Assembly: GCA_017506865.1 (NCBI GenBank)
Contig: JAFCMP010000084.1
Span: 186,001 to 250,000, forward strand
Direction: 5' to 3'
Origin: Tribonema minus
Taxonomy: Eukaryota; Sar; Xanthophyceae; Tribonematales; Tribonemataceae
DNA length: 64,000 nucleotides
Position numbers and translations under genes: made by a program. The notes below the pieces were generated by a model that worked only from the letters and a program-made list of their open reading frames with translations, was not told where the DNA came from and made no database searches. This document shows, one piece after another, positions 1 through 64,000 of this stretch; the stretch's first letter is position 1, and every line of letters begins with the position of its first letter.

Positions 1-872
1 GAGAGGAGCCAGAGGCATGGTAGCATGAACCGCCCCATTGTTTCAAAGCTTACTTCATGCCATGTTCGGATTGGCAAGAACATCAGCCGGACAACGTGCG
101 TGGTGTAAATCTTGACTTGAAAGCAAAAGAGCCACAGGCACGGTGGCATGAAGTGCCAAGTGTAGTATGAGTGGTAGGAGTGGGGTCTTGCACTATCAGC
201 AGCAATCGGCCTTTCGCTTGCTGTTGCAAGCTGCTGCTGTTTTACTGATGCTGTGACCTACTGCAGGCTTACTAAGCACAAGTGCACTGCAGAATCATCT
301 GGGTGCTCAAAGCAGTTGCAGCATACACCCGTTTTCCTAGTTTGGAACCTGGCAGGCTTTCAAGCAACCAGCGACACGAAGCCCGTATTGCCTGCATACA
401 GCGATAAATCGAAATATATACTTCTATGCTAGCAAGTACATTTAAGTATATATATTGCATTGCAGCGCGCTGGTTGTGTGTGCATACATACATACCTGTA
501 TATTGACAGGCTCAGCGGCGCCTCTTCAATTTTCAGCAATGATAACTTCCGCTCCGTACGGCGGTCCCTCTGGGATAGGACTATGACGGACCTGCAGGGG
601 GATGGTGGGGGGAGGGGCAGGGTCATTGAGCATTACAATCGGGGGCTAATACTCGTGCTTATGGGTGGGAGGGGGAGGGGGGGAGAGGGCAATTGTGCAT
701 TATGACCGCTGGGTCAGAGTTTGTTCTTCATTCACATCAGCCTTTGAGGTATAAACTCTACGCAATACACACAAGTAATCACAGTACTCGCATATTGCAG
801 ACTACTCGAGTAAATGAGTATCAGCGCAGCATCGTCACCGTGGTCCTTTGCCCCATGTGTACATAGGGGGCA

Positions 873-892
873 GGGTTAGGGTTAGGGTTAGG
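873..892. repeat. Interstitial TTAGGG run (calpain A intron 11)
   Basis: GGGTTAGGGTTAGGGTTAGG, three telomere-type units. A similar run lies at the matching intron position of copy B near 29,578-29,596. Confidence 0.85.
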
Positions 893-1621
893 CAGGTGGA
901 TGAGGACTTTGAAAGTGGGGGGGGTGCCATATAGCCATGTCGTTTAGCAGTGATCGGCAATGCGCATTGAAACTTTGCAGGCGTTCACAAAGACACATGT
1001 ATGGACATCCACTATCTGGAAGCAGGCCATGCGCTCAGTGACAGAGTCGCCGATGCGCTCAGTATGGTGTTGGGGGAAGTTGCATGTGCTAAAGAAGGCC
1101 AGATACTGAGGTATTACTGACTCTTAGACTAGCATATGCGTTCCTGTGCTCAAGAGCTGCTGCTGCAGCGCATCGTGGCATGTGCAGGCGGGAAGCTTGA
1201 GTGCTGAGCGGTGCTGCAGCAACCAGTGTACATACATATCCCCAGGACTGCATTGTGAGTGCGACACAGATTGAATTGCGGCATAGGATGTGACGGTACG
1301 CATGAAGGCGCACACACAGCACATCCGGCCTGCATCGGGGCCATCCTGAATACTTTGAAGTACAGATTCAGAGTACAGGAGTACATCAAAGCGTTCATGG
1401 CTGCAGTAAGGTACTTACTTGCCCACATCCTGTTTCGCCTTGGACTCCAGGCGTAAGAAACGCGCGTTTTCATCGGTGCTCTGAGGCAGCACAGCACTTG
1501 CACTTGTTAGCTACCATCAGCTGCTGCGCATATTAATGTCAGTTGCCGTGGAATTTTCAACAAGGGTGGTGGGGGGTGCGCAATGAGGCTGGCGTGTTGC
1601 GCTGATGCATGCTACAATTAC

Positions 1622-1672
1622 ATGATGAAGCTCGTGTTGACATCGGTGTTCTGAGGCGGCAAAGCAGACATG
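1622..1672 (-). repeat. Ghost copy of calpain A exon 11 acceptor edge
   Basis: The plus-strand stretch TTGACATCGGTGTTCTGAGG plus CGGCAAAGC resembles the exon 11 start and its splice acceptor at about 1,463-1,490. It lies about 150 nt further into the upstream intron and carries part of exon and part of intron. No open exon remains. Confidence 0.5.
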
Positions 1673-2160
1673 CATGCATGGTGTGTTGGCAAGAGAGCAT
1701 CAGCTGCTGTGAACAATCTGACAAAATGGCATGCCCAACACGGCTGGAATGTTGAACTTGAAGTGACGCTGATGTGGCGCACGCTAGTAGTTCATTAGAA
1801 AGACAGGTTAATAAGGCCGTTGTGGAGGAAATGCGTTTCATGGTGAAAATGCGCGACACAATTGAGCGTGTGGAACAGTGGTATTTAGAGAAATTCCCAG
1901 ACTACAGCAAAGGGGCATAACCTCAACAAAACAAGGGATTTCCCGCGCCCTAAACTATGGTCCTTCAATGCCAAGACCAAGCAGAGAGTAGCCATGCCAT
2001 GGCAGGATTACGATTAGGTGTAGGCCAGGCATTGGGCGCTGTGAAGTGCTGAATGAGCGTCAAAAGCTACTCTATCAGGCTGGAGCAACTGCAGCTGACT
2101 GCAACTCTAGAGACCGCCTTCCCACACGTCATGGCAACCCCACCAGTTGAGGACACAATA

Positions 2161-2193
2161 CCTAACCCTAACCATAACCCTAACCCTAACCCT
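2161..2193. repeat. Interstitial CCCTAA run (calpain A intron 10)
   Basis: About five CCCTAA-type units with one variant (CCATAA), 125 nt from exon 10. Confidence 0.85.
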
Positions 2194-3051
2194 GGGGCAG
2201 CAGTTGACAGGCACCAGGCAAGGGCCCAAGCACCAAAGCATCAGATCAGATTTGAACTGCCTGTATGATGAATCAAAGTTGCCGCCCTTGAGACTCAATT
2301 AAGTACCAGACACTCACCGGGAAGATGCCCAAAGTGGTGGTCACAACCCAGTCGCTGCTGAACGTGCGGCAGGCGTCGATGTGCCTACATCATGCAAAGG
2401 CGTGTGCGGGTGCCGGTGGTTGAATAGTTGTGATGCAAGTGGCTCTCCCGGGCAAACAGTGCAACAGCACGACTTGTGGACATGACTCTTCATGACAAGT
2501 CTCGAGTCACTTCCGACAGCTTCACAGTAGGTACAGGCAGAGGCCTCCGTTGGTGCGGAAGCGCAACTAGAGGCACAACTTGATTGTGCTACAATCAAAG
2601 AACCCCCAAACACCTTGTCAATGTGGCAAGCAGCTCTAGCCTTGTCTGCCAGTTGCATTGACTGAGAAGCAGGGCCGAGTATCGCAACAGGGTTCATGAA
2701 CACTCATTTCTTATTACACGAAGTGCGGAGTCATGGATTTCATTGCACAGTTATGGTGTGCACACTCACGAGAAGTAGGCCATGAAGTCCTGAGCTGACA
2801 TCCTGCAAACAGCAAAGCACACGGCAAGCATCAAAGCGTCAGCCAGTCGCTTGCTACTTCAATTTCAATGTTCAAGTTGAAGTTTATGAAGTGGGGTGAG
2901 ATGAAGGTGCACATGACTGTACTCAGCTAGCTTCTGTCTACGAGTGCTCTTGCGCCGTGTGCGCCCGATGCGACATGCCACTTTGCAAAGCATAGCAACA
3001 CATTTGTACACTACTGTAGCAGCAGGGCCTACGTTCAGAACCATGCAAATG

Positions 3052-3054
<3 letters not shown>

Positions 3055-3082
<28 letters not shown>
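3055..3082. repeat. 28-nt poly-G tract in calpain A intron
   Basis: An uninterrupted run of 28 G on the plus strand, a poly-C run in the sense of the minus-strand gene, between exons 8 and 9. Length may be unreliable in any assembly. Confidence 0.9.
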
Positions 3083-4416
3083 CATGGACGGGGCGGCGGG
3101 GAGGAGGGGGGAGGCCTGGTGTGGGCACACATGTTTTTAAAGCCACTTCTTGATGGGACTACTAGTTTGATAATTTTTGACTGACATTTTCACCGGTGAT
3201 ATGTATGGTACAAACACAACTTTTTTCTCTTACATTTGACGCTATGTGGGTAACACCCAGGCTGCATTGCTGCTCAGCAATTCAGGCGACGGCTGCATTG
3301 CCATGTCTCCATCACACCGGGCACTCGCCAGAAGGTTCCGTCGTCAGCAATCACGTGGTCCAGCTCTTCAAGCAGCGCTGCAGCAACGAAAATTGAGTGC
3401 ATCCGCAGACGCCGTGAGAATAGAAATTATAGCTGCTAGAATTGAAGTACGCTGAAGGTGACACCCATCTACTGCTGACCCTAGTTGAAGCACTGACCTC
3501 TAATGCTACGGCTGGACATTAAATCCAGCCATGCGCAAGACGGCATTTTTTTCCAGCACATACATGCCTGAGTACACTGTACCCTTGCGCACACATCGCG
3601 TGTGCTACAAAAGGACAAAAAGCTTACCCTTGTTCAACATCCCGGACTCATCGCTCCAGTCTCCTGTGAATTCACTGCGACCCCAGGGGTTGTGTAGCTG
3701 AATGAGCTGGTGTCCGTGCTTTGTCTCCTGCGCCTTCAGGATGGTGTAGGCATGAGCTGTCACGTTGCAGCAGCAGCAGCGAATTGCGGTAAATGTTACG
3801 TCAACCCAAGCGCTCATCACGTGCTAGGAGCCCTGGCCACGCAGCATTGTTTGCAGACTTTTGAAGTTTGGGATGTAATTCAACAACAGTTGTGAATGAC
3901 CTTCAATTTCTTAGGACTGACTCAAATCAACGTTCAGCAATTGTTCAGCGACCGTACTTTGCGAGGTGTTCGCTTGCACGATCACCCGCAGTGCTTATGG
4001 CCAGGTACACTCAGCATCACTACGGATACCACAGACTGTTCATGTGCCCTCCGCTGCCGCACCGTGGTGCAGCAGTAGGGATACATACAGTAGGTACATG
4101 CACACGCAACTGCGTCGCACATCAGATAGTCACGGCGCCACACTCTTCAATCAACTTCAAGCGCGGCGCCCACACGTCGCACATCGGAAGTTCTTGTTTG
4201 ACTCGTGGGCCGTGGCCAATAGCTGCAGCAGCGGCGACCACACTTGTTGGGTGGAAGGCATTCAATATCGCACCTTGTCACCTGGAGCTCTACGATCTTT
4301 TGATTCGTTTTCATGACATGAGGCATCCCCAGCCTGGAAGTACAGCGTCTGCATACACATACTTCAACACTTAAAACTTGAAGTATATTGAGCTTTAGTG
4401 GTATTTGCTTCCATTC

Positions 4417-4490
4417 ACCTAGCGCGCCCTGCTTGATGTCGCCCGCTTGCACGCCGTCCACAAACATTTGTGGATGCTCGCTGATCTATT
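4417..4490 (-). repeat. Ghost copy of calpain A exon 2 donor edge
   Basis: About 70 nt nearly identical to the 3' end and donor of exon 2 (8,038-8,112), including the codons for DGVQAGDIKQGALG and the following GTGAATG. It lies 3.6 kb downstream in the intron between exons 5 and 6. The flanking intron sequence (CACCT(A/G)GAGCT, CAGCAGCGGCGAC) is duplicated too, so roughly 4,190-4,490 is a copy of roughly 7,895-8,115. Confidence 0.75.
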
Positions 4491-7261
4491 CGACGGCTAA
4501 CCACTCCTTGTTACCTAGAGCTCTACACTGTTGTGATTTGTTTCCATGTTCACGACGCCACATTCATGCGGCTAACCATCCCTTGTCACCTAGAGCTCAA
4601 CGATCTTTTTTATTCATTTTTCATTCATCAGACACAACTTCAAGCGTGGTGCACATACATGAAAAGATGCCGAGCGCCTCCGCTGCCTCAACGCGCTCCT
4701 GGGTAAAAGACTCGGTGGCCCACACGCAGGCGCTGAGAACGGCGCGCTTCCTGCGCAGCAGAGGCAGATGCGCAACTCGAAGTAAGCAACTTGAAGTGAG
4801 CAACTTGAAGTGATTAGCTTGAAGTGAGCAATTCACACACGCTGTGTGTGGATTGTAGACTCTGTAGCATATATTTTCTGTTTTCAGCTCTTCCTGCGCT
4901 TGCAGTGAGCAACCCGAAGTGAGCAACTCGCACACGCTGTGTGTGCGAATTTGTGGACACCGTGGCAACATTTTCTACCTTCAAGTCATCCTGCGCAGCA
5001 GAGCAGAGCAGCGCAGAGAGACAGCAGCTGTGGACACCACTACCTACTCGAGAACAGCAGAACAGACATACGCGCGTGACATGAGAACGAGCAGCACCCA
5101 CGAACAGCGTGGACGTTCAGGTAGTGTCTATTTTCAGTGCTGCAAGGCTTTCTACGCAGCAGAAGTTTGGGGTTAGGGCCAGAGCAGAGAGACCACACCG
5201 CCCACTTGAGAACAGTACCAATTTTGGTGGCTTTAACATTGCGTTCATGTCTTGACCTTCTTTCTCTGGCATGTCACCAGCTTTACTGAGATGGTTTGGC
5301 CACACCACAGTGTGCTGACGAACCTCTATTATTTTGAAAGATCATCTCGACGTCAAACCTATGAACTGATGAACGGATAAATGTTTGGCAACGTGTAAAC
5401 TCAGCGCACGCAGCAAATCACACTCTTAAGTTACTTCATGTCTGGACTTCTGTTAGCTGCGTTCTTTATGAGATTCCATTACTGAAGGTCTCAGATGATT
5501 CATGTATCATGCTTGATCTCATCTCATGCATACTCTGGCAAGAGCATCCGAGCTTGATGCACTTCGAAGTAGTTCACGTCGACTTCTTTGCGCCTCAGCA
5601 AGAGTCCACGAGGAATGCAGAGGCAAACCGTGCAGAGCTTCACCTTGCGGCGGTCAATGTGCATTATGGTCGCCAGTGTCATCTCAACTTGAGCTATGGC
5701 GCTGGTGACATGCCATCTTGTCAGCTACTTTGAAATGTCAGTTCAGCTATGCTTTGTCTTGTTGTCAATTGCCGGCAGTTGCATAGGCAACCAGGGCCTC
5801 CCTTACATTTGGGACTTTATTTATACACGTCCATCACCACAGAGGTGACTTGCGCCGCTGCAGATGAGAACAATGAGCATTGCCTGCGATCGACATTGAT
5901 AATGGGGTCAACGGGACCTGTGCTTACCTGAGCAGGCTGGAAATGTGTGCGAAGCACGACTCTGGGGAGCCCAGCTGGTCGCACGCGTGCATGAAGCCAG
6001 CCCCCCTGCGACACAGGAGTCAGTTGAGCTCAGCCTGTGAGTCGAATGGGATGGCTGAAGGGGATTCGTCACTTGTCGGCAACAGTTGTAGAAACGACAG
6101 TCTCATAGCAGGAGTGTGCATGCGGGTGCTCTGATGGTGAAGTTGGCGAATCTTACGCATGGGCCCCGGGGCTGATGCAACCCAATTGTGCTATACAGTG
6201 TGGGTTGTTTGGGCTGCTTTACGGTTCTTTTGGGCTATTTTTAGGGTTAGGCTCAGGGTCACGATCAGGGTAAACAATTAGAGAGTTGGGTCTTCAGCTG
6301 CTACAACTGGGATAGAATTAGGGGTTGAAGTTGAATGTTGACAATGTATCAGGTCTTTTCGATACCGGTAGCAGCGGTGGCCTACATTGCACGCTGTACA
6401 AGCTGTGATCGTACCTGTCATGTCCATGACAACCTGGTAGACCAAGCCGCCATTGATGCTCTCAAAGCTGCCATGGAGCTTGGCGTAAGCCTTTTCCAGC
6501 AGGGGCACCCAGAACTGGAAAACAGCAGCATAGCACACAAGGGGCTGAGACAGGAGCTGTGTACAATCAATGTTGCCGTTTAAGATGCGACCTGCTACAT
6601 AAAGTGTACGGTAGTGTACTGAAGTACTGAAAGTCATTTCAGTGTGGAACACCATCATGTGCACCTTTAGAGGGGTTGAGTGCAAACAGTGCACACCGCA
6701 TTACATAGCCGCGACCGTGTCTCAGTCTTCTAAGCTCAGAAATGCACTCCATTGTCGCACTTCATGAGTGAAGAAGACACAGCAGTGGCTTGATTTATTT
6801 TTCCGGCGCAACATCTTGATCCAGCACACTTCCTCATTCAGCACATCTCGACAGACAGGGTCACACACATACATGTGTATATAGTTGAAGGTAAAGTATA
6901 TACATTGACACACCTCATCCTGGTCGGTGCAGCTCGCAAAGGTGATGGTACCGTCGCTGTTCAGGCCAATGTAGTCATCGATGATCACGGACTTCACATG
7001 TTGTTCTTGAAGAAGCGGACGGCCACGATGCCGACTTCAAGACCGTGAGCAATGATGAGGCTCTCAAGGTGCTCCTTATGCGCCGCAATGGCAGCCAGCG
7101 CGCCGAGGAAGTAGCATGAGCCTGCAACAGTTGAAGTTGATGGCAATTGTGAAGTAATATTTGGGATTGAAGGATATCATTGATGATATCACTTTGCGAG
7201 TCAGTTCGACGGTATCACGTCAAGTCGTGTCATACCGAATATGCCCGAGTAAACGCCCCCT

Positions 7262-7315
7262 CCCCTGTACAGCCAGCGCGCCGAGGAAGTAGCATGAGCC
7301 TGTAACAAATGAATT
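7262..7315 (-). repeat. Ghost copy of calpain A exon 3 acceptor edge
   Basis: CAGCCAGCGCGCCGAGGAAG followed by TAGCATGAGCCTG repeats the exon 3 start and acceptor (7,090-7,125) about 180 nt upstream in the same intron. It is a partial exon copy with its splice site. Confidence 0.75.
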
Positions 7316-8934
7316 TGTTGGCATTGCATGTGGTGAGGAAGTAGCTCGGTTCGCAGCAGCGGTGTGAGCAGCGTCTTGACTGCGAGGGACGACCAGTGCT
7401 GACTGGCCAAATTCACGTACTGGGACGCGAGGTGCAACTATAGTGCTTGACAGTGTCGTGCAGTGATTGTCGTGGCATTGCCTTCCTGAAGCGTTCACCA
7501 ACAGCAGCATGAGTGCCACATTCAACTTATCAACAGTCAACTCAGTGCAATGGCCGTGCTACTCACTGCCATTAAAAGCACACACATGCAGGGCTGCAGT
7601 TTTTTGTGAGTCAGGCCGAGAGCCTCAGGCATGATGTCAGGTCGTGTCAAATGTCAATCACTTGGAATTGTGCGCCCAGGTGTTGTTGATGCAACGCATC
7701 TCGGTACCTGTACGACATTGCTGTGTGCATTTGTGCGGGGTGTCCCTCGGGGTACTACTACCGTGATGAGTGGTATCAACAACACCTGGGCACACAAAGT
7801 TACGACATCGGTGACCACCGGCAACATGCCTCGGACGCTAACAAGCTTGCACACAGATGTCTTTTTGACTACTGTGGATATGGTGGCACTGTTTGACTCG
7901 TGGCCACTGACTGCAGCAGCGGCGACCCACGCTTATTGGTGGAAGGCACTTGCGGATCACCACACCTTGTCACCTAGAGCTGTACGGGCTTTCGATTCGT
8001 GTCCATGACATAGGTGACCACAGTGACTGCGCAGCATTCACCTAGCGCGCCCTGCTTGATGTCGCCTGCTTGCACGCCGTCCACAAACCTTTGTGGATGC
8101 TCGCTGATCTCGCTTGTGCGCTTCCACATCATTGGCGCCACGAGTGCATCAGTGTTCGGGAAAATGCGGCACTTGTACAGGCACTTGGTCGGCTTGGTGG
8201 TGACGGGGAATGTGGTGTCCGTGTATTTTGTACCTGCCCTTCGGCAGACGCCAACGATCATGTTGAACTTATGCAGGCTGCGTCAAGCGGCACGACAGGG
8301 GCAGATTGCAAATGACAGCATCAGTCAGTCGTGAGCAACTTGAAGTACCGTCATGAAGGTTGGCATGTTTGACAGAGTCTATGACATCATGATAATGGTG
8401 TGTATTGATTCATGTATGATTGCGGTACCGTGAGCAAGTAACTACATGTTGCCATTCCATTCATCAAACTGGAACAGCTTCTGTCACAGGCTGTCAGTGA
8501 TTCATATCAGTGATTCATCATATGACATGACAGTAGATCATGGCACTCGCTCCCTGATGGATTGAAGTCCAATTTGAAAACGGGAGGCTGCATTTAAGTG
8601 CACTGCATGGCATGTGCAGTCCAAGGTGAGTGGTGCATGGCATGTGCAGTCCAAGGTGAGTGGCCTTTTGGCGTCCCAAATGAAGATCAGACAAGTACCA
8701 GACATGAAGTCAATATTCATTTATAAATTACATTCAAGTACATTCAATTCCTCACATGCCAGACTGAGTGACACGTTTTCACAGGTGATTTGGTACATCC
8801 TCAGCTACTACTTGGCATCTGCTTAGCGATCGACTGAGTATGGCACAGTGGCAGTGCCTGTATCGGTACGAGAACTGATAAGCTATCTACAACACAGCAC
8901 ACATGGCCGTACCGAGACAGACTTTTTTGTAAGT

Positions 8935-8985
8935 TGTATATTATGTCCTGGACCGCATGGGCTGAGCACACGTTCGGGCTTTGCA
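8935..8985 (-). mobile_element. Tail-only LINE 3' end fragment
   Basis: Read on the minus strand this stretch carries CGTGTGCTCAGCCCATGCGG followed by TCCAGGACATAATATACAAC, matching the 3' UTR ends of both LINE copies (26,798-26,840 and about 19,799-19,863). Only about 50 bp of LINE tail is present, in intron 1 of calpain copy A, as expected of an extremely 5'-truncated insertion. Confidence 0.6.
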
Positions 8986-9257
8986 GAAGTTCAAAGATGC
9001 ACACTTCAAATGTGTCGATTGCAAACGAGGAGTGCTCACCACGAGGCGATGCACTTGTCCAGATCAGCCGTGGCCACCAGCACGGGTGGCACTATTACGG
9101 GCTCAGCGGGCTCAATGTCTCTTTCCGCATCCGGCTCGGCATCCGAATCGACCGTGTCGACCGTGTCGGCCGCTGCTGCAGCCTGAGCCTGGTCGTAGAT
9201 GTCCTTGGCCACCTTGGCCTACTCTTTGGCTTCCTTGAGAATCGATGAGAGCCCCAT

Positions 9258-9928
9258 ATTTCCGCAAAGCAATGAAGACGCGACGGAGTGTCGTTGCAAC
9301 GCGTTGCCGAGCTCAAGCCAACCGCCGGGGGTCTTTTAGACATTTTCTGACCCCCTGGCAGGGTCCGACGAGCTGGTGATTTACGTGATTTTCTTGAAAG
9401 TGGCACTCTCAACTGTACCTCAAAAGCATGCACTCACTGCTAATCCTCTTGCACCAGGTAATGTAGCTCACCCACTAACTGTATGTACCCTGGCGCCTTC
9501 AACCTCAGTAATATTCGTTCCAGTTGAAGAGAGCCCCAGTGGTGGTACACATCATAGAAACAGTGCCAATTCCATCAGTATGACATGCGTACACCACCAG
9601 CATTGCGGTTTCTCACTCCGCCTCATGAAACCATGACAACTGAAAATAATCCATCAGTAAACAATGGCACGCACAACTCAACTTGGCTTTGCTATTTTGA
9701 GTGCTTTGCCTCAGTTGCGGTGCACGTTCAGCAGCACAGGCAATCATCTGAATTGGGCATTTCTGGCATTGGTGTTAACTGCATGATGTAGCACTCAGGC
9801 GCACTTTATCTGAAAGCAGCACGTTGTGGAGTGCAGTACACCAGCAATGATGATTTTACTAGATGGAGCGAGGAGCTGCGGCACTTGTCCTCAGCATGCC
9901 ACAACTCCTCCTTGAACTTCAGACTTCG
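9258..9928. other. Flank between calpain A and the LINE/MULE nest
   Basis: Upstream region of calpain A. Apart from the conserved block at 9,343-9,366 I see no coding exon, RNA gene or repeat I can name. Several short open frames have no supporting splice structure. Confidence 0.5.
9343..9366 (-). promoter_or_regulatory. Conserved upstream block of calpain copy A
   Basis: The plus-strand block TTTTCTGACCCCCTGGCAGG followed by GTCC lies 86-109 nt upstream of the calpain A start codon. A near-identical block stands at a similar distance upstream of copy B, while the sequence between it and the ATG has diverged. It contains GACCC...GGGTC inverted arms. Conservation suggests a promoter or 5'UTR element; its function is inferred only. 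Confidence 0.35.
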
Positions 9929-10376
9929 TCACGTGACACAACTTGCTCGCAGATGCGCTCTTTCAGCTGCTCAAGTAGGTGGCCCACCTCCGCGGTCTCG
10001 ACCGGGACACCCTTGCCCCCTTCCGCCGCTACGCGGCGCGCCACGGGTTCAACAAGTTCATGGACATCGTCTTCGGCAGCAACCAGGTTTGCCTTCCAGT
10101 CCCTAGAGTGCAGCCGAGCGCCGACGCGGTAGCGGCAGGCCGGTGCACTAAACTGCGCGGCGGCTTTGAAGTAGCTTGTTGCATAGACGTCACCATGCGT
10201 GACAGCTCATGCCCCTCCCGCCTCCGTCAGGGTCAGGGGGACGCGCGCGATGTGCAGCGCGTGCTTGAATCGGCTTCGCAGGAAAAGATAGACACATACG
10301 TAGTCTCAGGGGCCCTGGACCCCACTACACACACCCTATTTTCCGCAGCCTTCGACCACTTCGGCGCTATGTCACG
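9929..10376 (+). mobile_element. LINE copy 1 (5'-truncated), left part
   Basis: This stretch is about 97% identical by eye to 26,078-26,525 of the intact LINE and encodes the C-terminal endonuclease region (QVAHLRGLDRDTLAPFRRYA through FDHFGAMS). It begins abruptly at CGTCACGTGACACAACTTGC, so at least 80% of the element is missing at the 5' side. One in-frame TAG replaces CAG just before VAHLRGL. The MULE then interrupts it; the rest resumes at 19,522. The copy is dead. Confidence 0.88.
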
Positions 10377-10565
10377 GTGACCGAAGCCCATATTTGGGCC
10401 AGCCTGGCCCAAATATCTCGTGGGCCAGGTAGGCCACGTCATCCGCTGAGAACTGCGCTGCTGTCGCACCCGAAGAGACACTCATTGTGCCCAGCAAAGC
10501 GCCCTGGTGGCGTACGACAGCTACTACACCAGCAGAGCGTTGGCGGATGGGGCGAGGCTTGCAGA
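10377..10565 (+). repeat. MULE left terminal inverted repeat
   Basis: About 189 nt, matching the reverse complement of 19,322-19,521 with a handful of substitutions and small gaps. At 10,390-10,416 it holds a perfect hairpin: ATATTTGGGCCAG, one C, then CTGGCCCAAATAT. Confidence 0.9.
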
Positions 10566-10851
10566 GCTTGATACACTGACAACTTTTGAGGCCTTGGCGA
10601 CCGCCACAGCTCTCCAGGTGCGGCGTCACGCGAAATGCACCTCTCACTGCGCCAACTGTCGTTGCCGCACTACTGCTTGTCTGTGTGTTCACGTTGGACA
10701 AGTTGCTTGTGCACCATTGAGTGGAGCACACAGCACCAAGCAACGCATCAAGTTACGTACATTTATAAGTATGCGCTTGAATCCTGCGTGAGCACAAAAC
10801 GTAATCGCTTTTGCTGAATTCAGTTCCTGTTGTGGCGCCACAGATCCTGAG

Positions 10852-13800
10852 ATGGAACAGCTCCAGGAGCTGTCAGCGCCTTCGTTACAGACTGCTGCGG
10901 TCCACAACGTGACAGACGCTGAGGTACGTGTCTGGTTCCTCTGTTAAGGAGTGTATATACCTGTCTGTAATGCAATACTTGCCTTGATCTGTACAGCATC
11001 CCTGCCTGATAGCTTTGCTGTTTTCTGCCTCGCCATTTTCAGGTCTGTGCTGACCTCAACAGCAGGCTGTTTGCAACCCGGCAGCATGCCATCGATGCGG
11101 TGCAGACGTATGCTGCCAGTGCTGGCTTCAAGGTATACTGCAAGAGCAAACAACGCAGCCCTCCTCTGTTCTGGATTATCTGCCATTGTGCTGACAAACC
11201 ACCTCGCAAGCGCTCAGAGACGCACCCAGAAGCGCAGCGTCGTGCAGTCGCAAGCACATGCATCAAGTGCGAGTGCAAGTGGCTTGTAAAGCTCAGACAA
11301 CAGTCAGTGTCAAAGGAGCAGCACATAGCACCAGATGAGAACTCATGCCAGAATGCCAGCCACGAGCCACCATGGGCAATTTCCCAACTCACATCATTCC
11401 ACAAGGGCCACAATCACGCGCTGAGTGCCATGACTGAACCGGTGGCGCCACCTGGTAATACAGGTCGCATCATCACCAGGGAAGACCTCACAGATGACAT
11501 CATCCAGAACGTCAGGAACTGGAGTGCCGCACCAGCTATGAGTGCAAGGTGCTTCAGCAGACTGTCGTGACTCATCATTTCGGCGGTGACTTCACAGCGG
11601 TTTTTGATCAATCAGCTCTCGCCCTGCTGAACAACACAAAAGCTGACGTCAGAGCACGCATTGCATTCACCAAGGGTGATAGCAAAGAGTTCATCGCAGC
11701 GCTCTGCGAGGTGAAGGCCAACGGAGGATACGCATCATACGACCTTCAGGAGGACTGCACGTTCAGGCGCGCTTTTTGGGCTACTCAGGAGCAGGTCGAG
11801 CCGCTAAGGACTTTGGCCTAGATGTAGTCCAACAGGTATGCTGCTGTTACTGCACCGGTGATGCTTCAATGGCTGCTGCACTCAACTCATGCAGCATCAT
11901 GACGTACCTAGTCTTAAGGCAGTATACTTTGTCCCTCTTGCCACCCCATGGTCTGAATATTTTGACGATGTACTGTATGTAATTGCCAGTGCGCTGCAAT
12001 TGACTGGTGTCACCGTGTCATTGTCATCGCTTACTACTTGATCAGCAGCTGCCTCTGGAAAACCCAGCACCAATGCGGTCACAGTGTGCATACTGAAACT
12101 CATATTTGCCCAAATGATTTGGCTCAGCTACATTCGCACACCATGATGGAGGTGGTCATCAACGGCTCATAGGAAATTATCGCTGTATGACGAAATGACA
12201 ACACATCATGTTCCGCTCAACTTCTATGCTTTTGTGCCGCCTGTGCAGGACTGCACTTTTGGCACCACCAAGTATGGCCTGCCACTGAGCGTGATCGTTG
12301 GAGTGAACGGCGAGAGCAAGTGAGCAGTATGTAATAATGCTGAATGCATGCCGTCACCAAACTGCAGTGATTGACATGGCAGTCAGCGATACTGTATAGC
12401 TGCCAAATGCTGATGGACTACACTGCTTTTTCACTGTTCTTAACAATTGACTGCATGTTGCTGAGCGATGCATTCATTTTCTCACTGCGACTCACTGCGG
12501 CGCTCTTGGTGTACAGGACACGACTCTTCTGCCAGGCAGTCTTGGACAAGGAGGACACAGAGGCATTCATGTGGTTCTTTGACCACTACGTGAAAATGGT
12601 GGACGGCAAGCACCCTCGTGTGTGCTTCACAGACAGGTGTGCGAATTATGGTGGGGATGTCAATGATATCATTGTCAGTGTGCCCAGTAGCCCGCCTTGC
12701 GCACAGCCGTCTCACATGCGCATGCAACATCTGCTTTTCACCTCCATTGCAGGGATTTTGCTGCGGAAGCTGCCATGGGGCTTTCCTGGCCAGGAACAGT
12801 GCACCTCATCTGCGAGTGGCACTTCGTCAAGAATGTGAAGGAGAAGCTTAAGGGGAAGCTGGGCGATTCAACATGGCAGGCAAGTGCAAATTTTGCTTGC
12901 CCGCTTGACTTGATGTTGCATTACTGCATAGCTGGGGCATGATTTTAAGTTCACGTAGGCATTGCAACATGGGCTCATAATATTCATTTTCCCCGTCTTT
13001 GACTGCGTGGGAGGGGTTATTCTTCTACATACTGCTGAAAACCGTGTGACGTATGGCAAATGTTCAACTTGAAGGTGAAGTTGCCGATCCGGAAGTGATG
13101 CACGCATTGAAGTGTTTCACCTTGGTGAACGTGACGTAGGGAAACACGTTGAAAACTACGCTCATGCTATCTGTATGTAAAATTAACATACTCAAATGTA
13201 TGGCAAATGTTTACTCTGAAGTTGCCAATCCGGAATGGTGATGCGCGCATTGAGGTATTTGACCTTGGTGAACGTGGCGTAGAGAAATTTTTTGCAAACT
13301 GCGCGCATGCTATCTGTATGTAAAATATCATACTCAAATGTTTTAAATGATATAGCGTGAATGAACCTGACATCCACGGCTCTAAATTGCTGCCAGCGGT
13401 AGTACCATCAACAGCATTGGGTTGGAGCGTGCTGCAAAGCAGAAAGCCATCATGGACACATTGCAATGCTATGGAGGCTCATTCACTCATGCATGTTCGG
13501 TCCACACCAAGCAGACCGCTGCAGCAGCAATTCACAGAACCCAATATGGCAATGGCCATTCAAGTAACACGCATGTTGCGATATTGCCAGCGCAACATCA
13601 TCGGTCAAATAACATGTCACAAAATGAATGTGCGTGTGGCGCCACCATCATGATTGTCCTTTGCTGCTGTGCCACGATAATGTACAAAATAGTATTTTAT
13701 GCACCCATGCAGGCCTTATCTTTGCATCTGCCGCACTGGCTGATACAGCTTCAATGCTGCAGTGTTCATCAACTTGAAGTTCACTTACACCTCTATGCCA

Positions 13801-16675
13801 TTGGCAGGTCTTCAAGAAGTGTCTGCATCGAGCATCCAGGGCACCCACGGAGGTTTGCTTTGAGCGCGCCTGGACCGCACTGCACCGTGCACTTGCGAGT
13901 GCTGGCAAAGCCGATGCCGATGTTGTCAAGTACCTGAACACGACCATCTACCCCATACTGCAGCGGTGGGCATTCTACTTCCGCATCGGCGTCCTCACCT
14001 TGGGGATCAACTCTACCCAGCGGTGTGAGGGATATTTCGCCAAGATCAAATCTGAGCTTCACAAGCTCAGCACCCTCTGCGTCCTTAAGACCACCATTGA
14101 CCGCATCACCAGCAGATACAGCGCCGAAGACCAGCTCTACAACAAGGCCACAAATCGGGCATATGGCGTAGCGCTCAAAGGCGTGGATGCAGCGCTTCGC
14201 AACATCTATCAGCCGCTTCTGGACGTCGCTCAGCAGGACGGGACGCTGCACTGCTTCACGTGTCTCGTTCAGGAAGTTGGAGCTGCTGCGCGCTATCATG
14301 TTGAGCTGGCGAGGCAGGATCACTGCGACACCTCAGGTACATGCAAACAGGAGTTGTACAATTACCAAGAATTGATGTTCAGCAGCTTGTTTTTGCTTCA
14401 AAAAGTTCCAATTGAGTTTCTGTTCAAGTAGGTAACATGAACTCCTAACTTCAACATCAACGGTTCGGGTCATTAGGCTAGCTAGAAAGTTTTTCACTTC
14501 AATAGTGGCAGTCTCGCAACCTCATTGCATACAAGGAGCAGCGTGTCCAGAGCGGTTTGAGCGCATATATCGACCCCAGTGATCATCACCACATCAGTGC
14601 TCAATTAGATTGCTATGCTTTTTGTGTGTGGTCAAACGAAAGGCTGCACAACACAAAATTTGTTGGTGTCAGCGACCAGCTTAGCAACTAGTTTAGGCAT
14701 GTGTTACATGTGTGGTCATCTCTGATATCATCACATTTACATTGGCCGTACTTCTGACACTGTCGTTCAAAACTATTGTTACTAGCAGGCAACAGCAGCA
14801 TCCTTGCTGCTCAATAGACACTAAGTGACGACAATCGCGCACCAAGTGGTGAAAGTGGAGCAAGCACAACGGGTTACTGTGTTCCACTTCACACTGACTA
14901 AGCATGATGGCATGTGCTCTTTGCTTGCAGAGTGGGCCGTGGAGGCTGAGCCCGATGCAGCACTGGACGAGAATGATCATCACAGAGCAAGCATCAGCAT
15001 GCTGCAAGCCATCGCAGACAACTACACAGCGTTTGGCGCACAGGAATGGTTTTCTGTAGCTTCCACTCTTGGCCGCTCGTGCCATTCTGTGGTGATAACT
15101 GCCTCAGGAGCTGTGCTGTGCACTTGCCTGGAGACTATGCGGACAGGCATGCTGTGCCGCCATGTCCTCGCGTGCTTGCCGCGAGTGACAGTTTTGCCTG
15201 GTGAAGGGGGCAACGGAAGTGGTGAGGAGGAGGGGCAGCGCAGCGGCGGCGCGGACGATGGCAGCAGCGGCGGCGAGGAAGATGAGCAATGCAGCAGCGG
15301 CGCGGAGGAGCGGCAGCGCAGCAGCAGCAGCAGCGGCAGCAGAACAGCAGCATCCAGCGCAGCGGCAGCCACAGGCGGTGCTACTCAACTTCAAGCGTAC
15401 ACTACGCATGATGTATCACTGCGCATGATGGTGGGAGAGAGTCTTGGAGTTGAGCTCGGCTTCACGGACAACACGGTCACAGTGCTCAGCTTCACTCGCA
15501 ACAAATCAACAGGGGCTCTGCTGCCAGCGGAGGAGAGCCGGCGCATTCATGTAGGTGACTCTGTCACCGCAATTGATGGGCGCAGGCTTCAAGGGCTCAT
15601 GGCGGCGGACGCAAAGCTGGTGCTCAGCAGTGCACGCAAAGCAAGCCCCAGCACAAACATCTTGACTGTGTGCTCGCGACGGACTTCGACGCCGGCGCTG
15701 GCGGCATCAGTGGTGCGAGCTGCTACGGCGCCGCCTGCCATTGGGCGCACCATGGACGCGGCGCCGGCGACAGCAGCGCTGGCAGTAGCGGCGGCAGCGC
15801 CGCTTGTGCGCAGCATGTACGCAGTGCCGGCGACAGCGGCGGCGGCAGCAGCGGCGGCAGCGCCGGCGACAGCGGCAGCGGCAGCAGCGGCAGCAGCGCC
15901 GCTTGTGCGCAGCTTGGACGCAGCGCCGGCGACAGCGGCGGCAGCAGCAGCGGCGGCAGCGCCGGCGACAGCGGCAGCGGCAGCAGCGCCGCTTGTGCGC
16001 AGCTTGGACGCAGCGCCGGCGACAGCAGCGGCGGCAGCGCCGGCGACAGCGGCAGCGGCAGCAGCGGCAGCAGCGCCGCTTGTGCACAGCATGGACGCAG
16101 CGCCGGCGACAGCGGCGCCGCCGACGGCACCAGCGACGGCGGCGGCGGCAGCATCAGCAACTGCGGCAAGCCCAGTGCTGACCACGGCGACTGTCGCACA
16201 ATGCTCACGCGTGCAGCGCTCAGCTGCAGAGTGTATCTTCCGCAACACGCACTCGAGGTGGCTCCACCCCTCCCGTGTGAAGGCGGCAGCCTGCATTCTC
16301 ACTGGTGAAGGTAAAGAGATAGTACTAGCAAAAGTGGTGGCGCTTGCTGCAAGGCAATTTGCAGCTGCCGCATCTGGTGTGGGGGCTGCAGCATGCGATG
16401 ACTGGGATGCAATGGGGGTGGATGAGCCTCAGCAGCTGATCGTTGACATAGCGCATGCCCAAATCTGGGGACTTGCCAAGAATCTCATTGCGGATGTTAA
16501 GTCATTGCCACCTCAGGAGGCGGTGGAACTGATGAAGTACCTTAGCCAAGTAGCACGTGATAGAGTAGCAGGCAATGTCCATGACCCACTCATCAGGCAG
16601 AGGCGTACACAGAAAGTATTGGGGAAACGGGCACGGAGCAGCACAGCTGGCCCCAGTAAGAAGAAGAAAACCTAA
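10852..16675 (+). CDS. MULE transposase with FAR1-like finger, SWIM finger and PDZ-like domain; two frameshifts
   Basis: Exons: 10,852-10,923; 11,043-11,835; 12,249-12,319; 12,517-12,636; 12,753-12,879; 13,808-14,336; 14,931-16,675. Exon 2 carries a FAR1/WRKY-GCM1-like zinc module (FKVYC ... CIKCECKW ... FHKGHNHA). Exons 2-6 form the MULE catalytic core: DCTFGTTKYGLPLSVIVGVN, WFFDHYVKM ... VCFTDR, DFAAEAA ... HLICEWHFVKN, INSTQRCEGYFAKIK. Exon 7 has a SWIM finger (CTCLETMRTGMLCRH, ~15,118-15,165), a PDZ-like domain (LGVELGFT ... IHVGDSVTAIDGRRL, ~15,410-15,680), an Ala-rich repeat (~15,745-16,190), a helical C-terminal region and a basic end (GPSKKKKT) that could be a nuclear signal. Splice phases agree, but exon 2 needs frame changes near 11,520 and 11,795, so this copy is probably inactive. 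The exon 5 donor is GC (CAG|GCAAGT). The start ATG is the first in exon 1; an earlier exon in the TIR (10,507-10,617) is possible. Confidence 0.82.
13050..13345. repeat. Two tandem ~145-bp repeats in MULE intron 5
   Basis: Two consecutive diverged copies share TATGGCAAATGTT, GAAGTTGCC(G/A)ATCCGGAA, ACCTTGGTGAACGTG and CATGCTATCTGTATGTAAAA. The unit resembles nothing else in the window and has no maintained reading frame. Confidence 0.8.
15745..16190 (+). repeat. Coding minisatellite in MULE exon 7
   Basis: Imperfect tandem units encode A-P-A-T-A-(A)n-A-P-L-V-R-S-(L/M)-D-A. Spacing changes by whole codons, so the sense frame stays open. Antisense and third frames are also open because of the GCN/GGC composition, which creates long spurious reading frames on both strands. 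Confidence 0.9.
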
Positions 16676-19321
16676 ACGCTTGCATGTGCAATATATTCCT
16701 TGCATTGGCATTCCATCTCTGATGCATTCATCTTTCTTGCAAGATTGTGTTTTTGCCCTTAAGATGATCATGCATGATCTGAACTGTCTTGCAGACAGCT
16801 TTGTCAATGCTGCGCTCGGCTTTTTCCATCAGATGCATGGGTGTGCATGTGATGCATGTGATAGGAATATGAGCTCGCTCTGCAAATGTGTGCGTGCACA
16901 CATTTTACACTCTCATTGGAGACCCTCTGAGGCATTCGTATACATGCATGTAGCATGAAGTGGTTCACGTCAGCTGTTTGGGACATTGCACGCCAAAGCA
17001 CAGGTGATGATTGTGTCAAGATTTAGGGTAAGGTTGTGTGGATGGATGCTGGCGCAACAAGACCACATGTATGCTCAATAATCCAGCAGCCACAATCAAA
17101 CGGGCAGCAATGTGCGATCATTCAATTTGATGCTTGTCCAATGTGCGATGGGAGCACACACGCCCGTGTACCAGCACCCGAGTTGGCCATTTGCATTGAT
17201 TCATGTACATTGCAAAGCGAAACACGCAAGTTCATGATGTTTGCGTGATACATATATATATCGCCAACCTTTCGAGTTTCAAATGAACCAACCAACAGGA
17301 AGGTGTGCAGCATGCACAAGAAATCTAATGTGTAAGCATGATGCATCAAGCATCAACAGGGAAGGTATGATCATGCACAAGAAACCTCATGTGTAAGCAT
17401 CATGATCATGCATCAAGCGTCAACAGTCAAAAGAGCCTACAAGACAGAGTCACACGTGGATGACGAAACATGTTGGACAACAATACTTCATAGTATAGCG
17501 TAGGTGTTGGTAGTAAAGCCTCGAACATTTATTAAACGTCGCCACAGCCACAGCTGACGTGCCACCATTTACCAAGGCATGCTCACAATTGTTGAAAGCG
17601 TCCAGCATGCTACGCGCTTCCATCTGCAACTGACGCAGCTGAGGGTGCATCATGAGCCAAGCTGCTCATGGTGCACCTGTCGGACAAAACCTGCTGCAGC
17701 ATGCCCCTCATGCACATTGCTATGTGCTGCACACAGCCAGATCGCTGGTGGGAGTCACAACAGCTGCGCTAGTGTTGCGCAGCTTTGGAACACCTGCTGC
17801 TGAAGTGTCTGGCGGCTGCATGCCATTGCCACGCCCGTCCGCGGTTGATTACATCAAGTGAGCAGCACCTTGTGCCGTGCCAGGCGCTGCTGCTCCTCAG
17901 GCGTATGCGCCCCCGCCTCTTCTGCTGCCGTCGAGAGCACCCGCCCCCCCGGCCCGCCTGCTCGACGCCAGGAGTTCCTGGAGGCGCAGACGCTGACGCC
18001 AGCGCAGATGCGCGAGCCGCGCACGAGCGCCGCCATCGCGCGCAAGGTCGCCGCGCTGCACGGCACTGCGCCCGCCGGGCCTCGACGCCACGCCGCAGCT
18101 GTGGCGCATGCTGCGGCGTTGGCACGCGCTCGCGCGCGGCGGCGGCGGCAGCGCGCCGCACGCCGCCGACGCCGACGCCTTTCAGGCATGGCGCTGCTCG
18201 GCGAGTGCGTGGAGGAGCTGGAGCGACGCACCGCGCTTGCTGCACTGGCGCCGCTGCCTTCTAAGCACGTATCGCCGGTACCGCCATGCGATACAAGTGC
18301 CATAAAAGGCATTATACTGTGCACGCGGCTGAACCGCAACGGCTGTTATGCACACTCCCATCGCGTGCGCGCACCGCCGCCACTGCTGGCGCTGAGACCA
18401 TGAACGTGGTGTCGCTGCTGCCGACTCATGCGCGCCTGAAAGCGCCGCCACATTAAGCATTGAGAGCACGGCTGAGCTGCTGCTGTTGTCGCGCACGTCC
18501 CTGTAGTCCCTCTCGCACAGCGCGCTGAAAATGCGGCTGCAGTGCGTCGTTGGCAGGTGCATCGCCGCATGCATGCGTGCATAGAGGCACCGGCGCTGTC
18601 AGGGGTTGGTATTCAGATGGCTTCAGACATGAAGGCGCCATGCGTTGAGGCGTGGGCAAAGGACACCACTGATTTTTCCAGGCAGTCGTAATCTAACACT
18701 GCATGGCATGAGGAAATTGTTCAACGTCTAGATACTTGAGGCACATCAAACTAGCAGGGGGGGCAGTAGCAAAGTATTTTGGCGGTTTCTTGGTAGTAAG
18801 CCCGAACTAGTTTCTGCACCAGTATACAATGCTGAGTGCTTCACCTTCAACTGCCAACAAGATGCTCAATGAATCACATCACACGCAGGATAAGCGCCAT
18901 CATGATGCTTATGGAAGCGTCCTGCAGCAGTCGCCATTAAGGAATTAGAGGCCCCAAGCCACCCAAAGCCCATACATTTTCGATGATGTAAGAAAAACGA
19001 GTGTTAATATAAGTTAAAACCTCATGGTCATGTAGCAAGAAGACACGCTAAAGGCAGAAACAACATCAGTAGAAACGCGAAAGACCAACGATTGAAGTTT
19101 GTGAAACTCCCGTGCTGCCCTCGACTCCTCGGCTGCCAGCGAAAGCTGGCGCCCTGCATCTTACTTGCGTCTGAGGCAACTGTGATTAACAAGACTTGCT
19201 CCAGGCTCGCACAGGCGATACAGACCGACATGCAAGGCAATGCCATGATGCACGGGAAGGATACGCAACTGGAGAGCTGCAGCGACTGCCAGGCATCACC
19301 TGATGACTCCAACGTGCTCTG
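16676..19321. other. MULE internal region without a clear gene
   Basis: About 2.6 kb between the transposase stop and the right TIR. The GC-rich block 17,870-18,260 contains protein-like stretches in changing plus frames, such as EFLEAQTLTPAQMREP and LDATPQLWRMLRRWHALARG, and could be a captured and broken exon. I recognise no family and give it no gene call. Around 17,290-17,420 there is a short imperfect direct repeat (GCACAAGAAA(T/C)CT(A/C)ATGTGTAAGCAT). Confidence 0.45.
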
Positions 19322-19521
19322 TAGGCTTCGCCCCATCCGCCAACGCTCTGCTGGTGCAACAGCTAGTGTAGTAGCTGTCGTACGCCACCAGGGGCGCTTT
19401 GCTGGGGCACAATGAGTGTCTCTTCGGGGTGCGGCAGCAGCGCAGTTCTCAGCGGATGACGTGGCCTACCTGGCCCACGAGATATTTGGGCCAGGCTGGC
19501 CCAAATATGGGGTTCGGTCAC
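19322..19521 (-). repeat. MULE right terminal inverted repeat
   Basis: Reverse complement of the left repeat, with an extra ~13 nt (GTTGCACCAGCAG region duplicated). The same 13-bp-arm hairpin lies at 19,482-19,508. Confidence 0.9.
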
Positions 19522-19863
19522 GTGACACCCAAGCGCTGCTACACGCACTCGCCGAGCAGAGCTCGCAGGGCAGCTACAATCTCGCGCAGCGCGTTGCCTT
19601 CTGGCGCCGCCGCACCTCCCTCGCGCTACAGCGCGCGCTCACGCGTGTCGTGATCGACAACTGGAACGCAGTCATTGCCCCTGCTGGCGACGTCAGCGCT
19701 GACCGCCGCATCGCACTGTTGCAAATGCCGCGGCCCTCACCAGCCAGCGACGAACCGCCGGCCCCTCCGTAGATTTAGTTATTGCAAGCCCGATTTATTG
19801 TGTGCTAAGCCCATGTGGTCCAGGACATAATACTTCGAATTACTTCAGAAGTATACAACTTCA
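19522..19863 (+). mobile_element. LINE copy 1, right part with 3' tail
   Basis: Continuation of the interrupted LINE: the reading frame DTQALLHALAEQSSQGSYNL to PSPASDEPPAPP and stop at 19,772 equals the ORF2 C-terminus of copy 2. A ~90-nt tail follows containing GTGCTAAGCCCATGTGGTCC and AGGACATAATA, with a ~20-nt insertion before the terminal TATACAACTTCA. No poly-A or simple repeat is seen at the end. Confidence 0.85.
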
Positions 19864-20021
19864 AGAACTTCAAGCGTGGATTTTGCTGACGCCACGTTGG
19901 TGAATCCCACCCTGTGTGCCTGCTGTTCAGCCAACGCTCGGCACCCTCAGCGAGGGGCAGCCGCCACAGTGTCTCAGGGGCGGGGCAGGGGCCCGCCCCA
20001 CTTTCAACTTCAAGTCGTTTC

Positions 20022-22571
20022 ATGGCATCTGAAGCGATGGAGGTGGTGCTGCCAGCGGCGACTGGCGACACGCCAGCTGGTCCAACTGGTCGTGCGACCA
20101 CCCCTCCCGCCGCTGCTGCCTCGTGGGCGGCCAAAGCCGCCAAAATTGCGACAACAGTCCCGTCGCTTACAGCGAAGAGCAACCTGCTTCGGGAGGAGGC
20201 ACGGCTGCTGCACGGCCACGATGCAGCCTACTTCACTCCCCGAGGCAGCTACACTGCTGCCTCGTCCGCCTTCACGCGGGAGCAACTGGACCAGCAGGCA
20301 CGCGCGATGTTTCAGGCTGCTGATCAGGAGCAGTACTTCTTCGTTCCCCCCGCTGTAGCGGCGGCGGGGCGCAAGGGCGGAGCCGCTGCGGGTCGCCTCA
20401 TGGCAGCGGCAGCGCGCCTGCAGGGCCGCCAGACAGTAGAAGGACAGCCGTTTGTACCACCTGCTGCGGCAGCTGGCGCGGACTACACATCCTTTACGGT
20501 GGATTCTGTCTCCTGCTACAACCAGGAGCACTTGGCTGCCTTGCCGGCCAGTGTCCGCGCACTGTTAGCGGAGCTCGCGCCGGCCCGTCAGCCTCACGAA
20601 CGCGAGCGCAGCACCCCAGCGGCGGCCGCCCAGCGCCGCGCCCGACTCACGCGGGGGCGCCAGCAGCTGCTAGCGACGGCGCTCACGTACATGCATGAGG
20701 CGGCGAGGGCGGGCGCCGTAGACGCTGCCTCGCTTGCATCCTTGCTCAAGGGTGCAGAGACGCTGGCGCCGCTGTCGCCTCGCGATGACTTCCGCGTGCT
20801 ATGCTTGCGTGCGCCGGCTGCGCTCGTTGACGCGGCTCTCGGCGCGGCCGGCGACTCCGCTGACTTCAGCTACAGCGGCTTCCGCTTGCGCATCGCCCGC
20901 GCTGGTGACATGAGCGCCCCGGTCACGGTGACTGTGCGCGGCGCGCCGGCTGCGTGGTCTGCAGCGCAGCTTGCAATGCTGCTTGCGCCCGCACTCGCAG
21001 CTCCTGGCGTGCCCATCGCGCCGGTGCGCTTGCGGGCGGGCGGCGGCGGTACTTCCGCCGCCTTTCTGCTGCTGGCCAGCGCTCTGAAGACCTGTGGCGT
21101 GGGCATTGGCGGTGCGGCCTTATCCGCGGCGCCGGCGTCGGCGGCATCGCCAGGCGCCGCTGGTGTTTGGGAGCTCACAGTGGCCCGCGGCGTGGCGCGG
21201 CAACTCGCGCACTCGGTCCTATGCACAGTGGACGGCACGGAAGTAGCGCTGCGGCTGCTGGGCCCAGATAATCTGACGGCGTGCCCGTCCTGCCTGCGAC
21301 GGCACTTCACGCGCCCAGGTCAGCAGTGCCGGGCAGCGCGTTGCGCACACACCACGCTCCCCGCCATCTGCACCACGCCAGCTGCCGCCGCTGGCACAGC
21401 GGCCGGTGACCCTGCGGTAGCCGCGGCTCCAGCCGCGGCGGCAGCCGCCTCGACGCAGCGTGCGCCCACCGGCGCCGCCGCCTCGCAGCCCCCAGCGCCG
21501 GCGGCGACCGGCGCCGCCGCGACGGACGCTGCCGCCGCCTCGACACCCGCGCGGGCGAGCGCGTCGCCGGGCGCCTCGCCGCCGCCGCCGGCGGCCGACG
21601 CGGACCCTGCGCAGCTGGGCCAGGAGCAGCGCATTCAGCAGCTGCAGGGGGCCATCATGGAGGGGAGGACCGCGCGGAAGGGGCTGCAGCAGCAGGTCAA
21701 GGCACTGACAACACGGCTGGCAGCCGCCGAGGCGGGAAAGCGGGCTGCTGAGGCCGATTGTGACCGGTCTCTGGCAGAGCAAGTTCGTGCGGAACGGCTG
21801 GCGGCGCAGCAACGGAGCCTGCGCGAAGGAGAGCAGGTGCGCAACGCTGCAGCGACCGCTCGACTCGAGGCGCAGCTGACAGCGGAAGCGGCGCGCGCTG
21901 CGCGCGTGGCGGTGCCGGCGGCGGACGCCGCCGGCGCGGTGGCCACCATGCCCGTGGCGGGAGACCTTGAGGCTAGCTCTGAAGCGGCTGGCGCGGCGGC
22001 CGCAGTGGCGGCGGACGGGGCAACGGCGGCGGCGGGCGCGGAGGCGGCAGGCGCGGCGGCGGCGGGCGCCGCCGCGGCGGAGGCGGCGGGCGCGGCGCCG
22101 GCGGGCGCCGCCGCGGCGGAGGCTGCGGGCGCGCCGCCGCCTGCTGTAGGTGCTGCCGGCGCGGCAGCGGGAGCGGCCGCATGTGCGGCAGCAGACCCCG
22201 CGGTGGCACCGGAGGCAGCGGCGGCGCCGCGGCAGCCGCCGCGCTCCTGCTCACGCGGGCGCTCGCGGTGTCGGCGCGCATCGTCGCCAGCGGCTCGGCA
22301 CGGCAGCGGCTGCAGCGCCTCCCCCTCGCGCAGCGGGCAGCCCCCCATGCCTGCCAGTGACAGCAGCGCGCTTATGTCCGACAGTGGCACACCCCGCCCC
22401 AGCCGCAAGCGCACGGCTGCTGAGCGCACGCCGGGCTCGGCGGCGGAACCCCCCGCTGCACGCCCTTCGCGCGGGCTGCCTCAGGGTCAGTCCGCCGCCG
22501 ACCGCTTCCTCTGCACCTTGACGGCGCCGCCGCCGGCACCGGAGGGAGGCGGCGGCGCCTCGGGCCTGTAA
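20022..22571 (+). CDS. LINE ORF1 protein (nucleic-acid-binding/coiled-coil)
   Basis: 849 aa from ATG 20,022; the frame is open upstream to at least 19,914 without an ATG. The N-terminal ~400 residues are Ala-rich and mixed. A zinc-knuckle-like segment CPSCLRRHFTRPGQQCRAARC lies at about residues 420-440. A predicted coiled coil (LGQEQRIQQLQGAIMEGR to about residue 625) is followed by an Ala/Gly low-complexity block with A-A-G-A-A-A repeats, then an Arg/Ser-rich tail (RSCSRGRSRCRR). This fits the RNA-binding, multimerising role of LINE ORF1 proteins, forming RNP with the element transcript. I see no esterase or certain RRM. Stop TAA at 22,569-22,571 lies 148 nt inside the open part of the ORF2 frame. 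Confidence 0.75.
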   Translation: MASEAMEVVLPAATGDTPAGPTGRATTPPAAAASWAAKAAKIATTVPSLTAKSNLLREEARLLHGHDAAYFTPRGSYTAASSAFTREQLDQQARAMFQAADQEQYFFVPPAVAAAGRKGGAAAGRLMAAAARLQGRQTVEGQPFVPPAAAAGADYTSFTVDSVSCYNQEHLAALPASVRALLAELAPARQPHERERSTPAAAAQRRARLTRGRQQLLATALTYMHEAARAGAVDAASLASLLKGAETLAPLSPRDDFRVLCLRAPAALVDAALGAAGDSADFSYSGFRLRIARAGDMSAPVTVTVRGAPAAWSAAQLAMLLAPALAAPGVPIAPVRLRAGGGGTSAAFLLLASALKTCGVGIGGAALSAAPASAASPGAAGVWELTVARGVARQLAHSVLCTVDGTEVALRLLGPDNLTACPSCLRRHFTRPGQQCRAARCAHTTLPAICTTPAAAAGTAAGDPAVAAAPAAAAAASTQRAPTGAAASQPPAPAATGAAATDAAAASTPARASASPGASPPPPAADADPAQLGQEQRIQQLQGAIMEGRTARKGLQQQVKALTTRLAAAEAGKRAAEADCDRSLAEQVRAERLAAQQRSLREGEQVRNAAATARLEAQLTAEAARAARVAVPAADAAGAVATMPVAGDLEASSEAAGAAAAVAADGATAAAGAEAAGAAAAGAAAAEAAGAAPAGAAAAEAAGAPPPAVGAAGAAAGAAACAAADPAVAPEAAAAPRQPPRSCSRGRSRCRRASSPAARHGSGCSASPSRSGQPPMPASDSSALMSDSGTPRPSRKRTAAERTPGSAAEPPAARPSRGLPQGQSAADRFLCTLTAPPPAPEGGGGASGL

Positions 22572-25500
22572 GCCGCCGGTGCGGCGCTCCCCTCATTCAT
22601 CGTAATGATGTTCGACTCTACTTCAGGGGAGCCGCACCAGCGGCCTTTGCGGCAGCTGCTGCTGCAGCAGCTGCTGCCGCGGCGGGCACAGATCCGCCGG
22701 CGGCGCAGCCCGAGGCAGTGCAGGCGCCCGCTCAGCCTGCAACGGCTGCCATTTATCCGCGCTGCCCTTTACATGACACTGGCTGCCTCTTTCGGGTGCC
22801 AGTGCCCAAACCGCGCCTTCGCAGGAACGGGGAGGCGCACACGCTCACCGCGCAGACATCAGCGTCGCCGGCGCTGGCGCGCCGCATCGCCACGGCGCTG
22901 GCGGATCACCAGCGCCGCGAGCATCCGGATATGCCTGCAGATTTCCTCACGCGTATGCAGGTGATTGACGCCGAGTGTCTGACCCTCCACCGCGCTGGCG
23001 AGGGCACCTACCGCGCCGTGGAACCTGAGCTGGTACTCTGCGCATGCGTCTCGTGCGGCGAGCCTGGGTGCGTGCTCACGAAGTTGCACCTGCGCAAGCA
23101 CCTCGACAAATCCCGGCCCGCGAGCACAACGCAGCGGCCGCGCGGGCCTCGCGGCGTCGCGCCTCTGCCCCCCATTCTCCCCCTCCCTACAGCCAGTGGC
23201 GGCACGCAGGGCCACGGCGCCCGCGCAGCTGCCGCGGTGGCTGCGGCAGGGCCAACGTGGCGCAGCGCGCTTCCGCTCTGGACGCTCGCGCCGCTCTCGC
23301 CCGCGCGCGCAGCGCTGGACGAACTCTCCTTTGACTACGTACTGCAGCAGCAACTGGTGGTTGGCCGCCGCATTCGCCTGGAGCACCGCTCGGACTTCAC
23401 GGCCGCTTTGACGGCCACGCTGGCGGGCCTCCGGGAGGCGCAAACGGCGGTAGCGCAGGCGCACGGTGCCGAGGCAGCGGCGCAGGCGTCCGCTACAGCG
23501 AGTGCATGGTGCAAGCTGCTGCATCTGCTGCCGTGCCTGCTGCTAGTGCCCGACGGCTCCCTGCCGCGGGCGCACCGTTTCGCGGCCTTCGCGGCAGGCG
23601 AGCTGGAGCTACTCACGCGCACAGCGCTGGCCTTCTGCCGCCGTGGCGCCGCCCGTGCGTGCGCGCGTCGCGCTAGGTCCATGACGGAGGCGGCGGCGGC
23701 AGTCCGCGAGCGCGCGGCGGCGACGGCGCGGCAGCCGGGCGGCGTCGGGCGCGCCGCGCGGCTGCTGGCGGAGGGCACTGACACATCTGCCCCCCGCGAC
23801 TCCGCTACCTTGCATAAACTGCAGGCTAAACACCCAGCTGGCGATGCGCCTGCGAAGCTGGATGCCGCGGCATCGCGGGCGCGCAGCTCAGTGGCGGCGG
23901 CGGCGCTGGCGGCGCCGGCACCACTCAACTGCGCTTCGTTCACAGCGGACGGGCTACGTGAGGCCATCCTCGCCGCCAACCCTGGCTCGGCCGCCGGTCC
24001 CTCTGGGCTGCGCAACTCCCACCTCCAGCAGTGCGTCCGGCACACGGCGCACACGTCGGGGCGCATGGTTGACTGGCTCCTTGAGCTACTGGCGTGGCTG
24101 GGTACCACGGCGTACTCCACCCCCGCCACGCTGCCCGCCCCCTTTTGGCGCCTCCATGCAGCCGCGCGCCTCAGCGCTGTGGGCGAGAAGGCGCGCCCCA
24201 TCGCGTGCGGCGACACCATCCGCCGCCTGTTCGCCCGCACCTTTTGCACGGACACCCGAGACCGTGTCTCCGCGCTGCTAGAACCCATTGGCCAGTTTGG
24301 GGTCGGCGCGCGGGGGGGCGCGGAGAGGGTGGCGCTCATGGCGCAGCTCACGCATGAGTGCGGCGGCGTGCTCCTTGCCATTGACGGCAGTAATGCCTTC
24401 AACGCGCTGTCGCGCTCGGCAGTCCTCACTGCGGTGGCCGAGCATCTGCCTGGCCTGTACGGCTACGTCGAGCATATCTACGGCCCCGGGCGGGCCCCTT
24501 GGCTACAATTTGGCCTAGATGGGCACGCCGACGCCGCCATCATCCTCTCCCAACAGGGCGTGCAGCAGGGCGACCCATTGGGGCCGCTGCTGTTCGCGCT
24601 GGCACTGCGCGGCACCATGGTGGCTGCCCGCGCCAAGTTCCCGCAGCTGGCGCTTCCGGGCTACCTCGATGACCTCACCATCATGACGCCCAGCTGTGAC
24701 GCGCCAGTGCTCGGCCACGTTGGCCGCGCTTTCTGCTTCTTACAACAGGCGCTGAGCGAGCTGAACATTCAGGTCAATGTCACGAAATGCGCAGCGCTGG
24801 TGCCGGCCTCAGGCGGCGCTCGCGAGCGCGCCGCCGCCGTCTTCGCCGCCGCCGATGTCCCCGTACCAGTATGTGACGACGGCGTCACGCTGATGGGGGT
24901 GCCGGTGGGCACCGAGGACTTCGTGCGCACACACGTAGCGGCGACCCTTCGTGCCCCCGGCACCGACCGCCTGGTGGCGGAGCTGGTGCAGATGGAGGAT
25001 GTGCAGGCTGCCTTCTCGATTCTGCGTCTTGCTGTCCCCGCCCGCGCAGGGCATGTCGCGCGCAACACGGCGCCATCCCTCACGCACGAGGAGCTACGGC
25101 GCTTCGACGCCATCACGCTGGCGGCCGTGGCTGCGCTGGCGCAGGAGCCATCGGCGGGCCTTACGCCGCCGGCCCACGATGGCGTGCCGGCGGCTGGTGG
25201 CGATTGCCGCAGCCCGCCGGCGGTTGCGGCGGCGGCGGCACCGCCCTCTCTGTGGGCGGTGGCAGTGGCATGGGTACGCGGCGCAGACTGGGGTGGCGAG
25301 GCCCCGGTGACGCTACTAGCACATCAGCAGGTACGCGTGCATCTGCGGCTGGGGAGCGGCGGCTTTGGCGTGCTGGGCGCGGCGCCGCGTGCATGTGCCG
25401 CATTTGCTGCGCGTACCCTCGAGTGCATGGGACCGGCACTGGCGGCGTTTCCAGTGGCGGCACGCAGCCGCGTCCTGGAGCACGCCCGCTACGGCTTCAC

Positions 25501-26776
25501 CTTCACTCAGATAGCTACCTGCCTGCAGCAGCTGCGCAGCGGCAGCGATGATGCCGCAGCGGCCCTCGCACTGCTCCTGCCCTCGGTCTGGTACCAGGAC
25601 TGGCGCCAGGACGACGGCGCGTGGCGGGCACTGCGCGATCTGCTGCAACGGGCAGGCGGAGCTGCGGGGCTGGGCATGCGGACTCGCGCCGGCGCGCGCC
25701 GCGCTGCGCCAGCGGCGGCGCGCGAGCCAGGCTCCGCCCAGGCCCCGCCGGCCGCCGTGCTGCCGCGGCGTCAAGCCGCGCTATCACGGGTGCTAGACGC
25801 AGCGCTCGCCGCCACGCAGCTGCGCCGGCTTGAAGCAGCAAATGCGTTGGAAGCAGTCGCGGCGTGGCGCAGCGGTGCCTCTAAGGGGGCCATGGGTTTC
25901 TTGGCGCAACTGCCGAGCACTGACCCAGCGGAGACCATGTCGCCGCCGGAATTCCGCGAGACGCTGCGGCGCCACCTGGGCGTGGAGCGCCCCGCCTCCG
26001 CTGCGGCGCGGTGCCCCAAGTGCCATAAAACAGTGGAGTCAGGTGCCCACCTGCGCCGCTGCACACAAGGGCTCAACGTCACGCGACACAACTTGCTCGC
26101 AGACGCGCTTTTTCAGATGCTCAAGCAGGTGGCCCACCTCCGCGGTCTCGACCGGGACACCCTTGCCCCCTTCCGCCGCTACGCGGCGCGCCACGGGTTC
26201 AACAAGTTCATGGACATCGTCTTCGGCAGCAACCAGATCTGCCTTCCAGTCCCTAAAGTGCAGCCGAGCGCCGACGCGGTAGCGGCAGGCCGGTGCACTA
26301 AACTGCGCGGCGGCTTTGAAGTAGCTTGTTGCATAGACGTCACCATACGTGACAGCTCATGTCCCTCCCGCCTCCGTCAGGCTCAGGGGGGCGCGCGCGA
26401 TGTGCAGCGCGTGCTTGAATCGGCTTCGCAGGAAAAGATAGACACATACGTAGTCTCAGGGGCCCTGGACCCCACTACACACACCCTATTTTCCGCAGCC
26501 TTTGACCACTTCGGCGCTATGTCACGCGACACCCAAGCGCTGCTACACGCACTCGCCGAGCAGAGCTCGCAGGGCAGCTACAATCTCGCGCAGCGCGTTG
26601 CCTTCTGGCGCCGCCGCGCCTCCCTCGCGCTACAGCGCGCGCTCACACGTGTCGTGATCGACAACTGGAACGCAGTCATTGCCCCTGATGGCGACGTCAG
26701 TGCTCACCGCCGCATCGCACTGTTGCAAGTGCCGCGGCCCTCGCCGGCCAGCGCCGAACCGCCGGCCCCTCCGTAG
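22424..26776 (+). CDS. LINE ORF2 polyprotein: zinc fingers, reverse transcriptase, restriction-like endonuclease
   Basis: The frame opens after a TGA at 22,421 and runs to 26,776, in the -1 frame relative to ORF1. There is no ATG until 22,931, beyond the first finger. Fingers: CPLHDTGC ... HQRREH (~22,755-22,925) and CVSCGEPGC ... HLRKH (~23,045-23,105). RT motifs: KARPIACGDTIRRLFARTF, motif A LLAIDGSNAFN (~24,373), motif B QQGVQQGDPLGPLLFALAL (~24,555), motif C GYLDDL (~24,659). The C-terminus has a CCHC-type segment CPKCHKTVESGAHLRRC (~26,012) and an endonuclease-like region with ACCIDVTIRD (~26,327) and QEKIDTY. Such proteins nick the target and prime reverse transcription from it. Translation is probably by -1 frameshifting or reinitiation near the ORF1 stop (inference). 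Confidence 0.88.
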   Translation, partial: AHAGLGGGTPRCTPFARAASGSVRRRPLPLHLDGAAAGTGGRRRRLGPVSRRCGAPLIHRNDVRLYFRGAAPAAFAAAAAAAAAAAAGTDPPAAQPEAVQAPAQPATAAIYPRCPLHDTGCLFRVPVPKPRLRRNGEAHTLTAQTSASPALARRIATALADHQRREHPDMPADFLTRMQVIDAECLTLHRAGEGTYRAVEPELVLCACVSCGEPGCVLTKLHLRKHLDKSRPASTTQRPRGPRGVAPLPPILPLPTASGGTQGHGARAAAAVAAAGPTWRSALPLWTLAPLSPARAALDELSFDYVLQQQLVVGRRIRLEHRSDFTAALTATLAGLREAQTAVAQAHGAEAAAQASATASAWCKLLHLLPCLLLVPDGSLPRAHRFAAFAAGELELLTRTALAFCRRGAARACARRARSMTEAAAAVRERAAATARQPGGVGRAARLLAEGTDTSAPRDSATLHKLQAKHPAGDAPAKLDAAASRARSSVAAAALAAPAPLNCASFTADGLREAILAANPGSAAGPSGLRNSHLQQCVRHTAHTSGRMVDWLLELLAWLGTTAYSTPATLPAPFWRLHAAARLSAVGEKARPIACGDTIRRLFARTFCTDTRDRVSALLEPIGQFGVGARGGAERVALMAQLTHECGGVLLAIDGSNAFNALSRSAVLTAVAEHLPGLYGYVEHIYGPGRAPWLQFGLDGHADAAIILSQQGVQQGDPLGPLLFALALRGTMVAARAKFPQLALPGYLDDLTIMTPSCDAPVLGHVGRAFCFLQQALSELNIQVNVTKCAALVPASGGARERAAAVFAAADVPVPVCDDGVTLMGVPVGTEDFVRTHVAATLRAPGTDRLVAELVQMEDVQAAFSILRLAVPARAGHVARNTAPSLTHEELRRFDAITLAAVAALAQEPSAGLTPPAHDGVPAAGGDCRSPPAVAAAAAPPSLWAVAVAWVRGADWGGEAPVTLLAHQQVRVHLRLGSGGFGVLGAAPRACAAFAARTLECMGPALAAFPVAARSRVLEHARYGFTFTQIATCLQQLRSGSDDAAAALALLLPSVWYQDWRQDDGAWRALRDLLQRAGGAAGLGMRTRAGARRAAPAAAREPGSAQAPPAAVLPRRQAALSRVLDAALAATQLRRLEAANALEAVAAWRSGASKGAMGFLAQLPSTDPAETMSPPEFRETLRRHLGVERPASAAARCPKCHKTVESGAHLRRCTQGLNVTRHNLLADALFQMLKQVAHLRGLDRDTLAPFRRYAARHGFNKFMDIVFGSNQICLPVPKVQPSADAVAAGRCTKLRGGFEVACCIDVTIRDSSCPSRLRQAQGGARDVQRVLESASQEKIDTYVVSGALDPTTHTLFSAAFDHFGAMSRDTQALLHALAEQSSQGSYNLAQRVAFWRRRASLALQRALTRVVIDNWNAVIAPDGDVSAHRRIALLQVPRPSPASAEPPAPP

Positions 26777-26841
26777 ATTTAGTTATCGCCCGATTATCGT
26801 GTGCTCAACCCCCATGCGGTCCAGGACATAATATACAACTT

Positions 26842-27073
26842 CAGATCACAATTCACGACACATGTTGATGCGGATTGCCGTTCACTTGCGGCTGCGGCAT
26901 ACTGTTTTGGGTTCTCCGGTGTGATTGGCAATGGAGCCAGTGCCCTCATTGATGCCATTATGGCAGCAGATTACACGGCGTGGGAGCAGGACGACTTCAA
27001 GTTTGTGCCGGCTGACGCGGCGCTCAAGAGGATAGCAGCTGCTGGTAGGATTATGGGTTGCGCTTTTCAGTAA
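26842..27073 (+). CDS. Unrecognised coding-like reading frame after LINE copy 2
   Basis: The frame continues from the LINE tail to a TAA at 27,073. Beyond the tail it reads like ordinary protein (FGFSGVIGNGASALIDAIMA, WEQDDFKFVPADAALKRIAA). A possible acceptor (ACTTCAG) lies at the LINE end and possible donors near 27,055-27,071, so it may be one exon of a host gene cut by the insertion. No family recognised. Confidence 0.3.
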
Positions 27074-27987
27074 TCATCACTGTGCTGCAGATTGGTCGTC
27101 GCAACAAGACATGGTGTCACAGTGCCTGGCTACGACCCAAACTTTGAACGATCGTAACAACAGAAGAGGGGGCTCTCATCTACTAGGCGGACGAAGTCTC
27201 CCTTGGACGCGCATCAAAGGACGGGTATTGGTATGCTACAACAAACCGTGGATGCTGTCATGCACAGCGCCGCAGCGCAGCGCGCAAAATCGGGGCATAC
27301 GGCACAGCACTGAGAAGAGCGCACCAGAAGCTGACACCAAATTGGGGCGTGAGTTGCTCGCACAGCTGTGCATTACAATGGTCAGTTGATGACACATCTA
27401 CCAACTGCAGCAGCCATCACCTGCCAAGCAGGCTTCGAGAAAGTGCAGTGCCGGCACAGTAATTAAAACAAACGGGGCCCTCACATAAAACAGTTTTGTG
27501 GCACGTTGGCCGCTGCCACACGCACACACACACACACGCCATGATCATTGTGCACTAGCACCTAAAAGTTGAAGCTGAAATTTTCGATGCCGGCATGGCC
27601 GAGCACTGCTTAAGCTGCTTCCCTCTCACCCTGCTATGGCCATGTGCACATGACTCCAGTGCTAGCGTCTACATGTTGTTGACCCCAAACAGGCGCTGTG
27701 GCAACCGTGATGAGTGAGCGCTTGTTTACCGGTGCGATGAACCCATCATATGTCACGGTGTTCATGCCCGCCAACCACGGTGACCTCTCTCTCCAAAACT
27801 CTGCACTGCCTCTACTGCAGCAGGCACGGCACATGCCAGCACTATGGCATGCACTGCAGCTCTGCCGCTTGAGGAAGTGTCGTCAGCCCTGAAGTTTCAG
27901 ACTGGCGGTCCCTGCCATCTTTAAAAAGGAACGCACTGGCAGTGCGCACACCCAACACAGAACGAATGTGGGATTGAAGTGGGGTAC
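27074..27987. other. Region between the LINE and calpain B
   Basis: Contains a (CA)n-type stretch at about 27,519-27,540 and the 3' flank of calpain B. No recognised gene; a 92-codon open frame at 27,111-27,389 has no supporting features. Confidence 0.45.
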
Positions 27988-30900
27988 TCAGAGCGCCTCG
28001 AGGCGTATGTCCATGGTCGCAAAGACGCGCAGGAAGAAGTGCAGGGCAGTCTTGTAAGTGACGCCCTCGGCCACAACCGGGGGGTTGACCTTGAGGGTGT
28101 AGACATAGCGCGGGTCTAGGTCCATCTCCACAACGAGCTGCGCGCGCGGTTGACAAGTAGGGCGCAAAGGGGGGGGCGGCAGTTTAACTTCAAGTTCAAG
28201 TTGAATGAGAAATCAAGAGTGTAGGTACACAGCACGGATCGAGATGCACGTCCACAACACGCTGTGCGAGCGGTCGACAAGTAGGGCGCAAGGGCGGGGG
28301 GGGGGGGGCAGTTTGGTTTTAAGTTAAACGTGAGAAATAGGGGGTGTACACGTAGTGCGAATCAAGCTTCACCTCCAAATAAGCTGCACGCGGGCATCAA
28401 GTAGGGTTGACGCGCAAGGGTTCCATGTCACCTCAAGAGTTGAATGTGAGAAGGCAAAGATGAGCAGGCTTTGCTGCCGTGTTGAGCTGCTTACAAGCGT
28501 CATATAGCGTTAGGGGCCAGGACTCAGCGCAACTCAAGTGTGGGGTTCAGCATGAGAGCGGTGGGTGGCAACTTGCAGTGGCTACACAGAGCATTGAATA
28601 CTACTCATATACTCTGTATACCTGCACACCGGTAACGGCCGCCGCATGTACGTACATGTATACATTGCATATATGTCCTCTGCCTATACGTTGCACATAT
28701 TCCGTGTAATGCAAACCTACACCGTGCCTACCTCGCGCAGCGCACACAACTTCCTGCGGTCCTCCTGCAGCTCTCCAAACGATTTGGTGCTCGGATTGTA
28801 GTCTCCTTCCAGGCACCTGCGAAGGCATAGAAAACAGGAAAAGCCACCCCAAGCTTACTCCGTGGCCATCATCACCGCAGGCGAGTCTGCCAACTGCGTG
28901 CAGCTGCTCAGGGTGCAGTGAATTGCCTTGTAACAAACATGCAAGTATACACAGAGACTTGCAAGCCCGTTTCTGCTTGAAGTCCTGTAGCAAGGCTAGG
29001 TTGGCGGTTGGGGTAGGCTCCACTTGGGCACATCCAAGGTGCAATATGATAAGGCAAACGAGCCAGACGTGTGGTGGTACGTACTGTCAAGTACAGGACA
29101 AGGCTAGTATTAGTGGTATGAGCGGGGTTTCAGACTGTCAGCAGCAAAGTGCGATTCATTAGCTCGAAGCACGCGCAGCATGCACCTGTTTCCTGGGACG
29201 AAAACTTGCAGACTTTCGGGCCTTCCTACAAGCAGTAACAACGGCCTCATATTGTCTACACCACAGCTACTTCAAACATACTACATAGTGTGAGCCCCAC
29301 ATTGGTGCGTGTGCATACGTACATACCTGTAAATTGACAGGCTCAGCTGCACCTCTTCAATGTTCAGCAGGGACAGCCTCCGTTCAGTACGGCGGTCCCT
29401 CTGCGACAGGACAATGACGGACCTGCAGGAGAGGGGGGGGGGGGGGGGGGGGCAGTTGAACGAACACCACCATACCTGGGTCAGTACTCACCCGTTGTAC
29501 TTTATTTACTTGGGTGGAAACCCTAGTACTGCATTCACTTCCGCTTGTGAGGCGATGCGGTGGATGAAGTATACTTAGGGTCAGGGTTAGGGTTGTACCT
29601 GGTGCTCATGTATACGAGTGAATAACAACAGTCATTGCTCTGTGATTCTGACCCTATCCTGTCTGCAGAGTAATGCCGACAGCCACGCAAGCGACTCATA
29701 CGCATGGTGGCAGAGATGACGACGCACTGAGTATGGACAGGGGGGGGGGGGAGCCGTATGTGCTACGCAAGGTCAACTGTTCACATTCTCACTGATTAGA
29801 GCTTGCAATGAGCACAAGGGCTGCATAGCGTTTTATGGCGTACATGTGGCGAGCGCGGTCGCTGAGGTGTGCTGCAGCAGCTGTGTACATAGCGTCCACG
29901 ACTGCAGTGGGGTGCGGCAGAGTTTGACACAGATCAACCAATCTGCCGCCATCAATACTCTATAGCACCGGATCTAGTAGTGGAGTATGTTGAAACTCGC
30001 GTCTGTACTTACTTGCCCACATCCTGTTTCGCTTTGGAATCGAGGCGTAAGAAACGCGCGTTTTCATCGGTGGCCTGAGGCAGCAAAACACGCATGCATG
30101 CTTGCGCTTGTGAGATAGCATCAGGTGCTGTGCATTTGATGTCGGTTGCCGTGGCATGTCTGACAGGACTGATGTGGCGCACGCTTGTATCATCAGACGG
30201 AAATGCACCAACATGTTGTAGAAGGACAGCGCTTCATGGTGCTGACATCTGACTCAGTTGAGAGCATCTCCATCGGCACCATTATTATGTGGCTAGGCTA
30301 ACGCTTGGAAACTCAACAAGAGCCGTGTCGGTCGACATCGCTCAGCACTGGTAGCGTCAAAGCCTATCAGGCTGGCGCAACTGCGCATGCCATCAATCAG
30401 TGACTGTCACTTCAGTCAAAGCCTTCCCACGCGTCATGTTGCACCCATTGTGACGTTGACTGCGCCTGCACGTGCGCTTCTTCTAGGCATCACCATCAGG
30501 CAAAGGCCAGTATGATACATGCGCCTCTGACTTAAGCTGCCTCAGGGCACGCCAATGTGATCGACTCGTTCTCTCACCGGAAAGTAGCCAAATGTGGTGG
30601 TCACCACCCAGTCGCTGGTGAACGTACGGCAGGCATCAATCATCCTGCAAGACGCAAAGGGGTGTGACGTGTTGGAGCACATGGCTATAACATCATGTGT
30701 TGGAGCATATGGCCACAACATGCTCATTGCTGTTGCACGCTCTAAGACTGCAATAGATTCAGATTTTTTGTCTAGAGGCACATGACTAATTAGCGTCGGT
30801 CTTCTGTTGCATTGGTCACCTTGATGTCTACCTCTGGCAGTGCGGAGCAACCCTAACCCTAACCCTAACCCTAACCCTAACTCTAACCCTAAGGCTAGTG

Positions 30901-32870
30901 AGCAACAGCTCTCGACGCTGCATCATGCCATGAGCTTTGAGCTTGTGCATGCACATAAGGGTAAACTTGCCTGACAAGTTCACTAACCACAAACATGCGT
31001 GCGTCGCCGTGCAACAGCACGACTTGTGGGCACGACTCTTCGTGGTGAGTATCAAGTCACCTCCGACAACTTTAAAGCTGGTACAGGCAGCGACCTCAAT
31101 TGGTGCAAGGGCGCAACTGACAGGTGCAGCTTAGTCACCCATCACTCAATCAACCCCAAAACACCTTGTCTGTGTCACAAGAAGCTGCACCTTTGCCCAC
31201 AGACCGCATCCACTGAGAAGCCGGGGCTGAGCATTGCCAACACAGTTCATGTACAAGGGTTCCAAACGGCGTTCATCACTGCACAAAATGCCAAGTCATG
31301 GACCTCATTGCGCATCGTAAACACACTCACGAGAAGTAGATCATGAAGTCCTCAGCCGACATCCTGCACACAGCAGAGCGCATCACGAGCACCAGAGCAT
31401 CAGCCAGCGTTGTGCTACTTGATCAAACTGTCATGAAACAGATGGTACACAGTTCATGGACTTGAAGTGCAACTGGAGTGTACTGGTCTGGGGGAAGGGT
31501 GCTGCTTTAGCAGTTCCTGCTGCGATCAACTTTTAAAAGCCTAGGCCACACGAGATGCATGTGAGCCCAGGAGCCCAGTTACTTCAAGTTGACCTTGCCC
31601 TTTTGTACTCCTTTTGATTTTTTCACCCAGCTGCAGCTGCAGCTGACTCCCCGTCGACTCTTATGCGATCGATGCCCCAGCTCAGTGAAGCCAATTGGTT
31701 AACCTATCACCGAGTCACAAGCCAAAATGGTGCAGGAACTGTCGTTGTTGTTATCGTGTGGTCGAAAACCTGCAGTCAACCCTCACATGATTTTTTGTGA
31801 AGTTGTAACTACGGTACACGGTTGTGTTGATTGAGCATACACTTCTTTAGCAGTCAAAAATGCTGCAGCTGCACAACAGTGCTCAGCTGGCAAGCTGTTG
31901 CAGAGGATAATGTGCTGACAGGTGTGCACTAATCGTGCTCTGCCAGCTTCACGTTGCAAGTACAGCTGCGCTGTGTGTGCCCAGTGCAGGATGTCGCTGT
32001 TGCAATGCTCAGCAATGCATTCGACGAGCATCGCAGCCTACATCAGATCAGAAGCATGCACACATGACGAATGAAACGGGGGAGGGAGGGGGGAAGGGGG
32101 GGCATGGAAATGGGAGATGGGGGGGATGCCATGGTGTGCAGAGGTGTTGCTGAAGCCACTCCTGAAGAGGCTCCTTCAATGAGTGATTTGGAAAACACAC
32201 TGCAACTTGAACCAGTGATTGGAAGATGCATCTCGTTAGACCATGTCCACATATGAGTGGCGCGCAGCCTGGGCGAAACCCAGGTTGTGGCTGCCTTACA
32301 CTCACTGCATTCATTACACAAGGCACCCATGGACTTGTATTCAGAAATAGATCAAGCCTCCAGATGGTCGGGATGTCACATAAGGCACTCACCAGAAGGT
32401 TCCGTCATCAGCAATCACGTGGTCCAGCTCTTCAAGCAGCGCTGCAGCAAAGATTAAACGCGTTAGCAGATGCAGATGCACTGAGATCATAACCGATGGT
32501 AGGAACTTTGAAGAACTCATGGAATGGAAACCCTGCTACTGCTAACCCTGATCTAAGCGGCGACCCCTAACGCTACGGCAGGGCATCAAATTCAGTCATG
32601 CGCGAGAGCTGGCACTGTTTCTTCAGTACATCAGTACACCTAAGGTACACTGAACTCTAGCGCACCACAAAGCGTGTGCTGCAGGGGACAAGCATCTCAC
32701 TTAATCAGTAAGTTAATACCTTTGTTCAACATGCCGGAGTGGTCGCTCCAGTCCCCTTGAAATTCAGTTTGCCCCCAGGGATTGCGCAGCTGTATGAGCT
32801 GGTGGCCATGCTTTGTCTCACAGGTCCTGAGGATGGTGTAAGCGTGATCTGCAACATTGCACCAGCAACC

Positions 32871-32904
<34 letters not shown>

Positions 32905-35900
32905 ACAGCCGGGGATGAAGAGCCAAGTCAAGTGCTCGCTACGTGCCCATCTACACGCTGCAACAGCGGCAAGTCTGGACAGCAAACACAATGTTCGGCG
33001 CAATGAATCAGACGTACTTGAAGATAGGTAGGTCGACACAAGCTGGCACGCGTGCGTTCAAATTAAAGCTGCCTTGCAGGCACGGCCCTTCTTTCAGAAT
33101 GTGCGAAACGTGAAGGCGTATTGATTGGTAGCCGCGGTATTGCAGTAACAGCTGCCGCTGCCAGTGCTTGCGAGGTAGGTTTCCAGGGTGAATGCGAAAT
33201 CTCTGTCTGTAAGCTGGCGCAAGCTAATAATAGGCATTGTCCAGAGGCCTCAGCAACTCGATATACCCTCCGCTTCAGCACATTGCGCGGCAGGAGGGGT
33301 ACGCACGTACAAATAATGCAACAGTGTCGCACAACATCACATGCCAATATATACAATGCTTCGAGGATGGTGCACGCACATGTGAAGATGCCAGCCGCAT
33401 CAGCTGCATTGCTGAGGTCCTGGTTATTGCCAGGCTGGAGACAGGCGCCGAGGATGGCCTTCTTCCTGCGCAACGGAGCAGAGGCGCGCGCTTGAAAGTG
33501 AGTGCGAAGAGCAATTCGCACACGCCGTGCGCTAATTTGAAGTGCGGACTTGAACATGGTTTCTTCTCAAGTTCAACGTAAATATCTGTGAACACGTGCT
33601 GTGTAATGTCACGCATGCTTGGAGTGAGCACCAGGCGCACCTGGCACACGCCAAGTTTGGTATTGAGTGATGATTTATCCCCCCGCTGAAGTTCAACCTA
33701 GATCTTCAAAAGTGGACATCTAGTAGATTGTTCATGCACATGTGCTTCGCTTGTGGACATAACACACATACTATACGGCGACAATTTTGAGCAGATGCAT
33801 ACACATACTTTCAAAGAGTCATGAGCAGATCCTTGGCGATCTACTAAAAGGCTGCAGCTCATGAGGCTAATAGGCTCATGTGGGCGGTGCCAGAAGTGTT
33901 GTGGAGCTTGCCCAGGATTGTCAACACAAGTGCTCGGATAATGAACGAGGATCACGCAGCAAAAGCGCCAGGGCTAATGAATACATGACCTCAGGCACAC
34001 CGCAAAGGAGCACTCAATGACCTTCAATGAGACCGCAGTTGCCGTGCGTGTGTTGTATGTATGCGTGTCTTGGAACTGTTCCTCTCGACTGTCTGGGTGA
34101 GTTTAGCCCTAACCCTAACCCTAATCCTAAGCACCATACATAGTACTACTTAGCACGACCTTACACGATACAGCCAGCGGTTGTGAATTGAAGGCCTATT
34201 AGTGATGTGCTTGCCTAATGTAGCATTATGCTACAAATGTACCTGACGGTGTGAGCACACAAAGTGGCTAGCGATCGAAGATCAAAGAAGCAAACAGACC
34301 TGGCCAGGGATTCCAGAAAACACCTGGGCACAATAGCGATTTTAATTTGTGTCCGGTGCACTGCTGACTCTTGCCTGATGGGCCTGATGAAGCATGCACC
34401 ACGCGTTACTTCATGGTAATAATTTCTCTACTAGTCTGAGCGACAGTTGATTGAGTGTATAAACGTATTTTGTGCCGCTCTGGATGACAGCAATCTGCGA
34501 CTGCCATCAGTTCACAGGTCGTCTGCAAATGCTCTCAATTTTATGAGTTGTCAAGTGAGATGAGGGATCCCTGCTCACCTGAGCAAGCTGTCAAGGTGCG
34601 CAAAGCACGACTCTGGGGAGCCAAGCTGCTCACACGGGGTCAAGAAGCCAGCACCCCCTGCAACACAGGCAGTTGTGCTGAGTCTGTTAGTCCAAGGCGC
34701 AGCCATCACTAGCAGAAGAAATAAATCTGCATGCATTGTTATAAAAAAAAGAAGATAAATCGCTAAATCACAAAGTCCTGGAGCGTTTGCGGCTGTGATT
34801 GGCGTGCCACCCAGCTGAACTCGAGGCGGTGTACTTCAGCACTTTTTGCAACGTAACACTGGCTCAACCGCATCAGCACCAGTCATCATGCCAAGTTGTA
34901 GCCAGACGTGGTGCATGCTCAGCAGCCCTCTGCACCTGACCTTATCATACCCCTAGACCCAACCGCCAGAGCTTTACACATGTTTGCTGACCACACCTGC
35001 CAGCTGGCACTAGTGCTCTAATGTGCTTTGCTCTTTATTCAAAGCAAGGGGTGCATGATCAAAGGAATGCATCTCATTGCCAGCACAGCCCCAAGTCACT
35101 TGTGCAGAACAAACAAACGTTTATCACAGGAGTAAGGCAAGGAGCACAAAGTATTGGCTGTAGATCATCTCAATGATGTACTTGTACGCATCGAAGTTGT
35201 GGGCTGCTGTAGAGTTAGGGTCAGGGTAAGGAATGATGCTGCAAATCTCCGTCAGGGTGGAAATCAGCGTTGAAGCTACACGAAGATGCATCTTGGATGG
35301 TGGTAGCAGCTGTGGCCCTTGCAGCAGGCTATACAGCTGTGACCGTACCTGTCATGTCCATGATGGCCTGGTAGGTCCAGCCGCCATCAATGCTTTCAAA
35401 GCTGCCATGTAGCTTGGCGTAAGCCTTCTCAAGCAGTGGCACCCAGAACTGCAGAGCAGAATAGAGCGGACAGAGCTGAGGCAAAAGCTGTGCACGCCGA
35501 CAATGTTGTACCTGCAATCTGACATTAAATGCTGTGCATAGAGTTTGGCAACGAATGTATATGCTGTAGCTCGTCAGTAACAGGAGCGTAGGCTTGGCAG
35601 AGGATATCATGATTCGCCAGGTAGTACCCCAATGAGCTCAAATCTAGCCCTAGGATTGCTGGCGAAGCGCATCATGGCTGATTTGCAAAGAACAGCAATG
35701 CTGATTGCGTTCAAGCACCAGTATTCTTAGTGTTCGGAGACAGCGCACTGCAGCAGCACTGGCAGGTTATGTTGTTGTTCAGGTTCCGTTGCTGTGTATG
35801 CCATGATATAAAGCGCATATGGGAAGGCTGATCTCCCCTCAGGCTGAGGCTTCCATGAAAGTCAGAACACATGAATTCGTGGACTCAGGAATGCCATGAT

Positions 35901-37576
35901 GGCCCCATGAGCAGAAGTATACTTCAGAAGTACTACTATGTATTAGCGCCACAAAAAGAAATGTGCTGCACTGTCATGCTGAGCTAGTTTTGATGCGGGC
36001 ACTGAAGGCGAACCTTAGCTTGCCGCGCAAACGAAGTTGCCATGCAGGCACACATATGTACCTACGCACACGAGTGCGCAGTGCTCAGCAGGCTACAAAG
36101 CTTATCAAACCACTGCCACGCACCTCATCCTGGTCCTTGCAGCTGGCATAGAGGATGGAACCGTCGCTCTTGAGGCCAATGTAGTCGTCGATGATCACGG
36201 CCTGCCACTTGTTGTTTTTGAAGAAGCGGACAGCCACGATGCCAACTTGAAGATCGTGCGCAATGATGAGGCTTTCCAGGTGCTCCTTGTGCGCCGCGAT
36301 GGCAGCCAGCGCGCCTAGGAAGTAGCATGAGCCTGTCACATGTGCAGTTGAAGTTGATGGCAATTGCACCACAGGTCAGCGGCACTGGCAGTTCAACAGG
36401 CCAGCGGCAGTTCAAGTTGCGTACAGCAAGCAACAAGTGCGGCAGCCACTGACATTACGGAAGCTCAGTCGCTCTCTCAGACTGGCCCGCTGTGTGTGAT
36501 CAGTGACCACCGTGTGACATTCGCCCAAGGCATGCATACTTTAGTAATGATTGTGACAATTGTGAGGCTGTATCATGATGTGCACTAAATTACAATTAAT
36601 TTGAAGGCTCACTAATAGGCTCAGGTCAAGTTGATTTAGTTTGCTCACCTAGGCCGCCCTGCTGGATGTCCCCCGCGTGCACTCCGTCCACAAACATCTG
36701 CGGACGCTCGCTGATCTCGCTTGAGCGCTTCCACATTGAAGGCGCGGGGAATTCATCGCTCGGCTTATGGCGGCGTGTGTACAGGCACTTGGCTGGCTTT
36801 GTGGTGACGGGGAAGTCAACATCGGTGAATTTTGAGCCCGCCTTTTGGCATGTGCCAACGATCTTGTTGAACTTCTGCAGGCTGTGTCAAGCAACATGAC
36901 AGGGATACGTGCATGGCACAGACGGTTCAGCCTGAGTGAGTAGTTCAAAGTTTCCACGGTCACTGTGGCTTGACATCAGTTCGTGTACATCCAGTCAAGC
37001 ACGCACGGTTGTTGAGTGCGATTTGACATGACAATGTTTGGCACTTTTTGCAGCAGCCTCTGAGTTGTGTTCTCTGTCAAAAATCTGGTGAGCTGCTCAG
37101 AGCACGAGAGTACCGGATGTTTGGCTACAGGGAAACTCTGTAAGGCAGTTACCACATGCATGCAGCCTGTACCTCTCACGGACAGTGTGGCAGTGTGGCA
37201 GAAGCATCTTTATCGTACTTGCATACTGCAAAGGCCAGCGACTCAGTACGTTCAGTTACTGTTTTCGCTCGCTTTTGAGGATACATATACACACTTCAAT
37301 TTTTTTTAGTCAAGGTCCGCATCGTGTCACTAGTCTGCCACTAAGGCTGAGTGCTCACCACGAGGCGATGCACTTGTCCAGGTCAGCAGTGGCCATCAGG
37401 ACGGCAGGCAGTTTAGCTGGCTCCTCAGCGGTGTCAGCTTCCGGATCCTGCTCGGCATCCGATCCGTCACGGTCGACGGTGTTGGCCGCTGCAGCCTGAG
37501 CTTGGGCCTCATGGTAGATGTCCTTGGCCACCTTGGCCAACTCCTTGGCTTCCTTGAGAACCGATGAGAGCCCCAT
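27988..37576 (-). CDS. Calpain-like cysteine protease (CysPc domain plus C2-like domain III), 14 exons
   Basis: Exons: 37,359-37,576; 36,649-36,881; 36,124-36,332; 35,349-35,448; 34,579-34,657; 33,380-33,465; 32,720-32,848; 32,393-32,441; 31,331-31,363; 30,578-30,644; 30,013-30,074; 29,327-29,422; 28,732-28,816; 27,988-28,137. Every intron is GT-AG, phases agree throughout, and the sum is 1,596 nt (531 aa). The N-terminal ~70 residues are a charged acidic lead. The CysPc domain follows: [13 protein letters not shown](K)RSSEI, DIQQGGL, then catalytic Cys153 in [26 protein letters not shown], catalytic His310 in YHAYTIL and Asn331 in RNPWG, then DDGTFWMSAEDF. The C-terminal ~180 residues look like the calpain beta-sandwich ([11 protein letters not shown]). 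There is no penta-EF-hand tail, so this is an atypical short calpain. Compared with classical calpains, GDCWFL reads GSCYFL and GHAYT reads YHAYT, while the catalytic Cys, His and Asn remain. Predicted role: cytosolic regulated proteolysis. Calcium dependence cannot be inferred. Confidence 0.88.
28218..28425 (-). repeat. Two ghost copies of the last calpain B exon edge
   Basis: The first ~40 nt of exon 14 plus ~60 nt of upstream intron (28,097-28,195) are repeated at 28,218-28,315 and again, more degraded, at 28,342-28,420. The shared core is TCCACAAC(G/A)(A/C)GCTG ... GACAAGTAGGGCGCAAGG. Identity falls with distance from the real exon. Confidence 0.75.
29433..29452. repeat. Poly-G (sense poly-C) tract next to calpain B exon 12 acceptor
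   Basis: About 20 consecutive G on the plus strand, 11 nt upstream of the exon 12 acceptor in the sense of the gene, where it forms an almost pure C polypyrimidine tract ending in CTCTCCTGCAG. Confidence 0.85.
29578..29596. repeat. Short interstitial TTAGGG run (calpain B intron 11)
   Basis: GGGTCAGGGTTAGGGTTG, the positional counterpart of the run at 873-892 in copy A. Confidence 0.7.
30849..30893. repeat. Interstitial CCCTAA array (calpain B intron 9)
   Basis: Seven or more CCCTAA units with one CTCTAA variant, the longest telomere-type array in the window. It lies between exons 9 and 10. Confidence 0.9.
32871..32902. repeat. (GCA)n microsatellite in calpain B intron 6
   Basis: 32 nt of perfect GCA units, about 23 nt upstream (sense) of the exon 7 acceptor. 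Copy A has only three or four units at the same place (3,767-3,780), so the tract expanded after duplication. Confidence 0.9.
34107..34130. repeat. Interstitial CCCTAA run (calpain B intron 5)
   Basis: Four CCCTAA-type units with one variant (TCCTAA) between exons 5 and 6. Confidence 0.8.
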
Positions 37577-38781
37577 ATCTTCGCAACGCAACGGTATAAG
37601 TGTGAAGCTCTCGCGTGCCTGGGTCGCGCCTGCCCTTGGGGTCTCGTCTCTCAAGATTATTCTCGGGTTGAACAAACTTTCTGACCCCCCTTGGCAGGGT
37701 CCACAATGCAATCGAGGCAATCTCAACAAGGTAAGCGCACTACACTACTTATGTTGGGAGCACCTTGTTTGTAAAAGTCGTGAAAAAGTCGTGACGTTTT
37801 CAACTGGATCTGTCTTTTATGTTTGCAGCACAAGTGATGGCACACGAAATTGTCTCACGCACCAAATTCACATCGAGTCTATGTGCATACTCCACCATGG
37901 TGCAACAATCCATAAAAAACTCATTCAAAAAATATCATGGAACAATTCACCAGCATATCTACACGCATGAGCTTATAAATATAGTTTTGCTGAAGCCGCA
38001 GTGCCATGCCATGGCTCGCAGTGCAGTTTCGAAATTTAACTCAACTTTTTCAGCATTCACTGCACGCGCCAACACTCACAGGGTAGTTTTTTGTTTGGAG
38101 CAGCACGTTGCGTCGTATTTGGCTGGTGGCCCATTCCGCACAAAATGGAAACAACATACATGCTACGAAGTAGAACATTCCATCGCTCTGCTGAGGAGGG
38201 ACAGAGCCTGCGGCTGCGCCACGCTGCTCCTGCTGCGGCGCGACGCGCAATTCGCACCCCATCTTCAACTTCTATCAGTGTGCGTGCAGGCCTCGTACTG
38301 CTGCGGCTCTACCACACCTGCAGAACAAGGCGCTGCCGTGACAACATGCCTTATAGCACTGCTATCCGCACTCTGCAAAGTGTAGGCCTACTACCGCATC
38401 CACTGCCAGCTTAGACTCTGTGGCCACTGTACTGCGGACCTGTAATTGTCGGCATGCCGGTGAATGATGCTGGCAGCCGAGTCGCAGATGCTGCACCTCA
38501 TGCGCACATCCCTATGCGTTGGCCATGGTGGTGTGGTCGTTGAGAACTGCTTTCCCCTGCCATGCACTGTTGTACTTGGTGGATACATGCGTGCAAAGTC
38601 ATTGGTTGGGCCCTTGAACGCTTCCCTGAATCGTCATGTCTTACGCCCCCGCATCATCATGACGCATTTCCGTCCGGCAGTTACGGTGCCATCAGTGCTC
38701 AGCAACTGTGCACGAGACCTGCTGCTTGGTTGTGCTCCTGGCAGCGGGTCATGAAGCCAGGCACGCGTTGCGGCAACTGCG
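37577..38781. other. Intergenic region between calpain B and the SGNH gene
   Basis: Holds the calpain B upstream region with the conserved block at 37,677-37,702 and the 3' flank of the SGNH gene. Several 60-190-codon open frames exist on both strands, none with a motif or splice signals I can defend. Confidence 0.45.
37677..37702 (-). promoter_or_regulatory. Conserved upstream block of calpain copy B
   Basis: Counterpart of the block at 9,343-9,366: TTTCTGACCCCCCTTGGCAG followed by GGTCC, 101-126 nt upstream of the copy B ATG. The spacer between block and ATG is poorly conserved between the copies. Confidence 0.35.
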
Positions 38782-41700
38782 TTATAGTGTGATCAAGCTG
38801 TAGAAGCCGTCGCACATGCCCTTGGCCTTGCGTGCGCAGTCGGGGTGGCGCACCACCTGCAAGTTGAAGTTGTTCAAGAGGTGCAAGGGCAGAGGAGGTA
38901 AGCATACGTATCTGATGTTGCAGGTTCTCATACGCTATACTCTGAAGTATGCAACACAGCTTCCGTACTGGCTACTATGAATTTATATCAGCTTGGCAGC
39001 CCAGCTGTGGCACGAGCAAATTTCAAGCAGTGACGCTTTGGGCCGCAAACCACGCCAGCAGCAGCAGCAGCAGCACAAAAAGCCAACAACTGGCGCAAAT
39101 ACTACTAGGCTTTGTGCAAGTCTACATGAAAGGCCAACATAGAGCATCCGAAATGACTTGATAGCTCATGCACCTGAGCATACCAAGAACGCCGCTTAAT
39201 GATGACGACAAGCAGCTTTGTATCACCCTGTTTTCCATTAAGGCCATCACTTTTGCGTAACTCCAACTACGCATGTACGTATTGTACGTATGCCAGCGCT
39301 GCCCTCACCTCCAGCGTGTGATTCCCCGGAGGCAGCGGCGGCTCTATCCTGAACGCCTCAAAGTTGTCGTCGAGTACACTAATCAGCTGCAGCTGTGAGC
39401 GCCGACTCGGAGGCACGTCCCCCCTGTCGGCCCCCCTGACCCCCTTGCTGTTGAGCGAAACGCTGTTGTTCCACTCCAGGAGGCGTAGCACGAAGGCGGG
39501 GCCCTTGTCCGGGGGCAGGTGCAGGCCGGGGTGGTAGCAGTTGGACATGATGACGATGCCGGTGTGGGTGCTGACGTGGAGGCGGCCGATGGCGGAGTCT
39601 CCGCCCACTGCCTGAGGTGGTTGAGAAAAGCGTGCATAACAGCTGAGTGACACGTGTAAGTTGATGCGGCTGTTCATTTTATGGCAAAATCGATTCAATT
39701 AGTAAGTACCTAAAAATATCTGACGGAGTGCTGTGTTGTGTAGCTGTGTCAGTCTCCGCCCACTGCCTGAGTTGATTGCGGGAAACATGCACAGAATCAT
39801 AAAACAGAGCGTTGTGTGTAATTGGCATGATTGTAGATTGCCTGGCGCCCTGCATCTCTGTCATGGTGTGTTGCCGTGCTGTGTAGTGCTGTGACGAAGC
39901 GAGTGCAGGTATGGTAGAGCCTCCGCCCACCGCCTGAGGTGGGTGTGGAAATTATGCATAGAAACAAAGAGAGGTGTAGTGAATGCGACTGTTCAATTCA
40001 TGGCGCACTACATATTTGTGACAGTATGTTGCCATGCTGCATAGTGTTGTGACGAAGTGAGTGCAGGTATGGCGGAGTCTCCGCCCACCGCCTGAGGTGG
40101 AGTGTGGACAGCGTGCAGAAAAGCACAGTGATGTGTGTGAGTTGATGCGGCTGTGGATTGCCTGGAACCATGCATAGCATTAAAGTGATGTGCAGTGATG
40201 GCGACTGGGGATTGCATGGCGCACCGCATCTTGTGACGGGGTGCTGCTATGCTGTGTAGCTGCGTGTGTCTCCGCCTATCGCCTGATGGTGGTTGTGGAA
40301 ATCGCGTATAGAATCAGAGTGATGTCAACTGCGACTGCGTACTTTGAGGCGATTGCATCTTTGTGACGGTGTGTGACCATGCTGTGTGATGTTGTGACGA
40401 AGCAAGTGTAAGAGTCTTTGACCGCCGCTTGAGGTGATCATGGAAAACGTGCAGAGAATTTGAGGGGAGCGGTACACATGAGGCAGCTGGCTATCTGAGT
40501 CGGAACGTCTGACCAGACAGTGTGCATACGTTCAGGTACAGTTGAAAGTGCCCCTGCCTTTACCAGAATTAACGTGATGTGTAGTGAATCGACTGCAGTG
40601 TGCGTGGCGCACTGCATCTTTGTGATGGGGTGCTGCCGAGCTGTAGTGTTGTGACGAAGCGAGTGCAGGAACAGCAGGCGTAGGCCTACTGCCTGAGGTG
40701 CAGAAAGAATTCATCAAGGTCAGGTGGGGTGCATAGCTGATACTTCGACCTGCTTGGTTCCAGGAGACGTGTAAAATTTCGTCAGAAGCCTTGGCACCAC
40801 CCCCTGTCAAAGGCAAGGGGGCCTGCAGATTGCTGGCAGTTTGTGCGGGAATAAGTTTGGTGTAACATCGTTACACAATGATTCGTGGAGGGTTTAGTCG
40901 TGCATGAAAATGTCATCTCAGCAACTGCATCTGCACTGCATAGTCAGCGCGCAAACGTGCGTCTTTTGTTTGTTTCAAAGAATGTGAAGCAGCTGCTACG
41001 GCGCAATCCTCAATAAGATGTAACACTGCCATGCGCTGCGCGACATCACTATACAACATATGCAGTGTACCCATGTGCACTGCAGAAACTGCACGGTTTG
41101 CCAGCCGATGACATGCGTCAGCAAGCAAAAGCAATGCACTGCAGGCAGTAAGAACACTGCCCAGCCGCGTACCTGTATGCACTGCGGGAAGTACACCGTT
41201 TTCTAGCCGACGGCATGTGTCAGCACGTACTGTACCTGTGTGCACTGCAGAAATCGAACGTTCTGCCAGCCGACAACATGCGTCAGTAAGTGGAAAATAT
41301 GCAGGGCAGGCACTAGTACACTGTACGGTGACGTACCTGTATGCACTGCGGGAAGTACACCGTCTTCCAGCCGACGGCGTGCGTCAGCACAGGCTCCTTG
41401 CCGCCCCTGTCGGGATGCGCTATCACCGGAACGATGTCACACTCAAACTTGAAGTGATCCACGTCGTACGCCAGAAGTTGAGGATGGAGGGGCGCTGGCA
41501 GGGGTTGACGCTCCATTATTGGCGCTGGGGCGAAGCCATTGGCGTGTACTTCTGCCGACCACTTGGAGTAGAGGTCCACGATGTAGAGCATGATGATCTG
41601 GCAGCGAATGAAGCGCGCATTCGAGGGGCGTGTGTATTAGTATCAAATCTGCCGCGTCAAGACATAGTGATGATGAGCAGTGCTGTGCAGGATAGGCGCA

Positions 41701-44700
41701 GTGCGTACAAGGGCAGGCGTGCGTATCAAGCAAAGCAGGAGCAGGAGATGATGAAGTGCCGCAGTTTGTGGTGACCCTGGCTGCATCACAGTCAATGAGC
41801 TAAAAGGCTTTTGCACTTGGAAGGGGTAGAGTTAGGGTTAGGGAAGGGCAGCCTCCCCGGTTCTGGAATGCCATGTCATTCACCCCCCCTTTACCTTGGC
41901 ATGATGATCTGGCGGCGAACGAAGCGTGCGGGCAAGGCGCGCGTGTGTTGATCTCTGTTGAGATATGGAACTCACTCATATCCTTGTATTTGATTGAGTT
42001 TCAGCACTCATCAGTTGCATGTTACGTGATGGCGTGCTTGCGACTCCTGCTGAGAATGGCCATTACATGACGGTAACATTTCTCTTGATTCTCCTGGGAA
42101 CTACTACTGTTGTCTCCCCTCTGCACTCCGTGTGCGTATATCTAAGGGTTATCAGCCTGTCTCAAAGTCTGCGGCCGCGTACAGACATGATGATGATGAG
42201 CAGCGCTGCACAGGACAGGTAAAGTATGTACACGGCAGGCGTGCGTGTCGAGCAAAGCAGGAGATGATGCAGCACCTGAGGTGTGGTGACCCTCGCTGTA
42301 CCACTGAGCTAAAAGGCTGCTGCACACCTGGAAACGCAGCCTTCCCCTTGGGGCATGTCAAGTGAGTGCCTCATAATCCGCTGACCTCAAAACTTATCAG
42401 GGAATGTGACAGCACCTGACAGACAGCTCTGGAGACCCATGTCACCACCCCCCCTTTACCTGGGCTTTGGTCCCTCAAGACCGCCAGGACGGGCAGCCAG
42501 GGTCACCACAGAGTGCTGTGTGTCGTACCATCACATGTCAATTATACATGTCAAAAGTAAAGTGCTGAAGAAAAGGGCACTGACCTGCGCCGTAAGCCCG
42601 TGCACAAAGGCGTTCGGGTGATGCACGTCGCTGCACACATCCACCTTCATCGCAAACAGCGCCCGCCCCTTCCAGTTCAAGTTGCCAAGTAAGTGAGATT
42701 GTTTCTCTCCTTTCATGTTTGCCTTTACACGCACTGACCTGCGCCGTCAGCCCGTGCACGAACGCATTAGGATGATGCACGTCGCTGCACACATCCGCCT
42801 TCGTGGCGAAAGGCGCGCGCCCCTTTCACTTCAAGATAAGTTGCCAAGTTCGTTCGTTTTTGCTTTCAAAAAAGCAAAGCACTGAAGAACTAGCACTGAC
42901 CTGCGCCGTGAGCCCGTGCACAAAGGCGTTAGGGTGATGCACATCACTGCACACGTCGGCCTTCGTGGCAAACGGCGCGCGCCCCTTGTTGAAGTTCAAG
43001 TTGGAGTTGCCAAGTATATTCATCTTAGAATATTGGCTTTACAAAAGAGCACTGACCTGCGCCGTGAGCCCGTGCACAAAGGCATTGGGGTGGTGCACGT
43101 CGCTGCACACGTCAGACTTCAGAGCAATCGGCGCGCGTGGCCCCATGCTGAACTTCAACTTCAACTTTCCAGGTTAATTCATTCATATTTGTGTGAGCAC
43201 TGACCTGCGCTGTGAGCCCGTGCACAAAGGCGTTAGGGTGATGCACGTCGCTGCAGACATCCGCCTTCGTGGCGAACGGCGCGCGCCCCTTGCTGAAGTA
43301 CGGCCACACCATATCACGTAGCGATATCCCCGTGACCCCATACAACTTGTGCACCTCCTCGTGATAGGGCTGAGCGCTGTCGTAGGTGAATGAGCGCCCC
43401 CAGAAGGAGATGCCGAATACGGCGGGGGTGGGGTCGGTGCCGGTGAGAACGGTGCGCGTGGCGAGTTCGTAGGGGAGGGAGCTGAAGGTGCCGTTCGGGA
43501 GGGTGTACTGGCCCTGGTCGTTGAGAGAGAACTCTGTGAAGCGATGATGCAGAAAGGGTGCACAGTAGATGCAAGCGTCAGTGATAATAATAATGCTGGC
43601 TCGTGTTGTATGCTACAACACGAGCTCGTAGGGGAGGGAGCTGAACGTGCGGTTGAGCAGGGTGTACTGGCCTAGGTCGTTGAGAGAGAACTCTGTGCCG
43701 TGAAGCAATGAGGCAGCAAGAGGGTGCGGCAGATGGAAGCGTTGGTGACAATTTTGACGCTGGTTGTCATAATTGTGGTGTACGTGAAGCAAGACGGTGA
43801 TGGTACAGTGAAGGCTTCCAGTGCATAGAAGCGTCAACGCTGTTTGCTGTCCGTCATGCTCTCACGTAGCTTTAGAGGTTGGTGTGCATGGTTTAACGTG
43901 AGGCAGATAATGATGCGGGCGGAGAGGGTACGCTGGCCCTGACATTCAGCTCAGGGAATTCTGAGAGTGAAGCGGCAGCAGCCATGGGCCGCAGGGAGTG
44001 TGACACAGTGTTGGCGAATGAGAGCGACGATACCCTGCATCTTGTGGCAAGAGTGATTAGAGGAGCTCATTCAGTCACGACGTTATGCTCTGGCACCACT
44101 GCTTGTATCTGCGCTCAAGTCCCAGCAGCAGCGCCACGCGCGATGCCTCCCCTCTCCCCCTCTCCCCCCTCTTTGAGCACTGACTACATAGGCTGTTTAA
44201 AGGCACCTCACGCAGCGACTGCTGTGGCACCGGTATAATGTCACAATGCTCAGCAGGCCAGCACGCACCTCCAGCGGCAGCACCGTGCTGAGCAATGCCT
44301 GCGCCTACTACCACTGCAGCCAAGCCCCGCGCGATTCATTGTAGCCCCCCACACCCTGAGCACTGACTTGCGCTGCCGATGGCAACTTGCACAGCGGCTA
44401 CAGTAGCGCTGGTCTGCTAGTAGTGGTACAGCATTCAGCTTCCGGGCCCACCATGAGGGTTAGAGTTAGCACGCATCTCCAGCGGCACCGTGCTGAGCAA
44501 TGCCTGCCCCTATGACCACTGCAGCCGAGCGTAGCTCGCAGCGGCGGGGGGCGCACAGCACCAGCGTCAGTGCGCGCCGCACTACTGCGCTCGAGCGTCA
44601 ACTACACACAGGCATCCTACACGCATACATTTTGATTGTCAGCATACCGCCCGCCATGATCATGGTTGTTGAAGATTGTTTTTGAGTTTGACTGCCTTGC

Positions 44701-47700
44701 TCATGCAGTGCAGTATGGTCAGTGCAACATGCGGTTGGCGCGACGCATTGTGATGATATGCTCAAGAAGCACGCGACCCCGTTCGTTAGCAATCATACTC
44801 CAAAGCTGCCTACAAACTTCAACGTACACATATTTGTGTACACATGCGCATGCACGAGCTGCTGCAATGTGTGTACGCATAGTGCACAGAGTCGTCAACA
44901 CCCCTTCCGCCGCCTCTTCTGCGCCAGCACAGATTGAGCAATTCGGGCCCTCACCCCCTGTGCAGTACATATATCTCAGCACTCTGTAACGTATCGAGCG
45001 CTGCTGCCATGCACCCCAAGTGCTCACTCACAGGTTGAGCGCTGCTGGCGTCCCCCCCACCCCCCCCTGGCATGGCAACATCACCGCGCCAACGTTCCGT
45101 ACTTGGCGGAGCACTGCTGCCATACAACATCAACTCCAGCGTCACGCAGCGCTCAACTCCAGCGGCATGGCCTCGGTAATGCGTCGAGCACCGGTGGCAC
45201 TCGCGCCAGTGCTGAGTCATAAGTTGAGCGCTGCTGCCATAAACTGTCAAGCATGGCAGTGCCCAGCTCTGACACCGTGACCCTCTTAACCCTAACCCTA
45301 ACTCAAACCACCGAGCAACCCGCACACACGCGGCGTCGCGTCAGCGCTGGTCATGTGTTGAGCACTGCTGCTGCTGCTGGGGCACTCCAGTTCGGCAGTG
45401 TCCAGCTTTGAGACCGTGTTATTCGCAACAAAGCAAGCACTGCTGGCACCAGCACTGGGCAGTGGGGTTGAGCACTGCTGCTGCTGCGCACTCACCAAGC
45501 ATCGCTGTGTCGAGCTCCGGCGCCATGCACAGTTGACACTTGCCCCAGCGCTAGATCACGCAGTGAGCACTTTAGCGTACTCACCATTGGCGCCGGCGCA
45601 TCTGTGCAACGAGCTGAGCACTGTCTTCACTCAATCATTGAGCGCTACAGACACTCGACAGCGTATCATGCGCCAACGCTCCGCAACTGAGCGCTGCTGC
45701 TCGCATGGCCATGTCAAGCTCCGGCGCCATGACGGCGCGCGCACAAAGATCCAGCATCAGCGCTCAAGTATGATTTGTAACCGCCACTGTAGCTGCTGGT
45801 ACTCACTGCACATGGCGACGTCTCATGCCTACGCCGTAGTTTATGCACTGTTCAAACACTCACTCCAGTGCTCCGCGAACAAATGACGATGAGCATGGCC
45901 TCTGCAAATGGCACTCACCGAGCATGGCAATGTCGAGCTCCGGCGCCATGACCGCGCGCGTACAGAGCCCTAGCGTCAGCGCCCCGTGCGACGCGCGCGC
46001 CGTTGTGCATGCGCACCGACACCATATGAGTGTTCACCCCTTGTTTCATGAAGTAACCACCGCTGCAGAGCACTCACTCACCGAGCATGGCAATGTCGAG
46101 CTCCGGCGCCATGACCGCGCGTGCGCACAGCCCCAGCGTCAGCGCGCCGTGCGATGCGCGCGCGCCGTTGTGCATGCGCACCTGCGCGCGCGGGCAGAGG
46201 TGGCTCAGCAGCGCGCTGAAGTTGCCCGCCCACGAGTCGTCGTGCTCGGTGATGGAGCCGCCGATGGCGCCCACGTTGATGTCCGCGCCGGGCGTCACGC
46301 ACTTAAGGAAGACATTCCGCAGTTGAGCTTCGGTGCTGGCGCCGGCGACCCTGGCGCACGTACATACATACATTCAAACATGCATACATGGGGGGCGCAA
46401 GATGAGATGTCAGCATATGTGGAAGTAATGGATGGCTAGATTATGAGTGGGCGTAGGGAGCACAATGCACTTGAGGAAGACGTTCCGCAGTTGCGCTTCG
46501 GTGCTGGCGCCGGCGACCCTGGCGTGCGTGCATACATGCATGAGGGGGGGCAAGATGAGATATGTGTCACAATGGATGGCATGATTGCGGGGGAGCACAA
46601 TGCACTTGAGGACGACGTTCCGCCGTTGCGCTTCGGTGCTGGCGCGCCGGCCACCCTGGCATGCACACATACATGGGGGCGGGGGGGGGAGGGGGGATGT
46701 CAGGGTATGTGGCACAACGGATGGCGTGGTTGTGAGTGAAGCGTGGGAGCATGATGCGCTGGAGGAAGTTGTTTTGGCTATTGAACACCGTGCTGGGACA
46801 GCGACCCTGCACACGAGCGCATGCAGAGATGATGGCACAGTGTGACGGTGTGTGGCCAGGCTGTGCAACGACTACGAGTGTGTGGCAATGCTTTACAAGC
46901 GGGCGATTACGAGGCACTTGAGGCACATGGACATTCCGCAGCTGTGTCCCTAACCCTAAAACCTAACCTAACCCTAACCCTAAGCTGGCGCCGGCCACCC
47001 TGTACGATGTGCATGAACACGTGCAGTTTTGGGGCAGTCATTTGTGTTGTCACAGCGTGCAACAAATTAGCGTGAGCGAATCGTCGACTTGAAGATGACA
47101 TATATGATATACCGCAACTGCGCTTCAGTGCCGGCGGCGGCCACGCTGGCATGCACATGTGGCCAGGTGCACGCACACAAAAAATGAGTGGCAGCGTGTC
47201 GTAACCACATTAGCGTAGTGGATTGCGTGAGGGAAGCTGGCGAGCACAGCGCCCTACTTAGAGAAAGACGCTGCGCAGCTGAGCTTTGAAGCCGGCGCCA
47301 GCCACTGGGCATGCCTACATTGCGTTTTGCAAGTGGAGACACCAGCGAAGGCGTTTGGCACAACTGCATGACTGAAAAGCGAAGGGAGGGCAGTGCATCA
47401 GGGCACAAAGTGCAGACACACAAGATGTGGCGTTGCTCGCCCCCCGCATATGCTGGCGCTGTCAGTCGTGCAGCGCGGCAGTACGTGGGACAGTACAGCG
47501 GCAGTTCAGCGAACTCTGTTTGGGCATGCGCCAGTTACCCTTTTATATGAACAGATGATTTCTGGATCGGCACAGAGATATACATTGTACGTGTGGCATC
47601 ATGCTTGGGCAGATGTTGCAGAACTGAACCAAAGCTTTGATTTCAAGGCTGCTGTGCTGAAGCCCTTCACGGGCCATTGTAAGTGTGAAGTGACAGCAGA

Positions 47701-48741
47701 CAGGTAGCATTCACAGCACAGAATTTGCAAGAGCATATATTGGCTTTGAGCAGCGTATGTACGTCAACTTGACAGCGATGTGTGCGACCATCGGCATTGA
47801 GCAAAATGCGATTGGTCGTACCCCGGGCAGTGTTTGTTTGAAGAAGGCCCACAAGAGGGAGATTGCAGCACAATATGCTGCTACAGTACTTCGAACATTC
47901 TATCAGCACGGGCCAAATGTAGAGCTGCACCAGGCACTGCCAGCTTGACCACGGTCCATGACCGACTGGACTGCGATCTCGAAAACTTTCCTCCACTGGC
48001 TCCATGCAAGCTACAAGCTTGCAGTCGTTAACGTGGAGAATCCCATGTGCATGACCAGAGCAGCTGGCCTGCAGCCTACTTTGGGCAGACTGGTAGAAGA
48101 ATGGAAGTGGTATGCCTCAGCATGCGGAAGTCTACTGCAGATGATGCGTCAAGCCGGTGTGGCGCTCTAGGTTTAGGGTTAGGGTCAGGCGCAGGTGCTC
48201 GGTGAGGGCAACCGGCAAATTCAATGTGACTTGACCGATTTCATCATTGTTCGCGGTTCGTGAATCCACGTTGTACGATGCAATCCATGTTGCAACCACC
48301 AGCCCCAGCTCAGCTACGACATTCCCGCATCCACTGCCTTCTTGGCCAAGCATGCCAAGAAATGTGTAGGAGAGACTATTTATGCGGAAATCGCCATCGC
48401 CATAACTGAAAGAGAGACAATACCACCATCTTAGAGAACTGGAGTGAACTGAAACAAACTTCCCCATGAAACGACGCTCACCTCAAACTCTTCTCCAGCA
48501 GCATATCCGGTGGGTACTTCTCCCTGAGATTCGCAGCAAACTGCTCCGCAAAGGCATCCGTCGCCTTCATGTCCAGAGAGTCAATAGGCACGCCGCTGGC
48601 AGCAGTGGAGGGCACTGATACATCGTCTGAACGCACGTGCACCTCCATCTTGACCTCTGGCGTGCTCAGACAGCATCGCAGTATTGCGGCCACCAGCAGT
48701 AGTGCGAGCGGCCGCAGCAGCACATGCCGCGATGCCATCAT
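38782..48741 (-). CDS. Secreted or membrane-anchored SGNH hydrolase-like protein, six core exons plus tandem cassette exons
   Basis: Core exons: 48,482-48,741; 46,082-46,350; 43,205-43,533; 41,337-41,597; 39,309-39,611; 38,782-38,856. All GT-AG, phases agree, total 1,497 nt (498 aa). The N-terminus is a signal peptide or anchor (MMASRHVLLRPLALLLVAAI). SGNH/GDSL blocks follow in order: GAIGGSIT with nucleophile Ser119; MHNGA with Asn148; DIAMLEFSLND; GISLRDMVWPYF; and DVHHPNAFVHGLTAQ with Asp272/His275. The LEFSLND block is created by joining exons 2 and 3, which supports the model. The C-terminal ~210 residues (exons 4-6) are a beta-rich extension ending HPDCARKAKGMCDGFYSL. Likely an esterase or acyl-hydrolase acting on glycans in the secretory pathway or wall. 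Introns are packed with copies of exon edges. A frame at about 48,230-48,405 (SYGDGDFRINSLSYTFLGML) has a good acceptor and may be an extra exon. Confidence 0.82.
39757..40705 (-). repeat. Ghost array of SGNH exon 5 acceptor edge
   Basis: The exon 5 start with its acceptor (plus-strand core TCTCCGCCCACTGCCTGAGG) recurs at about 39,757, 39,919, 40,077, 40,268, 40,420 and 40,686, spacing ~150-190 nt where regular. Intervening intron text (TGTGACGAAG(C/T)GAGTGCAGG, GCTGTGTAG) is repeated as well. Copies decay with distance from the true exon. Confidence 0.85.
41062..41290 (-). repeat. Ghost array of SGNH exon 4 donor edge
   Basis: The last ~55 nt of exon 4 with its donor (plus-strand TACCTGTATGCACTGCGGGA ... 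CAGCCGACGGCGTGCGTCAG at 41,335-41,392) is repeated at about 41,226-41,285, 41,170-41,224 and 41,066-41,120. All three are degraded. Confidence 0.85.
41831..41843. repeat. Short interstitial TTAGGG run (SGNH gene intron)
   Basis: GTTAGGGTTAGGG, two units. Confidence 0.7.
42585..43143 (-). CDS. Four tandem cassette-exon copies of the SGNH catalytic Asp-His segment
   Basis: Four copies of the last 28 codons of core exon 3 (native 43,205-43,288) stand in the following intron: 43,057-43,143 (29 codons), 42,901-42,984, 42,739-42,822 and 42,585-42,668 (28 codons each). All are open in phase 0 and end in CAG|GTCAGTG donors. The last three begin right after an AAG that could act as acceptor; the first has ATG there and its acceptor is unclear. 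The second and third encode exactly the native peptide (GRAPFATKADVC ... VHGLTAQ) with 7 and 8 synonymous changes and no amino-acid change; the fourth has three replacements. Being 0-0 phased, each could be included or exchanged without frame loss. I read them as functional tandem exons; transcript data are needed to show use. Confidence 0.65.
44250..46020 (-). repeat. Ghost array of SGNH exon 2 donor edge
   Basis: The 3' end of exon 2 with donor (plus-strand CTCACCGAGCATGGCAATGT CGAGCTCCGGCGCCATGACC) is copied almost perfectly at 45,911-46,020, less well at 45,701-45,768 and 45,488-45,556, and as weak traces (GAGC(G/A)CTGCTGCCAT, CTCCAGCGGCA) back to about 44,250. The best copy differs from the exon by a net indel and a few substitutions. 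Confidence 0.8.
45287..45304. repeat. Interstitial CCCTAA run (SGNH gene intron)
   Basis: TAACCCTAACCCTAACTC, two to three units inside the exon-edge ghost array. Confidence 0.75.
46440..47305 (-). repeat. Ghost array of SGNH exon 2 acceptor edge
   Basis: The start of exon 2 (peptide VAGASTEAQLRNVFLKC) recurs at about 46,465-46,530 (identical peptide), 46,590-46,655 (STEAQRRNVVLKC), 46,745-46,800, 46,905-46,945, 47,080-47,140 (AGTEAQLRYIIYVIFK) and 47,262-47,305 (FKAQLRSVFL). They become less exonic with distance upstream. CATACATACATG-type runs separate the nearest copies. Confidence 0.85.
46949..46984. repeat. Interstitial CCCTAA run (SGNH gene intron)
   Basis: Four to five imperfect CCCTAA units, including the variants CCTAAAA and CCTAA, again between ghost exon edges. 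Confidence 0.8.
47580..48170 (+). pseudogene. Unrecognised broken reading frame inside SGNH intron 1
   Basis: Protein-like plus-strand sequence in pieces: FDFKAAVLKPFTGHCKCEV in one frame, then after a shift near 47,700 EFARAYIGFEQRMYVNLTAM and KKAHKREIAAQYAATVLRTF, a TGA at about 47,946, and in the same frame TDWTAISKTFLHWLHASYKL to a final stop at 48,170. It runs antisense to the SGNH gene. Composition and continuity suggest a decayed coding sequence, perhaps of a mobile element, but I do not recognise the family. Confidence 0.4.
48172..48187. repeat. Short interstitial TTAGGG run
   Basis: TTTAGGGTTAGGGTCAGG-type run directly after the stop codon of an unrecognised plus-strand reading frame and inside SGNH intron 1. 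Confidence 0.7.
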
Positions 48742-49145
48742 AGGCTCTCTGCCCTCTCCCTTTTCAGCGAGCTTCACTCGAAGGCAACAACTTCAATTTT
48801 GCAAGGTAAAGTTGAAGTTGCCGTGCAAAGTTCAGGTAGCGAGAAGAAACGAAGGCAGGGCACCAGAGCAGGGCAGCAGAAGCGCTGTTTTACGACATGA
48901 TGGAGAACATATGCCAGAAGCGGGTTCGACTGAGGTAGACTGAAGCGGCTGCTCTGGAAGATCCAGGCTCACATTCGCATGCTGCTTCGCAGCTGCGAGC
49001 GGCAGTCTGCGGTTTTGTTTCAAGCATGCAGGCAGCGCACAGCGTCAACAAGGGCAAAGGACGAGCAAAAGGTGTCGTGGATCACTTCAGAATCTGTTGA
49101 GCGCGTGGGAGCAGTTGGCGCCACGGGTTGACGAAAGAGTTTGGG
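48742..49145. promoter_or_regulatory. Divergent intergenic region between SGNH and GT25 genes
   Basis: Only ~404 bp separate the two start codons, which point away from each other, so both promoters must lie here. I see the recurrent motif AAAGTTGAAGTTGCC at 48,808-48,822 but no TATA box or other named element. Confidence 0.5.
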
Positions 49146-50705
49146 ATGCTGTTTCGACGAAGGTGCGACGTATTATTCTGCTGCTGCTTGTGGCTGTGGC
49201 AGGGCAGTGCAGTCAGCGAAACCTTGCAGGCTGCTGCACCGGTTCTGCACGTCTTTTACATCAATCTGGAGCGCAGCTCAGACCGCAAGAACCATACGGA
49301 GCGATGGCTGCATCAAGAGGGATTCGGGTCCAGCCAAATGAAGCGCGTGGACGCTATTGACGCGCAGAGCTTCAACAGCACGGAGATCACCAATGAACTG
49401 ACGCTGCAGGTGCAGCTGCCGTGCCTTCAAGTGCGAGCATTCATGCTTGGATCCTGGTCTCACCCACCCGTCCTGGCTGCAGGCCTGAGCCACGCAAAGG
49501 CAGTCGCTGTGGCGTACGCAATGGGAGTATCACAAGCTCTGATACTGGAGGATGACATGGAGCCAGTCCCATTGAGTAACACGGAGAACGTCAACAGACC
49601 TGCGGAGTTGTCGACATGGCGCTACATCGAATACATCACTGATACACTACCTGCAGGCTGGCAGGTGCTGCAGCTGTCGTCACTGGTGTACACCAAGGAG
49701 AAAGCGGACCTGCTTGGTGCTGAAATCAGGAGTGGGCGGCTATGGTCGCACCGTGATCGGTGCAGCGGAGCGTCGCTGACGGTATGGGGAGCTGGCGCGT
49801 ACATCATCAGCAGGGATGGTATGGAGGCATTCCTCGGCAGGTACGCCAGGCCAATCTTGCGTGCCAGCGTCACAGATGCAAAGGCCTTCTGTGGACGAAT
49901 TGATCTCAGGCAGTCAGCTGTTGGTGTAGTCCCAGACATGCTGATGTATGACTTCAAGCAGGTGTACGTCAGTCACTTGCCCGTATTTCGGCCGGCCCCT
50001 GACATTTCAGCACAGTCAACGGTTCAGGCTGAGTACACTTCATTTTTGGAAGGGCTGCTCAGCGGAGACTGGCTGCAAGAAGCTCGCAGGCTGGCAGTGA
50101 GCATCGCGGCACCAGCCGCAGCTGCTGCAGGCAGCGCGGGTGCAGATGCGACCAGCGGCAACAGCTGTCCAATGCCGCTTGCAGCAGAGGAGACATGCAG
50201 TGATTGCGCCGGCGATAGTCATGGCAGCCTTCCGCGTCGTGCATTTATTCTGTTCCCCGACCTGCTCCTGCACGGTCATCACAACAAAGTCGCGCACGCT
50301 GGCTTGCCTGTCTCTGAACAACCCGTGGACGTTACTTCAACAGCAGACAGGCTGCGTTTCTACGCGCTGGTGGACAGTGTTGATGCGCGGGCGACGCCAC
50401 TGTGGCGGCAGCTGCTCAGTACGTACTTCAGCGAATGTGGTCTGCCAACTACTGCGACGTTGTCGTTTGACCGCAATGCGGCGCACCAGACCGCAGGTCC
50501 GTCGCTGACTGTGTTGGTGCCCCTGTCGGCCATGCTGAGGGGTATCCATCTCTCGCCACAGGCCACAGACATGGAGGCTGTGGCTGTAGCGAATTCATTC
50601 TGCAGGGTGTTCCTATCATTCACAGATCCCACCGACTGTATACAACGCATGGCCATACTGCTGCTCAGCAGTCTGCAGTTGGCCACCAGTTCTTCCACTC
50701 AATGA
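49146..50705 (+). CDS. Glycosyltransferase family 25 protein, single exon
   Basis: 519 aa from ATG 49,146; the frame is open further upstream but without ATG. The N-terminus has basic residues and a short hydrophobic stretch (CDVLFCCCLWLWQG), a signal peptide or type II anchor. The GT25 domain occupies about residues 30-290: VFYINLERSSDRKNHTERWL, PPVLAAGLSHAKAVAVAYAM, the acidic metal/nucleotide-binding motif ALILEDDMEP, and WGAGAYIISRDGMEAFL. Family members move hexoses, for example galactose onto hydroxylysine or LPS sugars; the acceptor cannot be told from sequence. The C-terminal ~200 residues (a Cys pair in ETCSDCAGD, then RLRFYALVDSVDARATPLWR) match no domain I know. It is intronless in an intron-rich neighbourhood and divergent from the SGNH gene, so a shared secretory role is plausible but inferred. 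Confidence 0.85.
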   Translation: MLFRRRCDVLFCCCLWLWQGSAVSETLQAAAPVLHVFYINLERSSDRKNHTERWLHQEGFGSSQMKRVDAIDAQSFNSTEITNELTLQVQLPCLQVRAFMLGSWSHPPVLAAGLSHAKAVAVAYAMGVSQALILEDDMEPVPLSNTENVNRPAELSTWRYIEYITDTLPAGWQVLQLSSLVYTKEKADLLGAEIRSGRLWSHRDRCSGASLTVWGAGAYIISRDGMEAFLGRYARPILRASVTDAKAFCGRIDLRQSAVGVVPDMLMYDFKQVYVSHLPVFRPAPDISAQSTVQAEYTSFLEGLLSGDWLQEARRLAVSIAAPAAAAAGSAGADATSGNSCPMPLAAEETCSDCAGDSHGSLPRRAFILFPDLLLHGHHNKVAHAGLPVSEQPVDVTSTADRLRFYALVDSVDARATPLWRQLLSTYFSECGLPTTATLSFDRNAAHQTAGPSLTVLVPLSAMLRGIHLSPQATDMEAVAVANSFCRVFLSFTDPTDCIQRMAILLLSSLQLATSSSTQ

Positions 50706-51513
50706 GACATCCGTGGCATGCGTCAAGTGCATTTCAACCTCTCTTCTCTCTGCCTTTGAAACCAAGCGGAACCAAGGCGGGGCAGTGTGCAGCGGAAGCG
50801 ATGCTGTCGTACAACATAATGCTAGACATGTGTAAGCAGCGGTTGCGATTCAGGTAGCCTGGAGCTGCTGCTCTGTTTCACGGCTGCGGAGCAGTCTGCT
50901 GTTTCTGGTGCTAGGCCACGGCGACGAATCTGCACATCATGCTGGACTTGTTTCGCATGCGAAATACATCAACTTGTCAGCTTGTGTACCCACCAGGTTT
51001 TTGTAGGCATTTGACAAGCCAGCATCGCAGCCTTTTTCTGTGAGCAGCTTCACCCACGGGCAGGATCACGGTGTGCATGCAGTAACTTGGTGTCGTGTCT
51101 GCAATTTGAAGTCATGACTTGGGCATGTACTATTAATTTCACTTCGCAAGGGGCGCGAAAAGCCCTCTCTTTGGATGTGCACTCAATGCAACATTCCTTC
51201 TCTGAAGAGAGACTCAAACGCAAACAGGCTTCCCCCTCTTCACACTACCACCAACACCCCACAACCAAACCCTACTTAGGGTTGCCCAGCCGCGAGGCAC
51301 ACTTGTCCCGTCTTGGAAAAGATTTATGCAGGCCTGGGTCGCCTTTGACAGCGCCCAGATGTACTTTTTATTAATTCTCGCTCAGGGCGCGAAAAAGCCC
51401 AGATGATTGGCATCTAGCTGTAAGGAATCTACATGTCGTATGACAGTCTGAAAGTGTCGCAACGACAACCACTCACACGCCGCCGCCGCCAAATGGCATC
51501 TCGGGGTCCTCCC
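50706..51513. other. 3' flank of GT25, no gene seen
   Basis: No coding exon recognised. GGCGCGAAAAGCCC-type text occurs at 51,151-51,170 and again as GGGCGCGAAAAAGCCC at 51,386-51,402. A phrase CCAGATGTACTTTT(T)ATTA at 51,355 recurs at 51,740, suggesting small repeat remnants. Confidence 0.4.
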
Positions 51514-51789
51514 CTACGTCCTCCTCCATGTGCCCCCCCCCCCGGATTCTGCCATGTGTGTCATGACACGGCCAGAGTACGCCATGTGGAGCGCTGCCGA
51601 CAGTGCCGAGCGTAAGCGCGCCAGGGCGATGCCCTTGAGAGCTTTAGGGCGCGCTCCTCCGGGCACTGACATCCTGCTGGCATACTCCGTCGCCACAGCC
51701 TCCAGCAGCTTCCGCCCCTGCTCCCCGATGCTGCCAAATGACCCAGATGTACTTTTATTATATTCCACTTGTGGCTGTGGAAATGCCAT
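51514..51789 (-). pseudogene. Possible retroelement C-terminal fragment
   Basis: A 91-codon frame reads SGSFGSIGEQGRKLLEAVAT and ALKGIALARLRSALSAALHM. The pattern G-x-F-G-x-x-G followed by a leucine/alanine-rich helical end resembles the tail of reverse-transcriptase polyproteins common in algal genomes, but it is not homologous to the LINE at 19.9-26.8 kb. No RT motifs are present. The call is tentative. Confidence 0.3.
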
Positions 51790-52256
51790 GTTGTAGGTGT
51801 GTCGCCTTGTTCTACTTTGGATGAGTCACCTGACACACAACAGCGGTAATAATGCCAAGTGCCATCCCCATGTTGCACTCGCCTTCAACTACAGCTCTTG
51901 GCTTTGCTGATTTAGAAGTGCAGTGCTTCCACTTTCAATCTTCTTTGCATGCGTGTATTGATACAGTGCATATACTTGAGTATAGATACTACTTGTGAAC
52001 ACACTTGACCAGACACACAGACGCAAAAGGGAACTGCAACGTCGGCTGGCAGTAGCTCTTAACGCCTAATAGTATATGCAAAAGACCTTACTGCAGCAGA
52101 CGCCACATCACACTGCGTGTCATTATTCAGCCCTACCTGCAGTATCTACTACCCATGTCAACTTGTACATGTCAGCATAGAATAGTGTGTGTGTCCTCGT
52201 CAGCCCCCCCTTCAAGGGCCCCCCTTCGGTTACTGCGAGTGTAACCGTCGTTTTTG
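51790..52256. other. No feature seen
   Basis: AT-richer intergenic sequence with no open frame, repeat or RNA gene I can support. Confidence 0.4.
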
Positions 52257-52660
52257 TGTGATGACGAGCCCAGCGGTGGGACCACGGGCACGTTCACCTG
52301 CACGTGAGGATAGGTGCAGCTGCAGGCGACTCTTAGTGTCTGCAGGGGCTGCAGCAGCGGCGCGATACAGGGCAGCGGACTTAAATCTTGGTGAGTCTCT
52401 AGAGCTTGTTGCGACCTGAGCTGATGCAGGAGAAGTACATGTATGCAATCGGAGAGGACGCCGTGACGAAATCACCACACGCACTTGCAAGGTACCGGGT
52501 GCTGCCAGAGCACCTGCGCATGAGTCGCCGGTCTGCGCATGCAGGTCAGCGACGCACGCCTGCGATGGGGGCGACGTATGCGCGACTTGTGGAACTTCGT
52601 TTGCAGCGCGCTTTAGAGGAACGAGCGTGCTGTACAGCGCAAATGGCCATCGTGCGGTGA
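52257..52660 (+). CDS. Unrecognised coding-like region
   Basis: A plus frame (PAVGPRARSPAREDRCSCRR ... LNLGESLELVAT) ends near 52,419, and another carries on with ELMQEKYMYAIGEDAVTKSP ... ATYARLVELRLQRALEERAC to TGA at 52,660. They would join by a one-base shift or a missed intron. The antisense frame is also open. No family recognised. Confidence 0.3.
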
Positions 52661-52924
52661 TCAAGCGCACCTCTCAAAAGCACGTCATATCACTGTAACG
52701 CGTGCGACTACGGCTCAGCTGCAGGGGCATGAGACTTTGAAAGGTTGCCGCGACTTACGCAGCCAGACAGCCAAAACTTGAGTCGCAAACAGTCTCTTTC
52801 GCTTCCTGCAATGCTTAACATGTGTTAATGTCTCTATAGCAGGATTTCCGAAAAAGAACTAACAGTAACAATTATATGTGGTGCGCCGCAGGGCTTGAGC
52901 GTTCAACTGCATTTGGGCGGCAAG

Positions 52925-55900
52925 ATGACCAAGTTGGCAGCTCTGGTGTGCGTGACCTTCATCGCGTCAGCTGTTTCAGGTGAGCTGCGTGAGCATATAT
53001 TGCACATGCTCAAGACGTCACATGCTTTTATTTGCTCATGACGTCACATGCTTTTATTATGCCGTGCATAATTGCATGCTCCATTATGTGCAACAAGGTC
53101 TTCTTTCAGGACAAAGCAACTGCTCGAGCAACAATCATCATGCGCCGTCTGGTATCGAAGTGCCAACATGTACACGTGCACTTCACACCTGCAAGCAACA
53201 GCATAATCACGGTGACCTAATGAAGTTGCGCTCCGTGACATTGTTCTAACTGCTCAGCGACTGGGCTAAGGGGTGCAAAGCCGGGAGCATCGGCGCTTCT
53301 GGACGACCGCGAGACTGGTACGTGCGCCTGGCACTGCTAGAGTACTTTGTTTACTTCCGTTTGAGGGGCGGAAGCCTATGAAAACCAAATATGCAACTCA
53401 TGTACACATGTGCTGTGTCAAACGTGTGACACATGCGCTATCTACACTATCAAATGGCCACTGACCGCCAAGCCAACTACAGAAGGGCTTCCAGGAGGAC
53501 TTCGTCCGAAGCACCCTAGCTTGCCCATGGGCATGGCTAGTTGTTGTTAGAGGAGGCACTTATGTTGCAGTGCTAGATGGCTCACCATCGCAGCAGCCAT
53601 GACAGCATGAGTGGTATTGGGGCAATCACATGATTGTTGTTGAGCACAGGATGCGTAGACTGTCAGTCATGATGCAGCCATTCATTCGAAGAGCAACAAA
53701 TGCATAGCCTGTGTTTTAGAACTGGTACGCCGCAGTATGCCCACATCAAATGTCAGCATGTCTTGAAGACGGGTCACATGCTGCTGCCATACAATTGCAT
53801 GACAATTATGCTTCTCGAGTGCGCTGAGAAAGGGTCAGGGCATATGTTTGTACATGCTCATGCCAACAGCAGCCAAGGTGGCCCGTTCAATTGCTCAAGA
53901 AAGGCTCATTGCACCATTGCGGATTCATGCACTGGCTCTTGCAGATGCTCTGGAGAGTGGCGGTGCTATCAGGAAGGTGTGTGCCATCAGACTCATACTG
54001 CCATTGACTGGTGCACTCACGCTATTCACATGTGCCAGACTAGCATGGCTTGCAACAAGACACAACTTTGTTCTTCGCTCAAGAATTGTATTAGTGTGGT
54101 CTCATGAACTTGGACGTATGCATGATGCAGCTATAGCAGGGCGCCACTTGCTTGCTTGCAGGGTCAGCTCCTGATCTGAGATGCGCGACTGACATGGTGC
54201 ACTGGCCAGTGCACAATGACATCTACTTTAGTAAACAAGTCAATGATCTCATCATGCTTACAATGTGTTGTTGTCTTACACATATAGCTTACACGTCTCG
54301 CAGTGAGTGCACTGTTCACGCGTGCTGGCGGCTGCGCAGCATTCACAATTTACTTACCCATCTTTGATATTGCAGTCGGCAGTGGCTTGCCCCAGCTCTG
54401 TGTGGCATGGCCAGATAATCGTGATCGCTCACTTGGCAATCAACCTAAGACATGCCTGGCTTCAACGCTGCAGCTCACCGGTTCAAACGGCTGTACCGCA
54501 ATCATAGCCAAGTACGGCACCGGGTGCACCACAACCTGCCCCATCGGAACTATCAACACGCTTTACGGCACAGCAGGGACCATAGCTGACTGCGACGGTG
54601 AGACTGATTCATAGCAATAAATTATCGGAATGCAAAGGCTTAGCTCCCTTCTGACCACGCGCAGATTTGCTGCACTGCAAACAAGATTCACAGTACAAGA
54701 TCAGTGTCCGCTCGGTATGGAAATATTTCAATCCTCCTACAATAATGTGCACTGTTACACTGCACGCTAAAATCTGTTCTTCTATACTCACGCCTCAAGA
54801 ATGGCCTTCTCCTCATCTGAATACGACTCTAGTTGAAGAATGTGCCACACGATGCGGCACGCCAGGACATGCCATGGCATATTAAATGCTAGCGCACAGC
54901 AGGCAGATGAATCAATCCTTCGCATGATTTTCTTTCGGCAGCAGACACTTTCTGAGTTTGCAATCTGTGGTCGGTGGACCTTGTCTTGCACGATCTTCCG
55001 GTGCGGACCATCAGCAAATGTATCTGTGCACTCGCTACAGGCAAGAACGCACCCAAACAAGTGACTTCTCTCGTGACCACCCATTTTTAGTATTTTCACT
55101 GTGTGGTTAAAGTAGCATCTGCACAGGCAATGTCCCCCTGCAGACCATTGCTTCAAACACTTGTGCTCAGAGCATTGTTTTATTATGTGTGATGATTTGC
55201 AGGCTGTGCTGCGGGCTACTATGGCCACAACGGGTCCATCACAGCACCCGCATGCACCTCGTGCCCAAGCAACACATCCAACTTGGACGAGACCAGTTCT
55301 ACGTCTGCAACAAAGACAAAGCTGACCGTCTCAAGCTGCACATGTGAGTGGTGCTGATGACAACATGATGGTGCATGACCTTGAAGCACAAGCTATCAGA
55401 GGGTTGCTCACTGATTCATTGTGGTGAGCGTGGACCGGATGCGCACATTGGCTACTCCTTGACAAGTGTGTTGATGCAATGGCAAGCATTGCAATGGTAT
55501 CTACATTTTGTCGCAAACTGCACACAAGCGCGAAGCTGTCAAGAGCATGAACCACCCATGACGTACAAGCTATGAAGATGTGATCAGTGACTATGTTGGA
55601 AGTAAGGAGTGACTGACTGGACAATGGCTGCTCCCTGGTAGATATACGCACTCAATTGCAGTCCTCGCAGTACGTGAAGTATAGCTTCTGTTCACCTTCT
55701 CACAAACTGGTCCCCCTTATACACGCATGCAGCCTGTGTTGCTGGCTACCATGCCGCTGGCACACCCGTGCCTCACAGACCCAACTGCGCATTGGCTGCT
55801 CTTTGACAAAGCCGCTCCTTTGATCTTTCAAAACGGCGTCCATCGATCTCACATGCGCCACTGGAGCACATCCTTACAGGCTTTGGCCCTTTGCACGCAT

Positions 55901-58900
55901 GCAGCCTGCATCGCTGGCTACTATGCCGCCGACACTGCCGTGCCTCCCACCTGCACTGCCTGCGCCAAGGGTTATGTCACCACGTGGAGCACCTCTGCTG
56001 GCAACACAGCAACTTCATGCTCTGCGTGCCCCGCCAACCAGACAACTGCAAACACCGGCGCTTCGACATGTGGTGAGTATCAGCAGTTGCTGTGGCGCCA
56101 AAGCTCTGCTGCCTGTTGGCGCAATTGCATTCTGTAGTACAGAGACGCTGACAACCTTAAAATGTTGTTGGGCTGACTTGCAGCGTCAGGAATTGTTGTT
56201 GATCCAACTTGCTGCATCAGGAAGTAAAAGGCCTGGACACCGTGTGGCAGAGCGCACTGGCCTGCACGGACATGTACCTGGCACGCAAGTTACATAGTCT
56301 GCAACAAGTTGCCAACAAATTCGCTACGCCTCTGTGGGGCATGTGGCGGTGATCAGCACGACTCTGGTGTGCCACATCCTTCACAAAGCACGAGCGCACT
56401 GTTCACCTTTGTCAATTGCTAACTTACGTGGACCAGCACTGGGATTGCATTGTTCAGCATACTTATGCTTTCCGCCCGAAGGGACCTTACAGTGTATGAT
56501 GACCTCACCGCCCAATGCAGTGCTGACACTCAGCTCATGGGTATAGCACCATCATCTTGCCGTATTGCACTCTGAGTGCTGTCGAAAACGTCATTTTCCT
56601 CACAACATTTTCTGCCTGCATGTTGCGCCGTCACCCACCGCCGCAGTGTGCGTAGCAGGTGCCGGTGGCGCCAGCTCCCAGTGCAAGCTGTGCGCAGCCG
56701 GCAACTATGCAGTCGGCGGCATTGACCTGACAACAGGGTGCACAGCTTGCGCTGCGGGGTCCTTTTCCGCTGCTGGTGCCGCCACTGCCTGCACTACGTG
56801 CGCGAAGGGCACTTATGCAACGGGTACCGGCAACAACATCTGCACTGCCTGCCCTAGTGGCTCAACGACACTGACCACGGCCGCGACTGCGTCCACTGAC
56901 TGCAGTGGTAAGCCTCGTTGGACAAATTTGACATCTAGTATGTTCTTAAGCTCCTTGTGGTTTCAAGGGTGCATCATGGCCGACAAGGGCCCACCAACTC
57001 ATGTCATGGTGCAGGCTGCAAGCGCAATCAGTGAGTAGTGTGTGTGTACACAGCTGATGACTTCAGGTTATGCTGCTGCTGAAGCTGCACTGCACCTGAC
57101 CAAGTTTGAAGTCTAGCTGCTGCACAGCCATCTTGACGGATGGCATTTCCAGTTGATCATGTACTTTAATGTATGAATGTCTTTAATGCTGCTTAACTGA
57201 CTGAGAACTCCATGCTGTTAAGGCAGTCAGCAGTTTGGTGAGCATCCAAAGCACACAGTGTGCCGAGCACTGACTATACGTGACATGAGCATGACATGTA
57301 GTTAACACATCATTGATGTTGTCACAAGAAAACAAGTGTGCCACGCATGATAAAGGCCACCTGTTTTGCCAGACGTGCACAGTATCCGATCCAGAGTCTG
57401 TTGAAGCGTGGATGATGCTGCCTTGGGGCTCAGGCTGGCATGTACAGCCAGTTGATGATGACTTCTTCTTCCTGTGTGCTCGTTGCTGCAGTGTGCTTGG
57501 CAGGATACTACTTTTCGGCCACGGGTACCACTTATGCAGGGGCGTGCCTGCCCTGCCCTATCGGCTACTACAAGGACATTGTGGGTGTGCAAAGCACCGC
57601 TTGCTCCTCCTGCACAACTTATCTGGCTGGGAGTACCACCGTGGCTACGGCTTCCACCTCCATGGCAGCTTGTGGTGAGTCACCAACATGAAAGTACTTA
57701 GTGGTTGGTTCGCTTAGTAGACCCCATAAATTGAAGTGTGAGCTTTACCCTTTTGTTGAGCTCTGCATTGCATCATCAAGTACATACATGGCGTCAAACA
57801 TTTGTGGCAAACTTGCTGTGCAGCATTCAGACCAGAATGGGGAAACCCTGCAATAACAAGCCATGTGCAGACATACACTGCTTCGCATCTCACACATTAA
57901 ACATACGGCATATCACTTTGTGCACCATGAGCGCAGCAGCGCAGCATTGCCATGACAGGGTGCTTGCAAGTGCAGCACATCTCAGCCACTTTCGCATCTG
58001 CCCATTGTTGTGTGGAGTGCAGTAACGTTGACCTGACCATTGACCTCATCATTGACCTTGAAAGTGTCTGGAGCCTTTGCCATTGTGCTCAATGTTACTA
58101 ATCAGCTCAGTACTGCGCAGCGATGCCACTGAACCCCGACACAACAATTCAGCCTTGCAGCACTCCGACGTGTCAACCCCAGCCACATCATCTTCATGTG
58201 ACTGACCATTGCATTGCACTCCCTGTTTTGTGTCTGTGCAGTTTGCGCTGCAGGCTACGGCGGCACCGACGGCAGCGGCACTTGCGGCACTTGCCCTGCT
58301 GGCACGTACTCACCTGGCGGTGCCTTTGCAGACTGCAAGGCGTGCGCGCAGGGCTACTATGCCAACGCTGCCACCGGCGCAACTGCCTGCATCAAGTGCC
58401 CTGGGACTGGTACCACAACTGTAGACGCCGTTGGAAACACCAGCATCACTGACTGCAACGGTGAGCCCCTTTGAGAATTCTTGAGAGTGCATGCAAAAAG
58501 TCTGGCTTGTTCAAGTTGGTACACGCGGATGTGGTGCCGGCCGCAGAGCTTCCTTCTCATACCTTGCAACCCGAAAAGTTCACAGTGTACTCGTTCTTGC
58601 ATGTGCACTTGCGTTGTGGATTGATCAAAGGCTAAGTCTATTTGCACTGTGAGACATGTGCATGTAACGAGGTTACGCAATTAGTTGTGGCCAGCTCTCA
58701 ATTGTGCAACATTGCTTACGCATCACGGAGCTGGCATTTACACCTCACTCCAGCAGTATGATTACACAACAAAACAAGGTGTTTGCTAACTACGTGCTGC
58801 ACCACCCCTTGTCGCTACAGCTTGCACTGCTGGATACTACAACTACGATACGCCCACCAACTCATGCACCCCATGCGCCAAGGGATCCTTCAAGACATCG

Positions 58901-58988
58901 GTGACCACGGGTACTACTGCTACCTGCACGCTGTGCACTTCTGGGCTGACAACTTCTAGCACGGCCTCCGTATCGGCCACAGCATGCG
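52925..58988 (+). CDS. Secreted or surface cysteine-rich protein with GCC2/GCC3 (ephrin-receptor-like) repeats; nine exons, 3' end unresolved
   Basis: Exons: 52,925-52,979; 53,258-53,317; 54,376-54,597; 55,203-55,343; 55,905-56,072; 56,647-56,907; 57,492-57,674; 58,242-58,460; 58,821-58,988. Exon 1 encodes a signal peptide (MTKLAALVCVTFIASAVSG). All eight introns are phase 1 with GTGAG/GTAAG-type donors, and every internal exon is a multiple of 3. Exons 4-9 each carry one or more modules of the form C-x-A-G-Y-Y ... C-x-x-C-x-x-G-x-x ... T/S-rich ... C, for example CTACAKGYVTTWSTSAGNTA and CAAGSFSAAGAATACTTCAK. These disulphide-rich modules are typical of extracellular regions of protist surface and adhesion proteins. 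At least 492 aa are encoded so far. Downstream exons with a membrane anchor or another domain are expected, but I could not find a consistent one. Function: probably extracellular structure or recognition. Confidence 0.82.
53848..54174 (+). other. Protein-like open stretch in intron 2 of the cysteine-rich gene
   Basis: Reads AAKVARSIAQERLIAPLRIH ... ALADALESGGAIRKVCAIRL, more protein-like than its surroundings, but without start, splice sites or known motif. Possibly a remnant; not called as a gene. Confidence 0.2.
55727..55830 (+). repeat. Ghost copy of exon 5 acceptor edge in the cysteine-rich gene
   Basis: ACGCATGCAGCCTGTGTTGC TGGCTACCATGCCGCTGGCA parallels the true exon 5 start ACGCATGCAGCCTGCATCGC at 55,895, about 175 nt upstream. 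Homology fades after ~80 nt of exon. Confidence 0.75.
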
Positions 58989-59610
58989 GTGAGTTACTTG
59001 ACATGTGAAGACGAAAAAATTGCCTTCGCGGACTCATCATTTTAGGCAACATCTAGCCCGAGCTGATGTTGACGCTAGTCGTACCTATAACAACGTCGAG
59101 AGGTTGGCATGGTCTACATTTGCAGCTTTTCAACTCCCATCTTGTGGACTGCCATGATGCGGACACTGTGGCACCCCCCTTCCTCAGTGCGGCGACCTAA
59201 GTGCTGACTGCTTCGTTGCTGCCTCTCCTTCCTGTCCGATAGCGCAGCAGGTCTTGTTAGGAGCCACAGTGCTCAATTGACCGGCCAAGTGCGTTTTGGC
59301 GTGAACAATACAATGTGTCTTGAGACCATTGCTTCATCATCTGAACGTTGGGACTGGGGCGGGTTATCAGTGTGATTTCAATGATATGCTGTTTTAGTAT
59401 CACTACAGTAGTCGCATGAGGCACTCATGCATCTATTGAAAAAAACACACTAGTAGCACCCTGAAGCTCAACCTTTCAGAGGCCCAAATATCAGCTGCAG
59501 CCAGCCCCTCAGCACGACAAACCGTCAGTGTAGCAATCAAGGTCATTGCACTCTGTCAGTGAGCGTCATTTGATAATCTGCCTACAATCATTGTAGCTAC
59601 AACCTTTTTT
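58989..59610. other. Presumed intron or 3' flank of the cysteine-rich gene
   Basis: Begins with a clear donor (GTGAGTT). No exon of the repeat type is recognisable. Confidence 0.4.
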
Positions 59611-59851
59611 TGTTGTAGTATTGACTTTGCTGTTGTCTGGTGTGCCTCTTGTTCAACGTTCTTGCAGCGTGAACTCAGCACCTGAGGTCTTGGACTTGGT
59701 GAGATGGAGGCAGGGGGATGTGAGCCTTCAGAGAGGGATCATCCAATTAGATGTTGAGTTCGTTGAGTGCTGTGGATCTGTAAAAGCTGGCTTCGTGGTA
59801 GTCATTGATACCAAGGCACAAATTTGGTGTGGCGGCAATGATTATTCTTAA
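59611..59851 (+). CDS. Possible further exon (unrecognised)
   Basis: After TTTTTTTGTTGTAG a frame compatible with the phase-1 introns of the upstream gene runs to TAA at 59,851: RWRQGDVSLQRGIIQLDVEF ... KAGFVVVIDTKAQIWCGGND. It lacks the cysteine pattern. It could be a terminal exon of the cysteine-rich gene or chance. Confidence 0.25.
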
Positions 59852-60471
59852 GCGTATAAGCAACAACCAAGCGATGCGGCTTGGCAAGTGGAACTGTCAG
59901 TGAGTGTCTCCATTTTCTGCTTTCAGAGTGGTGTCTGCCCATGTTGTGTTGTGTGCACTGCTATGTGTTGCCCAGCCATCGACCATCACAACCAGCGCCA
60001 ACTTGTTGACCGCCTTCAGGTTCAATGAGTATACCTATAAACATTGCAACTTGAACGTTAAACAATTGCAAACGCAACGGCATTGCGTTCAACATTGGCT
60101 TGTTCGGCTTCGGCGAAAGGGTGCGGAGCAGTGTTGACGTAGATAGCCTAGGCACGCCGTATCAAACGCATATATTGTATGAGCGTACCACTATAGTACA
60201 GTATGTATGAGTCCCGCCAGGACGAATCTACGGACCGGTGCTTGCAAGCCGTTGTAACCGCACGGCAGCAAGGCAGCATAGCCGGCACACAGAGCACAGA
60301 TGGTGGTACAATGACTGCATTGAGCAATCACGCATGACATGCGTAGCACGCAGCTCGTGTACGACGAACATAAGCATGCTCGGCAACACTACACAGCACC
60401 TGCGCGCATAAGAAAGTATACCGCTGAGAGAAGCTAATACACATGCAGTATACGGTGCACCGTATGGTTCA
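59852..60471. other. No feature seen
   Basis: No recognisable coding exon, repeat or RNA gene. Confidence 0.35.
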
Positions 60472-61630
60472 CTCTTGATCTACATACTTTTGAACGATTG
60501 CAAAAGTGGTAAGTTTGCGGCCATTCTGGTCATACTGACCAGAACAGTGGGTCTGTTTGGCGGCCTCTTGCAGCACCTGTTTGGGATCATCTTTGCCGCC
60601 CGCAACTGCGCCTCTGCCTCGAAGCAAGTGGCGTCCACCATGAGTGGCAGCTGACGCGTCACGTCGTCGTAGACGGTGGCCGGAAAGGCGTCGGCAGGCA
60701 GCACGATATCCATTCTGCGATCCCCTGGACATGCCACGAATGGCGTGTAATTCGTCAACTAGTCCTGTCTTGAGGTACTGCCGCAGGATGCGCTGCGTGG
60801 CCCGCTTGACGCTGTTGTGCACAGTGGTGTCATGTGCCTTGGCGTGTGGTGCTTGCAGAGCCGCGCGTGTAAACTGCCACCCAGCGACTTCCTGCACAGC
60901 TTGCAACGCGCCGCCTGCTGCTCTACTCTGATGGAGCGCTTCAATGCCAGCTGCCAAGGCATTCCATTTTCAATGTTGTAGGGTGCATGAGCTCATTGAG
61001 AAATGCCATGCCGATCGAGTGCATATTGCGCTTCGACTGGAACTGGGCAAGTGCTTGGCAATGCGTGCGCTGCATGCCCTGCAGCAACTCAGCCTGTTGC
61101 AGGTCCGCCTCCACTTTATCTGCAGGCTGGGTGGCGACGGCATCTGCAACTGCACTCTGACTGCCAGTGGGGCGCCTCTGGCTACACTGCAACTGCAGAG
61201 CACTGACATCAAGTACATCATAAGCGGCGTATGCGCAGCTCCGGTCCCACCACCTGCTGGCAGCGGCGATTGCTGCATAGGTGCTGCTGCTGCTGCAGCA
61301 CTAGTGGCGTTAGGATTGCTGGCAGCAGAAGTTCTAGCTTGTCACCTGTTGCCGCACGTAGGGATCATGATACAGCAGCTGTGGCAATTGTCCGCATAAG
61401 GGGCAGGCGCGCCACAAGGTCCTCTGACTATTGAATGATGCTGCGCCTCGTAGCATTGCTGGTCTGGAACATGCAGCGCCTGCATTGACGGGCGCCGCTG
61501 CTGCGTGCGCTGGAGCAGCTGCGCCGCCTGCCGTTGTTGCTGCTGAAACTGCTGCTGCCGCAGGTGCAGGTGCGGCACCTGCCACACTGGCTGCTGCCAC
61601 CGCCACTGCCGCTGGCACCGCCGGCATGGC
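60472..61630 (-). CDS. Unrecognised minus-strand coding region
   Basis: An upstream exon ends ACPLCGQLPQLLYHDPYVRQ Q with donor GTGACA at about 61,335. A good acceptor (TGCTCTGCAG) at about 61,195 leads in phase 0 into QCSQRRPTGSQSAVADAVAT ... DLQQAELLQGMQRTHCQALA ... NMHSIGMAFLNELMHP. Further down, other frames read AARCKLCRKSLGGSLHARLC K and KAHDTTVHNSVKRATQRILR, needing frame changes. CKLCRKSLGG ... H is reminiscent of a BED-type finger of transposases, but this is weak. Possibly a decayed DNA transposon gene. Confidence 0.3.
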
Positions 61631-62457
61631 GGCGGCGCCGTGCCGGCGGCGCCGCCTGCTGCCGCGGCCCCTGTTGCAGGTGCTGCAGCGGCCTGCATTG
61701 GTGGCATTAATTTATAAAGGCCCCAAGGGAGGCCGGGTGTCCTATGCAGTCGTGAAGGTTACTCCTATGCACTGGCAGCAGCCTAGTGCTCTAAGCCCCT
61801 GCAAGCTTGAACACCGGCTTTGCAAAACAGCCTAGCGTCCGCGCTCCGCATGTGTACACCATGATGCACTTCGCCAGATCCCGCACCAGCAACACTCAGC
61901 TCAGTGAGGATCTGACGCTTAGCAAGCTTGGGCCTTCTGCAACACTACGGCAACTGTACCTACCATGCCCATGTAATTGAAGAACACAATCTGAGTACAT
62001 CACGGTGACCTGTATACAGAGCCACTTCAAGAAGTTTATGATGCCAGCTCAAATTCGCCTCAAAAGTTTGTTCACAATTGCGAACAGTCACCCCCGAGTC
62101 CATACACTGGCAGGTTGGACATAGAGTAGAAGTGGCCGTGACAGTAGAGGGGTGCAACGAGCTAAGACAAAGCTGCCCATGTCTCAGACTGAACGCAACA
62201 TTGTGCTGTGGATGCTACATGCAACGCTGATTCAGAGTCCTGTGAGACCAAGGCGAAGTAGTTGACACATTTATGCTTTAGAGAAAGTGGTGAATGCGAG
62301 CCTGTGGAGGCATATCACAGAAACTCGAATCAGCAGCATCCCAGTCTCATTAAGCAGCATGCACCAGGCAAGATGATGATTCAGACATCGCAAGTGACAG
62401 TGCTTGGTGCATTCTGGTTCCCGCCCCTTAAGCGGAAGTAAGTAAAGTACATTATGG
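61631..62457. other. Flank with Ala/Gly-coding GC-rich end, otherwise empty
   Basis: The GC-rich part to about 61,710 is open in several frames on both strands because of GCN repeats. Beyond it I see no feature. Confidence 0.35.
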
Positions 62458-63324
62458 TCATCCACAATGTTCCTGAAGAAACACAAGGTTTCGGTGAAAC
62501 TCCTGGAGCGGTACTGGCAATGCAGAAACATTGTGCTCATGCAGCACCCATACGGGCTCCTGCTGTAGTATGTTGCACCCGCTGCGCAGGCACCTACGAA
62601 TCATGTGCGGGTCCACAAACTGCTCCGTAGAAATCTCACGGCGTGCATAGGACTCCAGCTTTCTAACAATGTCTGGCACGGACAAAAAGTAGCTGCCATG
62701 CCACCCACCGCCCCGGAAACCTGGATTTGGACTCATGCGCATTAGATTAAGGTCACCTTCCATGTCTCGGAAGCCCTGCTCATTGACGGCATAGGCGTTG
62801 GAGAACGGTTCCACATAGCGCCATCTGAAATTGTAGAAGTAGTGCTCCATGACCAGATGATGAGGCGTCGAGAGCTTCTCGTAGGCAGCAAACGAGTCGC
62901 GGAACTCCCGCACGATTGCGGGATCTGGGAGCTCATCGACATCGCAGACCAGCGCCACAAATGGGACATTGCTCTGTACATACTTGCTGTGCACGTAATC
63001 AGCAGCGTAATTGCGGTGATAGTTCTCCCTGTACCACGCTTGCGCGCTCTCGGGGGAAATGTGAGTCCACGATGTGTGCAGGGCTTCCAGCGTGCCAGCA
63101 TCAGGAGTGGGAAACTCATCAATGATCAAGATGGTGAGCTTGTCTCTGTATGGCTCCAATATCCCTGCGAAACGCTCTACGTAGAGCCCCTGCTTTTGCC
63201 GTGAACCCGAATGCACGTCCCTCGCTTCCACGCATATGAACTCGTCAACCATGTCGTACAGCAGCTTGAGCCGCAGCTCCAGGAGGGGCTCTCCGTTGTA
63301 CATGAAGATGTCTATGATCTTGGG
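62458..63324 (-). CDS. Glycosyltransferase family 17 protein (GnT-III-like), 3' exon
   Basis: The exon opens after an acceptor (CTGCAG) at 63,325-63,326 and reads PKIIDIFMYNGEPLLELRLK ... to TAG/TGA-type stop at 62,458, 288 codons plus stop. Hallmarks of GT17 (bisecting beta-1,4-GlcNAc transferase family) in order: DIFMYNGEPLLELRL, VDEFICVEARDVHSG, YRDKLTILIIDEFP, the DxD-like CDVDELPDP, HYFYNFRWRY, and GGWHGSYF. GT17 enzymes act in the Golgi lumen on N-glycans. A 5' exon with the membrane anchor should lie beyond 63,325; I could not identify it and it may be outside the window. The exon is intact. Confidence 0.85.
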   Translation of the reverse strand, partial: PKIIDIFMYNGEPLLELRLKLLYDMVDEFICVEARDVHSGSRQKQGLYVERFAGILEPYRDKLTILIIDEFPTPDAGTLEALHTSWTHISPESAQAWYRENYHRNYAADYVHSKYVQSNVPFVALVCDVDELPDPAIVREFRDSFAAYEKLSTPHHLVMEHYFYNFRWRYVEPFSNAYAVNEQGFRDMEGDLNLMRMSPNPGFRGGGWHGSYFLSVPDIVRKLESYARREISTEQFVDPHMIRRCLRSGCNILQQEPVWVLHEHNVSALPVPLQEFHRNLVFLQEHCG

Positions 63325-64000
63325 CTGCAGTCATTTCAAATGTGCAGCACAGCAGGGGGGGTGAGAAGTAATTCAGGCGTCTGATGAGATTACTCCATGT
63401 ACGACAGTGATCACTAGTGAGGCAGGTTCACACTATTAACACATGTCGGTTACCTCTAGTTCTGTCATGTGGCCAACAATGTGGTCCAGCACTTACATTG
63501 ACAACCACGACAACGCCAAGCCAGCCCTTTATCTTGGTTGTCCGACTTGAAGTCTTAGGTCCGAGTCTTTCACTCATTCATGCACCCATTGTGAAGGTTT
63601 CCACGGTGTTAATTTCAAGTTTGACTGAAGTGTTGACATCATTCATTATTCATGTTCATGCACAATGTGCATTTCCACATGTAGTGTCCGCCACGGCAGC
63701 TGCTGGTACACTTGTCAGTGGCCACAGATATTTGAGCGGGCGTAGCCATGCGGCACGCTAGACCCGTGCAGAAAGTGGCTTTTGTACTGAAACTGGGTTG
63801 CATTGATTGATAGTTCGCGTGAAGCGTTGTTCCAGTGGCTTTGAAAATGAAGGAGCTACCAGACAAATCTCTTCAAGCGACCAGTCATCAAACCACTGGG
63901 TTGCAACTGAAGCTTTCAGGGTTCTCTACCGACACACTTTGTCACATGAGTACAGAGTTCCGGTGCATCAACAGCGGTGTTGTTTTGCGACGAGTGATGG
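63325..64000. other. Presumed intron or upstream region of the GT17 gene
   Basis: Intron sequence begins at 63,326 (sense acceptor). No upstream exon, repeat or other gene recognised to the window end. Confidence 0.4.

Follow-up and report, generated by a model that had tools for sequence, protein, structure and literature searches.

The gene and its predicted product

The window analysed here, a stretch of 64,000 nucleotides from Tribonema minus (contig JAFCMP010000084.1, positions 186,001 to 250,000), carries on its minus strand a gene in which four exons can be delineated. Exon 1 (48482..48741) is predicted from a start codon at 48741, an open frame and a GTGAGC donor, and its product has a hydrophobic N terminus as judged by eye. 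Exon 2 (46082..46350), which contains the GGSIT (block I) motif, exon 3 (43205..43533), whose 3' end is the native segment termed P below, and exon 4 (41337..41597) are each delimited by homology to paralogs and by a CAG acceptor, with GTGAGT, GTCAGT and GTACGT donors, respectively. Joined, exons 1 to 4 form an open frame of 373 codons. The gene runs on past exon 4, and a search for an exon downstream of exon 4 found none. Its introns contain short TTAGGG-type runs (about 46930-46985 and 48170-48185), which are also seen elsewhere. This repeat, with which contigs C511 and C512 begin as well, probably represents the telomere repeat. On the plus strand, adjoining exon 1, lies an intron-free ORF of 526 amino acids (49125-50702) that matches Glyco_transf_25 (PF01755, 28.9 bits, cut-off 24), and a Cys-rich plus-strand ORF at 56547-57035 matches Ephrin_rec_like (PF07699, 36.2 bits, cut-off 23.1).

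Compared directly with Pfam, the window protein matched no family at E 0.1, the joined query carrying two small errors. Within the assembly from which the window comes (158 Mb, 554 contigs) it found 44 matches, nine of which are exons or copies of this locus. Two of the three paralogs scanned, L005 (33.5 bits) and L006 (36.7), pass the PF13472 cut-off of 32.9, while L002 fails; the window protein is 41% identical to either of the two that pass. The motifs GGSIT, FSLND and DxxHP are kept in the order of SGNH/GDSL enzymes. In an alignment of nine sequences GGSIT is present in all four rows that reach the motif, LND in seven of seven, and D178 and H181 in nine of nine. We take the Ser of GGS, the Asn of ND and the Asp-x-x-His motif to be the SGNH/GDSL catalytic blocks, their roles being those known from the family. 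Homology to PF13472-matching paralogs and the ordered motifs thus identify the gene as SGNH-hydrolase-like, which agrees with the initial annotation of this DNA even though a direct Pfam match is absent. Because none of the nine aligned sequences departs from the Asp and His of DVHHP, P is predicted to contribute these two catalytic residues in an SGNH-type hydrolase, and the earlier view that the repeated segment is the catalytic Asp-His part of the enzyme is likewise supported, the catalytic role being that known from the family. The assembly also contains 92 exon-level matches to light-harvesting proteins and gave no match to the RuBisCO small subunit, a short family that introns could hide; this would be the pattern of algae with red-type plastids.

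Copies of exon edges in the gene and in the genome

P, the native final 84 nt of exon 3 (43205..43288, minus strand; GRAPFATKADVCSDVHHPNAFVHGLTAQ), is followed in intron 3 by four copies of itself, recognised by sequence comparison and lying on the same strand: C1 (43057..43140), C2 (42901..42984), C3 (42739..42822) and C4 (42585..42668). All five are 84 nt long, open and in phase 0, that is, tandem homologous segments of matching length and phase, the copies consisting of whole codons with phase 0 at either end, and each ends in CAG/GTCAGTG (here and below the slash marks the splice site), where GTCAGTGC occupies donor positions +1 to +8. The linkers, 64, 72, 78 and 70 nt long within 42669..43204, have diverged, with ACTTGGCAACT retained upstream of C2, C3 and C4. 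Over the 84 nt, the synonymous to replacement differences from P are 10:6 for C1, 7:0 for C2, 8:0 for C3 and 7:3 for C4, so that C2 and C3 encode the same protein sequence as P. One replacement is gained (7:1) when the comparison with C2 is extended a few codons upstream, to 31 codons. Of the 28 codons, 19 differ among the five segments, yet the encoded residue changes only at codons 1, 4, 5, 7 and 9; in codons 10-28 (DVCSDVHHPNAFVHGLTAQ) the residues are identical throughout, while 12 of the 19 codons differ. These figures bear out what had been annotated, namely the parent segment with four in-phase copies and their donors, at the same coordinates, the 7 and 8 purely synonymous changes of copies 2 and 3 (over 84 nt), and the three replacements of copy 4. 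The statement that copy 1 diverges only in its first half is correct for the protein and fails for the DNA, where six silent differences fall in codons 10-28.

Further exon-edge copies, all on the minus strand, are found in the same gene. Intron 1 holds two copies of the 5' edge of exon 2, one with three synonymous and no replacement differences (46467..46518) and one with a 2-nt insertion (46602..46655). In intron 2, the 3' edge of exon 2 recurs at 45919..46017 together with GTGAGTG (2-nt gap; 5:1), at 45703..45763 with its donor lost (5.5:3.5) and at 45498..45527 with its donor retained (2:1). The same intron carries a copy of the 5' edge of exon 3 (43621..43692; 5:3, then a stop codon). Sequence comparison places a copy of the exon 4 acceptor region plus the initial exon 4 bases in intron 3 (41899..41949), and downstream of exon 4 its 3' edge is repeated at 41236..41286 (decayed, 5:8), 41173..41226 (in-frame stop, 3:1) and 41076..41123 (decayed, 4:6). 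Altogether, six of the seven internal exon edges known in the gene have copies; among the edges of exons 1-4 examined, that of the exon 1 3' end showed none. Local same-strand repeats make up 3579 of the 9242 bases of the gene (39%), as against 1663 of 54758 in the remaining window (3%). Judged from these repeats, the array is part of a wider tandem duplication across exon-intron edges, with a unit of about 150 bp in the array itself. There is a tendency for copies of 3' edges to bring a donor and for copies of 5' edges to bring an acceptor, the opposite side being missing. Such copies may persist because they are located in introns.

The phenomenon extends beyond this gene. In 20 sampled 10-kb stretches (L022-L041), diverged local direct repeats occupy 16063 of 200000 bases, or about 8%. 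From these stretches and the window, the SGNH-like gene excluded, 26 pairs were assembled, each consisting of a coding-like exon and a copy located outside that exon. They total 129.3 synonymous to 157.7 replacement differences (45% synonymous), a figure to be read with care since some pairs share an exon and one L039 region was counted on both strands, so that the pairs lack full independence and some of them are not truly coding; two pairs (L023) are probably protein-internal repeats, and without them the ratio is 81:97. By our own estimate, about 40% synonymous differences are expected between a dead copy and a live exon, the live side changing only silently. As a class, exon-edge copies look dead in this sample. 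In the 264 kb sampled, AACTTCAACT was observed 27 times against 0.8 expected, and AACTTGAACT 12 times against 0.5. One short contig is redundant in the assembly, C489:5400-6400 being 100% identical to C70:84400-85500 over the 1001 bases compared.

Exon-edge copies also occur in a paralog on contig C522 and in CCT chaperonin genes. In the CCT gene of contig C51 (L046, 21900-22750), a copy at 92-184 reproduces the 5' edge, including the GDGTT motif, of a native exon that begins at 462. It differs from the live exon by 15 synonymous changes and one replacement and has a CAG acceptor and no obvious donor. On the scale that gives the SGNH-like array 14.4 it scores 17.2, at a locus that was picked because a profile search showed copies and is not a random draw. 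A second copy there stands at 8:1, with part of the unit lost. The CCT locus of contig C5 (L045, 352800-354400) contains, between 449 and 1198, eight matches to an exon 3' edge, ranging from nearly intact to decayed, most of them with GTACGGTGC-like donors. Among further CCT stretches, that on C511 has a single copy, in which about 10 nt at most are exonic, that on C279 repeats an acceptor region but none of the exon itself, and that on C235 has no exon-edge copy that we could see.

Amino-acid constraint and splice signals

A substitution spectrum was drawn from 1039 substitutions in other local repeats. In codons 10-28, a sub-region chosen after inspection of the data, all 14 changes of C1-C4 from the majority sequence are synonymous, with 24% expected for each (2.7e-9). 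Over the full 84 nt there are 20 synonymous to 11 replacement-codon changes (1.4e-5), and 15:3 without C1 (1e-6). Replacements are therefore depleted relative to the neutral expectation, although over the 84 nt the depletion is weaker when C3 is left out (13:11, 0.0044). This last test matters because C3 is possibly the oldest copy, and changes unique to the oldest copy could sit on the live lineage. Set against the 45% background of the sampled exon copies, the comparison of P with C2 and C3 (15:0) has a probability of 6.4e-6 and that with all four copies (32:9) one of 1.7e-5; all these tests assume independent differences, which is true only in part, and concern an array picked because it looked conserved. 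When 142 local repeat pairs in the 264 kb, array included, were scored separately for silent bias, the array took the top three places (14.4, 10.8 and 9.6), the next score being 7.2. The array is thus, at 15:0, an outlier among exon-edge copies, which supports constraint. Statistically, the protein and donor sequences of the copies are constrained, to a moderate degree once the selection of the example is allowed for, and the purifying selection that had been suspected is borne out by this comparison of the five copies. Gene conversion, which the initial annotation had named as one of two findings that would refute its proposal, accounts poorly for the conservation since silent sites, third positions and linkers differ freely. 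A load of conversion, a relay of the live position among copies and a deletion making the copies live were set aside by argument, as the rates needed would erase the silent divergence.

The donor is identical from +1 to +8 in P and C1-C4. Its survival unchanged in all four copies has a chance of 8.5e-4 at each copy's own third-position rate. The flank from +9 to +55 has strongly diverged, six of the ten pairs resembling shuffled sequence and four aligning clearly better. Among 21 native donors collected, C at +3 occurs only in the exon 3 donor, so that GTC is unusual. The acceptors are less favourable: those found in frame for C1-C4 are all AAG or GAG, as opposed to CAG in 23 of 23 native acceptors, a collection made by eye and therefore biased towards CAG. 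In C3 an in-frame TGA lies two codons upstream, and the in-frame acceptors that remain are AAAG/GGG or GAAG/GCG. The CAG/GTCAGTG at the end of each copy would also fit, by eye, a set of recursive splice points; that idea was rejected, as it leaves the amino-acid constraint unexplained.

The spacing of the copies limits how they could be spliced. Their linkers (64-78 nt) are shorter than all of 73 inferred introns, whose shortest member is 179 nt and whose median is 572 nt, these being gaps of approximate length between CCT and HSP70 matches in a subset of the matches; joining of neighbouring copies in one transcript is therefore unlikely. An intron from the P donor to the 84-nt form of C2, C3 or C4 would measure 220, 382 or 536 nt, within the inferred range, while inclusion of C1 would need an intron of only 40-88 nt. 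On these lengths, C2, C3 or C4 could possibly be included singly, and C1 is the weakest candidate. As P is fused to exon 3, it would not be exchangeable; short of a donor internal to exon 3 being used, a copy would have to follow P as an addition. Pairing of the docking-selector type was sought between the first linker and the sequences preceding the copies. Pairing as strong was reached in 1.6% of 500 shuffles for C2, 45% for C3 and 42% for C4, and related motifs are common genome-wide. The pairing before C2 is thus a weak lead.

Interpretation of the copies

Clusters of mutually exclusive exons that arose by tandem exon duplication include OGDH exons 4a/4b, as described in the available text of PMC7969005, and Dscam, for which that of PMC6071210 sets out a docking-selector model; in both texts short linkers figure as one way of enforcing exclusion of joint use. 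The array resembles these clusters in that homologous segments, equal in length and phase, follow one another in a single intron with short linkers. It differs from them, as far as those texts describe them, in that its first member is fused to a constitutive exon, its in-frame acceptors are poor, its protein segments are near-identical and not diversified, and its use as exons is only putative. On its sequence organisation, it falls outside a strict definition of mutually exclusive exons; it may function in the manner of a tandem cassette array. Intron gain by tandem genomic duplication of AGGT segments, reviewed in PMC3443670, likewise copies splice-site sequence by local tandem duplication, at least in the portion of that review available. 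Here, however, the duplicated unit straddles an exon-intron edge that was already present, and its copies make intron 3 longer: C1-C4 all lie inside that intron, and no exon was found to have acquired a new intron between duplicated AGGT sequences. Titles and abstract openings, in a coverage that leaves most subscription journals outside, contained no description of such an array and nothing on an SGNH hydrolase together with mutually exclusive exons. The available parts of PMC7617258 and PMC12702839 contain nothing on such arrays.

Partial exon duplications, or pseudoexons, are exon fragments in introns that have one good splice site and are expected to decay. The array shares the first two features and, unlike them, keeps most of its protein sequence and its donor. 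To our knowledge, an intronic array of exon copies is no feature of the SGNH/GDSL family (PF13472).

The sequences show a local tandem duplication across exon-intron edges in which the end of exon 3 and its donor were copied four times into intron 3, and the statistics show that the amino-acid sequence of the four copies, together with their donors, has since been largely preserved. The likeliest cause, we infer, is that a fraction of the transcripts includes the copies, or did so until recently, as alternative exons in frame, each 84 nt long, or 60 nt if the GAAG inside the copy were taken. At most one of them (C2, C3 or C4, over the intron lengths given above) would be added per transcript from the P donor, and inclusion would be expected to be rare in view of acceptors other than CAG. 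The product would keep P and gain a second DVHHP block. As a structural guess, the added copy, joined to the last helix, may then be the one whose Asp and His are positioned for catalysis. Weak in-frame alternative exons, no more than one added per transcript, are in our judgement the best reading of these duplicated and constrained copies, with a probability of about 45%. Belief in exon use is kept below one half because the C51 CCT copy is equally biased; with 15:1 and no obvious donor, that copy means that a silent bias alone is no proof of exon use. Either copies of the C51 type are used through sites that we do not see, or silent bias arises without use. The proposal that the copies are used exons is accordingly supported in part: amino-acid constraint and donor conservation speak for it; the non-CAG acceptors, the short linkers, the CCT copy and the presence of other exon-edge arrays in this gene and genome, several of which are decaying, speak against it. 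Of the two outcomes once envisaged, isoforms with exchangeable segments or a protein with several D-V-H-H motifs, the single addition of a copy is possible, whereas a swap conflicts with the fusion of P to exon 3 and the joining of neighbours with linkers below 179 nt. Mutually exclusive exchange itself is not supported, P being the fused end of exon 3 and no separate exon, and the in-frame acceptors found for the copies being AAG or GAG where native ones are CAG.

The copies could instead be dead relics, the intron always being spliced from P to exon 4 and the silent bias being a chance extreme, aided by selection of the example, by silent changes of the live exon and by copies younger than they appear. 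Such a fate would match the class background, whose 45% differs little from our estimate of 40% for dead copies, and the sister arrays of the gene, damaged as they are by a stop, by frameshifts and by the loss of a donor; the poor acceptors, the short linkers and the modest bias over 84 nt without C3 fit it equally. It has difficulty with the 15:0 of C2 and C3 and the 32:9 of all four copies against that background, with donors retained in all four, and with the zero replacements in codons 10-28 of any copy, and we rate it as a serious contender, somewhat less probable than exon use. If, on the other hand, recent unequal exchange between long-separated functional alleles or lineages had created the array, the copies would have been born diverged, their silent differences dating from a past as live exons, and would now be unused. 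This would account for silent bias in copies that do not resemble cassettes, such as the CCT copy of C51, and the silent splits among the five copies do conflict with one another. It requires, however, a silent divergence between alleles of 0.35-0.55 and several sources. Two pieces of the gene, compared as DNA with the whole assembly, gave no second allele-like match: one piece matched only itself, the other a paralog at 73%, plus 82 bases at 83% in a paralog on contig C3. The single look-alike contig pair compared is the identical one mentioned above. An origin of this kind appears improbable to us.

Replacement of P, which the preferred reading does not provide for, would become feasible if a donor within exon 3, for example CC/GTACTT before the segment, were joined to a copy, the CCT copy being used in like manner via an internal acceptor. 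By eye, CC/GTACTT to TTCAG/C before C1 keeps the frame, restores VWP and supplies a CAG acceptor, and a comparable pair of sites can be read at the CCT locus. Yet frame-keeping pairs are easily found by chance, the options read for C2-C4 would lose the family-invariant Trp of VWP, and the C1 intron of about 154 nt would fall under the 179-nt minimum; substitution through internal sites thus seems very unlikely. That the copies are an assembly artefact and absent from the genome is hardly credible. The assembly does contain at least one redundant short contig (C489 against C70), but copies and linkers are all mutually different, which assembly duplication would not produce, and local repeats and exon-edge copies are present on other contigs.

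Tandem exon duplication is a recognised source of alternative exons, but the stages by which a raw duplication becomes a used exon are seldom observed. The sampled stretches hold exon-edge copies ranging from fresh to decayed, an empirical background from which two outliers stand out under apparent protein constraint, so that ordinary RNA-seq could test whether duplicated exon ends are captured. A broader proposal would be that in this alga local tandem duplication keeps copying exon ends and splice sites into neighbouring introns and that a minority is captured as coding sequence; in the present gene, the enzyme would thereby acquire catalytic Asp-His blocks, either interchangeable or repeated, that are near-identical in sequence. 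We regard this as rather unlikely. If it were true, an intermediate stage between tandem duplication and tandem alternative exons would be visible in quantity. If the copies are unused, the silent bias needs another cause, which would be a caution against taking such bias as proof of use. If they are used, an enzyme that gains a second catalytic block by splicing would be unusual.
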